A stretch of 64,000 bases of DNA from Clostridia bacterium (lineage in GTDB: Bacteria > Bacillota > Clostridia > TANB77 > CAG-508). Location of the stretch: the NCBI GenBank assembly GCA_017510525.1, contig JAFWNC010000013.1:1-64000 (forward strand), read 5' to 3'. The notes beneath the pieces were generated by a model. It saw only the letters and a program-made list of their open reading frames with translations. It was not told the DNA's origin and did no database searches. Numbering within the stretch: the first letter of the stretch is position 1; every line of letters begins with the position of its first letter. Shown here piece by piece: positions 1-64,000 of this stretch. Made by a program: the position numbers and the translations under genes.

Positions 1-277
1 AGAAGATAGTAAGATAATGAATAGTTGGGTTTATTAAAAAAATAAAAAAAGACATTTATGCAAAAAGGGGACGTGGAAATGGGGACGGTTCTCTGGAAAT
101 GGGGACGTGGAAATGGGGACGGTTCTCTTTTCCAAGGAAAACTTGGAAAAGAGAACCGTCCCCATTTCCACGTCCCCATTTCCAGAGAACCGTCCCCATT
201 TCCACGTCCCCTTTTTGCATAAATGTCTTTTTTTATTTTTTTAATAAACCCAACTATTCATTATCTTACTATCTTCT
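1..277. repeat. Perfect giant palindrome at the window edge
   Basis: Bases 1-136 are the exact reverse complement of 142-277, with a 5-base loop (GAAAA, 137-141). The core (about 64-214) holds tandem copies of GTGGAAATGGGGACGGTTCT in both orientations. The outer 63 bp of each arm are ordinary sequence: the right arm covers the last 11 codons and stop of the mannosyltransferase gene, and the left arm is an inverted copy of them. The palindrome runs to the first base, so the true arm may be longer. It may be a real tail-to-tail inverted duplication or a fold-back assembly join at a contig end. On the minus strand the hairpin follows a stop codon and could end transcription. Confidence 0.95.
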
Positions 278-1896
278 ATATACACCTTGCTAACTGTCTT
301 ACCAGAATAAATTGGATAATAATAAATAAAACCAACTAAAAACAATATTAAAACAGCAATACTAACGATCTTACTACCAAGCTTCTTCTCTATCCATTTT
401 AAAGCCCAAACAATTGAGAGCATTACAAAAGGAAGGGTTATAAAATAGTGGTAAATAAACATTATTCTGCCAATAAAAACATAAGGAAGCCATGTAGATG
501 CTATCATTACAAGTAGTAAAGCAGTTGCCTTATTTCGTTTTACAATCGTATATAATAAAGAAATAACTGTAGCAATAGCTCCAAACCACCAAATAAATGG
601 ATTACCTAAACATACAATATCAGACACCATATCAGTAGCCGGATAATTAACATAATACCACATAGGCTTATATAGAACTGGCCACGTATACCAACTAGAA
701 GTAAAAGGATGTTCAGCTTCAAGTTTAGAATGATATTCATACATATCCTTAGTATATTTAACCAATGAATTTAAATCTTTTACTCTACAACCTTTATTAT
801 TAAATAAAGGAATATAAGAAGCTAAATAAATACAAATAGGAATCACTATAAAGAAAATAACACAAGCACCTATAACTTTCCAATCATCTTTATTAAAAGA
901 TTTATTCTTAACAATATTATAAATAAAATGTACAAAGAAAATAATTGCTAAGCCTAGACCAACAAAAAGAGCTGTCCATTTTGTCGCAATACCCATTCCA
1001 ATAAATAACCCAGAAAATAATAAATAAATCAATTTCTTTTTTAGACTACCTTTTTTCTCTATTCCAATATATTTAATCATAAATAAGAAAGAAGTCATGC
1101 AAAACAAAACTAAAAAACTATCAACAGTAGCAATTCTTGTCTGAACAAAATGCATACCATCTAAAGCCATAATAGAAGCGGAAATAACACCATACCACTC
1201 TTTTTTAAATAATTCCTTACCAATAAAATAAGCAACGATAATCATTAAAATTCCAGCAATATTTCCCATAAATCTAAATGCTAAAGGTGAAGAACCAAAA
1301 ATAGCAACAGGAATAGAGATTATAATTTTACCTAAAGGTGGATGAACACACTCAAAAGGCTCAATATCGTTAAGATGTTCATACGCTGTTCTAGCATGAT
1401 AAACCTCATCAAAATAAACACTATTCATAAAAGATATTTCATCAGGAACAGTATCTTGCTCATCTACTAATGCCTCATCTTTATCATCTACAACATCTAT
1501 TCCAATAACATTGTCATTATCATCATAAGCAACAACTTCACCAATACTATTATTTTCATATTCAGAATAGATTCCAATATATTGATATTTAGAATCTGAA
1601 TTTACTTCTATATCCTTCCAAGTGAAAACGCAACTATAATCAAATTCACAATTCAAATAAAAAGCCTGTTTCGAGTTTTCCTCTTCCATCAGATAAACTT
1701 TATAATGATTTATATTATATCCGATATAAAATCTAATTTTTTTAATATTTGTCATATTATCCAAACGTAAAACAGAAATTTCTTTTCTATCAAAAGTTTT
1801 AAATGACTTAGGACTCTTACCACTTCCTAAATTATAAAAAGATACAATAGAATATACCAAAATTATTAAAACTAAAACAATAGCACTTTTCTTCAT
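241..1896 (-). CDS. Protein O-mannosyltransferase (PMT/GT39 family)
   Basis: Integral membrane enzyme expected to move mannose from a polyprenyl-phosphate carrier to proteins outside the membrane. At 551 aa it has one N-terminal membrane segment, then an extracytoplasmic region to about residue 150. Next come the PMT hallmark YFDEVYHARTAYEHL, whose Asp-Glu pair is the presumed catalytic site, and the HPPLGK motif, followed by about ten membrane segments. The ATG start has GGGGGA five bases upstream; an in-frame TTG four codons earlier would put that ribosome site inside the gene. The last 11 codons are repeated in inverted orientation at the window edge. Family is clear; the target proteins are unknown. 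Confidence 0.85.
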   Translation of the reverse strand: MKKSAIVLVLIILVYSIVSFYNLGSGKSPKSFKTFDRKEISVLRLDNMTNIKKIRFYIGYNINHYKVYLMEEENSKQAFYLNCEFDYSCVFTWKDIEVNSDSKYQYIGIYSEYENNSIGEVVAYDDNDNVIGIDVVDDKDEALVDEQDTVPDEISFMNSVYFDEVYHARTAYEHLNDIEPFECVHPPLGKIIISIPVAIFGSSPLAFRFMGNIAGILMIIVAYFIGKELFKKEWYGVISASIMALDGMHFVQTRIATVDSFLVLFCMTSFLFMIKYIGIEKKGSLKKKLIYLLFSGLFIGMGIATKWTALFVGLGLAIIFFVHFIYNIVKNKSFNKDDWKVIGACVIFFIVIPICIYLASYIPLFNNKGCRVKDLNSLVKYTKDMYEYHSKLEAEHPFTSSWYTWPVLYKPMWYYVNYPATDMVSDIVCLGNPFIWWFGAIATVISLLYTIVKRNKATALLLVMIASTWLPYVFIGRIMFIYHYFITLPFVMLSIVWALKWIEKKLGSKIVSIAVLILFLVGFIYYYPIYSGKTVSKVYIEDSKIMNSWVY

Positions 1897-1910
1897 TTCA
1901 TCCCCCAAAT

Positions 1911-1983
1911 CGTAGCAGAGAACTAGAGTTCTCCAAAATCATTCTTATCCATTAGAATAATGGCGGGTTTACTTACCCGCCAT
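1911..1983. repeat. GTAG-type hairpin repeat, copy 1
   Basis: Between pmt and the GldG-like gene. It has a GTAGCAGAGAACT head whose GGAGAACT/AGTTCTCC-like half pairs on itself, then a second hairpin GGCGGGT/ACCCGCC. It belongs to the dispersed family described in the findings. Confidence 0.75.
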
Positions 1984-1989
1984 ATATCA

Positions 1990-3471
1990 TTATACTCTCT
2001 TTCTTCTATTAAACCATACAATAAAACCAATACCCATAATTATAATAGGAATAGCAACAATTACGATTCTAACATATCTATCTTGAGCCTCTGTAGGCAT
2101 ATATTTTGTTAAAGAAGTAGATTTTCTAATAGAATACATTTCTCCTCTTGAACTTAAATATGCAAATGAATTCATAGCTAAGTTATAGTTTGAATCTAGA
2201 GCAAACATAGGTGCATTAAGTCCTATAGAATTATCAATAGCATCAGAAATTGAAACAGCAGAAGATAAAACAACTAACTTTGAAGTAACGCCATCAGAAA
2301 CAATCTTCTCAGCTGATAATCCCATAGTAAATTCGCCCTCTTTCTCTTCTTCAGTTTCAACATCAACAGCAACAGCTTTAGATGAAGAATAAACCAAATT
2401 TTTAATAGTAACTTTAAGTTCAGAAAGCTTATCAGATTCAGCAGTTTCAATAATTCCAGGATAGTATAATAAAGGAGCAATATTAGCATTATAAATAAGT
2501 CTAGTAATCTCATTATCTCTAGCTACATTTCCTTGAATATAACCATAAGCACCAGCAACAGTATAAGATTCCGTTTCAATAACATATTTATTTGGCATGC
2601 TAATACCATACAAATCTAAAACTTTTTGGAAATTAGGAAATTCCTTAAAATCTGAAATACGAATATCTTTAGCTATAAATATATTTCCACCTTTATTAAT
2701 GTATTCAATAATAGCATTAGCCTCTGTTTCAGTTAAATCAGTAGTAAGAGAAATTATAGATAAAATATCACAATCCTCTGGAACACTTCCAGTTGAAACT
2801 AAATTTAAAGACTTAACATCATATAGTTCATTATTCAAAGCATCATTCAAATAGTAAACTCCTGAAGAAGCAGAATAATTAGATTTTCCTTCTAAGAAAT
2901 ATACAACAGGTTTTTCTTCCATATTAACATCTAAAATAGCATTAGTTAACTTTTGTTCAGTAATATCAACACTATTATAATTTTCATCATATGTGTACAT
3001 TTCTTCGTTATAAATATATTTAGTTTTTAAATCAGACTTAACAATAATCTCAGAATAATTATCTTCTAAATAATATTCTTCAACTAAGTTAGGGTCTTCA
3101 TCTTTAGTAACAACCTTATATTCAATTTTTTTATTTTCATGGTTATATTGTTTTAATAAATCAACTAAAGCAGAGTCCTCTGCATATCCCCATACATAAA
3201 CAGTAGTATCACGTTCTAAATCTTTAACAGCATTTTTTGAAGTATCAGAAAGTGTATATAACTTATCCTCAGTAAAATCTATTTGAGCTAAATTAATATT
3301 TTTAATACATAAATTTAATAATAAATATAAAGCAACAATTATAATTATTAACATGATTGTTTTAGATGTATCTTTTAAACAATAATCTCTAATTACGCGA
3401 AATTTCTCTTTAAAAGATTTCTTCTTTTTATTATCATCAGAAATTTCTTTTTTATCTTTTTTTGAAAACAT
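1990..3471 (-). CDS. GldG-like ABC transporter auxiliary protein
   Basis: Predicted membrane-anchored partner of the ABC permease and ATPase directly upstream (16-base gap to the permease). The 493-aa protein has a lysine-rich cytoplasmic start, one membrane segment at about residues 38-58, a large extracytoplasmic region, and a C-terminal membrane segment (about 468-487) ending in RRKRV. This is the layout of the GldG/ABC_transp_aux family. The ribosome site GGGAGG precedes the ATG. In Bacteroidetes this family supports gliding, but relatives occur in many non-gliding bacteria, so the exported substrate here is unknown. Confidence 0.75.
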   Translation of the reverse strand: MFSKKDKKEISDDNKKKKSFKEKFRVIRDYCLKDTSKTIMLIIIIVALYLLLNLCIKNINLAQIDFTEDKLYTLSDTSKNAVKDLERDTTVYVWGYAEDSALVDLLKQYNHENKKIEYKVVTKDEDPNLVEEYYLEDNYSEIIVKSDLKTKYIYNEEMYTYDENYNSVDITEQKLTNAILDVNMEEKPVVYFLEGKSNYSASSGVYYLNDALNNELYDVKSLNLVSTGSVPEDCDILSIISLTTDLTETEANAIIEYINKGGNIFIAKDIRISDFKEFPNFQKVLDLYGISMPNKYVIETESYTVAGAYGYIQGNVARDNEITRLIYNANIAPLLYYPGIIETAESDKLSELKVTIKNLVYSSSKAVAVDVETEEEKEGEFTMGLSAEKIVSDGVTSKLVVLSSAVSISDAIDNSIGLNAPMFALDSNYNLAMNSFAYLSSRGEMYSIRKSTSLTKYMPTEAQDRYVRIVIVAIPIIIMGIGFIVWFNRRKRV

Positions 3472-3486
3472 ATCTACACTCCCTCC

Positions 3487-4167
3487 CTATTTAACACTTT
3501 TTCTTCTTTGTAAAATAATGATAGTTAAAAGTATAAATAAAATAGAGAAAGATAAATAACCAACTACCTCTTTCAAAGAAATAACACCAAGCGGAAATTT
3601 TTGAAACATACTAACTAAAGAAAACATAGAAAGTATTCCAACACTTGATTGTAAGAAACTAATAACTAAGAAAAATGCAATAGTAATAATTGCAGCAATA
3701 ATCTGACTCTCTGTAAGACAAGAAGCAAACATACCAAAAGATATATATGACATAGCTAAAAGGAAAAATCCTAAACTAGTAACTAATGCAACAACAATAG
3801 ATGGTTTACCAAAAAAACATAATATTATAAAATATATAAAAAATAAAGCAATAGTAATTAAAATAACACTACAAGCAGCTAAAAACTTGCCCATAACAAT
3901 ACTAAAAATACTTCTAGGAGAAGTCATAATAAGAATATCAGTACCACTCTTTTTCTCTTCAGCAAACATTCTCATTGTTAAAACTGGAGTAATAAAAGTT
4001 AAAACAATAATACTATCCCATAAGATATATTCGAAATTAATATAGTGTTGAGAAAAAGTATAATTATAAAAGATTAAACTAACAACAACTAAAAATAAAC
4101 CTATAAAAACATAACCAATAGGTGTTAAAAAATAATTCTTAAATTCCTTTTTTAAAATAGCAAACAT
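3487..4167 (-). CDS. ABC transporter permease (GldF-like, ABC-2 type)
   Basis: 226 aa with six predicted membrane segments, starting with the typical MFAILKKEFKNYFLTPIGY. A conserved stretch after the second segment (MRMFAEEKKSGTDILIMTSP) is characteristic of ABC-2 permeases of the GldF/NosY kind and is thought to contact the ATPase. The gene lies one base after the ATPase gene and just before the GldG-like gene, so the three form one operon and one complex. The substrate cannot be read from sequence. Confidence 0.8.
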   Translation of the reverse strand: MFAILKKEFKNYFLTPIGYVFIGLFLVVVSLIFYNYTFSQHYINFEYILWDSIIVLTFITPVLTMRMFAEEKKSGTDILIMTSPRSIFSIVMGKFLAACSVILITIALFFIYFIILCFFGKPSIVVALVTSLGFFLLAMSYISFGMFASCLTESQIIAAIITIAFFLVISFLQSSVGILSMFSLVSMFQKFPLGVISLKEVVGYLSFSILFILLTIIILQRRKSVK

Positions 4168-4168
4168 C

Positions 4169-5113
4169 TTAATTTTCTCCTCCTTCTTTTTTAGTAAGTT
4201 TCAAGAAAGCATCTTCTAAAGAATTTTCCTTTTTCTTCATCTCTATAATTATAATATCCTCATTAGCGCATTCCTTAAATAAATCTTTTCTAATATCACT
4301 ATTAGAATCACACTCTAATTCATAGTACTTAGAATTATTAACTTTCTTATCAAGCTTACATTCTTTAATACTAGAAATTCTTGAAACAACACTTTCAAAT
4401 TTGTCATTTTCGTCTTCAATAACAACTGAAACATGATTACCTTCACTTGTTTGATTTTCAATTTCTTCAGGAGTTCCAATTTTAACGATCTCACCCTCAT
4501 TAATAATAATTATTTTATTACACATCTGGCTAACCTCAGAAAGAATATGAGAACTTAAAATAACAGTATGATTTTCCTTTAAAGAACGAATAAGATCTCT
4601 AATTTCAGTAACTTGTTTAGGATCTAAACCAACAGTAGGTTCATCCAAAATTAGTATTTTTGGATTACCAACAAGAGCTCCAGCTAAACTAACTCTTTGT
4701 TTATAACCTCTAGAAATGTTTTTAATCAATTTATTTTCAACATCTTTAATATTCGCAGCATTTAAAACTCTCTCAATTTCTGCTTTTTTATCTGCTCTTT
4801 TAACAAGTTTTAAATCAGCCATATAAGCAATAAATTCCTTAACTGTTAAATCATTATATAAAGGTACATTCTCTGGCATATATCCTATTTGTTTTTTTGC
4901 CTTTTTAGGTTTTTTATCAATATCAAACCCATCTACAATAATTTGTCCACCAGAAGGCTCAATAAAACCAGTAATCATATTCATAGTAGTAGATTTACCA
5001 GCACCATTAGGCCCTAAAAAGCCAACAATTTCACCCTCTCCAACTTCAAAGCTAATATTCTTAACAGCCTCAAAATTACCATACTTTTTAGAAACATTCT
5101 TTACCTCAATCAA
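4169..5113 (-). CDS. ABC transporter ATP-binding protein (GldA-like)
   Basis: 314-aa cytoplasmic ATPase that should power the permease encoded next. It has Walker A GPNGAGKST near residue 34, a signature region NISRGYKQRVSLAGAL in which SRGYKQR replaces LSGGQ as in many ABC-2 exporters, and Walker B ILILDEPTVGLDP. The C-terminal 90 residues are a divergent accessory domain. The start is TTG, chosen because GGAGG lies eight bases upstream and the product begins with the usual IEVKNVSKKYG. Confidence 0.85.
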   Translation of the reverse strand: MIEVKNVSKKYGNFEAVKNISFEVGEGEIVGFLGPNGAGKSTTMNMITGFIEPSGGQIIVDGFDIDKKPKKAKKQIGYMPENVPLYNDLTVKEFIAYMADLKLVKRADKKAEIERVLNAANIKDVENKLIKNISRGYKQRVSLAGALVGNPKILILDEPTVGLDPKQVTEIRDLIRSLKENHTVILSSHILSEVSQMCNKIIIINEGEIVKIGTPEEIENQTSEGNHVSVVIEDENDKFESVVSRISSIKECKLDKKVNNSKYYELECDSNSDIRKDLFKECANEDIIIIEMKKKENSLEDAFLKLTKKEGGEN

Positions 5114-5161
5114 AATTCTTTCCTCCTTTATTTATATAAAATTTATAATTTTTTTATATTT

Positions 5162-5212
5162 CGTAGCGGAGCACTTTGTGCTCCATTCATAATGGCAGGC
5201 TTGTCCTCGCCA
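5162..5212. repeat. GTAG-type hairpin repeat, copy 2
   Basis: GTAGCGGAGCACTTTGTGCTCC head with self-pairing GGAGCAC/GTGCTCC, then GGCAGGC...CTCGCC. It lies between trmB and the ABC operon. Confidence 0.75.
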
Positions 5213-5255
5213 ATCATTCATAAAAAAATTCTAACCAAACAACCTTAAATATACC

Positions 5256-5912
5256 TTAAACCTTTTCCGCAATTAAAGCCTTTATTTTTATTCCTTGCTC
5301 TTTAAACATAATCTCGTGTTCAGTAGGAATATCCTCAAAAATCAAGTCCTTGTCCAAATCCAAAGTCTTAGAAATAATCTTAAAACCAGAATTCTCAAAG
5401 TATTCAATACTCTCAATAAAAAGCTCATCATCATCAGTTTTAAAAAATATTTCTCCTTTATCTTTTAAAAAAACTTTATAGTTCTCAAGCTGTCTAGAAT
5501 GAGTAAGTCTTCTTTTTTTGTGTTTTCCACGTGGCCAAGGATTACAAAAATTAATATAAATTCTATCAACAATATCATTCTTATCAAAAGTATCTAAAAT
5601 TCTTTCAGCATTCATTCTGATAAGAACAATATTATTTGTATCAATACCTTTTTCACTATACTTCTCTTCAATATTTCTCTTAGAAAGTCCAAGCATAGCC
5701 TCAATCATATCAGCAGCAATATAATTAATCTCCTGATTTTTTGAAGCAAGTTCAGAAATAAAACTTCCTTTTCCACATCCAATTTCTAGATGGATTGGAT
5801 TATTGTTAGAAAAATATTCATGCCACTTACCTTTATTAACAGAAGGATCATCAATATAAAAACTACACTCCTCAAGCTCCTTTTTAGCCCAAGGTCTTCT
5901 CCTAATCCTCAT
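5256..5912 (-). CDS. trmB: tRNA (guanine-N7)-methyltransferase TrmB
   Basis: Methylates G46 of tRNAs with S-adenosylmethionine. The 218-aa protein has the SAM-binding LEIGCGKGSF near residue 40. It also has the family block NFCNPWPRGKHKKRRLTH, where the usual NFSDPWPK carries Asn for Asp, and a C-terminal FKTDDDELF. The ATG at 5912 is preferred over an upstream TTG because GAGGTGAT sits eight bases before it; this ribosome site overlaps the TGA stop of the vanW gene, implying translational coupling. Confidence 0.9.
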   Translation of the reverse strand: MRIRRRPWAKKELEECSFYIDDPSVNKGKWHEYFSNNNPIHLEIGCGKGSFISELASKNQEINYIAADMIEAMLGLSKRNIEEKYSEKGIDTNNIVLIRMNAERILDTFDKNDIVDRIYINFCNPWPRGKHKKRRLTHSRQLENYKVFLKDKGEIFFKTDDDELFIESIEYFENSGFKIISKTLDLDKDLIFEDIPTEHEIMFKEQGIKIKALIAEKV

Positions 5913-5916
5913 ACAA

Positions 5917-7710
5917 TCACCTCGCAATCATCGTAGACATAGGACTATAAGTATCAGTTGAAATTAATGAACTAGAAACTAAAACCCCGTTTTTGTACAA
6001 ATTCTTATAAGCCTCATAAACAGACCCATTAGAACCTTTTTGTATAACGCTACCAGAAGAATAACCAGCTTTAGAAACATATTCTGTAGAATATGGTAAT
6101 GTTCTAATCCTATTTTGAGTAATCTCAACCTCATAATCATCAGGTGTACTAAGTCCATAAAATGAAATTGTAGCAACACCACCAGAAACAGTTGAAGAAA
6201 TCTTAATAGGATAACTTCTATTATTTTTAAACTTAAAATCTAAAACACCATAAACAACTGTTGCATCTCTACCGCCAGGTAAATATGAAGTCAAAAACGT
6301 ATGATTAGACCTCTCAACAACCTCTAAATTAGCGTATAAAACTGTATTATATAAAGTAGAAGAAATCTGGCATATACCACCACCAAGTCCATCTACAACC
6401 TGACCATTTTCAAAAACAGCAGCATTCTTGTAACCAGCTTCAATAGACCTTTCACCAACAGTTTTATTATAAGAAAAAGTTTCACCAGGCATTACAACAA
6501 CACCATCAATTTTATTAGAAGCTAAAACTAAATTTGTTGTTCTATTATAATTACTAGCAGCATAATTCGTTGAAAAAGTTGAAATCAAATCTGGAAAAGC
6601 CTCTTGCCCCAAATCATTAACCGTAACAGTAGGTCTAATTATATTTAACGCTATTTCATACTCTTCCTTAGGTTCTTTTAAAATTTCTTTAATCTCATCA
6701 ATAGATTGAGAAACTTTAATTCCATTTTCATGAGGATATACCATTCTAGGCTCAACTGTATAATAAGCATCTTTAGGATCTCTTTCTACCTCAGAAACAA
6801 TCTTTTCAATATCAATTCTATCAGGCTCTTTTGTTTTAATAGGAAGTTCATATTCACTATTATCATAATTCGTAGACTCAATAGCCTTAATAATTATTTC
6901 TTTAGCTTTATCAATATCTACAGTAGGCCCTGATTTGCCTGAAGTTATAATTAAAGTATCTCCTTCAATATAATAACTAGGCTGAACAACTTGATCTGGA
7001 AGCTTAGTAGAAATATCTTCAAAACAACTATTTAAAAGATTATCATTATAAACAACTCCCATGTTAAAATTAGTCTTATTAAACCATAATGATGCAACAT
7101 CAAAGCTATTAGAAAAAACGTTTCCATTTCTACCAATTGAATATGCCATATCAACTGCAGAATCAACATCTAAACTGGCTTGAATCTGATCTAAAGTAAC
7201 AACATAAGTATAATTATCATATTTAAAAGTAATATCATGACCTAAATTGCTAATAATTTTTTCTTCAATTTTATCTTTGGCCTCAGATTTAGATAATTTA
7301 GAAACATCTACTCCATTAATAGAAATACCTTTTTTTACTTTTTTATCTAACATCTGACCTACAGAAAAGAAAACTCCTATTCCAAACACTAATACAAGAA
7401 AAACAACAGCAAGAATAATAAAAGTACGAAAAACTCCTACTTTCTCACGAATTTTTCCAAGGAAATTATCCATCTCACCATAATTAACCTCTAAAATTTC
7501 AGTATCCTTTTCTTTTTCCTTTTTCATTACACTATCAGTTAAAACAGCATTTTCATCAAATTCTTTATTATTATCATTTTGATTTTTTATTGGTTTTTCA
7601 ATATTTTCAGGCTTATTATTTTTTATATTTTCATTATTAGAAAGATTCTCATTTGTAGACTTAATCTTATCTTTAGAATTATTTTCATTAGAACTCTTTT
7701 TATCAGACAT
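5917..7710 (-). CDS. VanW family cell-surface protein
   Basis: 597 aa. An Asn/Lys-rich cytoplasmic tail (1-90) is followed by one membrane helix (about 95-118) and an extracellular part with a YoaR-type putative peptidoglycan-binding region. A VanW domain follows, seen in GVVVMPGETFSYN and LGGGICQISSTLYN, and then a short G5-like end. The role of VanW proteins is not settled; they are linked to cell-wall and glycopeptide-resistance loci. Coupled to trmB through an overlapping ribosome site. Confidence 0.85.
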   Translation of the reverse strand: MSDKKSSNENNSKDKIKSTNENLSNNENIKNNKPENIEKPIKNQNDNNKEFDENAVLTDSVMKKEKEKDTEILEVNYGEMDNFLGKIREKVGVFRTFIILAVVFLVLVFGIGVFFSVGQMLDKKVKKGISINGVDVSKLSKSEAKDKIEEKIISNLGHDITFKYDNYTYVVTLDQIQASLDVDSAVDMAYSIGRNGNVFSNSFDVASLWFNKTNFNMGVVYNDNLLNSCFEDISTKLPDQVVQPSYYIEGDTLIITSGKSGPTVDIDKAKEIIIKAIESTNYDNSEYELPIKTKEPDRIDIEKIVSEVERDPKDAYYTVEPRMVYPHENGIKVSQSIDEIKEILKEPKEEYEIALNIIRPTVTVNDLGQEAFPDLISTFSTNYAASNYNRTTNLVLASNKIDGVVVMPGETFSYNKTVGERSIEAGYKNAAVFENGQVVDGLGGGICQISSTLYNTVLYANLEVVERSNHTFLTSYLPGGRDATVVYGVLDFKFKNNRSYPIKISSTVSGGVATISFYGLSTPDDYEVEITQNRIRTLPYSTEYVSKAGYSSGSVIQKGSNGSVYEAYKNLYKNGVLVSSSLISTDTYSPMSTMIAR

Positions 7711-7787
7711 ACTCCAAACCTCTCTATCATAATAAACATCTAATAAATATTATATTCATAACAAACCCCAAAGTCAAACAATTAATA

Positions 7788-7829
7788 AAAAAAATAAAAA
7801 AAATATAGGTAACATCATCATTACCTATA
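7788..7829 (-). terminator. Rho-independent terminator
   Basis: On the minus strand TATAGGTAA pairs perfectly with TTACCTATA around an 8-base loop and is followed by a long T-rich tract. It lies just past the glycosyltransferase stop and closes the flippase/glycosyltransferase transcript. Confidence 0.8.
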
Positions 7830-7838
7830 TAATCATAT

Positions 7839-7870
7839 GGGCTTAGGTTCCACCCCGCCTATCTCCTACG
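7839..7870. repeat. GTAG-type hairpin repeat, partial copy 3
   Basis: GGGCTTAGGTTCCACCCCGCC followed by the tail CTCCTACG. The tail supplies the TAG stop of the glycosyltransferase gene ending at 7866. Confidence 0.7.
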
Positions 7871-8867
7871 AATTCTTTATAATAATACTAAATAAAAAGT
7901 ATAAATGGAACTTAACAAGATAATACTTTATCTTATTATTTTTTCTTAAAGATTTAGGATTCATATTATTAAAAATATTTACAATTTCTTCCCTATTAAA
8001 AGTTGATTTTATAGTATTTCTAATATTTTTTATAGGAGTTCCTGATAAAGTAGCTAATTTATATGTTATAACAATAAAAACTGAATTATTCATCTCTTTT
8101 TCAAGTTCACTATCTAAGTATTCACAATCTTTTAAAGTTTTTCTAATTGCTTTATCAGAAGCCAATAATCCATCAATATATCTATAATAACTACTACTAT
8201 CATTGGTAATACTACTACCATTAAAACAATAATGATATAAAGGCATATCTAAGAAATATATTGAATTCACTGATTTAAGTAAAAGCTCAATCAAAAATAC
8301 AGCATCCTGTCTACAATAAACATCTGGATTAAATTTAACTCTTAATTTATCCCTTCTAATAATTAAAGACCAAGTAAAACAGCAAATATTATTATTATAA
8401 GTTGTAAAATTAGGAATAATATTTTTAATCTCATCACCAGATATTACCTTACCCTCTAATCCGTAAAAAGATTCTATTTCAGTAGTGCCATTCTTTTTAT
8501 ACTTAATTGCCTTGCACCTAGCAACATCAACACTATTATCCTCAATAGCCTTCACCATCTCTTCAACAAAATTATCACAAACATAATCATCACTATCAAC
8601 AAACATTAGATAATCGCCATCAGAATTTTCAATTCCAACATTTCTAACATCAGATAAAACAGTATGAGTAGGCTTTTTTACAACTTTTATTCTATTATCT
8701 TTTTCTTCATATTCCTTGCAAATCTCTAAAGAATTATCAGTAGAACAATCATCAACCAAAACCAATTCAAAATTCTCGTAAGTTTGCTTTAAAATTGAAT
8801 CAATGCACCTTCTAAGATATTTTTCAACATTATAAACTGGAACTAAAACACTAACTTTTTTACTCAT
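7866..8867 (-). CDS. Family 2 glycosyltransferase
   Basis: 333-aa GT-A enzyme. It has the N-terminal SVLVPVYNVEKYLRRCIDSI, the nucleotide-binding LVLVDDCSTDNS, and the metal-binding DSDDY of a DXD motif near residue 92. It should add a sugar to a lipid-linked glycan on the cytoplasmic face. The ATG overlaps the TGA of the flippase gene by four bases. The C-terminus ends inside a dispersed repeat that provides the stop codon, so the tail may be secondary. Sugar specificity cannot be predicted. Confidence 0.85.
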   Translation of the reverse strand: MSKKVSVLVPVYNVEKYLRRCIDSILKQTYENFELVLVDDCSTDNSLEICKEYEEKDNRIKVVKKPTHTVLSDVRNVGIENSDGDYLMFVDSDDYVCDNFVEEMVKAIEDNSVDVARCKAIKYKKNGTTEIESFYGLEGKVISGDEIKNIIPNFTTYNNNICCFTWSLIIRRDKLRVKFNPDVYCRQDAVFLIELLLKSVNSIYFLDMPLYHYCFNGSSITNDSSSYYRYIDGLLASDKAIRKTLKDCEYLDSELEKEMNNSVFIVITYKLATLSGTPIKNIRNTIKSTFNREEIVNIFNNMNPKSLRKNNKIKYYLVKFHLYFLFSIIIKNS

Positions 8868-10387
8868 ATAAAACTTCTCCTTTTATTTACTAAAACATTT
8901 TTTATTCTTTTACATATACTATTAAAGTTTTCTTTATAAATAAGTATATTTACTATAATTATAACTACAGAAGATATTGCTAAAACAATAGCTCCATAAA
9001 TACACCACTCAAAATATCCAACAATAACAAATTTAGGAATAAAATGAATAATCAAAACAACAACTAAAATCTCAAATGAAATAACAATCATTCTTTTAAA
9101 AGAATACCAAATACTCCTGTCTAGTATATACTTTGAAGAATGATATATAAAATCAATTGTTCTAATACACATTGCAACCAAAGTACCAATAGCAACACCA
9201 ACTATTCCAAATTTCCATACTAAAGCAAGAGAAATAACAATATTTGAAACCGCCTCAGCAATTGCACCTTTTCTAGTCTCCTTAAAATGCCCCGAAACCT
9301 TTACTAAATCGTTATAAGGTAAGCGAATAATACAAACAAACTCTGCTAAAACAATTAAATAGGCAAAAGTTGGTCTAATATAGTCAGCATCAGTAATTCC
9401 TTTAGTATAAACACTAATAAACGGAATTATCAAAAACAACGTTGAACAAAATACAATTGTAGCAATAGTTAAATAAAAACCCTCATAAGTTTTAAAACTC
9501 TTATTAAGATTGTCCTTCTCTCCTTTAGCATACATATCACCAAAAGTAGCATCAATTCCACCTGTAATCGATTCAACAAAATTTTTAACACCCCTAACAA
9601 TTAATAAATAAACTGAATAAACAGAAACTTCAATAACACTAGTACAAACTGTTAATATAGCAACATCAGTATTATTATGTATTACATAAGCAATATGTTG
9701 AACAAGTCCATCCCACTTTTGCTTTATTTTATAGTCTTCTGATTTCACTTCATTAAGATTGATTTTATATTTTCTTTTAACATAAATATTTTGTAGAATT
9801 GGTCTCAATACAAAAATAAAACTACTAAATAGTTTTACAATTTGAACACTAGCATTTAACTTAATTAAAACAAAAACAGCTAAAACGTTCAAAATCAATG
9901 TGCCGATTTGAATAATAGATGTAATATATCTTTTTTGTTCAGCTTGTAAATATAATTTATATGTCATTCCAAAATAATACTCAGCAAATGTACTAATTGA
10001 AATAATAACTATCAATGAAACAGTAAATAATATATCAAATTCATTACTTAGACCTATAGGTAAAACTATTGATAAAACTATAATATAGCCAATAAAAGCA
10101 AAAGAAATAACTCTAAATATTTTCTCCGATGCTCTTAATATTTTTTCAATAGTAATTTTATCATTATTAGCAATAGGTTTATATAATATTGATTTAATAA
10201 CAGGACCAAACCCAGCTTCTAACAATGTTATAAAAGCTAAAAATTGAGTAATTGATACAACCAAACCATTAACTTCAGAACCATAAGTCTTAATTATTAA
10301 TTTTGGAATTATAAATCCACAAACAACAGTACAAACTTGAACTGCTAATGATGATATAATATTTAAAAAAACTCTCTTACTTCTCAT
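8864..10387 (-). CDS. Polysaccharide flippase (Wzx-like, MOP superfamily)
   Basis: 507 aa with about twelve to fourteen predicted membrane segments and the usual start MRSKRVFLNIISSLAVQ. It should flip lipid-linked repeat units outward. The ATG has GGAGAT just upstream; an earlier in-frame GTG does not. It is translationally coupled to the following glycosyltransferase. A second flippase at 20766-22229 lies in the main polysaccharide locus, so this pair may serve another glycan or be a displaced part of that locus. Confidence 0.8.
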   Translation of the reverse strand: MRSKRVFLNIISSLAVQVCTVVCGFIIPKLIIKTYGSEVNGLVVSITQFLAFITLLEAGFGPVIKSILYKPIANNDKITIEKILRASEKIFRVISFAFIGYIIVLSIVLPIGLSNEFDILFTVSLIVIISISTFAEYYFGMTYKLYLQAEQKRYITSIIQIGTLILNVLAVFVLIKLNASVQIVKLFSSFIFVLRPILQNIYVKRKYKINLNEVKSEDYKIKQKWDGLVQHIAYVIHNNTDVAILTVCTSVIEVSVYSVYLLIVRGVKNFVESITGGIDATFGDMYAKGEKDNLNKSFKTYEGFYLTIATIVFCSTLFLIIPFISVYTKGITDADYIRPTFAYLIVLAEFVCIIRLPYNDLVKVSGHFKETRKGAIAEAVSNIVISLALVWKFGIVGVAIGTLVAMCIRTIDFIYHSSKYILDRSIWYSFKRMIVISFEILVVVLIIHFIPKFVIVGYFEWCIYGAIVLAISSVVIIIVNILIYKENFNSICKRIKNVLVNKRRSFI

Positions 10388-10423
10388 TTTATCTCCAACG
10401 AAATACACTATTTATTATAAATC

Positions 10424-11683
10424 TTAAATTCTAACCGCAACAACAGTTCCCTTAGGCTTATTATGTCCCATCTTAATACTGCCGCCATGAAGACTCACAA
10501 TAGTATAAGCAATAGGAAGTCCAAGTCCAGTACCACCAGTTTCTCTAGAACGAGCTTTATCTTCTCTATAAAACCTCTCAAAAACACGTTTTAATCCCTC
10601 ATCACTGATACCAATGCCAGTATCTCTAACATTTATAAAGCACTTGTCATCTTTATTATATGACTCAACTTCAATACTATCATTCTCCTCAGTATATTTC
10701 AAAGCATTATCAAGCAGAATAATAATCAACTGTTTCAATCTATTTCTATCAACCTTAATTTCTTTTTTACACTCAAGTTTTAACTTAATTTCCTTCTTTT
10801 GAAGCTTAGCCATGTCACAATAAGGCAAAACAGTCTCTTCAATTAAACTATTAATATCAGTTTTTTCCTTATTAAGCTTAATTTTTTCTTGATCATTTCT
10901 AGCAAGCTCCATAAGTTCTTTAATCATTTTTGAAAGTCTTCTAGTTTCATTCAAAGTAAGCGCGATATCCTCAGACTTATCAATAATCTTACTATTTGGC
11001 GACTGTAAAAGCATCTCCTGTTTAGCATGAATAATAGTAAGCGGAGTTCTAAGTTCATGAGAAACATTTTGAATAAACTCAGACTGTTTCTTATAATTTC
11101 TAACAATAGGTCTCATAGCCTTAACAGCTAAACCATAACTAACAAAAATAGAAAGAAGAATAACAATTCCAGTACCAACAGAAAGAGTTTTAGCAAAATT
11201 ATCGATCATCTCTTTCTCAGAATTAATATTTACCAATAATTCTACATAAACCTTTTCATCATCAGGAAGCTCAACTTCAAAACAAGTTCCCCTATAAAAA
11301 TAATTAGAATTAACAGAAACCTCATAAATCTGATCTAAATTCTTTTTACTAAAATTAATCTCTTTAATATATGCCTGAAGATTCTTACCAAAAGAAGTAG
11401 CATTTACAACATTACCGTCTTCATCCCTGATAATACAAGTAATTCTAGGATTATTAACTTTATCAAAATTTAAAATAACCTCATCATCTTTACTATCAAC
11501 TTCAACATATTTTAAATAATCGCTCTTACTCTTTTTAATCTCTTGATCAACAGGAACATATAAATATCTATTAAGCTGAGCAAAAATAAGCAAACTAAAG
11601 GCACTAAAAATAATAGTAAAAAGTACCATATTAAAAAACATATTTTTAATTAATTGCTTATGAATAATTTTCTGCTCCTTCAT
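10424..11683 (-). CDS. Sensor histidine kinase
   Basis: 419-aa membrane kinase that pairs with the response regulator 81 bases upstream. It has two membrane segments (about 14-36 and 173-195) flanking an extracellular sensor region. The H-box is NVSHELRTPLTIIHAK, with the phosphoacceptor His. The N-box is LLDNALKYTEEN and the G-boxes are RDTGIGIS and GGTGLGLPI. The ATG follows AAGGAG; the longer reading frame upstream is only translation of an adjacent repeat. The signal is unknown. Confidence 0.88.
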   Translation of the reverse strand: MKEQKIIHKQLIKNMFFNMVLFTIIFSAFSLLIFAQLNRYLYVPVDQEIKKSKSDYLKYVEVDSKDDEVILNFDKVNNPRITCIIRDEDGNVVNATSFGKNLQAYIKEINFSKKNLDQIYEVSVNSNYFYRGTCFEVELPDDEKVYVELLVNINSEKEMIDNFAKTLSVGTGIVILLSIFVSYGLAVKAMRPIVRNYKKQSEFIQNVSHELRTPLTIIHAKQEMLLQSPNSKIIDKSEDIALTLNETRRLSKMIKELMELARNDQEKIKLNKEKTDINSLIEETVLPYCDMAKLQKKEIKLKLECKKEIKVDRNRLKQLIIILLDNALKYTEENDSIEVESYNKDDKCFINVRDTGIGISDEGLKRVFERFYREDKARSRETGGTGLGLPIAYTIVSLHGGSIKMGHNKPKGTVVAVRI

Positions 11684-11713
11684 AAAATCTCCTTCGAAAA
11701 AATCTATATACAC

Positions 11714-11760
11714 CCGTAGCGGACAACTAAAGTTGTCCACCCTCCTTGTCCTACCCTATA
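11714..11760. repeat. GTAG-type hairpin repeat, copy 4
   Basis: GTAGCGGACAACTAAAGTTGTCC (self-pairing GGACAACT/AGTTGTCC) followed by the CCTTGTCCTACCCTATACA tail, between the kinase and regulator genes. Confidence 0.8.
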
Positions 11761-11764
11761 CAAT

Positions 11765-12439
11765 CTACTCCTCTGAACTAAAAATATATCCAACACCCCT
11801 AAGAGTCTTAATATATTTATCATAACCACACTTCTTCAAGACCTTCCTAAGCCCACTCGCATAAACCTCAACAACATTAGTAGAAGTATCAGAATCAAAA
11901 CCCCAGATCTTATCAAAAATCTGCTCTTTTGTAATAATAGTATCTTTAGAATTAATCAAATACTCCAATAAATCAAACTGTTTTCCTTGAAGAACAACCT
12001 CTTTATCTTTAACAAAAACCTTTCTATTCTTCAAATTTAACTTCAAATCTTTAAAAGTTAAAACATCATTAACAAAAAAACCATTATTTCTTCTAACAAT
12101 AGCATCCAACCTAGCAATAAGCTCAGCCCTCTCAAACGGCTTAACTAAATAATCATCAGCCCCAAGATTTAGTCCCTTTACCTTATCATTTAAAGAATCC
12201 TTCGCAGTCAAAATTAAAACAGGGGTCAAAACCCCCTCATTACGAAGCTTACTCAAAACATCAAAACCATTCATTTCAGGCATCATCAAATCAAGAACAA
12301 TAATATCAAAAATGTCCTCTTTAGCAAAAATATACCCTTCATAACCATCAATAGCTTGAGTAACACTATATTTGTCTTCAATACACTGTTTAATAGTATC
12401 AGACAAAATTTTATCATCCTCAATAATCAAAACCTTCAC
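11765..12439 (-). CDS. OmpR/PhoB-type response regulator
   Basis: 224-aa DNA-binding regulator. The receiver domain has acidic residues in LIIEDDK, the phosphorylatable Asp in IIVLDLMMPEMNG, the Thr in LILTAKD and the Lys in VKPF. A winged-helix C-terminal domain ends in the conserved LRGVGYIF. The GTG start has GAGGTGA upstream and gives the canonical MKVLIIEDDK. Together with the kinase downstream it forms a two-component system that may act on nearby surface genes; this is inference from position. Confidence 0.9.
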   Translation of the reverse strand: MKVLIIEDDKILSDTIKQCIEDKYSVTQAIDGYEGYIFAKEDIFDIIVLDLMMPEMNGFDVLSKLRNEGVLTPVLILTAKDSLNDKVKGLNLGADDYLVKPFERAELIARLDAIVRRNNGFFVNDVLTFKDLKLNLKNRKVFVKDKEVVLQGKQFDLLEYLINSKDTIITKEQIFDKIWGFDSDTSTNVVEVYASGLRKVLKKCGYDKYIKTLRGVGYIFSSEE

Positions 12440-12461
12440 AAAACTCACCTCATAACAAGTT

Positions 12462-13346
12462 TTATAAACTATTTAAAAAATCATCAAAATTCATCTCAGA
12501 ATCAATACTTTTCTTAATTTCATCAGTAGCTTTATTATATTCAGTCTCAGCTTTTTTCTTAGCATCATCTATAACCTTAGTCTCATCCTCAATCTTCTTC
12601 TTAGCTTCATCAACAGCTGCTTTTGTTTCATCTTCAACTATCTTTTTAGTCTCCTCAACAATCTTAGATTCAGCCTTATCAATCTCTTCTAATAAATTCT
12701 TTAATTCCTTATTAGAATCCATAATATTTAAAGCACTCTTAACCTTATCTCTAGCAGACTCTAAATCATCCTTCATTAACTCACGAACCTGATCAATAAA
12801 CAAATCTAAATACTCATCTTGATACTTATTAATAGTCTTCTTCAAATCTTTATTATCATCTAAACTCTCATTTAAAAATTCTAAAATACCTAAATAATCT
12901 TTTTTATCAGCAAGCTTATCAACCTTCTCATCAATCAAACCAAGCTTAGCCTCTTTTATCATATCTTTAACTTCTGTATACTTCTCAAAATCACTATCTA
13001 TTTTATTTAATTCATCTAAAGCCTTGTCATATTCCTTTTCCTTCATATAAGCAGAAGCATTATCAAAATAATCATCAGATTTTTCTGAATTAATCTCATC
13101 AACTTTTTTGTTTAAATAATATCTAGCACCAAAAAAAGCCCCAATAACTAAAGCAATAACAAAAATAATAATCAAGAAAAAATTTCTAACCTTACGACCA
13201 AAAGAATATTTAACCCTCTCTTTTTCTGCCTTTCTCTCAGCCTTAGCTTCCTCTTTACGTCTCTTAGCATCAACCTTCTCTTGATAAGCCCTAACCTTTT
13301 CCTCTTTTTTAATATCCTTAATTGTTCTAAATTCGTTATCACCCAT
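12462..13346 (-). CDS. Membrane-anchored coiled-coil protein
   Basis: No family recognised. In the 294-aa protein, residues 10-50 are Lys/Glu-rich and highly charged, a membrane helix spans about 57-80, and the rest is almost entirely alpha-helical. TPR-like helices lie at about 90-210, then a long Glu/Lys/Ala-rich coiled coil (about 215-285). The ATG has AGAGG nine bases upstream. It lies 22 bases before the response regulator and is probably cotranscribed, so it may be linked to the two-component system. Confidence 0.6.
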   Translation of the reverse strand: MGDNEFRTIKDIKKEEKVRAYQEKVDAKRRKEEAKAERKAEKERVKYSFGRKVRNFFLIIIFVIALVIGAFFGARYYLNKKVDEINSEKSDDYFDNASAYMKEKEYDKALDELNKIDSDFEKYTEVKDMIKEAKLGLIDEKVDKLADKKDYLGILEFLNESLDDNKDLKKTINKYQDEYLDLFIDQVRELMKDDLESARDKVKSALNIMDSNKELKNLLEEIDKAESKIVEETKKIVEDETKAAVDEAKKKIEDETKVIDDAKKKAETEYNKATDEIKKSIDSEMNFDDFLNSL

Positions 13347-13436
13347 ATTCAACAACCTCTTTTCAAATAATATCTAATATCTATATACCACATTTAGACA
13401 AAATTCTCAAGTAGAAAAAAATAATTTTTCTACTTT

Positions 13437-13504
13437 CCTTGCCCTACCCAATACACCCGTAGGGGCGAGCATTGCTCGTCCGCATCTCCTCGCCCTACCC
13501 TATA
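13437..13504. repeat. GTAG-type hairpin repeat, copy 5
   Basis: CCCTACCC tail of one unit, then GTAGGGGCGAGCATTGCTCG and its CGCCCTACCC tail. The head CGAGCA/TGCTCG pairs internally and GTAGGG pairs with CCCTAC. Confidence 0.85.
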
Positions 13505-13505
13505 T

Positions 13506-13542
13506 AAATAAAAAGTGAGCCTAAGAAAAACCTTAAACTCAC
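13506..13542 (-). terminator. Rho-independent terminator
   Basis: On the minus strand GTGAGTTTAAG pairs with CTTAGGCTCAC (two G-T pairs) around a T-rich loop and is followed by TTTTTATTT. It starts directly after the stop of the small membrane protein gene. Confidence 0.85.
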
Positions 13543-13785
13543 TCACATTCGACTTTTAAACCTATTAACAATAACTACTATCAACAAGTAAATCAATATT
13601 AAAAAGCACCCAGGAAAAAAAATAACATTATGGACACCAAAAATACGATATAATTCATGAAATTCTAAATCATTAAGATCGATTTCATTTAAATATTTCT
13701 CTTGTCTCCGTATTTGCAAAATATCACTAATTGCAACTACAAATGATAGCAATAAATATATTAATAAAAAAGCCTGAACTATCAT
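13543..13785 (-). CDS. Small two-helix membrane protein, unknown
   Basis: 80 aa with membrane helices at about 3-23 and 53-74 and a charged middle; no family recognised. The ATG is preceded by AGGGGGA. Codon 26 (13708-13710) is an in-frame CGG that gives Arg in IRRQEK. Skipping the C there would instead stop the protein within seven codons. It is therefore the one apparent exception to the CGG recoding pattern in this window, unless this frame is not translated as drawn. Confidence 0.5.
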   Translation of the reverse strand: MIVQAFLLIYLLLSFVVAISDILQIRRQEKYLNEIDLNDLEFHELYRIFGVHNVIFFPGCFLILIYLLIVVIVNRFKSRM

Positions 13786-13870
13786 AGTATCTTCCCCCTT
13801 CACCAAAGCTGGCATGGATTATTAAAAAATACTAGAACAATTATAGCACAAATTTTAAAAAAATCAAACT

Positions 13871-14914
13871 TTACCGCCTATTTATACTATGTTCTAAAAA
13901 ATCTTTATACCACTCAGCAAATTCCCTCAAACCATCTCTTAAAGATGTTGTTGGTTTATAACCAAAATCTCTTTCAAACTCACTTGTATCAGCATAAGTA
14001 ACAGAAACATCTCCTGGTTGCATTGGTATTAATTCTTTATGTGATTCAAAATCATAATCCTTAGGTAAAACACCTGCTCTTATTAATTCTTCTTGTAGAA
14101 TATTTACAAAATCCAATAGATTTTCTGGATGACCTTTACCTATATTATAAATCTTATATGGAGGAATTGATAAACCATCTTCTCCATTTTCTTTTTCAGG
14201 AGCTCTTTTCAATACTCTAACAATACCTTCAACAATATCATCTATATAAGTAAAATCCCTTTTACAATTTCCATAATTAAATATTTTTATTTTTTCACCT
14301 TTTATTAATTTATTTGTAAAATCAAAATATGCCATGTCAGGTCTTCCAGCTGGGCCATAAACAGTAAAAAACCTTAGACCAGTTGAAGGTATATTATATA
14401 GGTTTGAATAACTATGAGCTAATAATTCATTTGACCTTTTAGTAGCCGCATACAATGAAACCGGATTATCAACTTTATCATCAGTTGAAAATGGTATTTT
14501 AGTATTTTCACCATATACTGATGAACTAGAAGCATACACTAAATGCTTAACAGGATAATTTCTACAACACTCTAAAACATTATAGAAACCAACTATATTT
14601 GAAATTATATAAATATCAGGATTTTCAATACTATAACGAACTCCAGTTTGTGCAGCTAAATTAACAACAATCGAAGGATTGTACTCTTTAAAAATATTTT
14701 CTAAACACTTTTTGTTGGATAAATCTCCATTGATAAATTTAAATTTATCATATTTCTTCAAATCATTTAATCTAGACTCCTTTATTCTTATATCATAATA
14801 ATCATTAAGATTATCTAATCCAATTACATTGACATCTTTATTATCTTTTAAAATTCTCTTTACAAGATTAGAACCAATAAAACCTGCAACACCTGTAATA
14901 AAATAATTCTCCAT
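13871..14914 (-). CDS. UDP-glucuronate 4-epimerase
   Basis: Converts UDP-glucuronate to UDP-galacturonate for surface polysaccharide. The 347-aa short-chain dehydrogenase fold has the NAD-binding TGVAGFIGSNL, the catalytic SSSSVYG and YAATK (Tyr-x-x-x-Lys), and the QPGDVSVTYAD stretch typical of UDP-glucuronate epimerases. It follows ugd by 27 bases, and that enzyme supplies its substrate. The penultimate codon is an in-frame CGG: read normally the protein ends NRR, while with the C skipped it ends NRGKV four codons later. Both are plausible. Confidence 0.88.
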   Translation of the reverse strand: MENYFITGVAGFIGSNLVKRILKDNKDVNVIGLDNLNDYYDIRIKESRLNDLKKYDKFKFINGDLSNKKCLENIFKEYNPSIVVNLAAQTGVRYSIENPDIYIISNIVGFYNVLECCRNYPVKHLVYASSSSVYGENTKIPFSTDDKVDNPVSLYAATKRSNELLAHSYSNLYNIPSTGLRFFTVYGPAGRPDMAYFDFTNKLIKGEKIKIFNYGNCKRDFTYIDDIVEGIVRVLKRAPEKENGEDGLSIPPYKIYNIGKGHPENLLDFVNILQEELIRAGVLPKDYDFESHKELIPMQPGDVSVTYADTSEFERDFGYKPTTSLRDGLREFAEWYKDFLEHSINRR

Positions 14915-14941
14915 TTCTTTACTTCCTTTGTTCTCTATTAT

Positions 14942-16111
14942 TTAACTATCCTTCCTATACAAATCCCTTGTATAAACCTTATCCTCTACGCTATTTAACA
15001 TATCTTCCATTCTATTAGCCAAAATAACATCAGACATATCTGAAAACTTTTTAAAATCATTAATAACCTTACAACCATTAAAACTACTATCTTTTAGAGT
15101 AGGCTCATAAATAATAACCTCAACTCCCTCTAGTTTTAATCGCTCAATAATTCCCTGTATTGCGCTAGCTCTAAAATTATCAGAATCCTTTTTCATAGTT
15201 AATCTATAAACCCCAACAACATCCGGATCTCTTCTCATAATCATTTCAGTAATATGTTTTTTTCTTGTTCTATTCGAACGAACTATCGCCCTAATAAGAT
15301 TTTGAGGAACATTCTCAAAATTAGCCAAAAGTTGTTTTGTATCTTTAGGCAAACAATAACCACCATATCCAAAAGAAGGATTATTATAATGAGAACCAAT
15401 TCTAGGATCAAGACCTACACCATCAATAATATCCTGGGTATTTAATCCTTTAATCTCTGCATATGTATCTAATTCATTAAAAAATGAAACCCTTAGAGCT
15501 AAATAAGTATTAGCAAATAGTTTAACCGCTTCCGCTTCAGTACTATTCATAAACTTAACTTCAACATCTTTTTTTATAGCACCTTCTTTTAAAAGATTAG
15601 CAAACGCTTCAGCCCTTTTAGATTTTTCACCAACAATAATTCTTGAAGGATATAAATTATCATATAAAGCCTTCCCCTCTCTCAAAAACTCCGGAGAAAA
15701 CATTATATTATCAATTTCATATTTCTTCTTAACACTTTCAGTAAAACCAACAGGAATTGTAGACTCAACAACCATGGTAGTATCAATTCCCATAGATTTT
15801 ACTTTCTTGATAATATCTTCAACACTAGAAGTATCAAAATAATTTCTCTCATCATCATAATTAGTAGGAGTACTAATTACAATAAACTTAGCACCCTCAA
15901 AAGCCTCTTTATAATCTAAAGTTGCCTTTAGATTTAAATTCTTATTAGCAAAAAAATCTTCAATCTCCCTATCCCTTATAGGAGACACTCTCTTATTAAT
16001 CATCTCAACCTTTTCAGGCACAATATCAAAAGCAACTACCTCATTATTCTGACTTAATAATGAAGCAATTGATAAACCAACATATCCAGTTCCAGCTACC
16101 GCAATTTTCAT
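14942..16111 (-). CDS. ugd: UDP-glucose 6-dehydrogenase
   Basis: Oxidises UDP-glucose to UDP-glucuronate with NAD. The 389-aa protein has the N-terminal Rossmann motif [11 protein letters not shown], the hinge [10 protein letters not shown], and the catalytic cysteine in [15 protein letters not shown] good promoter lies just upstream. The next gene is the epimerase that uses its product, so the two are an operon providing uronic-acid sugars for the polysaccharide locus. Confidence 0.93.
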
Positions 16112-16146
16112 TTAAAACATTTCCTTTTAAATTAATTATTAATTGT

Positions 16147-16175
16147 ATTTTATATTTTAAAAATAATCCTGTCAA
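16147..16175 (-). promoter_or_regulatory. Promoter for ugd operon
   Basis: On the minus strand TTGACA, a 17-base spacer and TAAAAT, about 35 bases before the ugd start codon. Confidence 0.8.
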
Positions 16176-16185
16176 ATATTTTTCT

Positions 16186-16707
16186 CTATTTAATTCTATC
16201 TCTATACATATCTAAAAAACTCTTACCCTGATCTTCCGGATTAAGATCAACATCTTTAGTATTATTCTTCCAAGAACTATTCTCAGGAAGAAATTCATAA
16301 GCAATATTATGTTGTATCCATTCATACGCCATATCTTCAGCCGTTCTATAAGACACCATATCACTTCCATGAATAGGGTGACAATCTATTAAAGCCTGAC
16401 AAATAACAATAATATCACTATTATCTTTTATCTTATACGAGTCTGTAATATGCCAATTATCATTTGAATAAGAAGCAATAAACTCTTCACCATCATATAT
16501 AAATGAATAATTATTACTATTCTTTATTCTCTTCAATTCAATTATAATTTGAGATTCAACTAACTCCTCTTCTTTATTAGAAATTTCATTATTAACTATC
16601 TCATTTTCAGACTCAATTTCAATATCATTTACACTATTATTTTGAAACAAAAAAATAATAAACAAACCACTTAATATTAAGACCATAACAAATATCTTTT
16701 TAATCAT
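16186..16707 (-). CDS. Membrane-anchored secreted protein, unknown
   Basis: 173 aa. MIKKIFVMVLILSGLFIIFL is an N-terminal membrane anchor or signal sequence, followed by a Glu/Asn-rich linker and a compact C-terminal domain with GEEFIASYSNDNWHITDSY and CHPIHGSD. The ATG has AAGGGA upstream. It lies between hicB and ugd but is separated from ugd by a strong promoter. No family recognised. Confidence 0.55.
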   Translation of the reverse strand: MIKKIFVMVLILSGLFIIFLFQNNSVNDIEIESENEIVNNEISNKEEELVESQIIIELKRIKNSNNYSFIYDGEEFIASYSNDNWHITDSYKIKDNSDIIVICQALIDCHPIHGSDMVSYRTAEDMAYEWIQHNIAYEFLPENSSWKNNTKDVDLNPEDQGKSFLDMYRDRIK

Positions 16708-16806
16708 AAAAACAAATCCCTTAATCACTTTAATAATATTATTAATTTATAGACAAAATTACCATCACTATATCTATATTTTTAAAAGGTATAGCGCACT
16801 AGATAT

Positions 16807-17217
16807 CTATTTTTTATTACTAACATCAATCTTTAAACTCTCAATTAAGGCTTTCTGCAACAACTGTGAAAAATTTACATTTGCCTTCTCTGCCTCAGTA
16901 TTCAACCAAGCCGGAATAGACAAAGTCTTTTTTACAGACCTAGTTTCATACTTTTTTCTGTGTTCATCTAAATTCACAGTTACAAAAGAAATGACCTGAT
17001 TATCGTTCAACTTAACATTTTTAATATCAATAGTAGGTTCAGGAAAAATCTCTAAATCTTCTAAATATAGTCCCATAGCCTCCTTGGCATTTTCCATAGC
17101 ATCAGATAAAGTAACACCATCACTAAAACAACCTTCTAAATCAATAAATTCAACCCAATACTGACTATCTTCAAAAGTAAAAATTGCTGGATACGTATAT
17201 AAATTTTTTCTTTTCAT
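16807..17217 (-). CDS. hicB: HicB-type antitoxin
   Basis: 136 aa. The N-terminal HicB fold has YPAIFTFEDSQYWVEFIDLE, EGCFSDG and a helix around DAMENAKEAMGLYL. The C-terminal part (KKTLSIPAWLNTEAEK) looks like a ribbon-helix-helix DNA-binding domain. It should neutralise HicA and repress the operon. The start follows GGAGGAG, which overlaps the hicA stop. The gene is intact while its toxin partner needs a frame change. Confidence 0.85.
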   Translation of the reverse strand: MKRKNLYTYPAIFTFEDSQYWVEFIDLEGCFSDGVTLSDAMENAKEAMGLYLEDLEIFPEPTIDIKNVKLNDNQVISFVTVNLDEHRKKYETRSVKKTLSIPAWLNTEAEKANVNFSQLLQKALIESLKIDVSNKK

Positions 17218-17227
17218 AATCTCCTCC

Positions 17228-17420
17228 TTAAAACAATTTAATTCCTGCTTTCTTCAATAATTTTACAAGCAGACCTTTAGCTAAATCTCTATTATGTATT
17301 GGCACAATAATATCATTGTAACCGCTCTTTTCTAAGTCGTAAATGAGAACCCTCTTGTTTCACTTCATACCATCCGTTTCTTTTCAATAATCGCACCAAC
17401 TCTTTAGATGTCATATTCAT
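17228..17420 (-). CDS. hicA: HicA-type mRNA interferase toxin, CGG frameshift
   Basis: Small RNA-cleaving toxin of the HicAB module. The frame opens MNMTSKELVRLLKRNGWYEV and continues to GSH, which holds the catalytic His. It then meets GAG CGG TTA and a stop three codons later. Omitting the C at 17324 gives KEGYNDIIVPIHNRDL and the usual helical end KLLKKAGIKLF, 63 aa in all, a complete HicA. This is one of the fifteen CGG sites. If the shift is not made, the toxin is inactive. Confidence 0.75.
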
Positions 17421-17440
17421 ATAACTATTATACCTCCTTT

Positions 17441-17469
17441 ATTATAATATATACGTTACGTATTGTCAA
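17441..17469 (-). promoter_or_regulatory. hicAB promoter with palindromic operator
   Basis: On the minus strand TTGACA, an exact 17-base spacer and TATAAT. The spacer carries the perfect palindrome ATACGT-A-ACGTAT (17451-17463), and the -35 box sits in another palindrome, TGTCAATTGACA (17464-17475). These suit autorepression by HicB. The AGGAGG at 17433-17438 lies almost at the expected transcription start, so the leader must be very short. Confidence 0.85.
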
Positions 17470-17622
17470 TTGACAAAATAATATTAAACCAACAAATCAA
17501 CTCCCTCTTTCTTTATAAACTTTTTTTTAATAAATGGAATATTCGAGCGACACGCTCAAAGATAATTTGAAATAAACAATAATAAAATAACACCTTTTAC
17601 CAAAATTTGCAATACCTTTTTA

Positions 17623-17660
17623 CAAAAAAAAATCCAGATTTCAAAACCAAAATCTAGAAT
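17623..17660 (-). terminator. Rho-independent terminator
   Basis: On the minus strand ATTCTAGATTT pairs with AAATCTGGAT across an 8-base loop, then nine T residues. It directly follows the ORF6N gene. Confidence 0.8.
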
Positions 17661-17664
17661 GCTT

Positions 17665-18090
17665 TTATTCAAGTTTTGTCAACCTATCAAAAATCTGCCC
17701 ATTATTATTAATAAATATCCTCATCTCTATAAAAGCATCCATGATACTAATACTAACTCTCACAGCAATTTCATTTTTTAATAATCCCGAAAGCATAGCT
17801 ATCCCCTGTTCAGTAAATGCATATGGTAAAAACTTTTTATTTCTAAATTTTTTAATACTTTCTGAGGCGGTCACAATTTGTGACCACATACTTTTGAATT
17901 CTTCTTCTGTTAATTGAAAACAAAACTTCTCAGGAAACCTTTCGATATTCCTTTTAACAGTCTGATTTATTTTCTTTGTCTCATAATGATACAACATAGC
18001 CACATCGCTATCTAGCATAACCTGCTTTCCTCTAATTGTATATATAAGATTTTTAATCTCCTCATTTGAAACAACCAATTCATTATCCAT
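17665..18090 (-). CDS. ORF6N domain protein, short form
   Basis: 141 aa. The ORF6N DNA-binding domain fills almost the whole protein: TIRGKQVMLDSDVAMLYHYE, FPEKFCFQLTEEEF, FLPYAFTEQGIAMLSG and IMDAFIEMR. Phage and mobile-element versions usually continue with a coiled coil and second domain of 50-150 residues; here the frame stops at RLTKLE and a terminator follows, so it is probably a truncated remnant or a natural short form. It and hicAB form a small accessory patch inside the polysaccharide locus. Confidence 0.8.
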   Translation of the reverse strand: MDNELVVSNEEIKNLIYTIRGKQVMLDSDVAMLYHYETKKINQTVKRNIERFPEKFCFQLTEEEFKSMWSQIVTASESIKKFRNKKFLPYAFTEQGIAMLSGLLKNEIAVRVSISIMDAFIEMRIFINNNGQIFDRLTKLE

Positions 18091-18217
18091 ATTCTACATC
18101 CTTTTATAAATTTATAAAACCATTATAGAATATTTGTTCGTATAAGTCAATACAAAAAAATAAAAACATTTCAAATTTAAAACCCAAAACCCAAAATGCT
18201 TTTATCCACATCATATT

Positions 18218-18300
18218 CGTAGCGGAGAACTAAAGTTCTCCATATTCTCCTTGCCCTACTCTATACACCCGTAGGGGCGGGGTTTCATCCCCGCCCATCT
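18218..18300. repeat. Tandem GTAG-type hairpin repeats, copy 6
   Basis: Two units: GTAGCGGAGAACTAAAGTTCTCC with a CCTTGCCCTAC tail, then GTAGGGGCGGGGTTTCATCC with CCCCGCCC pairing back. They end just before the zinc-ribbon gene stop. Confidence 0.85.
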
Positions 18301-18302
18301 GT

Positions 18303-18647
18303 CTATTTGTTTTTAATATCTTCTAATAATTGTATTATTTCGGAAAAAGTCCTTAAAAAAAGCCAACTTGCAAAAAATGAAATAAATATATAAAAACCTA
18401 CTAAAATACTTGAAATACTAATAGATACAATAACAGCAATAATTATTCCAAATACAATACTTAACATTGCTAAAGTATTATATATATCAGCTATCTTATT
18501 TATTATTCTTTTTTTACTATTCTTTTCTTCTTGTGGAAAATCATCATCTAACTTGCAACCTATCGATAACAAATAGCAATTTTTACACATTCCTTCAAAA
18601 TCAACACCTTTAGTTGTTCCACATACTTTACATTTTAACTTATCCAT
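18303..18647 (-). CDS. Zinc-ribbon membrane protein, unknown
   Basis: 114 aa. An N-terminal four-cysteine knuckle (CKVCGTTKG and CKNCYLL) is followed by a charged linker and two membrane helices (about 45-90). The ATG has AGGTGATAAA upstream and lies 11 bases after the DUF4190-like gene, so the two are cotranscribed. Function unknown. Confidence 0.55.
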   Translation of the reverse strand: MDKLKCKVCGTTKGVDFEGMCKNCYLLSIGCKLDDDFPQEEKNSKKRIINKIADIYNTLAMLSIVFGIIIAVIVSISISSILVGFYIFISFFASWLFLRTFSEIIQLLEDIKNK

Positions 18648-18657
18648 TTTATCACCT

Positions 18658-19311
18658 TTATTTAACATTAAATATAACCTTGCTATCATTTAATGTATCA
18701 GTATCATATTCAACTTTAATTTTTTCCGAATTTTCTGGAACTTCATAATATATTATTCCTGTAAATGAATTACCTGAAGAAATCTTCTCTAACGTAGGTA
18801 AATTAAAATCATTTACAAAATAAGTAGTTTCACACTTTTGATTATCCGCATAACATGAAACACTATTTAAAATAATATCTTTTGACGAATTATTTTCGAA
18901 CTTCATTTCAATTCTAATTACTTTATTTCCTGCTGTGGGATGTATATATTTACTATAATCTGTATAATTATCATCTAAAGAAACATAAGTAATTTTCAAA
19001 TCGTCAACAGTTGTATTTTCTCCAATATTTAATTCGACAATTGAACCATTTTCAAATGTATCCTTTAATACTTCTGAAGTTTTTGTATTAATATTATTTG
19101 CAATTATAAAACTAAGAATTGCTAATATTAATCCAGCAATTGCAATACCCTTACTAGCTTTTTTAAACAAACAAATAACAGCAAAAATGAATCCTAATGT
19201 TGCTAATATATATGATAAAAAATTAACTATAGGTATAAAAGAAAAAACTATACCTATTATTCCAAGAACTAATGATGCCGTTCCAAAACCACTCTTTCTT
19301 TTTTCATCCAT
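18658..19311 (-). CDS. DUF4190/DUF4352-like membrane protein
   Basis: 217 aa. The N-terminal 75 residues hold three hydrophobic segments with the Gly-rich start FGTASLVLGIIGIVFSFIP typical of DUF4190. The rest is an extracellular immunoglobulin-like region, seen in KVIRIEMKFENNSSKDI and GIIYYEVPENSEKIKV, resembling DUF4352. Such proteins are common accessory surface proteins of unknown job in Bacillota. The start has GGGAGG upstream. Confidence 0.7.
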   Translation of the reverse strand: MDEKRKSGFGTASLVLGIIGIVFSFIPIVNFLSYILATLGFIFAVICLFKKASKGIAIAGLILAILSFIIANNINTKTSEVLKDTFENGSIVELNIGENTTVDDLKITYVSLDDNYTDYSKYIHPTAGNKVIRIEMKFENNSSKDIILNSVSCYADNQKCETTYFVNDFNLPTLEKISSGNSFTGIIYYEVPENSEKIKVEYDTDTLNDSKVIFNVK

Positions 19312-19638
19312 AACATTTTCCTCCCTTCATTTAATAATTAAATATTATCATTAAAAATGAAAAAAAATGTGATAATTTGACAAAATATCACATTTTTTAT
19401 ATTAATAAAAAGTAAAATAATTATGAACGCCTATGATTTCAAATAAAACCACACTTGAATTTCTTTTAAAAAATTTTCCACTTTAGTCTAATTGTTTTAC
19501 TACATTAGACTTTTAATGGTCATCCCCAAGTCTATATATACCAACCAACACCACTCTTAACTTTTAAAAAATATTTTTCTACTTTGTTCTACTTATTTTT
19601 ATACGCTTAAATATATACAATTTATATTAATCATTACT
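19312..19638. other. Intergenic region, no gene seen
   Basis: 327 bases between the DUF4190-like gene and the kinase-like gene. Besides the terminator at 19360-19399 it holds a perfect small hairpin GTCTAAT/ATTAGAC at about 19485-19511. No credible reading frame. Confidence 0.6.
19360..19399. terminator. Bidirectional terminator
   Basis: AAAAAATGTGATA pairs with TATCACATTTTTT across an 11-base loop, with T-rich runs on either strand. It probably ends the long polysaccharide transcript arriving from the right. Confidence 0.75.
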
Positions 19639-20748
19639 TTAAATTTTATAGTTTTTATCTATCTCTTTCATTAAATCTAATCTTATTTTAATATGCCTTT
19701 GTATCTCATCATCCATATTATTTTTTTCTCTATTTATATATAATTGACAAACTGATAAAAGATACATTATATAAGCTTCATCAATATTAGAAAACAATTT
19801 TTCACTCATTAGTATTGGTTTTAGAAATGATAAATATCTAGTATATATCTCATCATATTCATATCTTTTTGAATAGATACAATCCTGAGTAAAAAAATGA
19901 AATATATCTAAATAAGCAGGATATTCAAAGCTTGCATACTCAAAATCAAATAGAAAAATTTTTCCATTTTCCTCAAAAATATTCCATGGTGTAAAATCGC
20001 CATGATAAACGCAAAAAATATTTATATTTTCAACTCTTTCTTCTATTCTTAATATTAAATCTTTTAAAAAACTCACATACTCTTTTAAAATATCATAATT
20101 TTTTAAAACCTCAATATCATTTTGAAAGCTTTGAAGCATATAATAATATTCAGATTTATCTCCACACATCTCTTTTGATGTTTTATTACACATATTTCTA
20201 ATAAATTGAATTTTATTACTATCTAATTTATTACTTGAAAAAGACTTTAAAGTTTTCTCTGTACTTTGTATAAAAACATAATAATTACCTACAATTCCAC
20301 AATATAAACATCTAGGTACATTATAAATCTTACATTTTTCTAAATACTTTAACACTTTTTCTTCATGCCTAAATAATTCAAAAACATTAATATCCTCACT
20401 TATTTTGCAATAAGCTAATATATTATTATTGTCATAAATCTGAATTGTTGTTTTCTGATGTTTCCCTGGTGTTCCTTTAAAAATAGAATACTTAAAACTT
20501 TGTATCTTCAAATTTTTAGAAATACATTCAAGCAGATTATTATCTAGTTGATAATCTACAATTTGAAAATCAAAAATTTTTAATATTATATTACGCAACA
20601 CAGGAATCTTTAATACAAAAGGTAAAAACGCTTTTAATGTTTTACCTTTACAAGATGATGGTTGATATAAACATAATGCCATTTTCATTTTTTCTAAAGG
20701 TATCAACCATTCTTTTTTTTCATTATTTGTAATTTTCAAGAACTTCAT
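19639..20748 (-). CDS. Phosphotransferase-like (APH/choline-kinase fold) protein
   Basis: 369 aa. The C-terminal half has the kinase-like catalytic loop YHGDFTPWNIF and the metal-binding LFDFEYA about 15 residues later, as in aminoglycoside and choline kinases. The N-terminal third is unlike known domains. As the last gene of the polysaccharide operon it may phosphorylate a sugar or lipid or modify the glycan; the substrate is unknown. Confidence 0.65.
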   Translation of the reverse strand: MKFLKITNNEKKEWLIPLEKMKMALCLYQPSSCKGKTLKAFLPFVLKIPVLRNIILKIFDFQIVDYQLDNNLLECISKNLKIQSFKYSIFKGTPGKHQKTTIQIYDNNNILAYCKISEDINVFELFRHEEKVLKYLEKCKIYNVPRCLYCGIVGNYYVFIQSTEKTLKSFSSNKLDSNKIQFIRNMCNKTSKEMCGDKSEYYYMLQSFQNDIEVLKNYDILKEYVSFLKDLILRIEERVENINIFCVYHGDFTPWNIFEENGKIFLFDFEYASFEYPAYLDIFHFFTQDCIYSKRYEYDEIYTRYLSFLKPILMSEKLFSNIDEAYIMYLLSVCQLYINREKNNMDDEIQRHIKIRLDLMKEIDKNYKI

Positions 20749-20765
20749 CTATATAATCTCTCCTA

Positions 20766-22229
20766 TTATTGTATGTTAAAACATTTATTTTTAATAGTAT
20801 TCCTTATTTTTACTGCAAAACTTTTAACATACTCATTTTTAAGAATATAAAGAATAATAAAATAAGACAATATACTTAATAGTGTTACTACTATACTATT
20901 TAAATAAATATTATTTATATTTAAATAATCAAATATCATTTTAATGATAACTATAGCCATAGAAGCTAAACCATATTGCCAAATATTCTTAAAAATACTC
21001 TTGATTTTCACAATCTTTTTCAAGAAAAATAATGTAATAATAAATTCTATAAGTTCAGCAATTACAGTAGCAACTGCAGCTCCATTTTGGGCAAATTGAG
21101 GTATTAAAACTAAATTTAATACAACATTAGTTAATGCAGCAAATATAGTAGGAATTAGCATTTTATTTTCTTTTCTAATAGCAACAAACAAATGCGTTAT
21201 TATAAATGTATTTAGTGGTGATAATATAACTCGAATTGCTAAAATTCTTGTAGCTAGCACAGACGGCAAGTACTCTTGTCCACTCAAAATAAGAATACAA
21301 TTTTTACTCAACATTATAACACCAATTGCCATTGGAATAGAAAACAACATTATTAAATCAAGTGTATTAGTTGATATTTTTGATATACTATTACTCTCAG
21401 AATTCTCATCGCAATAGGCAATTCTGGGCATAAGAACAATTGTACAAGATACTAAAATCGAACACAACATCGATGTTAATTTGGTAGCAGCAGTATAATA
21501 ACCTACTGATTCGCTACCTTTAATCCAACCTAACATTGTTGAATCCATATGTGTAAAAACTTGAACTGCAATAATCATTATAAATAAAATCAAAACCTGT
21601 TTAAGATGTTTAAAAGGTTTTAATTTCCTATTAATACGTATATCTATATACTTTTTAGAATAAAAGAAATTAAATAAAAATCCCCCTGTTGTTGACAACA
21701 CCTGAATTGATGCATACTTCCACAAATCATTAGCATTTCTAACAAATACTAGCAATAATATAAAAGAAACCACCTGTATTAAACATGTTCTAATAGTTAT
21801 ATATTTAAAATCTTCAACAGCATTATATAACCATTCCATACCTATTACAGTCAAAAAAATAGATATACTATTTATATATAATAAGGTTTTATATGAACTC
21901 AATTGCTCAGTAAACAATATAATAATATTTAATAGAATATAAGATAAAAACATTGCACAAATATTTAAAACTAATAGTTCGCTTGCTAATTTACTTAATT
22001 TTTTTCTATCATCTCTAACTTTTGCACATTCTCTTGTACCATAATTTACAATCCCTAACATTGTCAATATTGTAAAGTAGGCAATCCATGATTTCGAATA
22101 TTCGATTTTTCCCATACCATCTGCCAGCAATATCCTAGAAGCATAAGCAAAAGACAATACAGGAAAAATTAATGTAGATAAAGTTTTAATTGAATTAAAA
22201 GCAATATTTTTTAGTATTTTTCTTTCCAC
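20766..22229 (-). CDS. Polysaccharide flippase (Wzx-like)
   Basis: 487-aa MOP-superfamily exporter with about twelve to fourteen membrane segments and the typical early KILKNIAFNSIKTL and GIVNYGTRECAKVRDD. It should flip undecaprenyl-linked repeat units for the polymerase encoded next to it. The GTG start is favoured because GGGGGA lies five bases before it; the longer frame begins with TTG inside that site. Second flippase of the window. Confidence 0.85.
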   Translation of the reverse strand: MERKILKNIAFNSIKTLSTLIFPVLSFAYASRILLADGMGKIEYSKSWIAYFTILTMLGIVNYGTRECAKVRDDRKKLSKLASELLVLNICAMFLSYILLNIIILFTEQLSSYKTLLYINSISIFLTVIGMEWLYNAVEDFKYITIRTCLIQVVSFILLLVFVRNANDLWKYASIQVLSTTGGFLFNFFYSKKYIDIRINRKLKPFKHLKQVLILFIMIIAVQVFTHMDSTMLGWIKGSESVGYYTAATKLTSMLCSILVSCTIVLMPRIAYCDENSESNSISKISTNTLDLIMLFSIPMAIGVIMLSKNCILILSGQEYLPSVLATRILAIRVILSPLNTFIITHLFVAIRKENKMLIPTIFAALTNVVLNLVLIPQFAQNGAAVATVIAELIEFIITLFFLKKIVKIKSIFKNIWQYGLASMAIVIIKMIFDYLNINNIYLNSIVVTLLSILSYFIILYILKNEYVKSFAVKIRNTIKNKCFNIQ

Positions 22230-22242
22230 TTTTTCCCCCAAA

Positions 22243-23418
22243 TTATTTACTATTTTTTATTACAATAGCTATATCATTCATTGTTATAATAATAAATAAC
22301 ATAGTATCTATTGTATGCCATCCACCAATACCTAAACTAAAAAAAGTTCTAACTAATAAATAAACATGTATTAAAACTGAATATCTAGATTCTTTAATAC
22401 CATTTAATCTAATTCTTTGAATCATAAATTTCAAACTAAATATAAATACAAAAAACAATAATACTGTTCCAACTATACCTAAATCTAGTAAAACCTCAAA
22501 AAAGCCATTATGTACAGATTCCATTTCAATTCCATTTAGTTTAATAAGATTTGAACCGGCACCAAATCCATACCCATATATAAATGATGATTTAGCTAAT
22601 CTGATAACTTCTTGCCACATTAATGTTCTTCCTGATAATGTTGAAAAATCGCTATCACTTTGCCCTCTAATGAAAAATTTTGTAAAATAATCTTGATACT
22701 TATAAAAAACACTTAATGCAATTGCAAATATACATACATTCTTTATTTTTAGATTTAATAGTAACCAATCTAATAAAAAAGCAATTACAGAAATAAGAAT
22801 TGCCGTCCTAGACATAGAAAAAATAACCGTAATCAACATATATGGAATAACAATAATCTTTTCTTTTTTACTTCCATAAACTAAATACCATATCATAACT
22901 AATGTAGCTGTACATCCGCAAGCATTTGAGCTCAACAAGCAATTAGCCCCTAACTGCTTACTAAGTAATCCTTTTGATTGTGTTGAAAATAATTCTGGCT
23001 TTATAAAGTATCCAATCCAAATAATTGAAATAACAATTAAACTGCATCGTACAATCATCTTAACAAAATTATCAACTGAAAAATTATCTTCTTTATGCTT
23101 AATATCCATTTGCAATATTATACTAGCAATAATAAAATCCATAAACAGCTCAATTGCTTTAAAAAATGACATAAACTTATTTACAGAAATTATAGTACTA
23201 AATACTGCAAACACAAGATACAACAGCATAAAAATTGAAAAAGAATTTTTCATTATCTTAAAATTATTCTTTTTTCCTAAATAAAGCCACGTAAATATAC
23301 TCATACCTAAAGCAATAATTCTTATGAAATAATTAATTTTCTCACTTGGAAAAGTAATTGAACTTATAAATAGTAAAATCCAAGATATCTTTGTTAAATT
23401 TATTAATTTTATTTTCAT
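22243..23418 (-). CDS. O-antigen ligase/polymerase-like protein (Wzy)
   Basis: 391 aa with about eleven membrane segments. A large outer loop carries SGRTLMWQEVIRLAKSS, GYGFGAGSN and VHNGFFEVLLDLGIVG, matching the Wzy_C pattern (Arg and His in the extracellular loop). It should join flipped repeat units into polymer outside the membrane. The position beside the flippase supports this. Confidence 0.8.
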   Translation of the reverse strand: MKIKLINLTKISWILLFISSITFPSEKINYFIRIIALGMSIFTWLYLGKKNNFKIMKNSFSIFMLLYLVFAVFSTIISVNKFMSFFKAIELFMDFIIASIILQMDIKHKEDNFSVDNFVKMIVRCSLIVISIIWIGYFIKPELFSTQSKGLLSKQLGANCLLSSNACGCTATLVMIWYLVYGSKKEKIIVIPYMLITVIFSMSRTAILISVIAFLLDWLLLNLKIKNVCIFAIALSVFYKYQDYFTKFFIRGQSDSDFSTLSGRTLMWQEVIRLAKSSFIYGYGFGAGSNLIKLNGIEMESVHNGFFEVLLDLGIVGTVLLFFVFIFSLKFMIQRIRLNGIKESRYSVLIHVYLLVRTFFSLGIGGWHTIDTMLFIIITMNDIAIVIKNSK

Positions 23419-23429
23419 ATTGTACCTCT

Positions 23430-24416
23430 TTAATTTTTTTTCAATAGTGCATTATAGATTTTTCCAATTGTTTTAATTAATCTGAAATGATTTTTATTAA
23501 ACATAGTAATTATAATATAGTAAAAAATATTTGATTTATTATTTAAGCAACTTTCAAATAATACAGTTTTTTTAACATTATTAACTATATCTTTATTATC
23601 TACAAAACATTTATTATCAATTTGCGTAACATACCAAATTAAACCTTTAATAAATTTTTTTCTAAACAATACTATTTCTTTAGAATCTTTCCCAAAAGTA
23701 TCTAATAAAGAACTATATAGTAAATCATTTGCAACACAAGATTGGTATAAATGTTTTATATTTATATTATGAGTTATACTTACTGAATTCTTTCTATAAT
23801 TATATAGATTCAAACTTCTATATATTATTTTTTTTGATTCTTTTAATATTTGAACAGTATTAATAACATCCTCAGCCATATTAATCCCAATGTATTTATC
23901 AGATGGTTTATAGTTAATTCTTTTAACACATTTCATCCATATAGGATTAAATCTATCACTAACTATCATATCTTTCAAAATTTCTCTAACAGTAATTTCC
24001 TTTTGATCCGAAATATTACAGTTTCTTTGAGATATAATATTATTATTTTCGTCTACAACATTAGAATCAAATAATACTATATCAGGAAATTCATTATTAT
24101 TAATAGTATTATATAATTCATTTAACATATTAGGCTCTATATAATCATCAGAATCTAAGAAAATAATATAATCGCCTTTCGCCTCTTTTGCCCCAGCACA
24201 TCGTGCCATATATAAACCTTTATTTTTTTGATGTATAACTGTAAATCTATTATCATTTTTAACTAACTCATCACATAAATTTGCACAAGTTGCCTCAGAA
24301 CCATCATCAACTATTATAGCTTCAAAATCACTATAAGTTTGTTTTTTAACCGATTTTATACAAGAATCCAAATATTTTTCTGTATTATAAACTGGAATTA
24401 AAATAGAAAACTTCAT
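23430..24416 (-). CDS. Family 2 glycosyltransferase
   Basis: 328-aa GT-A enzyme. It has FSILIPVYNTEKYLDSCIKS at the N-terminus, AIIVDDGSEATC, and a DSDDYIEP metal-binding site near residue 93. It acts on the cytoplasmic face to extend the repeat unit. It lies 11 bases before the polymerase gene in the same transcript. Donor and acceptor unknown. Confidence 0.85.
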   Translation of the reverse strand: MKFSILIPVYNTEKYLDSCIKSVKKQTYSDFEAIIVDDGSEATCANLCDELVKNDNRFTVIHQKNKGLYMARCAGAKEAKGDYIIFLDSDDYIEPNMLNELYNTINNNEFPDIVLFDSNVVDENNNIISQRNCNISDQKEITVREILKDMIVSDRFNPIWMKCVKRINYKPSDKYIGINMAEDVINTVQILKESKKIIYRSLNLYNYRKNSVSITHNINIKHLYQSCVANDLLYSSLLDTFGKDSKEIVLFRKKFIKGLIWYVTQIDNKCFVDNKDIVNNVKKTVLFESCLNNKSNIFYYIIITMFNKNHFRLIKTIGKIYNALLKKN

Positions 24417-24460
24417 TTTATATAAAATATCTCCTTTAAATAAAAAAACACTCTAGCACT

Positions 24461-24988
24461 TTATTTTCTTCTATCTCTCACAACTCTTGCTGGACTTCCA
24501 ACAGCTACACTATAATCAGGAATATCATGAGTGACTATACTTCCTGCACCGATAATTACATGATTTCCTATTTTTACTCCTGGTAATATTATTACCCTTG
24601 TTCCAATCCAAACATCATCACCAACAATAACTTTTTTTCTTTCTTTTCCACCCTGATTCATCATAGGAATATTGATATCTTTATATTCATGACTAGTTGA
24701 AAAAATTACCACATCTGGTCCCATTAAAACATATTTTCCCATAATCAAATCATTGTCAACCTTACAATTAATACCTAGTTGAGAATAGTCATCTATTTCA
24801 ATATTTATTCCATCACCAAAATATGCTTTGCTTTTTATTGTTACATTTTTTCCACATTTTTTAAATATTCTTTTACAACAAAAAGATCTGAAAGCATTAC
24901 CAAATTTATAACCAGGAAGTGGTTGATATGGAAAATGTCTTGCAATAGAATAATATAATATAGTATAAAACTTTCTCTTAATATTCAT
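24461..24988 (-). CDS. Left-handed beta-helix acyltransferase
   Basis: 175 aa with hexapeptide repeats from about residue 55. The acetyltransferase block HEYKDINIPMMNQ, DDVWIGTRVIILPGVKIG and SIVTHDIPDYSVAVGSPA is characteristic of the WbbJ/maltose-O-acetyltransferase group. It probably O-acetylates a sugar of the polysaccharide. The ATG follows AAAGGAT; the longer frame overlaps the upstream glycosyltransferase gene. Confidence 0.8.
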   Translation of the reverse strand: MNIKRKFYTILYYSIARHFPYQPLPGYKFGNAFRSFCCKRIFKKCGKNVTIKSKAYFGDGINIEIDDYSQLGINCKVDNDLIMGKYVLMGPDVVIFSTSHEYKDINIPMMNQGGKERKKVIVGDDVWIGTRVIILPGVKIGNHVIIGAGSIVTHDIPDYSVAVGSPARVVRDRRK

Positions 24989-25023
24989 GATTTTATTATC
25001 CTTTCCTTTTCTCAAAAGCATTA

Positions 25024-26253
25024 TCACTTTTCTTCTTCCATTTTATTAATTAATAATTTCACTCTGTTTTCCCATGTAAATTCATTAATAACTTTTTTAT
25101 AAGCATTATTTCCTAATTCTAATGTTAATTCAGGATTATTTAATAACTCTTTACATTTTTCAGCAAATACATCAATTGCTTTTTCATATTTCATAACAGG
25201 TATTATTCTACCTGTAGTATTATCTACAGTCATAGACATACCAGATGTATCAAAACAAACAATTGGCTTTTTAAGTAGCATAGATTCAAATAATATCCAT
25301 GAACCACCTTCTCTAGCACTACTTATAATAACCGCATTACAATTAGACATTATTTTTAATGCTTCATCTCTAGATAGCTTTCCATGGAATACAACATTAT
25401 TATTAATGTGCAAATCATCAACTTTTTTCAGTAATTTTGATCTTTCTGGTCCATCACCTATAACATTAAGTTTTATATTAGGATAATAATCACATAATTT
25501 TGAAAAACTATCAACAGCTAACCCAAACAACTTAAATTGAACCATTCGACCACTGATAACTAAATTAATATCTTTTTTTTCATTATCTAAATTATTCTCC
25601 AATATTACTTTAAACTTCTCTATATCGTCTGTTGAAATACCCGTTTCTAAGATCGTAATACATTTATCTTTATACTTTTTAGGTATACAGTTTAAAGAAT
25701 CTTTTGTTCTAACAATAATAATATGAGAGTTTTTACATATTGACTTGAACCTTAAATTTGTAATAGGAATTATTTTATTTATATTCCTAATAATTTCAAG
25801 AATTTTTTGCTTAAATCCAACCGCTTTTAATAACTCTTTTGGTACTCCCTCACCACCACCTAATGGTCCCCAAATGAACTTGCATGGCAACTTATCCATA
25901 TAGGTTGGTAACCACATATTTCCAAAAGTAAGAGTCATTGAATAATCAGGACTATATTCTTTACATATTTTTTTAGCAATACTATAACATTTTTTTTGCC
26001 ATAACCAATAATATAAATGTATACCCCTTTGTCCTTTTTTCCAAAATCTTAATATTTTAGGAACTTCACAATAAAAAAACTTTAAATTTTTATTATCTTT
26101 ATAATTATTCTCAATCTTCTCTTTATTATTTTCTCTTGTTATTACAATAACTTTGTAATACTTTGATAACTCATTTGCCCAATTCCAACCAATACCAGGT
26201 TCAGAACCACTATTGGGTTCACAAGCATAAGATGATATTAATATTGTTTTCAT
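25024..26253 (-). CDS. Family 4 glycosyltransferase
   Basis: 409-aa GT-B enzyme. The N-terminal half has SSYACEPNSGSEPGIGWNWA and PLGGGEGVP, a pattern of GT4 enzymes in polysaccharide loci. The C-terminal nucleotide-sugar domain has SGRMVQFKL, NVIGDGPERSKL and SSAREGGSWILFESMLLKKP. It should transfer one sugar to the growing repeat unit. Confidence 0.85.
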   Translation of the reverse strand: MKTILISSYACEPNSGSEPGIGWNWANELSKYYKVIVITRENNKEKIENNYKDNKNLKFFYCEVPKILRFWKKGQRGIHLYYWLWQKKCYSIAKKICKEYSPDYSMTLTFGNMWLPTYMDKLPCKFIWGPLGGGEGVPKELLKAVGFKQKILEIIRNINKIIPITNLRFKSICKNSHIIIVRTKDSLNCIPKKYKDKCITILETGISTDDIEKFKVILENNLDNEKKDINLVISGRMVQFKLFGLAVDSFSKLCDYYPNIKLNVIGDGPERSKLLKKVDDLHINNNVVFHGKLSRDEALKIMSNCNAVIISSAREGGSWILFESMLLKKPIVCFDTSGMSMTVDNTTGRIIPVMKYEKAIDVFAEKCKELLNNPELTLELGNNAYKKVINEFTWENRVKLLINKMEEEK

Positions 26254-26269
26254 TCTAATTCTCTTCTCT

Positions 26270-27607
26270 TTATTTCATAATTTTATGAGTATATTCATCC
26301 ATATATCCTAATATTTGCATAGTAACATCATCAGTAATAGTTTGAATATCTCTGTTAACATCAATAATTCTAAAATTATTTTTTATTGCAATCTTTCTAT
26401 ATTCTTCTCTAGCTCTTTCAATTTCACTAATATCCAACTCTTTTTTTCTATTATAAATCACTTCAGCTGGAGCATCTAACACAAAAACAATGTTAGGCTT
26501 TGAAATAAGCCATGAAAAAAAATGTGGTATACGAGAAGGCATATTATATTGAAATCTTTTCATATCAACGTAATAATCATAATAATATCTATCAAAAATA
26601 ATCAAATTTTTAGAAATCTTTTCTGGAATAATCTTAATTAGATTTCCAAAGAAGAAATCGATATTATAAAACATAAATCTAACAAAAGACTTAATAAAAC
26701 CATTTGCTTTTTTTCCATGTGGATCAGGATTAGTTTTTTCTTCAATTGTAGGGTTTATAGGTTTGTAAGCTCCTAAATTTTTAAAAATATGAGGTCTGAA
26801 ATAATAATTTTTTATACCATAAAAACTACCTGATACAGGATTTTGTATTTTTTCTATTATTGTACTTTTTCCAGCACCGTCAGGAGCTAAAAATGCAATA
26901 GAAATTCCACATTTATGAAATACTCTTTTAGGAATAACACAGAAAATTAAAAAATACAAATATTTCAATCTAATAATTAAAGGAGAATTCTTTCTAGAAA
27001 TATTCTTAGCACATTTATTAAACATCTGAAAATTATCATAAAATATGTTTATATCTTCTTTTTCCATGATTAAACAAATTACATCTGTCAATTCTTCTCC
27101 AAAATCAATTATTAGTTTTTTTCGATATTCTTCTGGAGAACGCTCATATAATCCTTTAGCTATTTGAATATGTTCTTCATTCAAGTCCTTTTTTATAGTT
27201 CTTCTAATCCACATATACTTTAATTCTATATAATAATCAGGAACATAAAAACATTTATAAAATCTTCTTGTTTCAATCATCTCTTCAGCAGGCATTATAT
27301 TTAAATAACCTCTACGAGAAATCGCTCTGTAAAAATCTAATTGAAGTTGAAATCTTTCCTTTGGACACGGATAAGATATAATATATGTAAATTCATAATA
27401 ACCTTGACATATTTTTTGAGTTACAATTAGTCCTGTCTTAGAAGCAATTTCATCTACAAGCTTATCAAGAAATTCTTCATCTGCATCCATATACATCATA
27501 TCAATATCAGAAGGAATCTCTTCAGGCATCATTTCATATTTATTTTGAATACAATACTTCAATCCACTTTTATTTATAATATTAAAAATCTTCTCTAATA
27601 ACAACAT
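26270..27607 (-). CDS. Thymidylate-kinase-like protein with extra N-terminal domain
   Basis: 445 aa in two parts. Residues 1 to about 220 contain SDIDMMY, reminiscent of a nucleotidyltransferase-like acidic pair. The C-terminal half starts with a P-loop, FLAPDGAGKST, and includes FDRYYYDYYVD and a lid-like Arg-rich helix, as in thymidylate kinases. Such fusions occur in polysaccharide clusters and may phosphorylate a sugar, lipid or nucleotide. The ATG follows GAGAGGA. Function unproven. Confidence 0.65.
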   Translation of the reverse strand: MLLLEKIFNIINKSGLKYCIQNKYEMMPEEIPSDIDMMYMDADEEFLDKLVDEIASKTGLIVTQKICQGYYEFTYIISYPCPKERFQLQLDFYRAISRRGYLNIMPAEEMIETRRFYKCFYVPDYYIELKYMWIRRTIKKDLNEEHIQIAKGLYERSPEEYRKKLIIDFGEELTDVICLIMEKEDINIFYDNFQMFNKCAKNISRKNSPLIIRLKYLYFLIFCVIPKRVFHKCGISIAFLAPDGAGKSTIIEKIQNPVSGSFYGIKNYYFRPHIFKNLGAYKPINPTIEEKTNPDPHGKKANGFIKSFVRFMFYNIDFFFGNLIKIIPEKISKNLIIFDRYYYDYYVDMKRFQYNMPSRIPHFFSWLISKPNIVFVLDAPAEVIYNRKKELDISEIERAREEYRKIAIKNNFRIIDVNRDIQTITDDVTMQILGYMDEYTHKIMK

Positions 27608-27620
27608 TTCTTTCCTCTCA

Positions 27621-28169
27621 TTACATATTATAATCATTAACATCTATTGGATTCATTATATAATCTTTTGTCGCATTATCTGAATGTTTTATAACACCAG
27701 GATTTCCTAAAACAATACTATTGTCTGGAACTGAAAAATTAACATATGAATTTGGAGCAATTAGAACATTATTTCCTATTTTTATATTACCAACAATTAC
27801 TGCATTTGTTCCAATCCAAACATTATTACCTATAGTAGGCACTCCTTTTCTTTCTCCTCTATTTTCCGCACCAATAAGAACACCATTTAATAATGTAATA
27901 TTACATCCTAATACAGCTTTAGGATTTATCACTATCCCACCAATATGTTCAATTCTTAATCCTCTTCCTATTTTGGTCTGAGCAGCAATATCAATCCCAT
28001 ATTTAACTCTATAGTGTTCATATATTAGTCTAAAAAACAAATATATAATTTTGTTATTATACCATTTTTCACATTTTCTTTTCCAATATATAAATTTATA
28101 TTGAGGTAAATAAAAAACTCTTTTATTTCCTCTTCTATACCTATCAAAATCAATTTCTCTTTTATTCAT
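27621..28169 (-). CDS. Serine-acetyltransferase-like hexapeptide acyltransferase
   Basis: 182 aa. N-terminal helices precede hexapeptide repeats with GIDIAAQTKIGRGLRIEH, GGIVINPKAVLG and TIGNNVWIGTNAVIVGNIKIG. It resembles serine acetyltransferases and colanic-acid acyltransferases; in this setting acylation of a polysaccharide sugar is likely. It is immediately after the glycosyltransferase gene (one base between) and 13 bases before the kinase-like gene. Confidence 0.75.
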   Translation of the reverse strand: MNKREIDFDRYRRGNKRVFYLPQYKFIYWKRKCEKWYNNKIIYLFFRLIYEHYRVKYGIDIAAQTKIGRGLRIEHIGGIVINPKAVLGCNITLLNGVLIGAENRGERKGVPTIGNNVWIGTNAVIVGNIKIGNNVLIAPNSYVNFSVPDNSIVLGNPGVIKHSDNATKDYIMNPIDVNDYNM

Positions 28170-28170
28170 A

Positions 28171-29368
28171 TTATTCTTTTCCTAAACATTCATTATAAAT
28201 TCTTATCAATTGATTATAATTATCATCTGGCATATATTTTTTTTCATAATCAACTTTTGCATTTTTTCCAATTTCTTTGGCAATTTCATCATTATTCCAT
28301 AAGAAAAGGATTTTTTCTACAAAACCATCAATATCATTTAGTTTAACTTTATAACCATTATATCCGATTTTCAATTGCTTCTTGAGAAAAGCCTAAATCC
28401 GTTGCAATCAAACCTTTTCCAACACTTTGAGTCTCAATTTCTACCATTGAACATCCTTCATACCAAATAGATGGAAAAACAACAAACTTAGATTTTTCAA
28501 CAATCTTTAAACAAACACTATGGTTTACATATCCTAAATAATAAACTTGCTCTTTTCCATTAGCCCATTCTGAAAACTCTTTTTCTAATGGTCCACTACC
28601 CATTACTACTAATGGAATATTATCTAATTTATCCCATATCTTTTGCAATACTCTAATCCCTTTTTCTTCACCTATTCTTCCATAAAAAACAACAAATTTG
28701 CTTGGTAATTCATAGTCTATTTTTATATTATTTGAATCTATATTAGCTTCATTAACAAAATTGTATTTTTTAACAATTTTGTTCTCCTCATACCCTATCT
28801 TTTTCAATAATGAAATTTGATTATCATTTAAACAAATATATTTATCTATTTGTTTATAAAATGATTTTCTAAAATGATGAAATTTAAAAACAATAGCAGT
28901 AAAAAAGCTTTGAAAAAAAGAATTCTTAAAACACTTATATTTGCACATTCTAAAGTATTTTGAATCGCCACATTTATTACATATTTCATTATTGCACAAT
29001 GAAGTTGCACAAGGGCAAATAAATCTTGTATCATGCAATGTAGCGACTACCTTACAATTTTTATGCTTTGCAGCATATAAAATAGAAGGTGATAGTAAAG
29101 GAAAAAAAGTATGAACATGAACAATATCTGGTCTCTCTTTCTTTATGATATTTTTAATATTATTATAATTCTTAAATGACCATATCATTCCCAAGGTCAT
29201 TAATACCTTTTTTATAACATTTGCATTGTCAAAGTCATCATTTGAAACACTATATCTTATAACTTCAATTCCATTTTCTTCTAGAAGTTTAGTTTCAGAT
29301 TTAAAAACCTGATCATCACCACTAGCCGAACCACTTCTATGAAAATTATGAATTGCTAATATCTTCAT
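28171..29368 (-). CDS. Family 4 glycosyltransferase, CGG frameshift
   Basis: Read with one frame change the product is a 398-aa GT-B enzyme. The N-terminal half has LAIHNFHRSGSASGDDQVF and a cysteine-rich CPCATSLC region. The C-terminal half has FYGRIGEEKGIRVL, VVMGSGPLEKEF, PSIWYEGCSMVEIETQSVG and ATDLGFSQEAIENGYNGYKV. In the standard reading the frame ends at GAA AAT CGG ATA TAA. Skipping the C at 28365 joins the two open parts at the conserved Gly of the NGYNG-type segment. The start overlaps the stop of the rhamnosyltransferase-like gene (TAATG). Confidence 0.82.
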
Positions 29369-30526
29369 TAATCTTCTCCCCATATTTCCTCATAATCATC
29401 AACAATCTTTCTCCACGTATATTCCTGTTGAACACGTTTTTTAGCTAAATCACTTAGATTCTTAACAATACTCTCTTCCAAATCATCACACTTATCAATT
29501 AAATCAGCCAAATCATCTTCTTTAAGACTCCAATAAAAAGCTCCATCTTCAGCAACTTCTCTGTTAAATCCAACATCATAAAGCAAATTCAATTCTGTTG
29601 TTGCTAAAGCCTCTATTAATGATGGATTTGTTCCACCAACAGAATGTCCATGCAAATATCCATAAGCATTCTCTCTAATTTTCTTTAATAATTCTTTTTC
29701 ATAAACTGTTCCAACAAATTTAATTCTACTATCCTTTTCAAAATTAGTATCTGATTTTAATTTCTCATAAAATTTGTTTTTCTCAACATTGGTAATTATA
29801 ACAAAATCTTTTTTTGTATCAGATTTCATAAATTCTTGTATCATGGTCTTATAATTGTTCTCTGGAACAAATCTACCAACAACTAGATAATACTCATGAG
29901 GCTTAACCTCTTTTTCTTTATACCATTTTTTTAAAGTTTCATCCTCATCCGATAATTTGCTTTTTTCCAAATCAGCTCCATATGCAATAAATAATGTTTT
30001 TGGATTATACTTATTATATGATTCTTTAATATATTTCTCAATATTTCTTGAATCACATATAACTAAATCAGCCTCTTTAACCATTAGTTTTTCAGAAATC
30101 TTCCAATATTTCTTAACAGGTTTGCTCCACTTAGCTCTTAACCATTCATGTCCATCTGGATTAATATATAGCTTTATTCCATATTTAATCATTATTTTTT
30201 TGTAGTGATGTAAAAATGGTCCTACCCTACAAGCAAGAATATAAATTATTGCATTCTCTATTTTATTCTCTTTTATATAATTAATTGATTTTTTTATAGC
30301 CTTTAGATCATAAATAATCGCCTTAGCTGGTCCAATGTTAGGAATCTTAATACTAAAGCACCTAGCATTATTATATTCATATTCTTTTTCTTCACTTCCT
30401 ATACAAGCAATATGATATTTAATATTTTCACTTTTTTTATAGTAAGTTAAATTTTCGACAAAAGTTTCATACCCTCCATAATTTGAAGGGATTCCCTTAC
30501 TACCGTATTATAAATATATTTTTCAT
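29368..30526 (-). CDS. DUF1972 rhamnosyltransferase-like protein, CGG frameshift
   Basis: 385 aa after repair. The ATG at 30526 has AAAGGAAAG upstream and encodes MKNIFII, then CGG TAG stops the frame at codon 9. Skipping the C at 30505 gives the family start IIGSKGIPSNYGGYETF and a continuous frame through INPDGHEWLRAKWSKPVKK, GRFVPENNYKTMI and HGHSVGGTNPSLIEALA to the end. These match Cps2T/WchF-type rhamnosyltransferases that add the second sugar of capsule units. Without the shift only an eight-residue peptide would be made. Confidence 0.83.
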
Positions 30527-30552
30527 TACACTTTCCTTTATATTACCTAATT

Positions 30553-30584
30553 ATAAAGTGCCATTACAAATAATGACACTTTAT
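30553..30584 (-). other. Hairpin after the initiating transferase gene
   Basis: ATAAAGTGTCATTA pairs with TAATGGCACTTTAT (one G-T pair) around a 4-base loop, beginning right after the stop codon of the sugar-phosphate transferase. No T tract follows on the minus strand, so it is more likely an attenuator or mRNA-stability element than a full terminator. Confidence 0.6.
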
Positions 30585-30585
30585 C

Positions 30586-31359
30586 TTACATAGCCCCTTC
30601 TTTTTTTACAACATGTACAAACGTCCTATACAAAATCTTTATATCAAACCTAAACGAATGAAACTTATGATAAGTAGTATCAATATCAAGTCTACTATCA
30701 AAAGTTGTATTTGACCTACCACTTACTTGCCAAAGTCCTGTTATACCTGGCTTGTACTTAGTAATAACTCCATAATAAACGCCCATATCTTCCTTCTCAT
30801 GAGGTAAATATGGTCTAGGTCCAACCAATGTCATCTCACCTGTTAATAAATGAATGAGTTGTGGCATCTCATCAAGTGACGTCTTTCTTAAAAAACTTCC
30901 TATCTTTGTTATTCTAGGATCATCTTTCAATTTCTTATACTTCTTATATTCAGCTCTAGCTTCAGGATTTTCCTTTAAATAACTCCTAAGTCTTTCTTCT
31001 GCACCAACAACCATACTCCTATATTTAATCATTTTAAAAATCTTTCCGTCTTTTCCAATTCTTTCTTGAACAAAAAATATAGGGCCATCTTCTTTGCAAA
31101 TCTTGTTAGCAATATATATTATAATAGTTAAAGGAATTAATATGATAATTCCAACTATTCCAGCAATAATGTCTAATATTCTTTTTGCAGTTTTAGATAT
31201 GTAAAATACAAAGCCTTTTTCCTCCTTCTCACATGAAAGAGCATAAACTTCTTCTTTAACAGGAACAACAGGCTTTTCTCTTAAAGCCTTTGCTTCGTTG
31301 AAATCTACAATATTATCCAAAACCTGAACATCATCCATAACCATTTCACTAGATTTCAT
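30586..31359 (-). CDS. Undecaprenyl-phosphate sugar phosphotransferase (CpsE/WbaP type)
   Basis: Starts each repeat unit by moving a sugar-1-phosphate to undecaprenyl phosphate. The 257-aa protein has a variable N-terminus, one hydrophobic re-entrant helix (about 64-88), and the conserved bacterial sugar transferase blocks KRILDIIAG, FFVQERIGKDGK, KTSLDEMPQL, LVGPRPYLPHE and KPGITGLWQVSGRS. It lacks the four-helix N-terminal part of long WbaP proteins. A clear promoter precedes it. Confidence 0.9.
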   Translation of the reverse strand: MKSSEMVMDDVQVLDNIVDFNEAKALREKPVVPVKEEVYALSCEKEEKGFVFYISKTAKRILDIIAGIVGIIILIPLTIIIYIANKICKEDGPIFFVQERIGKDGKIFKMIKYRSMVVGAEERLRSYLKENPEARAEYKKYKKLKDDPRITKIGSFLRKTSLDEMPQLIHLLTGEMTLVGPRPYLPHEKEDMGVYYGVITKYKPGITGLWQVSGRSNTTFDSRLDIDTTYHKFHSFRFDIKILYRTFVHVVKKEGAM

Positions 31360-31424
31360 TTAAATTCCCCCAAAAAACAACTATTTTTTATGAAACTTAT
31401 TCCCTCACACAGTCAATTCAGTAT

Positions 31425-31453
31425 ATCATATTAGTATTTTCATTGCAAGTCAA
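31425..31453 (-). promoter_or_regulatory. Promoter for the glycan-assembly operon
   Basis: On the minus strand TTGACT, 17-base spacer, TATGAT, about 60 bases before the initiating transferase gene. It would drive the run of glycan genes down to about 19.6 kb. Confidence 0.75.
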
Positions 31454-31512
31454 AAACTGACATTTTTCGCGTTTTTTCGCTGGTATTTTATGGTAAAATA
31501 ATCATTCGCAGT

Positions 31513-31542
31513 CTATGGAGAACTTTAGTTCTCCGCTACGAA
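31513..31542. repeat. GTAG-type hairpin repeat, inverted copy 7
   Basis: GGAGAACTTTAGTTCTCC followed by GCTACG: the same module as elsewhere but in the opposite orientation, upstream of the initiating transferase promoter. Confidence 0.8.
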
Positions 31543-31611
31543 ACTAACTCAATATAGTTTGTATCATCATTACAGCAAAAAATACCACATTTTCAAAAGA
31601 AGATGTGCTAA

Positions 31612-32365
31612 TTATTTATATTTTCCAAATATCATTTTTCTAATTTCTTCACAATCTTCAATTTCTATTTTTTCATTCTTTAGTACTTTTTCTTGATTTC
31701 CATTTGACAAAACCTCAAAATAATTATCATCAATTATCCTTTTAATTTTCTCAATTGAATATCTTATTCTAATATATCCTCCAGGTCTATGAACATCAGA
31801 CCCTAGAAAATCTACTAATCTATGATTCAATAATAATTTCAATATTTCTTCAGACTCTTTTCCATATTTACCACTAATACTTTCGTAATTACATTGAATA
31901 TAAATCCCCCTACGATGCCATTCTTCAACAATCTTAGGATTTTCCCTAACAATATCATATCTCTCAGGATGAGCAATAATAGGATAAAATCCATTTCGTC
32001 TTAAATTATCTATCATCCTATCAAAAAAAGAAATATTATTAGCAAAAGGAATTTCAAAAAGAACATATCTTGACCCAGCCAAAGTAGAAGCTTTTTTCTC
32101 ATTAAGTAATTTAACAATATCAAGACTACAAAAAACTTCACTTCCGACCTTTATATCAATGTTCTCAAATACCTTGTTTAGTTCATTAATTTTTTCAGTC
32201 CTCTCTTCTTCGCTTGCCTCAAAAATTGTTTCATAATAATGGGAGGTTGAAATAATAGTTCTAAAACCGAACCTCTTCAGCTTCTTTTAAAATTTCAAGT
32301 GATTCTTCTAAAGCTCTAGGTCCATCGTCAGTATCTGGTAAGATATGTGAATGAATATCAATCAT
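31612..32365 (-). CDS. CpsB/CapC-type tyrosine-protein phosphatase, CGG frameshift
   Basis: Metal-dependent PHP-family phosphatase that dephosphorylates the CpsD kinase. After repair the protein has 250 aa: MIDIHSHILPDTDDGPRALE with metal-binding His and Asp residues, ISTSHYY, VLFEIPF, PIIAHPERYD and FLGSDVHRPG. The standard frame ends at GAG GTT CGG TTT TAG; skipping the C at 32268 restores EEVGFRTII. The ATG overlaps the CpsD stop (TAATG). All metal ligands of the family appear present only in the shifted product. Confidence 0.85.
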
Positions 32366-33237
32366 TATTTTCTCCTTCTTTTCTTATCCCTTTTATAACT
32401 ACGAGGTACATTTCTCAAAGAACTTTTATTATCATTTGTAGAATCATTAAAAAAATCGAATTTTTCCTTTTTTGACTTTACTTTTTCTAAAGCATTATAT
32501 CCATACCCGTAACCATACCCATAACCATAACCATAAACACTTTCCTTCTCTGGAATTTTATTTAAAACAACCCCAGCAATTTTTCCTCCAACTTTTTCAA
32601 TGTCTTCTTTAACCTGTTTAAGATTATTCATCTTTGTTCTGTTATATTCAGCAACAATAACAGTAGAATTCACTATTCTAGATAGAATAATAGCATCAGT
32701 AACCAAAACTGAAGGCGTTCCATCAAAAATAACAACATCAGCAAATTCTTCTAATTGATTTAACAACAACTCCATTCTGTCAGACATAATAAGTTCTGAA
32801 GGATTAGGAGGAATTTCGCCAGTTGTAATAACAAATAAGTTGTCGACCTCGGTAGGTTGAACAACAGCCTTTAAATCATTTTCATTAATCTCATTTATAT
32901 CTTCAACATTTCTATATCCATCATTATCATTATTACTATCTAAATTAACTCCAGATAAAAAATTAGACAATCCAGGAGTCATAGGCAAATCAAACAATAA
33001 ATGAAGAGTTCCTTTTCTCATATCTCCATCTATCAAAACAGTTTTTTTACCAGTTTGAGCAAACGCAACAGCCAAATTTGAGGAAACCCAGCTCTTTCCT
33101 TCAGTTGGAAGAGTACTAGTAACCAAAACAGACTGTAAACCTTTACTAGGTCTCATAAACTGTAAATTTGTTCTCAACGTTTTTATCGATTCAGATAAAG
33201 GTGATTTCGAATCCACGTTTGTAACAATGTTTTTCAT
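32365..33237 (-). CDS. CpsD/CapB-type tyrosine kinase
   Basis: Autophosphorylating BY-kinase controlling polysaccharide chain assembly. In 290 aa it has VTSTLPTEGKSW (Walker A), TVLIDGDMRKG (Walker A') and DVVIFDGTPSVLV (Walker B). Its C-terminus is unusual: a run of alternating Tyr-Gly with five or six tyrosines near residues 245-257, taking the place of the usual acidic tyrosine cluster, then a Lys/Arg-rich end. It works with CpsC upstream (stop and start overlap by one base) and CpsB downstream. Confidence 0.88.
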   Translation of the reverse strand: MKNIVTNVDSKSPLSESIKTLRTNLQFMRPSKGLQSVLVTSTLPTEGKSWVSSNLAVAFAQTGKKTVLIDGDMRKGTLHLLFDLPMTPGLSNFLSGVNLDSNNDNDGYRNVEDINEINENDLKAVVQPTEVDNLFVITTGEIPPNPSELIMSDRMELLLNQLEEFADVVIFDGTPSVLVTDAIILSRIVNSTVIVAEYNRTKMNNLKQVKEDIEKVGGKIAGVVLNKIPEKESVYGYGYGYGYGYGYNALEKVKSKKEKFDFFNDSTNDNKSSLRNVPRSYKRDKKRRRK

Positions 33238-33956
33238 TATTTTTTAGAACCTCCTTTTTTATTCGAATCATACTTTGCAAGAGAAACCAAAACAGGAATA
33301 CCTGTAAGTTTCTCAATATCATCTTTATTCTTAGTAGTATTATCAAACATATTTCTAATTAAAATATATCCACAAGCTAAGATAAATCCAACAGCACCAA
33401 AAATAGCAGTATATTTAACCGGTTTAATATTAGCTGGTTTATCTGGAATCTCAGCAACATCTAATATATAAACATTGTTAATTTTATACATTTCTGTGAT
33501 TTTTTCAGAAAATACATTAGCAATCTCATTTGCTATTTTAGCCGCATATTCTGGATTCTCATTTGTAACACTAATTTCAATTACCTCTGTTTCTTCTTTA
33601 GAAGTAACAACAATATTTTTTCTTAATTCTCCTTCAGTAATATCAAGTGTAGGTAAATTCTTTATAACTTGACGAAGGATATTACTACTCTTAATAATTT
33701 CGCTATATGTAGTAACTAATTTCTGGTTTAAAGTTACATCTGTTTGAGTTATTGAATCAGTAACAATACCACCTGCCTCAACTGAAGTTTCCTGTGTTTT
33801 AGTTAAAACCAAAGTAGTAGAAGCCTTATACTTTGGAGTCATAATATATAAAGAAAAGGCAGCACCAATAATAGCAAATAATAAAACTATTATAATAATC
33901 ATCACTCTCTTTTCAAAAAACATTTTTAAAACTTCTTTTAAATCAAGTTCTTCCAT
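33237..33956 (-). CDS. CpsC/Wzz-type chain-length regulator
   Basis: 239-aa membrane adaptor of the CpsD kinase. It has N-terminal membrane helix 18-38, the Wzz-domain ATTLVLTK region, a predicted extracellular helical part, the Pro-rich EIPDKPANIKPVKY just before the second membrane helix (about 180-200), and a cytoplasmic tail ending in Lys. The start follows GGAGG. The cytoplasmic tail should activate CpsD. Confidence 0.85.
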   Translation of the reverse strand: MEELDLKEVLKMFFEKRVMIIIIVLLFAIIGAAFSLYIMTPKYKASTTLVLTKTQETSVEAGGIVTDSITQTDVTLNQKLVTTYSEIIKSSNILRQVIKNLPTLDITEGELRKNIVVTSKEETEVIEISVTNENPEYAAKIANEIANVFSEKITEMYKINNVYILDVAEIPDKPANIKPVKYTAIFGAVGFILACGYILIRNMFDNTTKNKDDIEKLTGIPVLVSLAKYDSNKKGGSKK

Positions 33957-33968
33957 TTTTTTCCTCCC

Positions 33969-34814
33969 TTATTTCTTCTCATCTTCATCTTTTGTTATAA
34001 AAACTAAATTACTCAAAACAATAGTTATTAAGCTAACAGTAATTAATATTGTTCCAATTTTTGAAATACTATTTATTAAATCTTGTAAAACATCTCTCAA
34101 AACTATTGAAAATGAAGTATTTAGAATTGTAATATAACCAATTTTGATTTTAGTTGTTATATATAGAGTAACAACTTTTATAATTATACCATTTGCAAAA
34201 ACAAATGTCATCACTTCTGACAAATTTTTTTTGAAATTTTTAATATTAATAAAAGCAATTCCTATTACACCTACAGCAAAGCCAATTATACATCCAATCT
34301 TTACAAAATTAATCAAATCAATTTTAGATGTAACCTTCTTTGCATACCTATAATACTTTGAATATATAATACTATTCTCATATTCTTCAACAATTTTATT
34401 TTCAAATTCATCAAGAGCATCTTTGTTTTCAGAAACCAGATTTTCTTCAGCTAAAAAAGATTCAATATTACTATTTAATTTACTCTTAATACTCTCTGTT
34501 TCAATCTCTACTTCCTTCTCTTCGCCACTATAAACATTCTCAATAACTTTTATAGTATCATCTTTAACTTTTTCCGAAGTCAATATATCATTAAAAACTT
34601 TTTCATCTAATCCTGAAGGCCCAATATAACCCTTCAAATCATTAATAATATTAGAATACAAATTATTATAATAATTATCTTCTTCCATCATATTAATAAC
34701 ATAATCTTTATTTAAAACAGTATTCTGAATCTGACTAATAGCAATAAAACCTAATAAAGAAACCGTCATCAAAATACCTAATATTAATTTCAAAACAAAC
34801 TTAAAAACACTCAT
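33969..34814 (-). CDS. Multi-pass membrane protein, unknown
   Basis: 281 aa. One membrane helix (about 7-29), an extracellular Glu/Lys/Asn-rich helical domain to about residue 170, then four membrane segments in the last 110 residues. No family recognised. It lies between the sortase and CpsC genes with 12-base gaps, so it is part of the same operon and may help attach or regulate surface polymers. The ATG has AGGTGG eight bases upstream. Confidence 0.6.
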   Translation of the reverse strand: MSVFKFVLKLILGILMTVSLLGFIAISQIQNTVLNKDYVINMMEEDNYYNNLYSNIINDLKGYIGPSGLDEKVFNDILTSEKVKDDTIKVIENVYSGEEKEVEIETESIKSKLNSNIESFLAEENLVSENKDALDEFENKIVEEYENSIIYSKYYRYAKKVTSKIDLINFVKIGCIIGFAVGVIGIAFINIKNFKKNLSEVMTFVFANGIIIKVVTLYITTKIKIGYITILNTSFSIVLRDVLQDLINSISKIGTILITVSLITIVLSNLVFITKDEDEKK

Positions 34815-34826
34815 TAAACTATCCAC

Positions 34827-35444
34827 CTATTTAACCAACTTTGAATAAACAACATATCTCTGAGTTGTATAACCAATATTATTAAAAGGATAACAGGTAT
34901 AAACCATCAAAATCTCTTCATCTCTTTGAATTGGCAACATATCTGCTTGATCCTCATCAATCAACTTCAAATCATAAATCTCATAATTAAATTCGCCATA
35001 TGTAGTCGTAACCTTGATCATATCGCCAACTTGCAATTCAGAAAAACGTCTAAAAACATTTTTAGAATTATGGCCCATATAAATTATAGAACCACCTTCA
35101 CCAGGAAAATAACTACCACTATCATGACCAACACCATCTTTTAAAATCTCCAAAGTACTACCAAAGTAAACAGGAAGATTGGCATCAATTTTCTCTATCT
35201 CAATATCTGCATATTTAGCTCCATACTCCGGATAACTCTTAAGTCCATATTGCTGATCATAAACAATCTCAGTCATCTTTTTATCACTTAAATCCAAAGT
35301 AAAATAATTAAGCAAAGTTACAGCCTCATCAATCTTTTGCCCAAAGGCTAATCTAACTCCACCAATTATTATTAATATAACTAAAAAAGCAACTATAAGA
35401 TTAATTATAGTTGCTTTTAATGTTTTACTTATTCTATTTTGCAC
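34827..35444 (-). CDS. Class D-like sortase
   Basis: 205-aa transpeptidase that cuts a sorting signal and links the protein to the cell wall. It has an N-terminal membrane anchor (about 12-32), the catalytic His in IIYMGHNSK, the Cys in YTCYPF and the Arg in TQRYVVY. Its start lies inside the end of the upstream gene (11-base overlap), whose product looks like its substrate. Class assignment is by overall look only. Confidence 0.87.
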   Translation of the reverse strand: MQNRISKTLKATIINLIVAFLVILIIIGGVRLAFGQKIDEAVTLLNYFTLDLSDKKMTEIVYDQQYGLKSYPEYGAKYADIEIEKIDANLPVYFGSTLEILKDGVGHDSGSYFPGEGGSIIYMGHNSKNVFRRFSELQVGDMIKVTTTYGEFNYEIYDLKLIDEDQADMLPIQRDEEILMVYTCYPFNNIGYTTQRYVVYSKLVK

Positions 35445-35970
35445 TTCTTGCTCTTTTTCCTACATATAAAGCACCTGTAGCAAGGGCAACAATTGCTACT
35501 AAAGAAATAGCTAATACATTTTTATTAGTAGTTTCTTCATCATTACCAGTATAAACTAATATTTGATTATTCTTTAAAAATGCTGTTTCAATTAATTTTC
35601 CATCTTTATAGATTTCACATGTATCACCTTTAAATACAAGATTCAAATCTAAAATAGCAGCAGCTTCATTAGCTATACTTCTTAATTTATCTTTATCTTC
35701 TTTAGATAAATCTTTAATTACTGTTTTACCAGAATTATCTATTACAGCTTTTGCAGCATCAACTTTAGCTTTTAATTGATCTCCTTGCTCTTCTGTAATA
35801 GGATATTGTTTAAAATGTCTTTCAATTCTAACTAGATCAGATTCTGTTATATATGAACCACCTTGTGTTTTTACATAATTAATAGCATCTTCAGCACTTG
35901 CAGCTTTGACCATTGTAGACATAGCTAAAATAACTACAACAAATAATGCACTTACTAATATTTTTTTCAT
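35434..35970 (-). CDS. Secreted protein, probable sortase substrate
   Basis: 178 aa. It has a signal peptide (1 to about 24, cleaved after VKAA), a helical middle rich in Lys/Asp, and a beta-rich stretch with GDTCEIYKDGKLI. The C-terminal layout is that of a sorting signal: LVYTGNDEETTNK, a hydrophobic helix and the basic tail GKRARSAK. LVYTG would be a non-standard version of LPXTG with Val for Pro. The following gene is a sortase. No family recognised for the mature part. Confidence 0.65.
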   Translation of the reverse strand: MKKILVSALFVVVILAMSTMVKAASAEDAINYVKTQGGSYITESDLVRIERHFKQYPITEEQGDQLKAKVDAAKAVIDNSGKTVIKDLSKEDKDKLRSIANEAAAILDLNLVFKGDTCEIYKDGKLIETAFLKNNQILVYTGNDEETTNKNVLAISLVAIVALATGALYVGKRARSAK

Positions 35971-36013
35971 ATTCAAATATCTCCCTTCGTACCGTTAAAT
36001 ATTTACAAAACAT

Positions 36014-36042
36014 ATTGTAACATTAACAAAAATCAAAATCAA
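36014..36042 (-). promoter_or_regulatory. Probable promoter for sortase/cps operon
   Basis: On the minus strand TTGATT, 17-base spacer, TACAAT, about 45 bases upstream of the secreted protein gene. It overlaps the end of the frame-corrected vanZ gene. Confidence 0.6.
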
Positions 36043-36667
36043 TACTTTTTCAATAATTTTTTCAAGAAAATGTTTACAATTATTCCGAACCGTTGCGCCG
36101 GAACATATCTATTGCAATATCCCTAATTTCAGCGCTTCTTGCTGAAACAAAATACTGATGAATTTCATCACTAATAGCATATAAACAAACACAAACAATT
36201 GATATTGCAATACATTTTTTCTTGTTAGTTGAAAAAATACTAATCAAATTAAAAAACAAAATTCCACCAACGAAATATAAACTAAAATGTGCCCCTTTAC
36301 GAACATTATAACTTACTTTATTTTTTATATCTTTGTATTCCTTTGTATTTTCTCTTTTAACAACATCCGTAGAGGTCGGCGTCCCCGACGACCCGTCTGT
36401 ATTAACACTCACATTACCCGTAGGGGTCGGCGTCCCCGACGACCCATTTGTATTAACATTTTCATTTTCCGTAGGGGCGACTAGTAGTCGCCCGTCTCCA
36501 ACGGCATTCTCCTCGTCATCATCCTTAAACCTGTAGACAACATTATCTACAATCCAAACCGTAATTTTATCACTAGTACCCTTTGACTCTACACCATCCT
36601 CATTCGAAAAATGAAAAACAGTAATCATCCATATTATAATAAGTATACCCAAAACAAATTTCTTCAT
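36039..36667 (-). CDS. VanZ-family membrane protein, two CGG frameshifts
   Basis: 208 aa after repair. It has an N-terminal helix, an outer loop, then VRKGAHFSLYFVGGILFFNL, a helix with CIAISIVCVCLYAISDEIHQ, and FVSARSAEIRDIAIDM. The standard reading then ends FRRNGSE. Skipping the C at 36100 and again at 36087 gives FGATVGIIVNIFLKKLL, the missing last VanZ helix with its conserved Asp-x-x-Gly-Ala. The outer loop (about residues 55-105) is encoded by three copies of the dispersed repeat. VanZ proteins have a poorly defined role linked to teicoplanin tolerance. Confidence 0.82.
36363..36505. repeat. GTAG-type repeats inside the vanZ coding sequence
   Basis: Three units: GTAGAGGTCGGCGTCCCCGA, then GTAGGGGTCGGCGTCCCCGA about 52 bases later, then GTAGGGGCGACTAGTAGTCG. 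The first two are near-identical tandem copies including a GACGACCC spacer. All stay in frame and translate as Gly/Ser/Thr/Pro-rich linker. Confidence 0.9.
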
Positions 36668-36672
36668 TACAA

Positions 36673-37398
36673 CTATTCTTCCCAATTATGATATACATCA
36701 GAAACATCATCCAAATCATCTAATTTCTCCAAGAATTTTTCCATTCTCTCTGAATCCTTCTCGTCAAGTTTAACATAAGTATTAGGAACCATTTGAACCT
36801 CAGCTTCCAAGAAAGTTAAACCATTTTTTTCTAATTCTTCTCTAACATCTGAAAAAGTTTCAGGTAAAGTAGTAATTTCATAAACCTCATCCTCAGCTGA
36901 AAAATCTTCAGCACCGGCCTCTATAGCTAAAAGCATTAAATCATCTTCACCAAGCTCAGTAGAAGATTTTTCAATTACAATAACACCCTTTTTCTCAAAC
37001 ATATAAGAAACACAACCAGTAGTACCTAAATTTCCTCCTGCTTTATCAAAAACATGTCTAACATCAGCAGCAGTTCTATTTTTATTATCAGTAGAAGCAT
37101 TAACAATAACAGCAACACCGCTTGGTCCATAACCTTCATAAGTTATCTCTTCATAGTTAGCCTCATTTCCAGCACCAGAAGCCTTCTTAATAGCATTATT
37201 AATAGTATCATTAGGCATATTAGCAGCCTTACACTTAGCAATAACATCCTTTAATTTTGAATTACCAGCAGGATCAGGTCCACCTTGCTTAACAGCAATT
37301 AATAACTCTCTTCCTAATTTAGTAAAAACCTTTCCCCTAGCAGCATCAGCCTTACCCTTTTTTGCAGCAATATTATGCCATTTACTATGTCCAGACAT
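36673..37398 (-). CDS. yebC: YebC/PmpR-family regulator
   Basis: 241 aa, full length for the family. It has the hallmark start [20 protein letters not shown], then [28 protein letters not shown] and [16 protein letters not shown]. These proteins act in transcription control and, in recent work, in relieving ribosome stalls at difficult motifs. The ATG follows AAAGGAGG. It lies next to vanZ, whose start is six bases upstream of the yebC stop. Confidence 0.93.
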
Positions 37399-37442
37399 TT
37401 TAAATTCCTCCTTTAAAAATACAACTTTAAAAATCTTAAAAC

Positions 37443-37471
37443 ATTTTACCATAAAAAAAATAATTTGTATA
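37443..37471 (-). promoter_or_regulatory. Possible yebC promoter
   Basis: Minus-strand TATACA, 17-base spacer, TAAAAT with an upstream TGG (extended -10), 45 bases before the yebC start. Confidence 0.5.
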
Positions 37472-37481
37472 GCATTTTACG

Positions 37482-37507
37482 TAAAAAAACGAGCCGAAAG
37501 GCTCGTG
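37482..37507 (-). terminator. Rho-independent terminator
   Basis: ACGAGCC/GGCTCGT stem with a four-base loop, followed on the minus strand by seven T residues, 15 bases after the small membrane protein gene. Confidence 0.92.
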
Positions 37508-37521
37508 TAAAAAACATAAGA

Positions 37522-37947
37522 TTATTTCTTTTCAAAAACCATCTTTGTACCATCTTCCTCTAAAGTGATTTTTCCATTCTTATATGTATAAGATGTTTTA
37601 CTACCATTTACAATAATATTATCTTCATCAAATTCTAATTCTTCTTCTTCACCGTACATATTTAAAGAACCAGTACCATCATCTTTTAATTTCATTGTAA
37701 TTTCAAGTCCCATAGCCTTTAAAGTTGCTAAATCTTCCTTAGTATAAGTCTCATCATCTTCTGACATTTCAACAAGATCATAATCTCCAGCCATCTCAGA
37801 AATATCACTTGAAGACTTTTTATCTTTCTTTGATGAACTTCCGTTATCATCCTTAAAATGATTATAAGCAAAATAACCTCCAACACCAGCTGCAGCAACA
37901 ACTATTAATACGATAATTCCTATTATCAAACCTTTTTTGTTTTTCAT
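37522..37947 (-). CDS. Membrane-anchored acidic protein, unknown
   Basis: 141 aa. It has an N-terminal membrane helix (7-28), a Ser/Lys/Asp linker, then a beta-strand-rich domain with MKLKDDGTGSLNMYGEEE and YTYKNGKITLEEDGTKMVFE, like the small lipocalin-type domains (DUF5640-like) of Bacillota surface proteins. It stands alone between a terminator and the hydrolase gene. Function unknown. Confidence 0.55.
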   Translation of the reverse strand: MKNKKGLIIGIIVLIVVAAAGVGGYFAYNHFKDDNGSSSKKDKKSSSDISEMAGDYDLVEMSEDDETYTKEDLATLKAMGLEITMKLKDDGTGSLNMYGEEEELEFDEDNIIVNGSKTSYTYKNGKITLEEDGTKMVFEKK

Positions 37948-38024
37948 TTTTAATCCTCCTAAAAAATATTCTTAAAACATAATAACAAATATAAAAAATT
38001 AAATCAATACCAATTACAAAATTT

Positions 38025-38969
38025 TTACAAATATTTTGCAATAAAATCGTCAACCGTCTTCCAATATAACTCAGGATTTTTAGTTGATGACTCAGTATGA
38101 CCTGCTCCCTCAATTACAAGTTTTTCCTTTTCACAACTAGCAGCATCATAAACTTTATCAAGCATTTCAGCAGGAACGAAATCATCTTCATCTCCATGAA
38201 TAAATAGAGTCGGTGTAACAGAATTTTTCAACTGTTTAACAGCTGAAGCATCTTTAAGACTATAACCCGCATTAGCTTTGCAACTTCTATTAGCAGCATA
38301 CAAAACAGGAAAAGCTGGTAGATGATATAACTGTTTTAACTTATATTTAAACTCATCCCAAGCTGAAGTATAACCACAATCAGAAACTGCAGCAACAACA
38401 TTAGTAGGCAAATCCTCTCCAGTAGTCATCATAACTGTAGAAGCCCCCATAGAAACACCAAATAAAATTATTTCACACTCAGGATCTTCTTTAATTAAAT
38501 AATCAATCCAATCAATTATATCTAATCTATCATGCCAACCCATTCCAATATAATCGCCCTCAGATTCTCCATGTCCACGTAAGTCAGGCAATAAAACATT
38601 ATAACCTCTCTCATAAAACTTTTGAGCAAAAGGAGTCATATTTAATCCCTCACCCATATATCCATGAATAGCTATAACCCAAACTTTAGATTCTTTTTCG
38701 TTTTTGATCTTATATCCATGTAACTTTAATTCACCATTTTCAGTTGAATTTATATAACAATTCTTTGACTTCTCACTAATCCAAACCTTGTTTTTCTCCT
38801 TCTGTAGTGTTTTTTCTTCAGAATCATTTATTCCCTTAAAAGGTTTTGTAACATTTGGATCTAAAGCAATACCGTAAAAATATTTTCCAATCTCAAAATA
38901 AATAACCGTAAAAACAATAATAATAGGAACTAATAAAACAATTAAAGTTATAATAATTTCCTTCCTCAC
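38025..38969 (-). CDS. Membrane-anchored alpha/beta hydrolase
   Basis: 314 aa. One N-terminal membrane helix (about 6-26) tethers an extracytoplasmic or surface-facing hydrolase. It has VIAIHGYMGEG, DLRGHGESEG, the nucleophile elbow FGVSMGAST, the acid in FIHGDEDDFVP and the His in GAGHTES. A GTG start preceded by GAGAGG is preferred. The substrate is unknown; related proteins are annotated as esterases or peptidases. Confidence 0.8.
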   Translation of the reverse strand: MRKEIIITLIVLLVPIIIVFTVIYFEIGKYFYGIALDPNVTKPFKGINDSEEKTLQKEKNKVWISEKSKNCYINSTENGELKLHGYKIKNEKESKVWVIAIHGYMGEGLNMTPFAQKFYERGYNVLLPDLRGHGESEGDYIGMGWHDRLDIIDWIDYLIKEDPECEIILFGVSMGASTVMMTTGEDLPTNVVAAVSDCGYTSAWDEFKYKLKQLYHLPAFPVLYAANRSCKANAGYSLKDASAVKQLKNSVTPTLFIHGDEDDFVPAEMLDKVYDAASCEKEKLVIEGAGHTESSTKNPELYWKTVDDFIAKYL

Positions 38970-39011
38970 TCCATACACCTCTCAAAAATTCATTAATAAC
39001 AAACAATACAT

Positions 39012-39045
39012 CTGTAGGGGCTTAGGTTCCATCCCCGCCCTTCTC
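39012..39045. repeat. GTAG-type hairpin repeat, copy 9
   Basis: GTAGGGGCTTAGGTTCCATC with CCCCGCCC, between dapL and the hydrolase gene. Confidence 0.75.
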
Positions 39046-39057
39046 AACGGCACAACA

Positions 39058-40296
39058 TTATTTCTTAAAATAATCAACAATTCTCTTAACAGCCTCACGT
39101 GTATTCTCAACATTACCAAAAGCAGTTAATCTAAAATATCCCTCACCATGAGGACCAAATCCGCTACCAGGAGTACCAACAACATTAACCTTCTCTAAAA
39201 GAACATCAAAAAACTCCCAAGAAGTCATTCCCTCTGGAACTTTAAGCCAAACATAAGGAGAATTAACACCTCCATAAGTAACAAAACCAGCTTTTTCAAG
39301 GCCCTCTTTTATAATCTTAGCATTAACCATATAATAACCAATATTATCTCTAACTTGTTTCTTTCCTTCTTCAGTATAAATAGCCTCAGCAGCTCTTTGA
39401 GTAATATAAGAAACCCCATTAAATTTAGTACATTGTCTTCTATTCCACAATTTATTTAAAGCTACCTTCTCACCAGATTTAGTATTACCCTTAACTCCAT
39501 TTGGAATAACAACATAAGCACATCTAATACCTGTAAAACCAGCATTTTTAGAAAAGCTCTTAAACTCAATAGCAACATCCTTTGCACCCTCAATTTCATA
39601 AATACTATGAGGAATATTCTTTTCAGTTATATAAGCTTCATAAGCAGCATCATAAAGAATAATAGAATCATTCTCTTTAGCATATTCCACCCATTTCTTT
39701 AAATCTTCTTTTCCTAAAACAGTTCCAGTTGGATTATTAGGGAAACACAAATAAATCATATCAACCTTTTCTTTAGGAAGTTCAGGTTTAAAATCATTTT
39801 CAGCAGTAACAGGTAAATAAACAATATTTTTAAATGTACCACTATTTTCATCAAAATCTCCTGTTCTTCCAGCCATAACATTAGTATCTAAATAAACAGG
39901 ATAAACCGGATCAGTAATAGCAACTTTATTATCAACAGAAAAAATATCAACAATATTTCCGCAATCACATTTAGCACCATCAGAAACAAATATTTCTGAA
40001 ACATCAATATCAATTCCTCTATCTTTATAATCATTTTTTGCAATAGCATCTCTTAAAAAATCATAACCTTGCTCAGGGCCATAACCTCTAAAGCCAGCCT
40101 CAGTAGAAACTTCATTAACAGCCTTGATCATTGCATCCTTACAAGCAGGAATAATAGGTCTAGTTACATCTCCAATACCTAACTTAATAATTTTTTTATC
40201 AGGATTTTCCTCAGAAAATTTAGCAACTTTTTTTCCAATAGTAGAAAACAAATAACTATCCTGAAGCTTTAAAAAATTTTCATTAACAAAACTCAT
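39058..40296 (-). CDS. dapL: LL-diaminopimelate aminotransferase
   Basis: Pyridoxal-phosphate enzyme converting tetrahydrodipicolinate to LL-diaminopimelate in lysine and cell-wall synthesis. The 412-aa protein has [39 protein letters not shown] and the PLP-lysine segment [13 protein letters not shown], with [21 protein letters not shown] near the end. It is monocistronic with its own promoter. It marks the aminotransferase variant of the diaminopimelate pathway. Confidence 0.93.
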
Positions 40297-40331
40297 AAAA
40301 AATACCTCTCTTTATTAATAATTACAAAACG

Positions 40332-40360
40332 ATTTTATCACCTCATACAAAAATATGCAA
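40332..40360 (-). promoter_or_regulatory. dapL promoter
   Basis: Minus-strand TTGCAT, 17-base spacer, TAAAAT preceded by TGA (extended -10), giving a leader of about 30 bases. Confidence 0.8.
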
Positions 40361-40387
40361 GAACAAAAATAAAATGTTTTTATTAAT

Positions 40388-40433
40388 CGTAGGTGTCGGC
40401 GACTTTAAGGTGACACTTCTTCGAAGCCCTACA
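40388..40433. repeat. Degenerate GTAG-type repeat, copy 10
   Basis: GTAGGTGTCGGCGACTTTAA with a CCCTAC tail 30 bases later; the outer GTAGG/CCCTAC pairing is kept. Confidence 0.6.
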
Positions 40434-40442
40434 CTTTTACAC

Positions 40443-40476
40443 AAAAAAATACACCACTTCTTTTTAAAAGTGGTGT
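40443..40476 (-). terminator. Rho-independent terminator
   Basis: Perfect ACACCACTT/AAGTGGTGT stem with an 8-base loop, followed by ATTTTTTT on the minus strand. It ends the transcript of the metal permease gene. Confidence 0.85.
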
Positions 40477-40583
40477 TGGGGAAGAAAAAAATTATAAAAG
40501 GTATTACTTTAACCTTTTGTAAATCTATTTTACTATCCCAAACTTAAAATAACCTTAAATATAATAATTTTTTTAAATTTTTT

Positions 40584-40663
40584 TGTAGTGACAACTAGCA
40601 GTCGCCCGTTCTCCTTGCCTCTAGCCAATATATTCGTAGCGGAGCTACTCAAAGTGCTCCATT
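40584..40663. repeat. Tandem GTAG-type repeats overlapping the permease stop, copy 11
   Basis: GTAGTGACAACTAGCAGTCG unit, then GTAGCGGAGCTACTCAAAGT with GTGCTCC. The second unit runs into the coding region and supplies the TGA stop and last residues of the ZnuB-like permease. Confidence 0.8.
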
Positions 40664-41470
40664 TGCAAACCTAACCATAACCTTACTAATAATAGCCAAA
40701 CCAATATAAATGATTGCAATACTTGCACCAGTAGGTAAATTAACAAAAAACGATAAAATAATACCCAAAATAAAACAAACAATAGAAATAATAGCAGAAG
40801 AAACAACCAACTCTTTAAAACTACTAGTCAAGCCCTTTGCAATAAAAGCAGGAAAAACAATTAAACTCGAAATAAGCAAAGTTCCCATCATTCTCATACC
40901 AAGAACAACAATAATAGCAGTCAAGAAAGAAATCAAAAATTGATATGTTGTAACACTAATTCCCTTAGTTTTAGCATAAGATTCATCATAAGTAACTAAA
41001 AATAATCTATTATAGAAAAATACATAACACAAAATTAAAACAATTGAAACAATTACACTTATAATAACATCCGTTTTAGTCATAGACAAAATACTACCAA
41101 ACATATAATTTGCAACATCAACATTAAAACCAGTAGAAATAGAAGTAATAATAATACCAATAGCCAAAGCGCCAGTAGAAACAAGAGCAATTGTAATATC
41201 ACCTGACTCTCCTTTTCTTTGGCTAATAAACATTATAATAAATGATGCAACAACAACCAAAGGAACAGAAACATAAATAGGTGGTAAATTTAAAGCAACA
41301 GCTAAAGCTAAAGCTGCAAATCCAACCTCACCAAGTCCATGACCAATCATAGAATAATTCTTCAAAACTAAAACAACACCAACAAGAGCTGCACAAAGTG
41401 AAATTAAAATTCCACAAATTAGAGCTCTTTGAATAAATGTATAGTTTAAAATAGATATAATTTCGTTCAT
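40649..41470 (-). CDS. znuB: ABC-3 metal permease (ZnuB-like)
   Basis: 273-aa inner-membrane permease with seven to eight helices. It has the family start LNYTFIQRALICGILISLCAALVG, MIGHGLGEVGFAALALA, and a conserved MRMMGTLLISSLIVFPA. It should carry zinc (or manganese) delivered by the ZnuA-like protein. It lies 0.9 kb from znuC with one unrelated gene between and has its own promoter. Its last five codons come from a dispersed repeat, so the tail has been replaced. Confidence 0.88.
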   Translation of the reverse strand: MNEIISILNYTFIQRALICGILISLCAALVGVVLVLKNYSMIGHGLGEVGFAALALAVALNLPPIYVSVPLVVVASFIIMFISQRKGESGDITIALVSTGALAIGIIITSISTGFNVDVANYMFGSILSMTKTDVIISVIVSIVLILCYVFFYNRLFLVTYDESYAKTKGISVTTYQFLISFLTAIIVVLGMRMMGTLLISSLIVFPAFIAKGLTSSFKELVVSSAIISIVCFILGIILSFFVNLPTGASIAIIYIGLAIISKVMVRFANGAL

Positions 41471-41503
41471 AACACACCAACTTTACTATTATTTAATATA
41501 AAA

Positions 41504-41531
41504 ATTTTATCATATATTTACATAATGTCAA
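41504..41531 (-). promoter_or_regulatory. znuB promoter
   Basis: Minus-strand TTGACA, 16-base spacer, TAAAAT with TGA in front (extended -10), about 34 bases upstream of the start codon. No clear Zur operator was recognised. Confidence 0.75.
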
Positions 41532-41571
41532 GAAAAAAAACATATCTTAACCGATACGCCCTAATAATTTT

Positions 41572-41690
41572 TGTAGGGGCGACCATTGATCGTCCGTTCT
41601 CCTTGCCCCTACCCAATACATCCGTAGGGGCGGGGTTCCACCCCCGCCCCTTCTCCTCGCCCTACACAATACATTCGTAGCAGAGCACTT
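41572..41690. repeat. Three tandem GTAG-type repeats, copy 12
   Basis: GTAGGGGCGACCATTGATCG with CCCCTACCC tail; GTAGGGGCGGGGTTCCACCC with CGCCCTAC tail; then a GTAGCAGAGCACTT fragment. It is the longest array in the window and shows the three module types side by side. Confidence 0.9.
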
Positions 41691-41701
41691 TCCTATTCAA
41701 T

Positions 41702-41728
41702 AAAAAAGAGGTTCTTACGAACCTCTTT
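41702..41728 (-). terminator. Rho-independent terminator
   Basis: AAAGAGGTTC/GAACCTCTTT stem with a four-base loop, then a T run on the minus strand, immediately after the acidic membrane protein gene. Confidence 0.92.
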
Positions 41729-41736
41729 CATTATTA

Positions 41737-42258
41737 TTAGTCATCAAAAGAAATAACTTTTCCTTTATATACTACGAAAGTAACTGTATCAGAACTTTCT
41801 TTTTCGTCTCCATCATATTCATATTTTGTTTTAACTTTAGCTTTAACTTTATATAATCCGCTGCATCCTTTTTGTTTTTTAACTTCTTTAATTTTTTCAA
41901 CTTTAGCTGAATATTTATCATAGTCTCCTAAACTATCAGCCATTTTTTCAATATATTCTTCAGCTCTTTCAGCATCATCATCATCTACATCTTTATATTC
42001 ATCTTTAAATTTCTCTGCATCTCCGTCACATTTTTCCCAAGCAATAGCACCTTTAGCATCATAATATTTTAATATTTTTTTAGAATCAGCTTTGTTCATT
42101 CCAGCAACAAAACCTTTAACAGCTTTCTTTGGTCCTCCACCAAAAACTAGTAATGCAACAATTGCAACAACAACAACAGCAGCAATTGCACCTACAACTT
42201 TTACATTTCCTTTGCAAAAAGCAACAACTTTGTCGCATATTTCTTTTACTTTATCCAT
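41737..42258 (-). CDS. Membrane-anchored DUF4878-like protein
   Basis: 173 aa. It has a membrane helix at 22-40, then GPKKAVKGFVAGMNKADSKK, a small alpha+beta domain of the type found in NTF2-like lipoproteins (DUF4878), and a beta-rich end TVTFVVYKGKVISF. It sits between znuC and znuB on the same strand. Any link to zinc uptake is only positional. Confidence 0.6.
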   Translation of the reverse strand: MDKVKEICDKVVAFCKGNVKVVGAIAAVVVVAIVALLVFGGGPKKAVKGFVAGMNKADSKKILKYYDAKGAIAWEKCDGDAEKFKDEYKDVDDDDAERAEEYIEKMADSLGDYDKYSAKVEKIKEVKKQKGCSGLYKVKAKVKTKYEYDGDEKESSDTVTFVVYKGKVISFDD

Positions 42259-42366
42259 TTTTTTCTCCTCCTATAAATAAAATAAAATATACTAAATTAT
42301 ATTTAGCAACTTGATATTTATACTATATTTTAAAATAGCAAAAAAGTCAATACTTTTTACCAAAAA

Positions 42367-43023
42367 TTATGAAAAATATTGTTTTATATTGCCATCAAAA
42401 ATAACTTCTTGTTCCAATCCAACAACACGAACATTATCATTTTTTATTTCATCTAAATCATGAGTAGCCATTATAATTGTAATACCTAAAGACTGATTTA
42501 AATCATCTAAAATCTTATAAAATAGATCTATAGAACCACTATCAAGTCCATTACAAGGTTCATCCAATAATAATAACTTCGGCTTTCCAATAAGAGTTCT
42601 AGCCAATAAAACCCTTTGCCTCTGTCCTCCAGATAATTCACCCATTTTTTTATTAACAAATGGGCCAATCTTTAACAATTCACATATTTTCTCAAATTCA
42701 ATATGATCCTCTTTAGAATAAAAAGGCTTAATACCATGTTTCTGACAACCAGTCATAATAACTTCTTTAGCTGTAGCCGGAAATCTAGGATCAACACCAC
42801 TAACCTGAGCTAAATACCCAACCTCAGATCTATCAATACCATAAATAACCTCTCCACTATCAGCTTTAATTAAACCAGTAATACTTCTAAGAAAAGTACT
42901 CTTACCAGAACCATTCTTTCCCACTAAACAAACATATTCTTTTTCGTTTATACAAATATTTATGTTTTTAAGAGCATTATGTCCATTATATGTAACATTC
43001 AAATCTTTAACTTCTAATATCAT
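42367..43023 (-). CDS. znuC: Zinc ABC transporter ATPase (ZnuC-like)
   Basis: 218-aa ATPase of the metal transporter. It has Walker A GKNGSGKST, signature LSGGQRQRVLLARTL, Walker B LLLLDEPCNGLD and switch His in MATHDLDE. It directly follows znuA by 12 bases. It should pair with the ZnuB-like permease about 0.9 kb further on. Confidence 0.92.
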   Translation of the reverse strand: MILEVKDLNVTYNGHNALKNINICINEKEYVCLVGKNGSGKSTFLRSITGLIKADSGEVIYGIDRSEVGYLAQVSGVDPRFPATAKEVIMTGCQKHGIKPFYSKEDHIEFEKICELLKIGPFVNKKMGELSGGQRQRVLLARTLIGKPKLLLLDEPCNGLDSGSIDLFYKILDDLNQSLGITIIMATHDLDEIKNDNVRVVGLEQEVIFDGNIKQYFS

Positions 43024-43035
43024 TTTTCCTCCACT

Positions 43036-44002
43036 CTAATTTAAAGCCTTTTTCAAATTATCTAAGTTCTTTCTCATAATACTAATATAAGAAACATCGT
43101 TTTCAAGTTCTTTATCAGTAACAGTATGTAGACTATTGAATTCTAACATCTCAGCACCAGTCTCTTCAGAAATAGTCTTAGCAATACTTCCAGAAGATAA
43201 TTCCTTATAAAATATAACATTTAAATTATTTTTCTTGATATAATCAATAACTTCTTTTACCTTAAAAACACTAGGTTCTCCATTCTCACCACAAGAATCA
43301 TAAGCACTTATAAAATCTAATCCATATCTCTCAATAAAATATGCATATGCAAAAGGTCCACCAAAAGCAATCATTTTAGTTCTTCCATTTTTAACAACAT
43401 CAGAAATCTCATAATCTAAAAGATTTAATTCGCTAACATATTTTTCTGCATTTGATCTATATTGAAAAGAATTATTTGAATCATATTCAGAAATAGCATT
43501 TTCAATATTTCTAACTAATTTTGCAGCAATAGAAAGATCTAGCCAAATATGAGTATCATATTTTTCAGAATGATGATGTTCATCTTCTTCATCATCTTCA
43601 ATACCATGTTCATGTTCAAAATCCTCAGTTTCAATCAAATCAATTCCGCTTAGAAATATCAATTATTTTATCTTTATCATCAACACCATCACTAATAGAT
43701 TTAGCCCAAAATTCTAAATCATCTCCCATATAAATAAATAAATCAGCATCATTAATTTTGATAATATCTTGAGGAGTAGGCTCATAGTCATGTACATCAA
43801 CACCAGAAGGGATTATCATACTAACATCAACCCTATCTCCACCTACATTTTTTATAAAATCATATAAAGGAAAAACAGTAGTAACAATCTGTATCTTTCC
43901 ATTAGACTCTTTTTTCTTATATTTATCTGTAAATCCAAAAGCAATAACAACAGTGATAGTAATAGTAATCAAAATAAATAGTGCAGCTATCGTCCTTTTC
44001 AT
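43036..44002 (-). CDS. znuA: Zinc-binding lipoprotein-like ZnuA, CGG frameshift
   Basis: 321-aa extracellular metal-binding protein (cluster A-I). It has an N-terminal membrane anchor, VTTVFPLYDFIKNVGG, GVDVHDYEPTPQD and LFIYMGDDLEFW, then a His/Asp/Glu-rich loop around residues 133-150, then THIWLDLSIAAKL, FGGPFAYAYFIERYGL and ELSSGSIAKTISEETGAE. The standard frame stops at TCT AAG CGG AAT TGA. Skipping the C at 43648 gives DISKGIDLIE and joins the two halves, each of which carries metal ligands. Confidence 0.87.
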
Positions 44003-44021
44003 AGTAATTATCCTTCCCTAA

Positions 44022-45600
44022 TTATTTATAAAACTTCTCTCCAATAAAGCTATAATCTATATCCTTAATCCTATTTAAAAAATCATCTATAGATCCATTA
44101 TTAGTATTAATTATATCATACAAATTTGAGAAGCCTTCTCCTATTATAACACGATCATTAACATTTATCAAACTAAAACTTAAATTAGTAGCTATATCAA
44201 ACTCATTAAACACAACATCATTAGTAGTATTTGAACAAATCAAAACGCCAAACTGTAATAAATCAGTAAAAACAACATCACAATTAAGCTCTAAAATTGT
44301 ATTTAAATCATTACCAATTATCTCATACAAATGGTTTTCATTCTTTACAATAAATCCGTCCTTCAGCAACATAAATATCAAGATATTTCTCAGATATTAT
44401 ATCTTTATTTTCATTTATAAAATAATACTTATTTTCATCATAGTCCTTAACTAAAATCTTATTATCAAAGAACTCTAAAATCTGAATATTCCCTTCAATT
44501 TCAACTCTTCTAGTAGCTTTAGTATACCACCCTTGAAGTCTATTATCTGTACTATAAAATGGTAAATATCCATTTGAAAAAACATATAAGTTTTGTTCAT
44601 CAAAATCTAAATTATCGCAGTCAATACTAACTCTTATAGTATCACTACCTTTTTTAACAAACTCATATCTATTTTTTCCACCAGTTTGAGAAACAGTAAT
44701 ACTTATATCATAATCAGTATTAAAAGGATACCTATAAGGTTGATTTTCATATCTTTTAATAGATGAAATGTTTTTAGTTACAGGTTTATAAAAACAATCC
44801 TCAAATTTACCATCTTGTTTTAATACATTACTATAAATCTCGTTAAGCCTATCAAGCTGAGCTTGCAAATCATTTACATTAATTGAGTTTTTATAAGAAA
44901 ACACAACCCTCTCGTTCTTTAAAATCAAACTAGCAGTATTTCCTTCACATACTAAAGCAACCTCAAACTTTTTATCATATTTTTCAATCTCAATAAAAGG
45001 AGAAGCATAATCATATTTAAAATCAATCTTAGTATCTCCTTTTAAATTAATATATCCCCATTTTCCATCTTTTTGAACATTTAAATATAAATCATTATCC
45101 TCTAATACGCTAACATATTTAAAAAAGTCTTCATCATATTCAATATTCTCTTTGTTATCAATCTTATCTAAATTAGAAACCTTATCATTATATGTAAAAA
45201 TATTTATTCCAACTATTCCAATTGCAGCAATAACAATTGACAAAAGAATTAAATAAATAGTATTTGATTGAACTATAACATTCTCTCTTAAAACTTGAAT
45301 AAGAATTAAAAAAGCAGCAAGAATATATAAAACAGCAATTAATTTCATATCAAAAAAATAGAAGCTTGAAGAAATAATTGCAACAAAATAAGCTAATACT
45401 AGTATTTTATCTTTTCTATTAAAAAATAGAGTAACTAAATTAAAAATCAAAATTACTATCATCAAAATAAAAATATAACCATATAAAGTTGTAGCTACAG
45501 ATTTTTGATTTTCTGTAGCTCTCCCCATATCTGGAATATAATATGAATAAAAAATCACTAATAATCCAAATAAAATATTCATCAATCCGTGAAACGGCAT
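44022..45600 (-). CDS. Membrane protein with WG-like repeats, CGG frameshift
   Basis: 525 aa after repair. Five or so membrane helices (1-145) precede an extracellular region with one clear WG-type repeat (LYLNVQKDGKWGYINLKGD) and further beta-rich repeats. The standard frame ends VAEGRIYCKE; skipping the C at 44358 gives VAEGGFIVKNENHLYEI and 120 more residues. The start may instead be the ATG at 45582. It lies between the PopT-like and znuA genes with short gaps, so it is probably cotranscribed. Function unknown. Confidence 0.68.
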
Positions 45601-45608
45601 TAACTAAT

Positions 45609-46449
45609 CTACTTCTCATATACTCGTTCATCCACCTTTTCTTTAGGATATTTATTCTCTAACTTTGTCATTAAAAAAACAAGAATAGCAAAAATACCAA
45701 CTATTATACTTCCAATAATTCCTTCTAACAAAGAACTAAATTCAGGAATAAACATAACAAGCGAAGTAATCGAAAAACCTATAATTGCATAATATGTCAT
45801 TCCATAAAATTTCTTAAATAAAAATGTAATTAAATTTGCTGTTGAAAGTGCCAATAGTATATATCCAATACCAAAAGGAAGTATTATTCCCATATCAACT
45901 GCAAAAAATCCAGCAATAATTGTAGGCAAAACTCCCATATAAATTAGAACATGAATAGTTGTCATACCAGGCATTACAGCTCCAAAAGAATAAATTGCTC
46001 CATAAACAATTAATTCAATATTTGACAAATCAGTAACCGTTTCTCCAGCTTTAGTATTATTTGCAATTTGAGTTAATAATACTGTTATTAAAAGAGCAAT
46101 AATCATACTTACAATATATACTCTTTTGAACCCTTTTTTGTTTGCAACTTTAAATAATGTAGGTATACCGCCGTATAATAATTCCTAAAAAAACACATCT
46201 AGTAAGAGCATTATATTCATTTAAGCAATAAATAACTACATTACCAAAAACAAGTGCACTTAATCCAATACCAATTAATATAGGCGTTATATATTTCAAA
46301 TTATCCTTAAATCCTTTGAAAGGATTAGAAATAATCTCCATACATCTATCATATATTCCTAAAATAATAGCAAATGTACCAGCGCCAGCGGTCATTGCAG
46401 CAATTCCAACAATTATTCCCTTTATTATTTTAATAATAAAATCTTTCAT
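45609..46449 (-). CDS. DUF368 family (PopT-like) lipid carrier, CGG frameshift
   Basis: 279-aa integral membrane protein, full length for the family after repair. It has IKGIIVGIAAMTAGAGTFAI and LGIYDRCMEII near the start, YGAIYSFGAVMPGMTT in the middle repeat, and a final helix before KYPKEKVDER. DUF368 members recycle undecaprenyl phosphate across the membrane. The standard frame reads ATA CGG CGG and ends soon after; skipping the C at 46173 gives GIIIGGIPTLFKVANKKGF. The usual PGVSGGT is replaced by TAGAGT, a divergent active region. Confidence 0.82.
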
Positions 46450-46546
46450 TTCTATAACCTTTATTTTCTTTAATATTAGAGCACAACCATGCTACATGTA
46501 TGTTTGAACGTCTTTCAGTCGTTACCAACAACGTCCCCTAAAAAAC

Positions 46547-46574
46547 CGTAGGGGCGGGGTTCCATCCCCGCCCA
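46547..46574. repeat. GTAG-type hairpin repeat, copy 13
   Basis: GTAGGGGCGGGGTTCCATCC with CCCCGCCC pairing back, between the DUF368 gene and a small membrane protein gene. Confidence 0.85.
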
Positions 46575-46583
46575 ATTTAAATG

Positions 46584-46901
46584 TTAAATTTTATCCCAAA
46601 ACCATGAAATTCCGTCATTAATAACCTTTGCTCCACTCTCTTTCGCTTTAATATTATCAACCCATAAATAAGATATAAAAGTAATTAATAATAATCCGAA
46701 ATCTAGAGCCATTGAGAAAAATACTTTTTGTTCATCAACATCTGATCCCATTTTTAAAAAGTGATATAATAACAATCCAATGTTTAATCCTACTAAAACT
46801 AGAACAATATAAGGATTTTTTATTTTTTTTCCTACAGCAATTACACCAAGAACTATAACCAATAATGGTAATAATAATACAGGGTTTGTTAAATCAATCA
46901 T
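46584..46901 (-). CDS. Small three-helix membrane protein, unknown
   Basis: 105 aa, almost all membrane helices (about 8-25, 31-50, 62-84), ending in a short amphipathic tail GISWFWDKI. The ribosome site AAAGGAG precedes the ATG. It stands between glmM and the DUF368 gene on the same strand. No family recognised. Confidence 0.6.
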   Translation of the reverse strand: MIDLTNPVLLLPLLVIVLGVIAVGKKIKNPYIVLVLVGLNIGLLLYHFLKMGSDVDEQKVFFSMALDFGLLLITFISYLWVDNIKAKESGAKVINDGISWFWDKI

Positions 46902-46977
46902 TTTTATTTTCTCCTTTGTTAAAAATTATATAATTATTTTATCATTTTAAAAAAATATAATCAATTATTTTTTTAAA

Positions 46978-48342
46978 TTATCCCAATTTTTTTTCAATTA
47001 ATCTTGCAAGTTCTTCTGCTTTCATAGTAATATCTTTTTTATTTTTTCCCTCAATCATAACTCTAACAAGAGGTTCTGTACCTGAAGGTCTTATTAAAAC
47101 TCTACCACAACCTGAAAATTCTTCTTCTAATTTTTTTATTTCACTTTGAATCTCTTCATCATTAATATAATCCATTTTTTTATTTGAATCAACTTTAGCA
47201 TTAACAAGAACTTGAGGATAAATAGATATAATTTCAGATAATTCTGAAGCATCTTTGCTTTTTTCCAAAATAACTTGTATAAGCATCAAAGAAGTCATAA
47301 TTCCATCACCAGTAGGATTATAATCTAAGAATATAATATGTCCTGATTGTTCTCCTCCTAATGAATAACCATTTTTAAGCATTTCTTCAAGAACATATCT
47401 ATCTCCGACTTTAGTTTGTTTAAAGTTAATTCCATATTCATCAGCAAATATATTAAGTCCTAAATTACTCATTACTGTGGCAACTAATGTATCATTATTT
47501 AATCTTCCTTGTTCTTTTAAATAGTTAGACATAATTGCAAGCATTACATCTCCATCTATAATTTTTCCTTTTTCATCAACTGCTAAACATCTATCACCAT
47601 CACCATCATAAGCAATTCCTAAAGAATAATTTCCATTTTTAACACCTTCAATTAATCCTTCTAAATGAGTAGATCCGCAATTATTATTTATATTAATTCC
47701 ATTTGGATTATTGTTTATAATGTCAACTTGTATTCCCAATCTTGAGAAGATTTTTTCTGCTACTTTATAAGTAGCTCCATTAGCAACATCTACTAAAACT
47801 CTAAAATCATCATAAATGTTTTTAGTAATTTTATCATGGAAAATTCCAACAATAAAATCAACATAACTGTCTACCAAATTCTCACAATTTTCTGCAATAC
47901 CTATTTTTTCACCAACAGAAGTTAATGAAGATAATTTATCTGAATCCATTAAATCTTCTATTTCAAGTTCTAATTCATCAGGAATTTTCATACCTTTGTT
48001 ACTAAAGTATTTCACGCCATTAAATTCGAAAGTATTATGAGATGCTGAGATAACAACACTAGAGTCTGCATTAAGTTTCTTTGTTAAATAAGCAACAGCA
48101 GGTGTTGGAACAACACCAAGGCTCTTAACATTGGCACCATAGCTTAAGAAACCAGCTGTCATAGAACTCTCAATTAAAGTACCAGATATTCTAGTATCTC
48201 TACCAATTAAAATTGTAGGTGTTGAACTAGAATGTTTAGATAAAACACATGCACCAGCTTTAGCAACCCTAAAAACCAATTCAGGTGTTAATTCTGTATT
48301 AGCAATTCTTCTTATACCATCAGTTCCAAAATATTTTCTCAT
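46978..48342 (-). CDS. glmM: Phosphoglucosamine mutase
   Basis: Turns glucosamine-6-phosphate into glucosamine-1-phosphate for UDP-GlcNAc and cell wall. The 454-aa protein has MRKYFGTDGIRR at the start, the phosphoserine loop VVISASHNTFEFNGVK, the metal loop YDGDGDRCLAVD, sugar-binding GGEQSGHII and phosphate-binding RPSGTEPLVRVM. The ATG after AAGAGGTGGCT is preferred over an in-frame GTG two codons earlier. Confidence 0.95.
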   Translation of the reverse strand: MRKYFGTDGIRRIANTELTPELVFRVAKAGACVLSKHSSSTPTILIGRDTRISGTLIESSMTAGFLSYGANVKSLGVVPTPAVAYLTKKLNADSSVVISASHNTFEFNGVKYFSNKGMKIPDELELEIEDLMDSDKLSSLTSVGEKIGIAENCENLVDSYVDFIVGIFHDKITKNIYDDFRVLVDVANGATYKVAEKIFSRLGIQVDIINNNPNGININNNCGSTHLEGLIEGVKNGNYSLGIAYDGDGDRCLAVDEKGKIIDGDVMLAIMSNYLKEQGRLNNDTLVATVMSNLGLNIFADEYGINFKQTKVGDRYVLEEMLKNGYSLGGEQSGHIIFLDYNPTGDGIMTSLMLIQVILEKSKDASELSEIISIYPQVLVNAKVDSNKKMDYINDEEIQSEIKKLEEEFSGCGRVLIRPSGTEPLVRVMIEGKNKKDITMKAEELARLIEKKLG

Positions 48343-48358
48343 AGCCACCTCTTAATAA

Positions 48359-49153
48359 TTAATCTTTTTTACCTTTTTTAGCAATAGCTCTATTTTCATT
48401 TTTTACTGTTTCAACTATTATTTGTAACATCAATATAGAAATCAAAGCAACTGCTAAGTATTCATTTACAGGTATTCTCGTAATTGCAATAGCACTAATC
48501 AAGAAAAGTTGTATTAAAACGGTTTTAATTAAAAGCTTAAATGGTTCTTTAAACCAAGCATTTTTCTCTAACTTACAATATCTAATTCCAAAATATACTA
48601 AAACTAAAACAAATGAAATTATACTAGGAAGTATATAAGGTTTTAAGTAATCATATAGTTTTATTTTTTCAACATTTATCAACCTAACTTTAGATGATGT
48701 TTCTTTAAGTTCATCAGCAGTATATTCTAAATCATACTCCTCTATAATTGTTGTTATTTTTTCATTTATCTCATCATCAGTCATTGAAGAAATATCTGAA
48801 AGATTCATTTCTTCAATAATTTGAGGTAATTTCACTTGTTTAATATTATATTCAGTCCCATACTTTTCATTAATCTTATCAAGTAAATTTCTAATCTCTT
48901 CATCACTAACATCTTTAACATCAAAAATAACAGCAGTTCCAAATAAATTTGATTTTCTAACTTTATAATCAGATTTAAAACTTTCTTTAGCAATTTTCTT
49001 CATATCTTTTATATCAAATTCAGTATCAATATTAACTAATATTCTTTGATGTTTTGAAAAATCAACACTTAAATTAAATCCTTTAATACAGATTACAATA
49101 ACACCTAAAACAATTGCAATTAACATTATAATATATAATAACTTGTTTTTCAT
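48359..49153 (-). CDS. Divergent SecF-like protein
   Basis: 264 aa. The N-terminal helix and GFNLSVDFSKHQRILVNIDT recall SecF start GLNLGIDFTGG, but the Gly-Gly is lost. A P1-like extracellular domain follows, then four helices, fewer than the six of standard SecF. It is adjacent to the SecD-like gene (no gap), which supports the call. It probably assists protein export in a reduced or altered form. Confidence 0.65.
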   Translation of the reverse strand: MKNKLLYIIMLIAIVLGVIVICIKGFNLSVDFSKHQRILVNIDTEFDIKDMKKIAKESFKSDYKVRKSNLFGTAVIFDVKDVSDEEIRNLLDKINEKYGTEYNIKQVKLPQIIEEMNLSDISSMTDDEINEKITTIIEEYDLEYTADELKETSSKVRLINVEKIKLYDYLKPYILPSIISFVLVLVYFGIRYCKLEKNAWFKEPFKLLIKTVLIQLFLISAIAITRIPVNEYLAVALISILMLQIIVETVKNENRAIAKKGKKD

Positions 49154-50656
49154 TTATTTCTCAGCTCCTTCTATAGTTTCTTTATCACATAAATAAAATA
49201 ATAAATTTGATAAAGTTGCGTTATAAACCAAAGATATTAACATACCCCAAACTAATACTTTTCCAATTGATTCTAAGTATAAAACATTTGAATAAATAAA
49301 TACAATTGTAAATAATAAAAGTGGAATAATTCTTAAAACCATATCTTTTAAAGTCACTAAAAATCTATTTTCAGTATGTTTCATCATACAAGCTAAGAAA
49401 TAATAATTTATTAGAGTAGCTCCTAAAATTGATATTAATCCTGTTATAGTTAAAATAATATCATTTGAATTTCTAATAATAATTAATAAAATAGCAATAT
49501 ATCCTATCTCAAGTAATAAAGAAAAGATTCCTAACTTCTTATTTTTTAATATCATAAAAATTGCAACAATAGCAACAGCAACTATTAAAATTATTACAGA
49601 CACCTTAACAATATTAAATACATTGCTTGTTTCCATGTAGTAAACTGAATCAGAATTAATAGTATAAACAATAGGTAACTTTCCAGAATTTATAATATAT
49701 TGAGTCATAACAGTATCTTCGTTATTTTTAGTTAAAGTTTCCTCATCAGTAACTCCTTGATATAAAGGAAAACCTAAATAAGTATAGTTTCCATCTGCTG
49801 CAAAATATGTTACATACTTATCTTCATCATCAATTTTTATAGTAATAGATTTTATTTTAGACTCACCTTCTGAATCAATTGTTTCAACATATTGTTTTGT
49901 AATATCTCTATATTTCTTTAATCCATCATTATTAAACTCAAATTGCAAATAAAAATCAAATCCATCATCAACTGACTGTGAAGGTTGATAATATGCTTTT
50001 GCATTTTTAATATCGGAATTATCTAGCAATACTTCATTAGTATCAGTATCAATTATCTCAACACTACCATAACTTGTAACTAATTTTACAACATTATCTA
50101 TATCATCATGATCATAAGGAATTTCAAGATTTAAATTTCCATTATCCTCATTTAAACGAATACTATAATCAGTAATTCCATATTCTTTTAATCTTTCTTG
50201 AATAATACTCTTTGTTTTTTTATAATTATCTTTATTTAAAACTCCATCACCATTAACAGGAACTGTCTTTTTAACAGTAGTAGTTTCTGGCTCTTCGTCT
50301 TCACTACTTTTTTCTTCATTAGTTGTATCAGCAACTTCAGTAGAATTTTCATCAGTTGAAACTGTCTCATTAACACTAACAGTATCTTCAACACTTTCAT
50401 CTGACTTGTTTTCTTCTGTTTCTTCTTTATCTTCAGATTTAACAACTTCTTCAATTTCTTTTGTTGAATCATCAACATAAAATGTAATACTACTTACACC
50501 TTTCCCCTCAATCTCTTTTGAGAAAGAATAATCTGGTTTTTCCCAGTCTTTAAGCTTATTCTTTGGTATACCTATAAAAGAAATAAATGCCAATATAAGT
50601 ATTAGAATAATTACCGCCAAAATAGTTAAATTTTTAATTGCTTTGTTTGATTTCAA
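49154..50656 (-). CDS. Divergent SecD-like protein
   Basis: 500 aa. It has an N-terminal helix, then a long acidic Glu/Ser/Asp/Thr-rich insert (about 70-130). A P1-like region follows with KKTKSIIQERLKEYGITDYSIRLNE and YGSVEIIDTDTNEVLL, similar in layout to SecD. The C-terminal part has five or six helices. The conserved membrane motifs of SecD are weak, so this is a diverged paralogue or a fast-evolving SecD. It is encoded directly before the SecF-like gene in the tgt/queA neighbourhood where secDF is usual. Confidence 0.65.
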   Translation of the reverse strand: MKSNKAIKNLTILAVIILILILAFISFIGIPKNKLKDWEKPDYSFSKEIEGKGVSSITFYVDDSTKEIEEVVKSEDKEETEENKSDESVEDTVSVNETVSTDENSTEVADTTNEEKSSEDEEPETTTVKKTVPVNGDGVLNKDNYKKTKSIIQERLKEYGITDYSIRLNEDNGNLNLEIPYDHDDIDNVVKLVTSYGSVEIIDTDTNEVLLDNSDIKNAKAYYQPSQSVDDGFDFYLQFEFNNDGLKKYRDITKQYVETIDSEGESKIKSITIKIDDEDKYVTYFAADGNYTYLGFPLYQGVTDEETLTKNNEDTVMTQYIINSGKLPIVYTINSDSVYYMETSNVFNIVKVSVIILIVAVAIVAIFMILKNKKLGIFSLLLEIGYIAILLIIIRNSNDIILTITGLISILGATLINYYFLACMMKHTENRFLVTLKDMVLRIIPLLLFTIVFIYSNVLYLESIGKVLVWGMLISLVYNATLSNLLFYLCDKETIEGAEK

Positions 50657-50779
50657 TTTCTTTTACCCCCTATAAACAATGTAAATTCACTTCTAGATTT
50701 TATATTAAAAATACAAAAATATCAACTATTTTTTATAAAAATATTTTTAAACTTTTGGGGACGCGCACCGAAAGTTTAT

Positions 50780-51175
50780 TCATTTAAGATTAACTCCAAT
50801 AATTCCACCAACACCCCCACAAGCACAAGAAACAATAAACATAATCACAGAATAAATATTTAATCCAAAATCACCAAGTAAAACACTAGAAATCATATAT
50901 AATGAAAAAACATATAAAAACCCAATCATAGCACCCTTAAAAATACCTTTATTTTCCTGTTTTCTTATTCCAATTGATGTACCAGATAAAATACTAACTC
51001 CAGAAATAACAATAATAGCAGGCTTAATAATCCCCTCAGACAAATTTGAATTTGCTAAACAAACACCTAAAATCATAAATAAAAATAAAGTCAAACAAAT
51101 AGAAAAACAAACACCTTTTAAAATAGAAAAAATCAAGCTGCTTTTAAAACTATTTTCATTCATCACTTTCTCCAT
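50780..51175 (-). CDS. TIGR04086-like membrane protein
   Basis: 131 aa with four predicted helices, starting ILKGVCFSICLTLFLFMILG and ending in a Gly-rich last helix CACGGVGGIIGVNLK, as in TIGR04086/YrzE proteins found near yajC and tgt in Clostridia. The ATG follows GGAGGTGG. No yajC gene was seen in this window. Function unknown. Confidence 0.65.
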   Translation of the reverse strand: MEKVMNENSFKSSLIFSILKGVCFSICLTLFLFMILGVCLANSNLSEGIIKPAIIVISGVSILSGTSIGIRKQENKGIFKGAMIGFLYVFSLYMISSVLLGDFGLNIYSVIMFIVSCACGGVGGIIGVNLK

Positions 51176-51221
51176 AGCTCCACCTCCATACCCCAATATA
51201 TTTTCAAAAGCTTAAAATATG

Positions 51222-51309
51222 ATAAAAAAGTGGAAATGGGGACGGTTCTGTTTTCCACGAAAAATCTTTTTCGTGGAAAACAGAACCGTCCCCATTTCCA
51301 CTTTTTTAT
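51222..51309. repeat. Perfect 88-bp palindrome (GTGGAAATGGGGACGG family)
   Basis: Bases 51222-51264 are the exact reverse complement of 51267-51309 with a two-base centre. The arm contains GTGGAAATGGGGACGGTTCT, shared with the palindrome at the left edge. It includes the TAA stop of the WG-repeat gene, and on the minus strand ends in a run of T, so it can act as a strong terminator. Confidence 0.95.
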
Positions 51310-52742
51310 TCAATTCCTAAACACTGTTTAACAGTCTTAACAACATTAGCATCTAAATTAGCAACATAATAATCAGTCTCTTTACTTGACTTAGCCAAGA
51401 AAACTGTGTCCCATTCCAAAGGAATAATAATTTCTCCATTCTCATCTAAAACGCCATATTTATCATTTATTCCACAAACAATACCTTTTGAAACATCATC
51501 CCCATCAGGAATTTCAACAAATAAAACATCCAAATACTCATAATCATTATTTGGAGTCATTACTTTACTGGCAGTTGAACAACCTAATTTATCATAAACA
51601 CACTCTTTTGCAACAGTTCCATTTTTCTTATAAAAACCATATCTACTATTATTTGAAACAATAATCAAATCATTACCAATAAAGTATTTACTCTCTATAT
51701 TTTGATTAGAAAAATCATCTAATTTCTGTAATCCAATACCATCATATTCTATTGGAACAATAACTTTTCCTTCAACAGAAATCACACCATATTTTGAATT
51801 TTTCGAAACCATATATAACATATCTTCAGAATCCAATAATTCAATAGAATCATATTTAATTTCTATTGTAGGTGTTTCTGAATCAATAGCAATCATGCCG
51901 TATTTTCCAGAATAGCAACATATAAATTGATTAATATTTTCAACATATTCTAAAGAATCATATTTTGTACTTATAATCTCTTTTTCTTTCTCAGAAGAAT
52001 AAATACCATATTTTCCTTTTTCTTCAACAACAACTAAATCATTAACTAAAGCCCTTTTATTTTTAAAATCAGAAGAAATACTATCATATCCCTTATTTGT
52101 AGCATATGTTTCAAATTGCTGTGATAAATAAGGTAAGCTGTATAAAGTTATTTGTTTTCCATCAGTATTAATTTGAACATTAAAACCAATTTTTATTGCT
52201 TCAGCAGAAGCATATAAACTATCATCAACCTTTATAACTTCTCTATCTGTAGTAAATATTTCTATATTCTCACTTACTAATTCGTTAGAATTTGAAGAAC
52301 TATTACTAGTCTTAGAATCATAAAATTGTTTTTTTACTATATTTGAATTATAAGCAAAACTAGAATATTCCCCTTCATTAATAATATAACATTTATCACT
52401 ATCTTCACTTACAGGATCATATTCACCCTTCTTATATTGATAATCCAAAAGATCAGCCAATGAATTAATATTAAAATAATAATCACCATCTTTAACACAA
52501 AAAATATCATAATTACTATTTTCATAACTTATACTGCCCTTTTGAATATCTGTACCATCAACTGTAGAAACTGTTACTTTATAATTATTCTCATTTATTG
52601 CAAATTTTACTCCATTAGCATCTTTAATCATAAAAAAGATTAATAAAAAAATAATTAAAACAAGTAATGCGACGCTAACAATAATCGCTGTCATTATTAT
52701 TTTTTTCTTTTTTTGAAATCCTGCATCAATTTCTTCCCCCAT
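51306..52742 (-). CDS. WG-repeat protein with copper-amine-oxidase-N-like domain
   Basis: 478 aa. It has a cytoplasmic tail, a membrane helix (about 17-41), an extracellular domain with DGDYYFNINSLADLL and DSLYASAEAIKIGFNVQINT typical of copper amine oxidase N-terminal-type (stalk) domains, then four to five WG-type repeats such as EKGKYGIYSSEKEKEI, YSGKYGMIAID, NSKYGVISVEGKVIVPIEYD and INDKYGVLDENGEIIIPLEWD. These act as surface or binding modules; the partner is unknown. It lies 16 bases after tgt. Confidence 0.75.
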   Translation of the reverse strand: MGEEIDAGFQKKKKIIMTAIIVSVALLVLIIFLLIFFMIKDANGVKFAINENNYKVTVSTVDGTDIQKGSISYENSNYDIFCVKDGDYYFNINSLADLLDYQYKKGEYDPVSEDSDKCYIINEGEYSSFAYNSNIVKKQFYDSKTSNSSSNSNELVSENIEIFTTDREVIKVDDSLYASAEAIKIGFNVQINTDGKQITLYSLPYLSQQFETYATNKGYDSISSDFKNKRALVNDLVVVEEKGKYGIYSSEKEKEIISTKYDSLEYVENINQFICCYSGKYGMIAIDSETPTIEIKYDSIELLDSEDMLYMVSKNSKYGVISVEGKVIVPIEYDGIGLQKLDDFSNQNIESKYFIGNDLIIVSNNSRYGFYKKNGTVAKECVYDKLGCSTASKVMTPNNDYEYLDVLFVEIPDGDDVSKGIVCGINDKYGVLDENGEIIIPLEWDTVFLAKSSKETDYYVANLDANVVKTVKQCLGIE

Positions 52743-52758
52743 AGGAACCTCCTAAACA

Positions 52759-53898
<1,140 letters not shown>

Positions 53899-53920
53899 TC
53901 ATCAAAAAATCATAAAAATC

Positions 53921-53988
53921 TGTAGGGGTGAGCATTGCTCGTCCGCTCTACATTGCCCTACCCTGTAAACTGTTGTTCACCCCTACAT
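53921..53988. repeat. GTAG-type hairpin repeat overlapping the queA stop, copy 14
   Basis: GTAGGGGTGAGCATTGCTCG with CCCTACCC, then an inverted GTTCACCCCTAC end. The CTA of the final CCCCTAC is the TAG stop of queA. Confidence 0.85.
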
Positions 53989-55005
53989 AATAAACATTGC
54001 ATCACCAAAACTAAAAAATCTATACCTTTGCTCAACAGCCTCTTTATATGCCTCTAAAACAAAATCTCTTTCTGCCAAAGCCGAAACCAACATAAGAAGA
54101 GTAGACTCAGGCAAATGGAAATTAGTTATTAAAGCATCTATACACTTAAACCTATATCCAGGATATATAAAAATCTGAGTATCCCCTTCTGTAGCTTTTA
54201 AAAATCCATTTTCATCAGCAACAGTTTCTAAAACCCTACATGAAGTAGTCCCAACAGAAATAACTCTTTTTCCATTTCTTTTAGCCTCATTAATAATGTC
54301 AACATCTTCTTGTTTAATATAATAATGTTCTGAATGCATCTCATGATCTTCAATATTTTCAACCTTTACAGGTCTAAATGTTCCTATACCAACATGAAGA
54401 GTAACTCTGGCTATTTTAACACCTTTCTCTTTAAGTTTCTCTAATAACTCAGGTGTAAAGTGCAAACCAGCAGTAGGAGCAGCAGCAGACCCTTCATATT
54501 TCGCATAAACAGTTTGATATCTATCCTTCTCTTTCAACTTTTCATGAATATAAGGAGGTAATGGCATTAGACCAATCTTATCTAATATTTCATTAAATAT
54601 CCCCTCATACTTAAACTTAACTTTTCTAGTTCCACCTGGCAATAAATCAAGAATTTCAGCTTCTAATAATCCATCACCAAAAATAACCTTAGTGCCAATA
54701 TGAAGTTTGTTTCCAGGTCTAACAATAGACTCCCAAACATCACCTTCAATTCGTTTAATAAGCAAAAACTCAACATTAGCACCAGTTTCTTTTTTCCCAT
54801 ATAAACGAGCAGGAATAACTTTAGTATTATTTATAACTAAACAATCCCCCTCATTAATATAATCGATAATATCTTTAAATATCTTATGTTCAATTGTTTT
54901 GTCATTACGATTTAAAACCATAAGTCTAGACTCATCCCTTTTTTTAATAGGAACTTGAGCAATTAATTCTTCTGGTAAATCGTAATCATAATCAGATACT
55001 TTCAA
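53983..55005 (-). CDS. queA: S-adenosylmethionine:tRNA ribosyltransferase-isomerase
   Basis: Makes epoxyqueuosine in tRNA. The 340-aa protein has [15 protein letters not shown] at the start, [62 protein letters not shown] and [14 protein letters not shown]. It uses a TTG start with AAAGGGATG upstream. The stop codon lies in a dispersed repeat. Confidence 0.95.
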
Positions 55006-55028
55006 ATTTATTACATCCCTTTCTACAT

Positions 55029-56409
55029 TTATTCAGTATGTGTTATAACAGTTACTTCGTCACTATTTAAATTAATACTATTATTTTTTTCTTTAATAAT
55101 TCCATTGATTAATTCATACATTCCAACGAAGAAATTATTTGGTTCTTTAACAAATTTCTCTTGTTCTGCACCATAAAAATTACTTTCTTGCACAGGTTTT
55201 GTCGAATAAACAGATGAATCTAAACCTATTAATTCACCATTACCATCTGGTATTTCTTTAGCCATATAATCATGATACCATCTCTTTAAACTATCAGAGC
55301 CTTCAGAAACATATCCATACTTTGAACTATCATGTAAAGCAGGTATATCATAATCCCTTTCCTTTAAGTTTCTCTCTAAAGAATGTAAAAACTCATGAAC
55401 AAATACCTCCTCAGGAAAAGTATCATATCTAGAATCATATTTATACATATAGCTATTTTTCAAATCATTAGGCATACGTATATCAGAAAAACCAATACCA
55501 TCAAAATCCATTCCTCCGAAGTCCTATCCAATCATTTATTGGTATTTCAATATTTTTATTCTTATCACCCATTCTAATAGCAACAAAAATATGGTCATAT
55601 TCTTCTTCCTCTAAATAAGGATCTAAAATATCTTTTACATTCTCAGGTGCAACATAATATCCATTTGTTTCATCATATGAAAGATTTGTTATTGTTGAGT
55701 TCAAATCAAATAAATGAGTAGTAATCTTCATTTGATCATTAGAAAAACTCTCACAAGTTTTCTCAAATCTATCTAAATTATCTTTTATTAAGGTTTTATC
55801 TTCTTGAGTCATTGATACATTATAGGCTTTTCCATTTAAAGTAACATTAATATTATCTATAATAAAACAAGCAATATCCCAATCGTTATCTTCATCTTTT
55901 TCACCCTTTTCTATCTTCATATCAGCAAACCATGCTTTTCCAATACATTCTCCACCAACTCCTCCAAGTCTAAAACCAATATCAAGGCTATTACTGTTTT
56001 TAGAATCAAATTTTAAAGATATCTCTTGCCAATCAGTACTTCCATTTATAACTCTACTCTGTTCACCTGTACCAATAATATTAATACAAGCCCCAGAATT
56101 ATCGTTATCTTTTCCACTAACATTTTCAGTTTTAACTAAACAAGTTACTTTATATAATGTATTAGGCTCGACATTAACAGTTTTATAAAAGATAGCATCA
56201 TTATAATCACTATTTTCTATACAATAACTTCTCTCTCTAGTAGCTTTAACCTTATTATCTCTATAAAAAGAAGTACCTTTTGGGTTAACCTGAGCTTTTA
56301 TAAAATCATTAAAATAATATTTTGCATAAAAGCAATAAATTATAAATCCAACTATAAAAATAATTCCTAAAATAGCAAAATTAGAAACAAATTTAACTTT
56401 ATCTCTCAT
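55029..56409 (-). CDS. Secreted zincin-like metallopeptidase, CGG frameshift
   Basis: 459 aa after repair. It has a membrane anchor (about 8-28), a carbohydrate-binding-like beta domain ([16 protein letters not shown] and [20 protein letters not shown]), then a linker and a C-terminal domain with [15 protein letters not shown], an HExxH zinc site. The standard frame ends at GGA CTT CGG AGG; skipping the C at 55518 gives [16 protein letters not shown] and brings the zinc site into the same protein. The ATG follows AGAGAGG; longer upstream frames translate a repeat. The target is unknown. Confidence 0.68.
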
Positions 56410-56444
56410 AAAAACCTCTCTTATGTACAAATTAAAAATTTTAC

Positions 56445-56514
56445 ACCGTAGGGGTAGACAACCTCGGTGACCCGCCCATCTCCAAAGTCCTACTCTATAC
56501 AAAAATCCCTACAA
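56445..56514. repeat. GTAG-type repeat overlapping the rnhA stop, copy 15
   Basis: GTAGGGGTAGACAACCTCGG with a CCTACTCTATACA tail and a final CCCTAC whose CTA is the TAG stop of rnhA. Confidence 0.75.
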
Positions 56515-56945
56515 TTCCATAATTGCACCTCTTGCCAATTCATCACACCTATTATTAAACTCGTTATCACTATGCCCCTTAACCTTAATAAAATCAATCT
56601 TATGTTTTTGTGATAACAAATATAATTCTTCCCATAACTCCTTATTCTTAACAGGCTCTTTACCAGCAGTCTTCCAACCATTTTTTCTCCAGTTATAAAT
56701 CCACCCATTATTAAAAGCATTTACAACATAAGCACTATCACTATAAAGCCTAACATAGCACTCAAATTTCAATAGCTTCAAAGCTTCAATTACAGCAGTC
56801 ATCTCCATTATATTGTTTGTAGTATCCTTACAACCACCGACTGATTTCCTTTTTCTTATCCTTATACATTAAAATCGCACCATAACCACCGAGGCCCAGG
56901 ATTTCCAGAACAAGCACCATCAGTATAAATATCAACAACATCCAT
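56509..56945 (-). CDS. rnhA: Ribonuclease HI, two CGG frameshifts
   Basis: Cuts RNA in RNA-DNA hybrids. 144 aa after repair: [69 protein letters not shown], with the four catalytic acids in the right places. The standard frame fails twice. CCT CGG TGG needs the C at 56891 skipped to give GPGGYG; AGT CGG TGG needs the C at 56839 skipped to give ISGGCKD. The ATG follows AGAGGTG. Two shifts in one 144-codon housekeeping gene make random decay unlikely. Confidence 0.9.
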
Positions 56946-56971
56946 AAAACACCTCTATAAAAAATACAAAT

Positions 56972-57025
56972 TCGTAGCGGAGAACTAAAGTTCTCCATTT
57001 ATCTTCAACGCCCTACCCTATACAA
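56972..57025. repeat. GTAG-type hairpin repeat, copy 16
   Basis: GTAGCGGAGAACTAAAGTTC with CGCCCTACCC tail, in the divergent region between rnhA and tmcAL. Confidence 0.85.
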
Positions 57026-57032
57026 TCATACC

Positions 57033-57061
57033 TTGAATTTTCAACATATCTATGATATTAT
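57033..57061 (+). promoter_or_regulatory. tmcAL promoter
   Basis: TTGAAT, 17-base spacer, TATTAT, 44 bases before the TTG start. Confidence 0.65.
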
Positions 57062-57104
57062 ATCAATAAAATTAAAAATATACAATATAAAGGAGAAATA
57101 AATT

Positions 57105-58299
57105 TTGGACAAAATTCTAGGAATTATATCAGAATACAACCCATTCCATAACCGGACACAAATATCATCTTGAACAATCAAAAAAAATAACAAACACAAA
57201 ATACACAATTGCCATAATGTCTGGTAACTTTACTCAAAGAGGTGAAACATCACTATTAAACAAATGGGAAAAAGCCAATCTAGCTATAGAAAACGGAATT
57301 GACTTAGTTTTAGAACTACCAACAATATATTCAATATCAAGTTCTGAAAACTTTTCATATGGAGCTATAAAAATCTTAGATTCTCTAAAGACTGTTGATT
57401 ACCTATCATTCGGGGTAGAAACTAATAACTTAGAAAAACTAGAAAATATAACAAACTGTTTATTAAACGAAACACCTGAATTTAAAAACACACTAAAATC
57501 AGAACTTTCAAAACACATAAGCTATCCTAAAGCATTAGAAAATGCAATAATAGAAGAACTAGGAAATGATTACCAAAACATATTAACACCAAATAACACA
57601 CTAGGAATTGAATATATAAAATCACTTAAAAGATTAAATAGTAACATTTCCCCTATCGCTATCGCAAGAATAGAAAATAACTATAACGATACAAAAATAA
57701 CTGAAATTTCAAGTGCAACAGCAATAAGAAAACAAATAAACAATCTTTCAGCTATTAAAAAGGCCGTTCCAGAAAACACATTCAAAAAACTACAAGAAAA
57801 CAATATAGTACCCTCACTATCATCATTCGAAAATGAAATACTATATAACCTTAGAATGATGACCGAACAAGACTTAAACAATCTTCCAGATGTTACAGAA
57901 GAATTAGTTCAAAGAATAAAACAAGCATCAAATAAATCAAAAACATTAGATGAACTAGTTAAAAACATCAAAACAAAAACCTACACCCAAGCCAGAATAC
58001 AAAGAATATTACTATATATTCTTTTAAAAATAACAAAACAAGATATGGAAATATCAAAAACACTAACACCATACGCACGAGTATTAGCCTTTAATAAAAA
58101 CGGACAAGAACTAATCTCAAAAATAAAAAAACAAAATCCAGAAATAAACCTAATAACATCAATAACAACTTTTGAAAAAAACTGCAATAATAAAAACTTA
58201 TTACGACTACTAGAAATAGACAAAAACTCAACCAACATCTACACCCTAAAAAGAAAAACAAACTACCAATCAAACCAAGACTACACAACAAAACTTTAG
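57105..58299 (+). CDS. tmcAL: tRNA-Met cytidine acetate ligase TmcAL, CGG frameshift
   Basis: Makes N4-acetylcytidine at the wobble base of elongator tRNA-Met from acetate and ATP. The 397-aa protein has ISEYNPFHNGHKYHL (HxGH-type nucleotidyl site), AIMSGNFTQRGE, LELPTIYSISSSENFS and NNTLGIEYIKSL. The TTG start has AAAGGAG upstream. The standard frame reads CAT AAC CGG ACA and stops; skipping the C at 57153 restores the Gly of the HNGH motif. A perfect hairpin (10 bp) spans the stop codon. It is one of only two plus-strand genes. Confidence 0.9.
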
Positions 58300-58339
58300 G
58301 TTTTGTTGTAAATTATAACTTTTGAAATTATATATTAAT

Positions 58340-58477
58340 TTTTGAAAACCCCGCGCAGCGATCAAACGAGATTCGCAAGAATCGAGTGCGATTGAAACAG
58401 CCCTATCAGATAAAATTCTCAAATTTTCAATTTATTGAAAATTTGTAGGATAAGGGCTGTGACAGCAAGGGGTTAAA
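58340..58477. ncRNA. Strongly structured intergenic element, possible RNA
   Basis: It is closed by AACCCC (58347) with GGGGTT (about 58470). Inside are GATTC-GCAA-GAATC with a GNRA loop, which excludes a second hairpin AATCG-AGTG-CGATT using the same bases. A long arm follows: ACAGCCCT with AGGGCTGT and, at its tip, an 11-bp CAAATTTTCAA/TTGAAAATTTG. The GC content of the first part is far above its surroundings. Neither family nor strand was recognised; a structured RNA or a mobile-element remnant are both possible. Confidence 0.5.
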
Positions 58478-58531
58478 AAAAATAATATATAATTTCAATT
58501 AATACTATTTTTTAAGAAAGGAAAAAAACAA

Positions 58532-59393
58532 ATGCAAAAAATACGCGTACCATCAAAATACAACAATAAAACCCTAATCACATACCTATTAGACGCATAC
58601 CCAAACCTAACACAAAACACAATCTACAAAACCCTACGAAAAAAAGACATCAGAATAAACAACATCAAAATATCAGAAAACCAAACAATTCACGAAAATG
58701 ACGAAATAACAATCTATATAAGCGATGACATCCTATTCTCCCAAAAAATAGAAATAAAAAAAATCTATGAAGACCAAAACATACTAATAATAGACAAACC
58801 CTATGAAATAGAAATAACAAACTCAAAAAACAATCAACAAACACTAACCCAAATACTACAAAAAGAATATACCTATATTGAACCATGCCACAGACTAGAC
58901 AGAAACACAAGCCGGACTAATAATCTACGCAAAAGACCCAGAAACACTATCAATACTCCTACAAAAATTCAAAAACAAAGAAATACAAAAAGAATATATA
59001 TGTACAGTACATGGAATATTAAAACAAAAAGAAGCAACACTTGAAGACTATCTATTTAAAGACAGCAAAAAATCAACAGTATACATATCATCAACACCCA
59101 AAAAAGGATATCAAAAAATAATAACAAAATATAAAGTAATATCAGAAGACAAAAAAACCAACACATCAAAACTACAAATAGAGCTAATAACTGGAAGAAC
59201 ACACCAAATAAGAGCACACCTAGCATACATAGGCCACCCAATCATAGGAGACGGAAAATACGGAAACAACCAAATAAACAAAAAATTAGGAGCCAAGCAC
59301 CAAAAACTCGACTCCAACAAACTAACTTTTACCTTCACTACCCCATCAGAAAAAATAGAATACCTCAACCATAAAACAATTTCAAAAAAATAA
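58532..59393 (+). CDS. RluA-type pseudouridine synthase, CGG frameshift
   Basis: 286 aa. An N-terminal S4-like RNA-binding domain (about 1-70) is followed by a catalytic domain with ILIIDKPYEIE, CHRLDRNTSGLIIYAK (catalytic Asp), KEYICTVHGI and TGRTHQIRAHLAYIGHPIIGD. The standard frame ends after ACA AGC CGG ACT; skipping the C at 58913 restores the Gly of RNTSGL and a frame to the end. Plus strand. Ribosome site AAGGAAA. The target base in rRNA or tRNA is unknown. Confidence 0.88.
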
Positions 59394-59422
59394 TGATAAC
59401 CAAATGTTATCATTATTTTTTT
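59384..59422. terminator. Bidirectional terminator
   Basis: AAATAATGATAAC pairs with GTTATCATTATTT around CAAAT, with A and T runs on both sides. It separates two convergent genes and includes the stop of the rluA-type gene. Confidence 0.93.
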
Positions 59423-59431
59423 GAAATCTTA

Positions 59432-61732
59432 TTATCTATTTTTCTCATATTCATCTCTAATATCATTAATATATTCCCCAATAATCTCCTTATACTCCCT
59501 ATCACTCTTAAATTTTTCTGAAGCAACCCTACTCATGTCCTTCATAGAAGAAACAATATTCTTACCAAAACCAGAAGTATGATTATGAACCTTAACCTTA
59601 TCAGAACCTCTAAGAACAGATTTACTACCGATCTCAAAATCCATGTTAGCCTTATGCTCATTATTCTTATAAAATAACAACTGTTGAAAAGACATAATAT
59701 AAGTAGCATTCTGAACCTTATCAAAATTCTCTAAAACAACTAATTCATAATCAGGGAAACCGACAATACTATATCCAGCTAAAGAAGTATTACCAAGAAT
59801 TACAGGATATTCACTCATTCCACCTAGCTCATCATAGAAATCTTTAATAGTCTTAGATGAAATCTTAACCTTACTAGGCTTTTTATTACCACGAGAAAAA
59901 ATAGTAGTTTTAATATCATCCTCTTTTCTCTTTTCAGGAACAACATTTTCCTCTCCACCTATATAAATAGACTTTGTTTTTTTCAAATCATCAAAAAACT
60001 CGTCTTTCTTAAGAAGTCCACGAATCTTTTCACAATCTTCATCAGAAATAAAACCATTTTTATTAATTCTTTCAAGCTCATCATCAGAAATAATAAAACT
60101 TGTATACAATTCCTTTATTCTATCCTTACTAATTCTTTCATCAATAAAATCAGCAATACTATCAACAGAACTATTATCGCTTAAGATTGCACCAAACTGT
60201 TCAAAATCAATATTCTCCCTAACATAGCAATCATAAATATCTTTAGAATTTAATTTTCCATTCTCCATAGACATTGATAAAAACACATAAACATCATCTT
60301 TAGGTAAAGACTTCAAAACATCAGAATTCAATTTTCCATCAATATAAAATTCTAAAAGTTCTTCAGTAGTATATAAATTTGAAATACAATCTAATGAAAC
60401 AAGACCTTCATTATATAAACTAAACATACTTTTCTCAGATAAATCACCATTTGAATAAGCCTGTAAAACAGTATCTGAATCAAAATCATATAAATTATAA
60501 AAGTCTTTATTTATAAACTCATTATCATATAAAACAATAGATTTCTTAACAAAATCTGCCTTATCTAATGAAGACTCAATTAATTCATTTCTCATATTTT
60601 CAAAATATTTTGATTTATCTTCCTCAGAAACTTTTCCAATCAATTCATTATTAAACATTTCAACAAATCTATTATTGATTTTACCTTTATCTAATAAATT
60701 AGATAAAGTCTCAGCATTATAAAAATCTAAAAGATCTTTTCTCTCTGTATCAATATCTATTTTATCTAAAGACTTAAAGGAAAGAACATTAAGAATTTTC
60801 TCCGATTTCATCATATTATTATCAGAAAACTTGATTAAATCCTTAACTAAAAACTTATCTCCATAACCTCTAAAAATATCATCAGATGTTAAAGAATAAA
60901 CATATTTATTATTATGAGTTTTAATAATCTCATCAACATCTAATTTAAGAACACTCTCTTTTGAAGGCTTTAAAACCTTCATCTCCTTATCTGTTAATAA
61001 ACCTTTTAAATATAATTTACAAATTTCATCGCCTTCAAGCAATTTCAAAAGTCTAAATCCAACTTTTTCTTTTTTAGGATCATCAACAAATTTATTATAA
61101 AGTAAAGCCATTTTCTCATAATCATTTTCAACTTCATCAAAATCATCTAAATCTTTAACAATAATATCTCTCATTTCACCTTTAGAAACTAAGCCATCTT
61201 TCACTAAATTCATAGCATCTAAAATTGTTATCTTATCAAAAAAACCTATTTCATCTAAAGCTTTAACAGTTATCCCGCCTCTATATAAGTTATAAACCAT
61301 AAAATCTAGCATATCAGCAATTCTAGTTTCAACACCTGAGTCGACTTCATATTTAAAATGTTGCATTAAAAATAAACATAATCTTATTCTATTATCATCA
61401 TTGATTAATTCATAAAAATCTTCAAGTTCTTTAGCTATATAATCCAAAGATCTAGGATCATATTTTGCCTCATAATATGCTTGAGAAATATTGTATACAT
61501 CATTATATGTTAATTCCCTGTCATTCTTCGAACACTCACGCATATTAATAATAACCTTTGCTACAGTTCTACGTGTAATACCAATTTCATAATTCCCAAT
61601 ATCATAGTCAGTATCTTTATCATAAATGCTTTTATAGCAAAATTTATTTCCTTTTCTAAAAACAGTTTTATTCTTTATAGCATCAACAAAAGAATCTTTT
61701 CTAAGTTCTCCTGCTTTTCTAAAATCATCCAT
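59432..61732 (-). CDS. Large helical repeat protein, unknown
   Basis: 766 aa with no membrane segment or signal peptide. From about residue 150 to 590 it contains many degenerate 18-20-residue helical units with patterns like LYNEGLVSLDCI, AYSNGDLSEKSM and FYIDGKLNSDVL (aromatic-x-x-Gly-x-Leu-Ser/Asn-x-x-x-Leu). The C-terminal 150 residues form a different, strand-rich domain with FPDYELVVLENFDKVQNATY. No family recognised. It lies 19 bases after an unassigned gene. Confidence 0.6.
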   Translation of the reverse strand: MDDFRKAGELRKDSFVDAIKNKTVFRKGNKFCYKSIYDKDTDYDIGNYEIGITRRTVAKVIINMRECSKNDRELTYNDVYNISQAYYEAKYDPRSLDYIAKELEDFYELINDDNRIRLCLFLMQHFKYEVDSGVETRIADMLDFMVYNLYRGGITVKALDEIGFFDKITILDAMNLVKDGLVSKGEMRDIIVKDLDDFDEVENDYEKMALLYNKFVDDPKKEKVGFRLLKLLEGDEICKLYLKGLLTDKEMKVLKPSKESVLKLDVDEIIKTHNNKYVYSLTSDDIFRGYGDKFLVKDLIKFSDNNMMKSEKILNVLSFKSLDKIDIDTERKDLLDFYNAETLSNLLDKGKINNRFVEMFNNELIGKVSEEDKSKYFENMRNELIESSLDKADFVKKSIVLYDNEFINKDFYNLYDFDSDTVLQAYSNGDLSEKSMFSLYNEGLVSLDCISNLYTTEELLEFYIDGKLNSDVLKSLPKDDVYVFLSMSMENGKLNSKDIYDCYVRENIDFEQFGAILSDNSSVDSIADFIDERISKDRIKELYTSFIISDDELERINKNGFISDEDCEKIRGLLKKDEFFDDLKKTKSIYIGGEENVVPEKRKEDDIKTTIFSRGNKKPSKVKISSKTIKDFYDELGGMSEYPVILGNTSLAGYSIVGFPDYELVVLENFDKVQNATYIMSFQQLLFYKNNEHKANMDFEIGSKSVLRGSDKVKVHNHTSGFGKNIVSSMKDMSRVASEKFKSDREYKEIIGEYINDIRDEYEKNR

Positions 61733-61751
61733 CCTTCTTTAAACATCCTTC

Positions 61752-62564
61752 CTAACACATTTTCTTCATAAAAACTAGCTTACTCTCATCAAAATCAAAT
61801 TCATAGTTTTTACATGGATTAGTATTAACATAAACATTTTCAGCCTTAACCTTTTGAAGAAATTCAAAAGCTTTTTGTCTATCTTTTGTATAGATAGCAG
61901 CATTTTTTAAAACTCCAAAATCATTAATTTTCTTAATAGAATTTTCAAAATCTTCTGAATAATATCTAATATTAATATCATTATAATAAGCAAACTTATC
62001 CATAGCCATAAACTCATCTTTAAAACTTCTATCATCTATAAAAACATAAATCTCATTAGAATTCTCAAAAATAGATTTAATAGTAACTCTTCTAGAGAAA
62101 TCTAAATATTCAAACTTATTACCGAAATAAACAACACAATCATATTTCTCTTGAGTACTATAAAAATCTTCGTATGTATTAGAATTTATGTGACTTATTC
62201 TATCAGAAACTTTTCTGGCAATTTCAACTAAAATAGTATTAATAGCCAAAAGCTTATCTTTTAAGAAAAACACAACATCATTATCAGTTCTAATAGAAAT
62301 AAGAATCATAGACAAAATTGAATAAGGATTAGTTTGATTAATAAAAGCAACTCTACCTATACCGCTAACAAATTCCTTCGTATTTTTGAAGTCATTATTA
62401 ATAACACTCTCTTTATTTTCATATTTATCAAAAATACCAAGTAATTTATCAAAATCAATATCATAATCCCAATTCTTTTTCTCTAAGTCAATGATTTCAA
62501 GTATTTTATCTTTATTATTTAAAAATTCATTTTTTATTTTATCAATAATATTACTACTATCCAT
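61752..62564 (-). CDS. Aldehyde-dehydrogenase-fold-like protein, unknown
   Basis: 270 aa, cytoplasmic. GIGRVAFINQTNPYSILSMILISIRTD-like sequence near residue 70 and ENVYVNTNPC near the end faintly resemble the cofactor and catalytic regions of aldehyde dehydrogenases, but the protein is too short and lacks the usual Glu/Cys spacing. The ATG has GGAGGTGA upstream; the longer frame translates a dispersed repeat. It is the first gene of a pair with the 766-aa repeat protein. Confidence 0.45.
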   Translation of the reverse strand: MDSSNIIDKIKNEFLNNKDKILEIIDLEKKNWDYDIDFDKLLGIFDKYENKESVINNDFKNTKEFVSGIGRVAFINQTNPYSILSMILISIRTDNDVVFFLKDKLLAINTILVEIARKVSDRISHINSNTYEDFYSTQEKYDCVVYFGNKFEYLDFSRRVTIKSIFENSNEIYVFIDDRSFKDEFMAMDKFAYYNDINIRYYSEDFENSIKKINDFGVLKNAAIYTKDRQKAFEFLQKVKAENVYVNTNPCKNYEFDFDESKLVFMKKMC

Positions 62565-62583
62565 AAAATCACCTCCACAAGGC

Positions 62584-62645
62584 ACCCCTATACATCGCAA
62601 GGGTGAGCATCGCTCGTCCGTTCTCCAACGCCCAACTCTATACAT
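62584..62645. repeat. GTAG-type hairpin repeat, copy 17
   Basis: CCCCTATACA tail, then GCAAGGGTGAGCATCGCTCG, an altered head, and CGCCCAACTCTATACA tail, just upstream of the aldehyde-dehydrogenase-like gene. Confidence 0.75.
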
Positions 62646-62714
62646 TATTCCACAAAAATCTCATAATGCGCCACCTCTATTATACCACTTTATGTAAACA
62701 TTTGCAAGTTTTAC

Positions 62715-62746
62715 CAAAAAAAGAGGCAAAGGAGCGGCCTCTTTAC
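62715..62746 (-). terminator. Rho-independent terminator
   Basis: AAAGAGGC/GCCTCTTT stem on the minus strand followed by a run of T, 25 bases after the repaired pilin-like gene. Confidence 0.85.
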
Positions 62747-62769
62747 CTCATTTGCATTTATTATTCTAT

Positions 62770-64000
62770 CTATTTTACAACATATCCTGTTCCAGAACTA
62801 TTTGTAGATAAAACATCTGAATTTAAAGTAACAACAGGAAAAATGCTTTTTGAATCATAATATACATCACCATTTGAACGATACATACTTCTTGATTCGA
62901 AATAACCGTTTATATAATATACAAATATAAAATCCACAATTATTCTTACTATCCGCAGTATAATGTCCTACACACCTCGAAGCAATCCAATAATTTGTAC
63001 TACTAGCATTAGGTAATAATATTTCTTTATATATTATACCTAACAATTGTGATGTTGTATTATATTTATCTGTATTATAATATGTTTTATATGGTTTTAT
63101 CTTTGTTGCAGTTGTTATTACAGTATCTTCTGATTTTAATATAAATGAAGATTGTTCATTATTTTTTAATCCAGATTTATTTTCTATATCATCTATTACA
63201 GATTTTATTTCCATACTGTACATTACTGGAAATTTTTGTTTATTATCCGTATACTCGTATGGTTGAGTACCATAGTCTTCATAAGAGTTCTTATAATCTA
63301 CCCAATCACTACCTCCAGCTTTAACAAAATCCTCCTCCGATATACTTCTTGCTTCTATTCCTTTACTTGAATTACTATATAGGCTGCTACAAGCATCATT
63401 TAATAATTTAACAGCATTATTATATCCTTGTGCTCCTCGGAATTTAACAGTTCCACTAGCATAATTTTTTGGTACCATTTCAATTTTACCACTAGTTAAA
63501 TCAATATCTAAAACTCTCCATTCAGTTACCCTAAAACTTCCACCTTCACCACTACTTAAATTCTCAGTTCCACTCTCATTAGAAGTTGCCAATTCTTTGT
63601 CCCAAACATAAGTTCCGCTTGGGCTATAACTTACTTCATCCCCAACTTCAATCTGAGTTATTACATCATCCTCACTCCATACTTTACCATTCTCAGCAAT
63701 TGTATACTTCTTCCCATCTTTTCCAGTAATAATAGCAGGAAGAGAATTAATAGTATTAACTCCTGTTAATCCAAGCGAATTATTTAATTTAATATAATCA
63801 ATCTCATTATGACTACTAGCAGCTTCAGACACATAATCATCTTCACCATAATCTTTTCTAATACCAGTTGCCTCAAAAACAGCAGACTCAATTCTCTCTC
63901 TTTCCTCAGACTCTTCATGAGCCTCTTTAGATTCTTTAGTTCTAGTAATAATACCATTTTCACCAACAGTCATAGAAAGAGTTATACCAGCTAAAATAAG
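62770..64000 (-). CDS. Pilin-like surface protein, partial, CGG frameshift
   Basis: The gene runs off the right edge; at least 409 residues are seen. The first visible residues LILAGITLSMTVGENGIITR match the hydrophobic helix end of clostridial type IV pilin-like proteins (usual start ALVITIIVLLILAG). A long acidic secreted part follows, with GYNNAVKLLNDACSSLYSN and YWIASRCV, as in many Clostridia surface proteins of unknown role. The standard frame ends at TAT AAA CGG TTA and codons after; skipping the C at 62908 gives YKGYFESRSMYRSNGDVYYD and an end GTGYVVK. Confidence 0.75.

Follow-up and report, generated by a model that had tools for sequence, protein, structure and literature searches.

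A perfect 277-bp palindrome at a Clostridia contig end, read as a probable fold-back artefact on a real hairpin repeat

The closest described relatives of the repeat at this locus are the TIRtrons or TIRYT repeats (Di Nocera et al. 2013, PMC3733652), which are the inverted repeats of RAYT group 1 or TnpA subclass 2.1 (PMC6006769). A second described kind, the CGTC-tagged REPs (PMC3733652), has 8–9 bp stems and leaves its CGTC tag unpaired; no transposase is associated with it. Perfect mirrors are also known as technical products: fold-back artefacts of library preparation have been documented for long reads (PMC12870357), and those that Breakinator (PMC12870357) flags or Pacasus (PMC6218980) corrects show a perfect mirror around a turning point that the true neighbouring sequence does not support.

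Here we present an analysis of a palindrome that opens a 64,000-nt stretch of DNA (hereafter referred to as the window) from a Clostridia bacterium. We read this 277-bp palindrome, at a probability of about 0.93, as an artefactual contig end on a real 157-bp hairpin, with a fold-back product as its likeliest source and without gene duplication. The mirror and the lack of support from the neighbouring sequence are as in the artefacts handled by Breakinator and Pacasus; however, these tools address long-read data, whereas the trace here is a contig end in an apparent k = 141 short-read metagenome assembly. The hairpin itself is of a known kind: it ends in GGGGACG and is related to the inverted repeats that accompany TIR-type Y1 (REP-family) transposases. 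As in TIRtrons, a Y1 (HuH) transposase gene is bracketed by short inverted repeats that end in a GGGG-AC-type motif, and copies of such repeats, often in palindromic form, are dispersed, but GGGGACG(G/T) here departs from the published motif GGGGWSAS (PMC3733652, PMC6006769) in having G rather than A at position 7. The repeats resemble CGTC-tagged REPs (PMC3733652) in being dispersed, palindromic and CGTC-containing; by contrast, CGTCCCC here pairs with GGGGACG in much longer stems.

The palindrome and the gene that it touches

The source assembly (G000) is a draft of 30 contigs totalling 1.49 Mb, and one of them (C26, 84,168 bp) physically ends at window position 1. The palindrome was reported correctly in the first-pass annotation: arms 1–136 and 142–277 are 100% complementary, with zero errors over 136 nt and the 5-nt loop GAAAA between them. 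Each arm holds two copies of a unit of about 34 nt (at 63–128 and 150–215, with GGGGACGTGGAAATGGGGACGGTTCTCT), giving a hairpin with two tandem GGGGACG...GGTTCTC units per arm. Folded as a single strand, the inner 171 nt (55–225) reach −169.1 kcal/mol, against −51.7 ± 4.7 for shuffled sequences (z = −25), so the palindrome is not a product of chance. The features discussed below are as follows (strand given where one applies).

1–60: mirror of the gene tail, almost certainly artefactual; 100% reverse complement of 218–277; C26 ends at 1, and the neighbouring contig C8 diverges here
61–217: real 157-bp hairpin repeat; 76-nt arms, 5-nt loop, outer ends AAAAGGGGACG...CGTCCCCTTTT, two tandem units per arm; shared with the start of C8; z = −25
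137–141: loop GAAAA; orientation conflicts with the reading from C8
218–277, minus: genuine gene-side flank; end of the mannosyltransferase gene (stop at 241–243) and 3' spacer
241–1908, minus: PMT-family (protein O-mannosyltransferase-like) membrane glycosyltransferase, 555 aa (Pfam PF02366, PF16192, PF13231)
51230–51301: hairpin copy of the same family, assembled through; 43-nt perfect arms

Both Pfam PMT and PMT_4TMC match the mannosyltransferase, which has orthologue-like matches in congeners at 47–63% identity. About 11 codons of the gene and its stop lie in the right arm, as had been claimed. The accompanying description of a gene end cut by the window edge stands in so far as the gene end is inside the palindrome, but the edge is the true end of C26, which leaves no sequence further left to extend into, and the mirror stops there with the contig. 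A search of the whole 1.49-Mb assembly (query, window 1–1200) found the gene tail nowhere else, apart from its own mirror. The gene adjoins an apparent ABC transporter (1990–5113, minus) composed of an ATPase, an ABC-2-type permease and a large auxiliary protein, and the gene for the auxiliary protein neighbours the mannosyltransferase in congeners too.

Contig breaks at hairpins and the neighbouring contig

All 60 contig ends of the assembly were compared. Eight contig-end pairs share ends of exactly 141 nt, which points to a de Bruijn assembler with k = 141. From these end overlaps alone we infer the value of k, and likewise the read length and the assembler; we take 141 to be the default top k of MEGAHIT. 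Five of the breaks lie in hairpins of the window's repeat family, with perfect arms of 76 nt (C8/C26), 64 nt (C21/C22), 61 nt (C19/C23), 52 nt (C17/C25) and 51 nt (C13/C28; 97 nt with four mismatches). Ten measured copies that were assembled through have perfect arms of 21–51 nt. Every measured family hairpin with perfect arms longer than 51 nt is thus broken, as is one of the two with 51-nt arms, and most broken ends stop 28–39 nt beyond the loop. This division between broken copies (51–76 nt) and assembled-through copies (21–51 nt) leads us to conclude that long perfect hairpins are sites where reads fail.

The start of C8 equals window positions 106–217 at 100%, a stretch that takes in the right arm and runs on across the loop into the left one, and leaves the match exactly at the start of the gene flank (the equivalent of window 60/61), where C8 reads ...CTTTTTGTTTTTTATC and the window ...CTTTTTGCATAAATG, with unrelated sequence beyond. 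Unrelated sequence left of about position 64, which the first-pass annotation had named as the outcome that would speak against its reading of a mirror, is in effect what C8 provides. A 60-nt double-unit piece of the repeat (window 158–217) is matched in full only at C26, in both arms, and at C8, and by no other copy of the repeat in the assembly. On this sequence match, it is almost certain that one and the same hairpin, with 76-nt arms (61–217), forms the ends of both C8 and C26.

Gene order provides a second line of evidence. Four congeners (G013, G009, G007 and G001) carry, on one strand, the mannosyltransferase gene followed by genes for rubrerythrin and dipicolinate synthase subunit B (names that we presume from reading these sequences). 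On C8, a dipicolinate synthase B homologue at 1046–1638, which Pfam Flavoprotein matches and which is 63–79% identical by segment, agrees in place and orientation with the four congeners; ahead of it, at C8:120–905, is a kduD-like dehydrogenase gene. Taken together, the uniquely shared hairpin and the synteny identify C8, as judged from sequence comparison, as the true left neighbour of C26, with kduD sitting where relatives have rubrerythrin. Near C8:1303–1345 the reading frame of the dipicolinate synthase B gene shifts, so that the gene occupies two frames; the frameshift could reflect a pseudogene or an assembly error. The closest congener (G003) was tried as a guide to the left flank and set aside, its contig also stopping just past the gene, but lacking this hairpin.

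Origin of the mirrored gene tail

The mirrored gene tail (1–60) is almost certainly an artefact of sequencing or assembly. On this reading the genome has a real 157-bp hairpin between the mannosyltransferase gene and the region of C8 with the kduD-like and dipicolinate synthase B genes. Reads crossing such long perfect hairpins are missing from the assembly. A strand ending in the second arm could pair with the first arm and copy itself, and the resulting fold-back product most probably supplied the mirror of the hairpin and of 60 bp on the gene side. Working at k = 141, the de Bruijn assembler would then have attached this sequence to the gene contig and reached a dead end, a step that was reproduced in a toy graph.

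The toy graph was edge-centric, with k = 141 and the true order C8–hairpin–C26, and reads extending over 35 nt beyond the loop in both directions were dropped. Without a fold-back molecule both contigs stop shortly past the loop. When one fold-back molecule whose arms measure 136 nt is added, the gene contig begins at window coordinate 1 and C8 stays as it was. Fold-back arms of 120–140 nt also pass, whereas arms of at least 141 nt cause branching and a gene contig that starts at 142; the mirror arm of 136 nt is shorter than k, so the graph does not branch. On these results, fold-back during library preparation is the best mechanism. Arm and loop together (136 + 5 nt) equal k exactly, which the simple fold-back model permits, with arms of up to 140 nt, but does not predict.

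In one respect the two contigs disagree. Going inward, C8 and C26 both give GAAAA for the loop, whereas one hairpin read from its two sides should show GAAAA once and TTTTC once; the other hairpin-joined contig pairs that were checked are concordant. Either one contig end carries the wrong loop strand or the locus varies in the population.

The main rival to the fold-back mechanism leaves the feature an artefact and concerns only how the artefact was made. The assembler alone may have turned round: a small k (at most 75, below the 76-nt arm) collapses the arms and permits a path from gene through arm, loop and arm back to gene, so that, with no chimeric molecule needed, a mirrored small-k or local contig could pass into the k = 141 graph. 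We hold this route to be possible, if on the unlikely side. It would also account for the loop conflict between C8 and C26, and the toy graph at k = 21–59 indeed cannot separate the two flanks and breaks in the arm. However, in that graph the gene-side reads on their own led no further than the arm, the loop bubble or the point at which reads gave out, and simple unitigs gave no turn-round; an extra step of bubble resolution or local assembly has to be assumed.

Readings that place the mirror in the organism fare worse. A true inverted duplication, with the gene tail repeated in inverted form left of the hairpin, would be expected to match without error if recent, as the arms do, yet we consider it very improbable. 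C26 ends at position 1, the assembly holds a single gene tail, and C8 is the syntenic left neighbour. Simulated real genomic palindromes also behave differently (arms of 76–1200 nt, k = 141): with arms of up to 138 nt the contig runs on into the left flank, with arms of at least 140 nt it breaks at 142 or further right, and none of the tested arm lengths yields a contig ending at 1. The suggestion of an inverted duplication is therefore not supported, whereas the other reading that had been offered with it, of a fold-back read or an assembler turning at a hairpin, agrees with a mirror at a contig end, a real neighbour in C8 and the absence of a second gene tail. It is also improbable that the sampled population contains two arrangements of the hairpin locus, for example through inversion of the hairpin or loop, with C26 and C8 drawn from different variants. 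The differing loop orientation would follow from such variants, but inversion of the loop alone cannot put gene-tail sequence on the other side, and the remaining hairpin-joined pairs are concordant.

The GGGGACG repeat family

The motif GGGGACGGTTCT(N0-2)TTTTCC matches the source genome 23 times forward and 22 times in reverse and is absent from 298 other genomes sampled across the phylum. The shorter form GGGGACGGTTCT(N0-3)TTT occurs in 42 of 196 genomes of the class, and its reversed control gave few matches. All Rfam matches were sub-threshold and concerned unrelated long hairpins, microRNA precursors of plants and animals among them, and a literature search on the exact repeat motif found no relevant paper. 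A second hairpin family (CGCACCGAATGCAACTTGAGCTG/CAGCTCAAGTTGCATTCGGTGCGCGTCCC), with the same GGGACG/CGTCCC end motif, is present at several contig ends (the far end of C26 and the starts of C4, C9 and C3).

One Y1/HuH REP-type transposase gene is present in the genome (C8:26593–26985; PF01797, 54.6 bits; NF047646, 70.8 bits, just under the cut-off of 80), enclosed in a 916-bp element with the ends GGGGACG...CGTCCCC. Across the taxonomic family, GGGGACG upstream and CGTCCCC downstream accompany 16 of 28 transposase loci, the source genome included (about 0.02 GGGGACG per locus expected by chance), and the elements so bounded measure 0.8–1.3 kb. Genomes with such a transposase have a median of 29 GGGGACG copies, against 6.5 in those without (Mann–Whitney p = 4e-8, a value that ignores relatedness). 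Judged by their sequences, the GGGGACG-bounded transposase elements look like published TIRtrons in a one-position variant. Unlike the TIRtron expectation, the window repeat (GGGGACGTGGAAATGGGGACGGTTCTC) and the inverted repeat of the resident transposase (GGGGACGTCCATTAAAAGTCTAA) are not identical beyond the motif. A closer match to the window repeat, GGGGACGGTTCT, flanks a transposase in another genome of the same family (G487). This transposase (G487:C13:133039–133425) has on each side a tandem array of four GGGGACGGTTCTTTTTTGAAA-type units of about 21 nt, inverted and near the window repeat motif.

A more active role for the repeats seems to us decidedly unlikely. In it, the hairpin would be inverted within the population by cruciform or transposase processing, which would produce the differing loop orientation of C8 and C26, and a TIR-type Y1 transposase would drive the GGGGACG repeats as an actively spreading non-autonomous family. 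On the reading of an artefactual contig end on a real hairpin, a false inverted gene duplication is removed from the record, and a probable joining of C8 to C26 becomes available for the draft. A perfect mirror at a contig end, with arms shorter than the assembler's k and seated on a real hairpin, is a warning pattern. Five breaks in the draft genome are thereby explained as hairpins of one repeat family.
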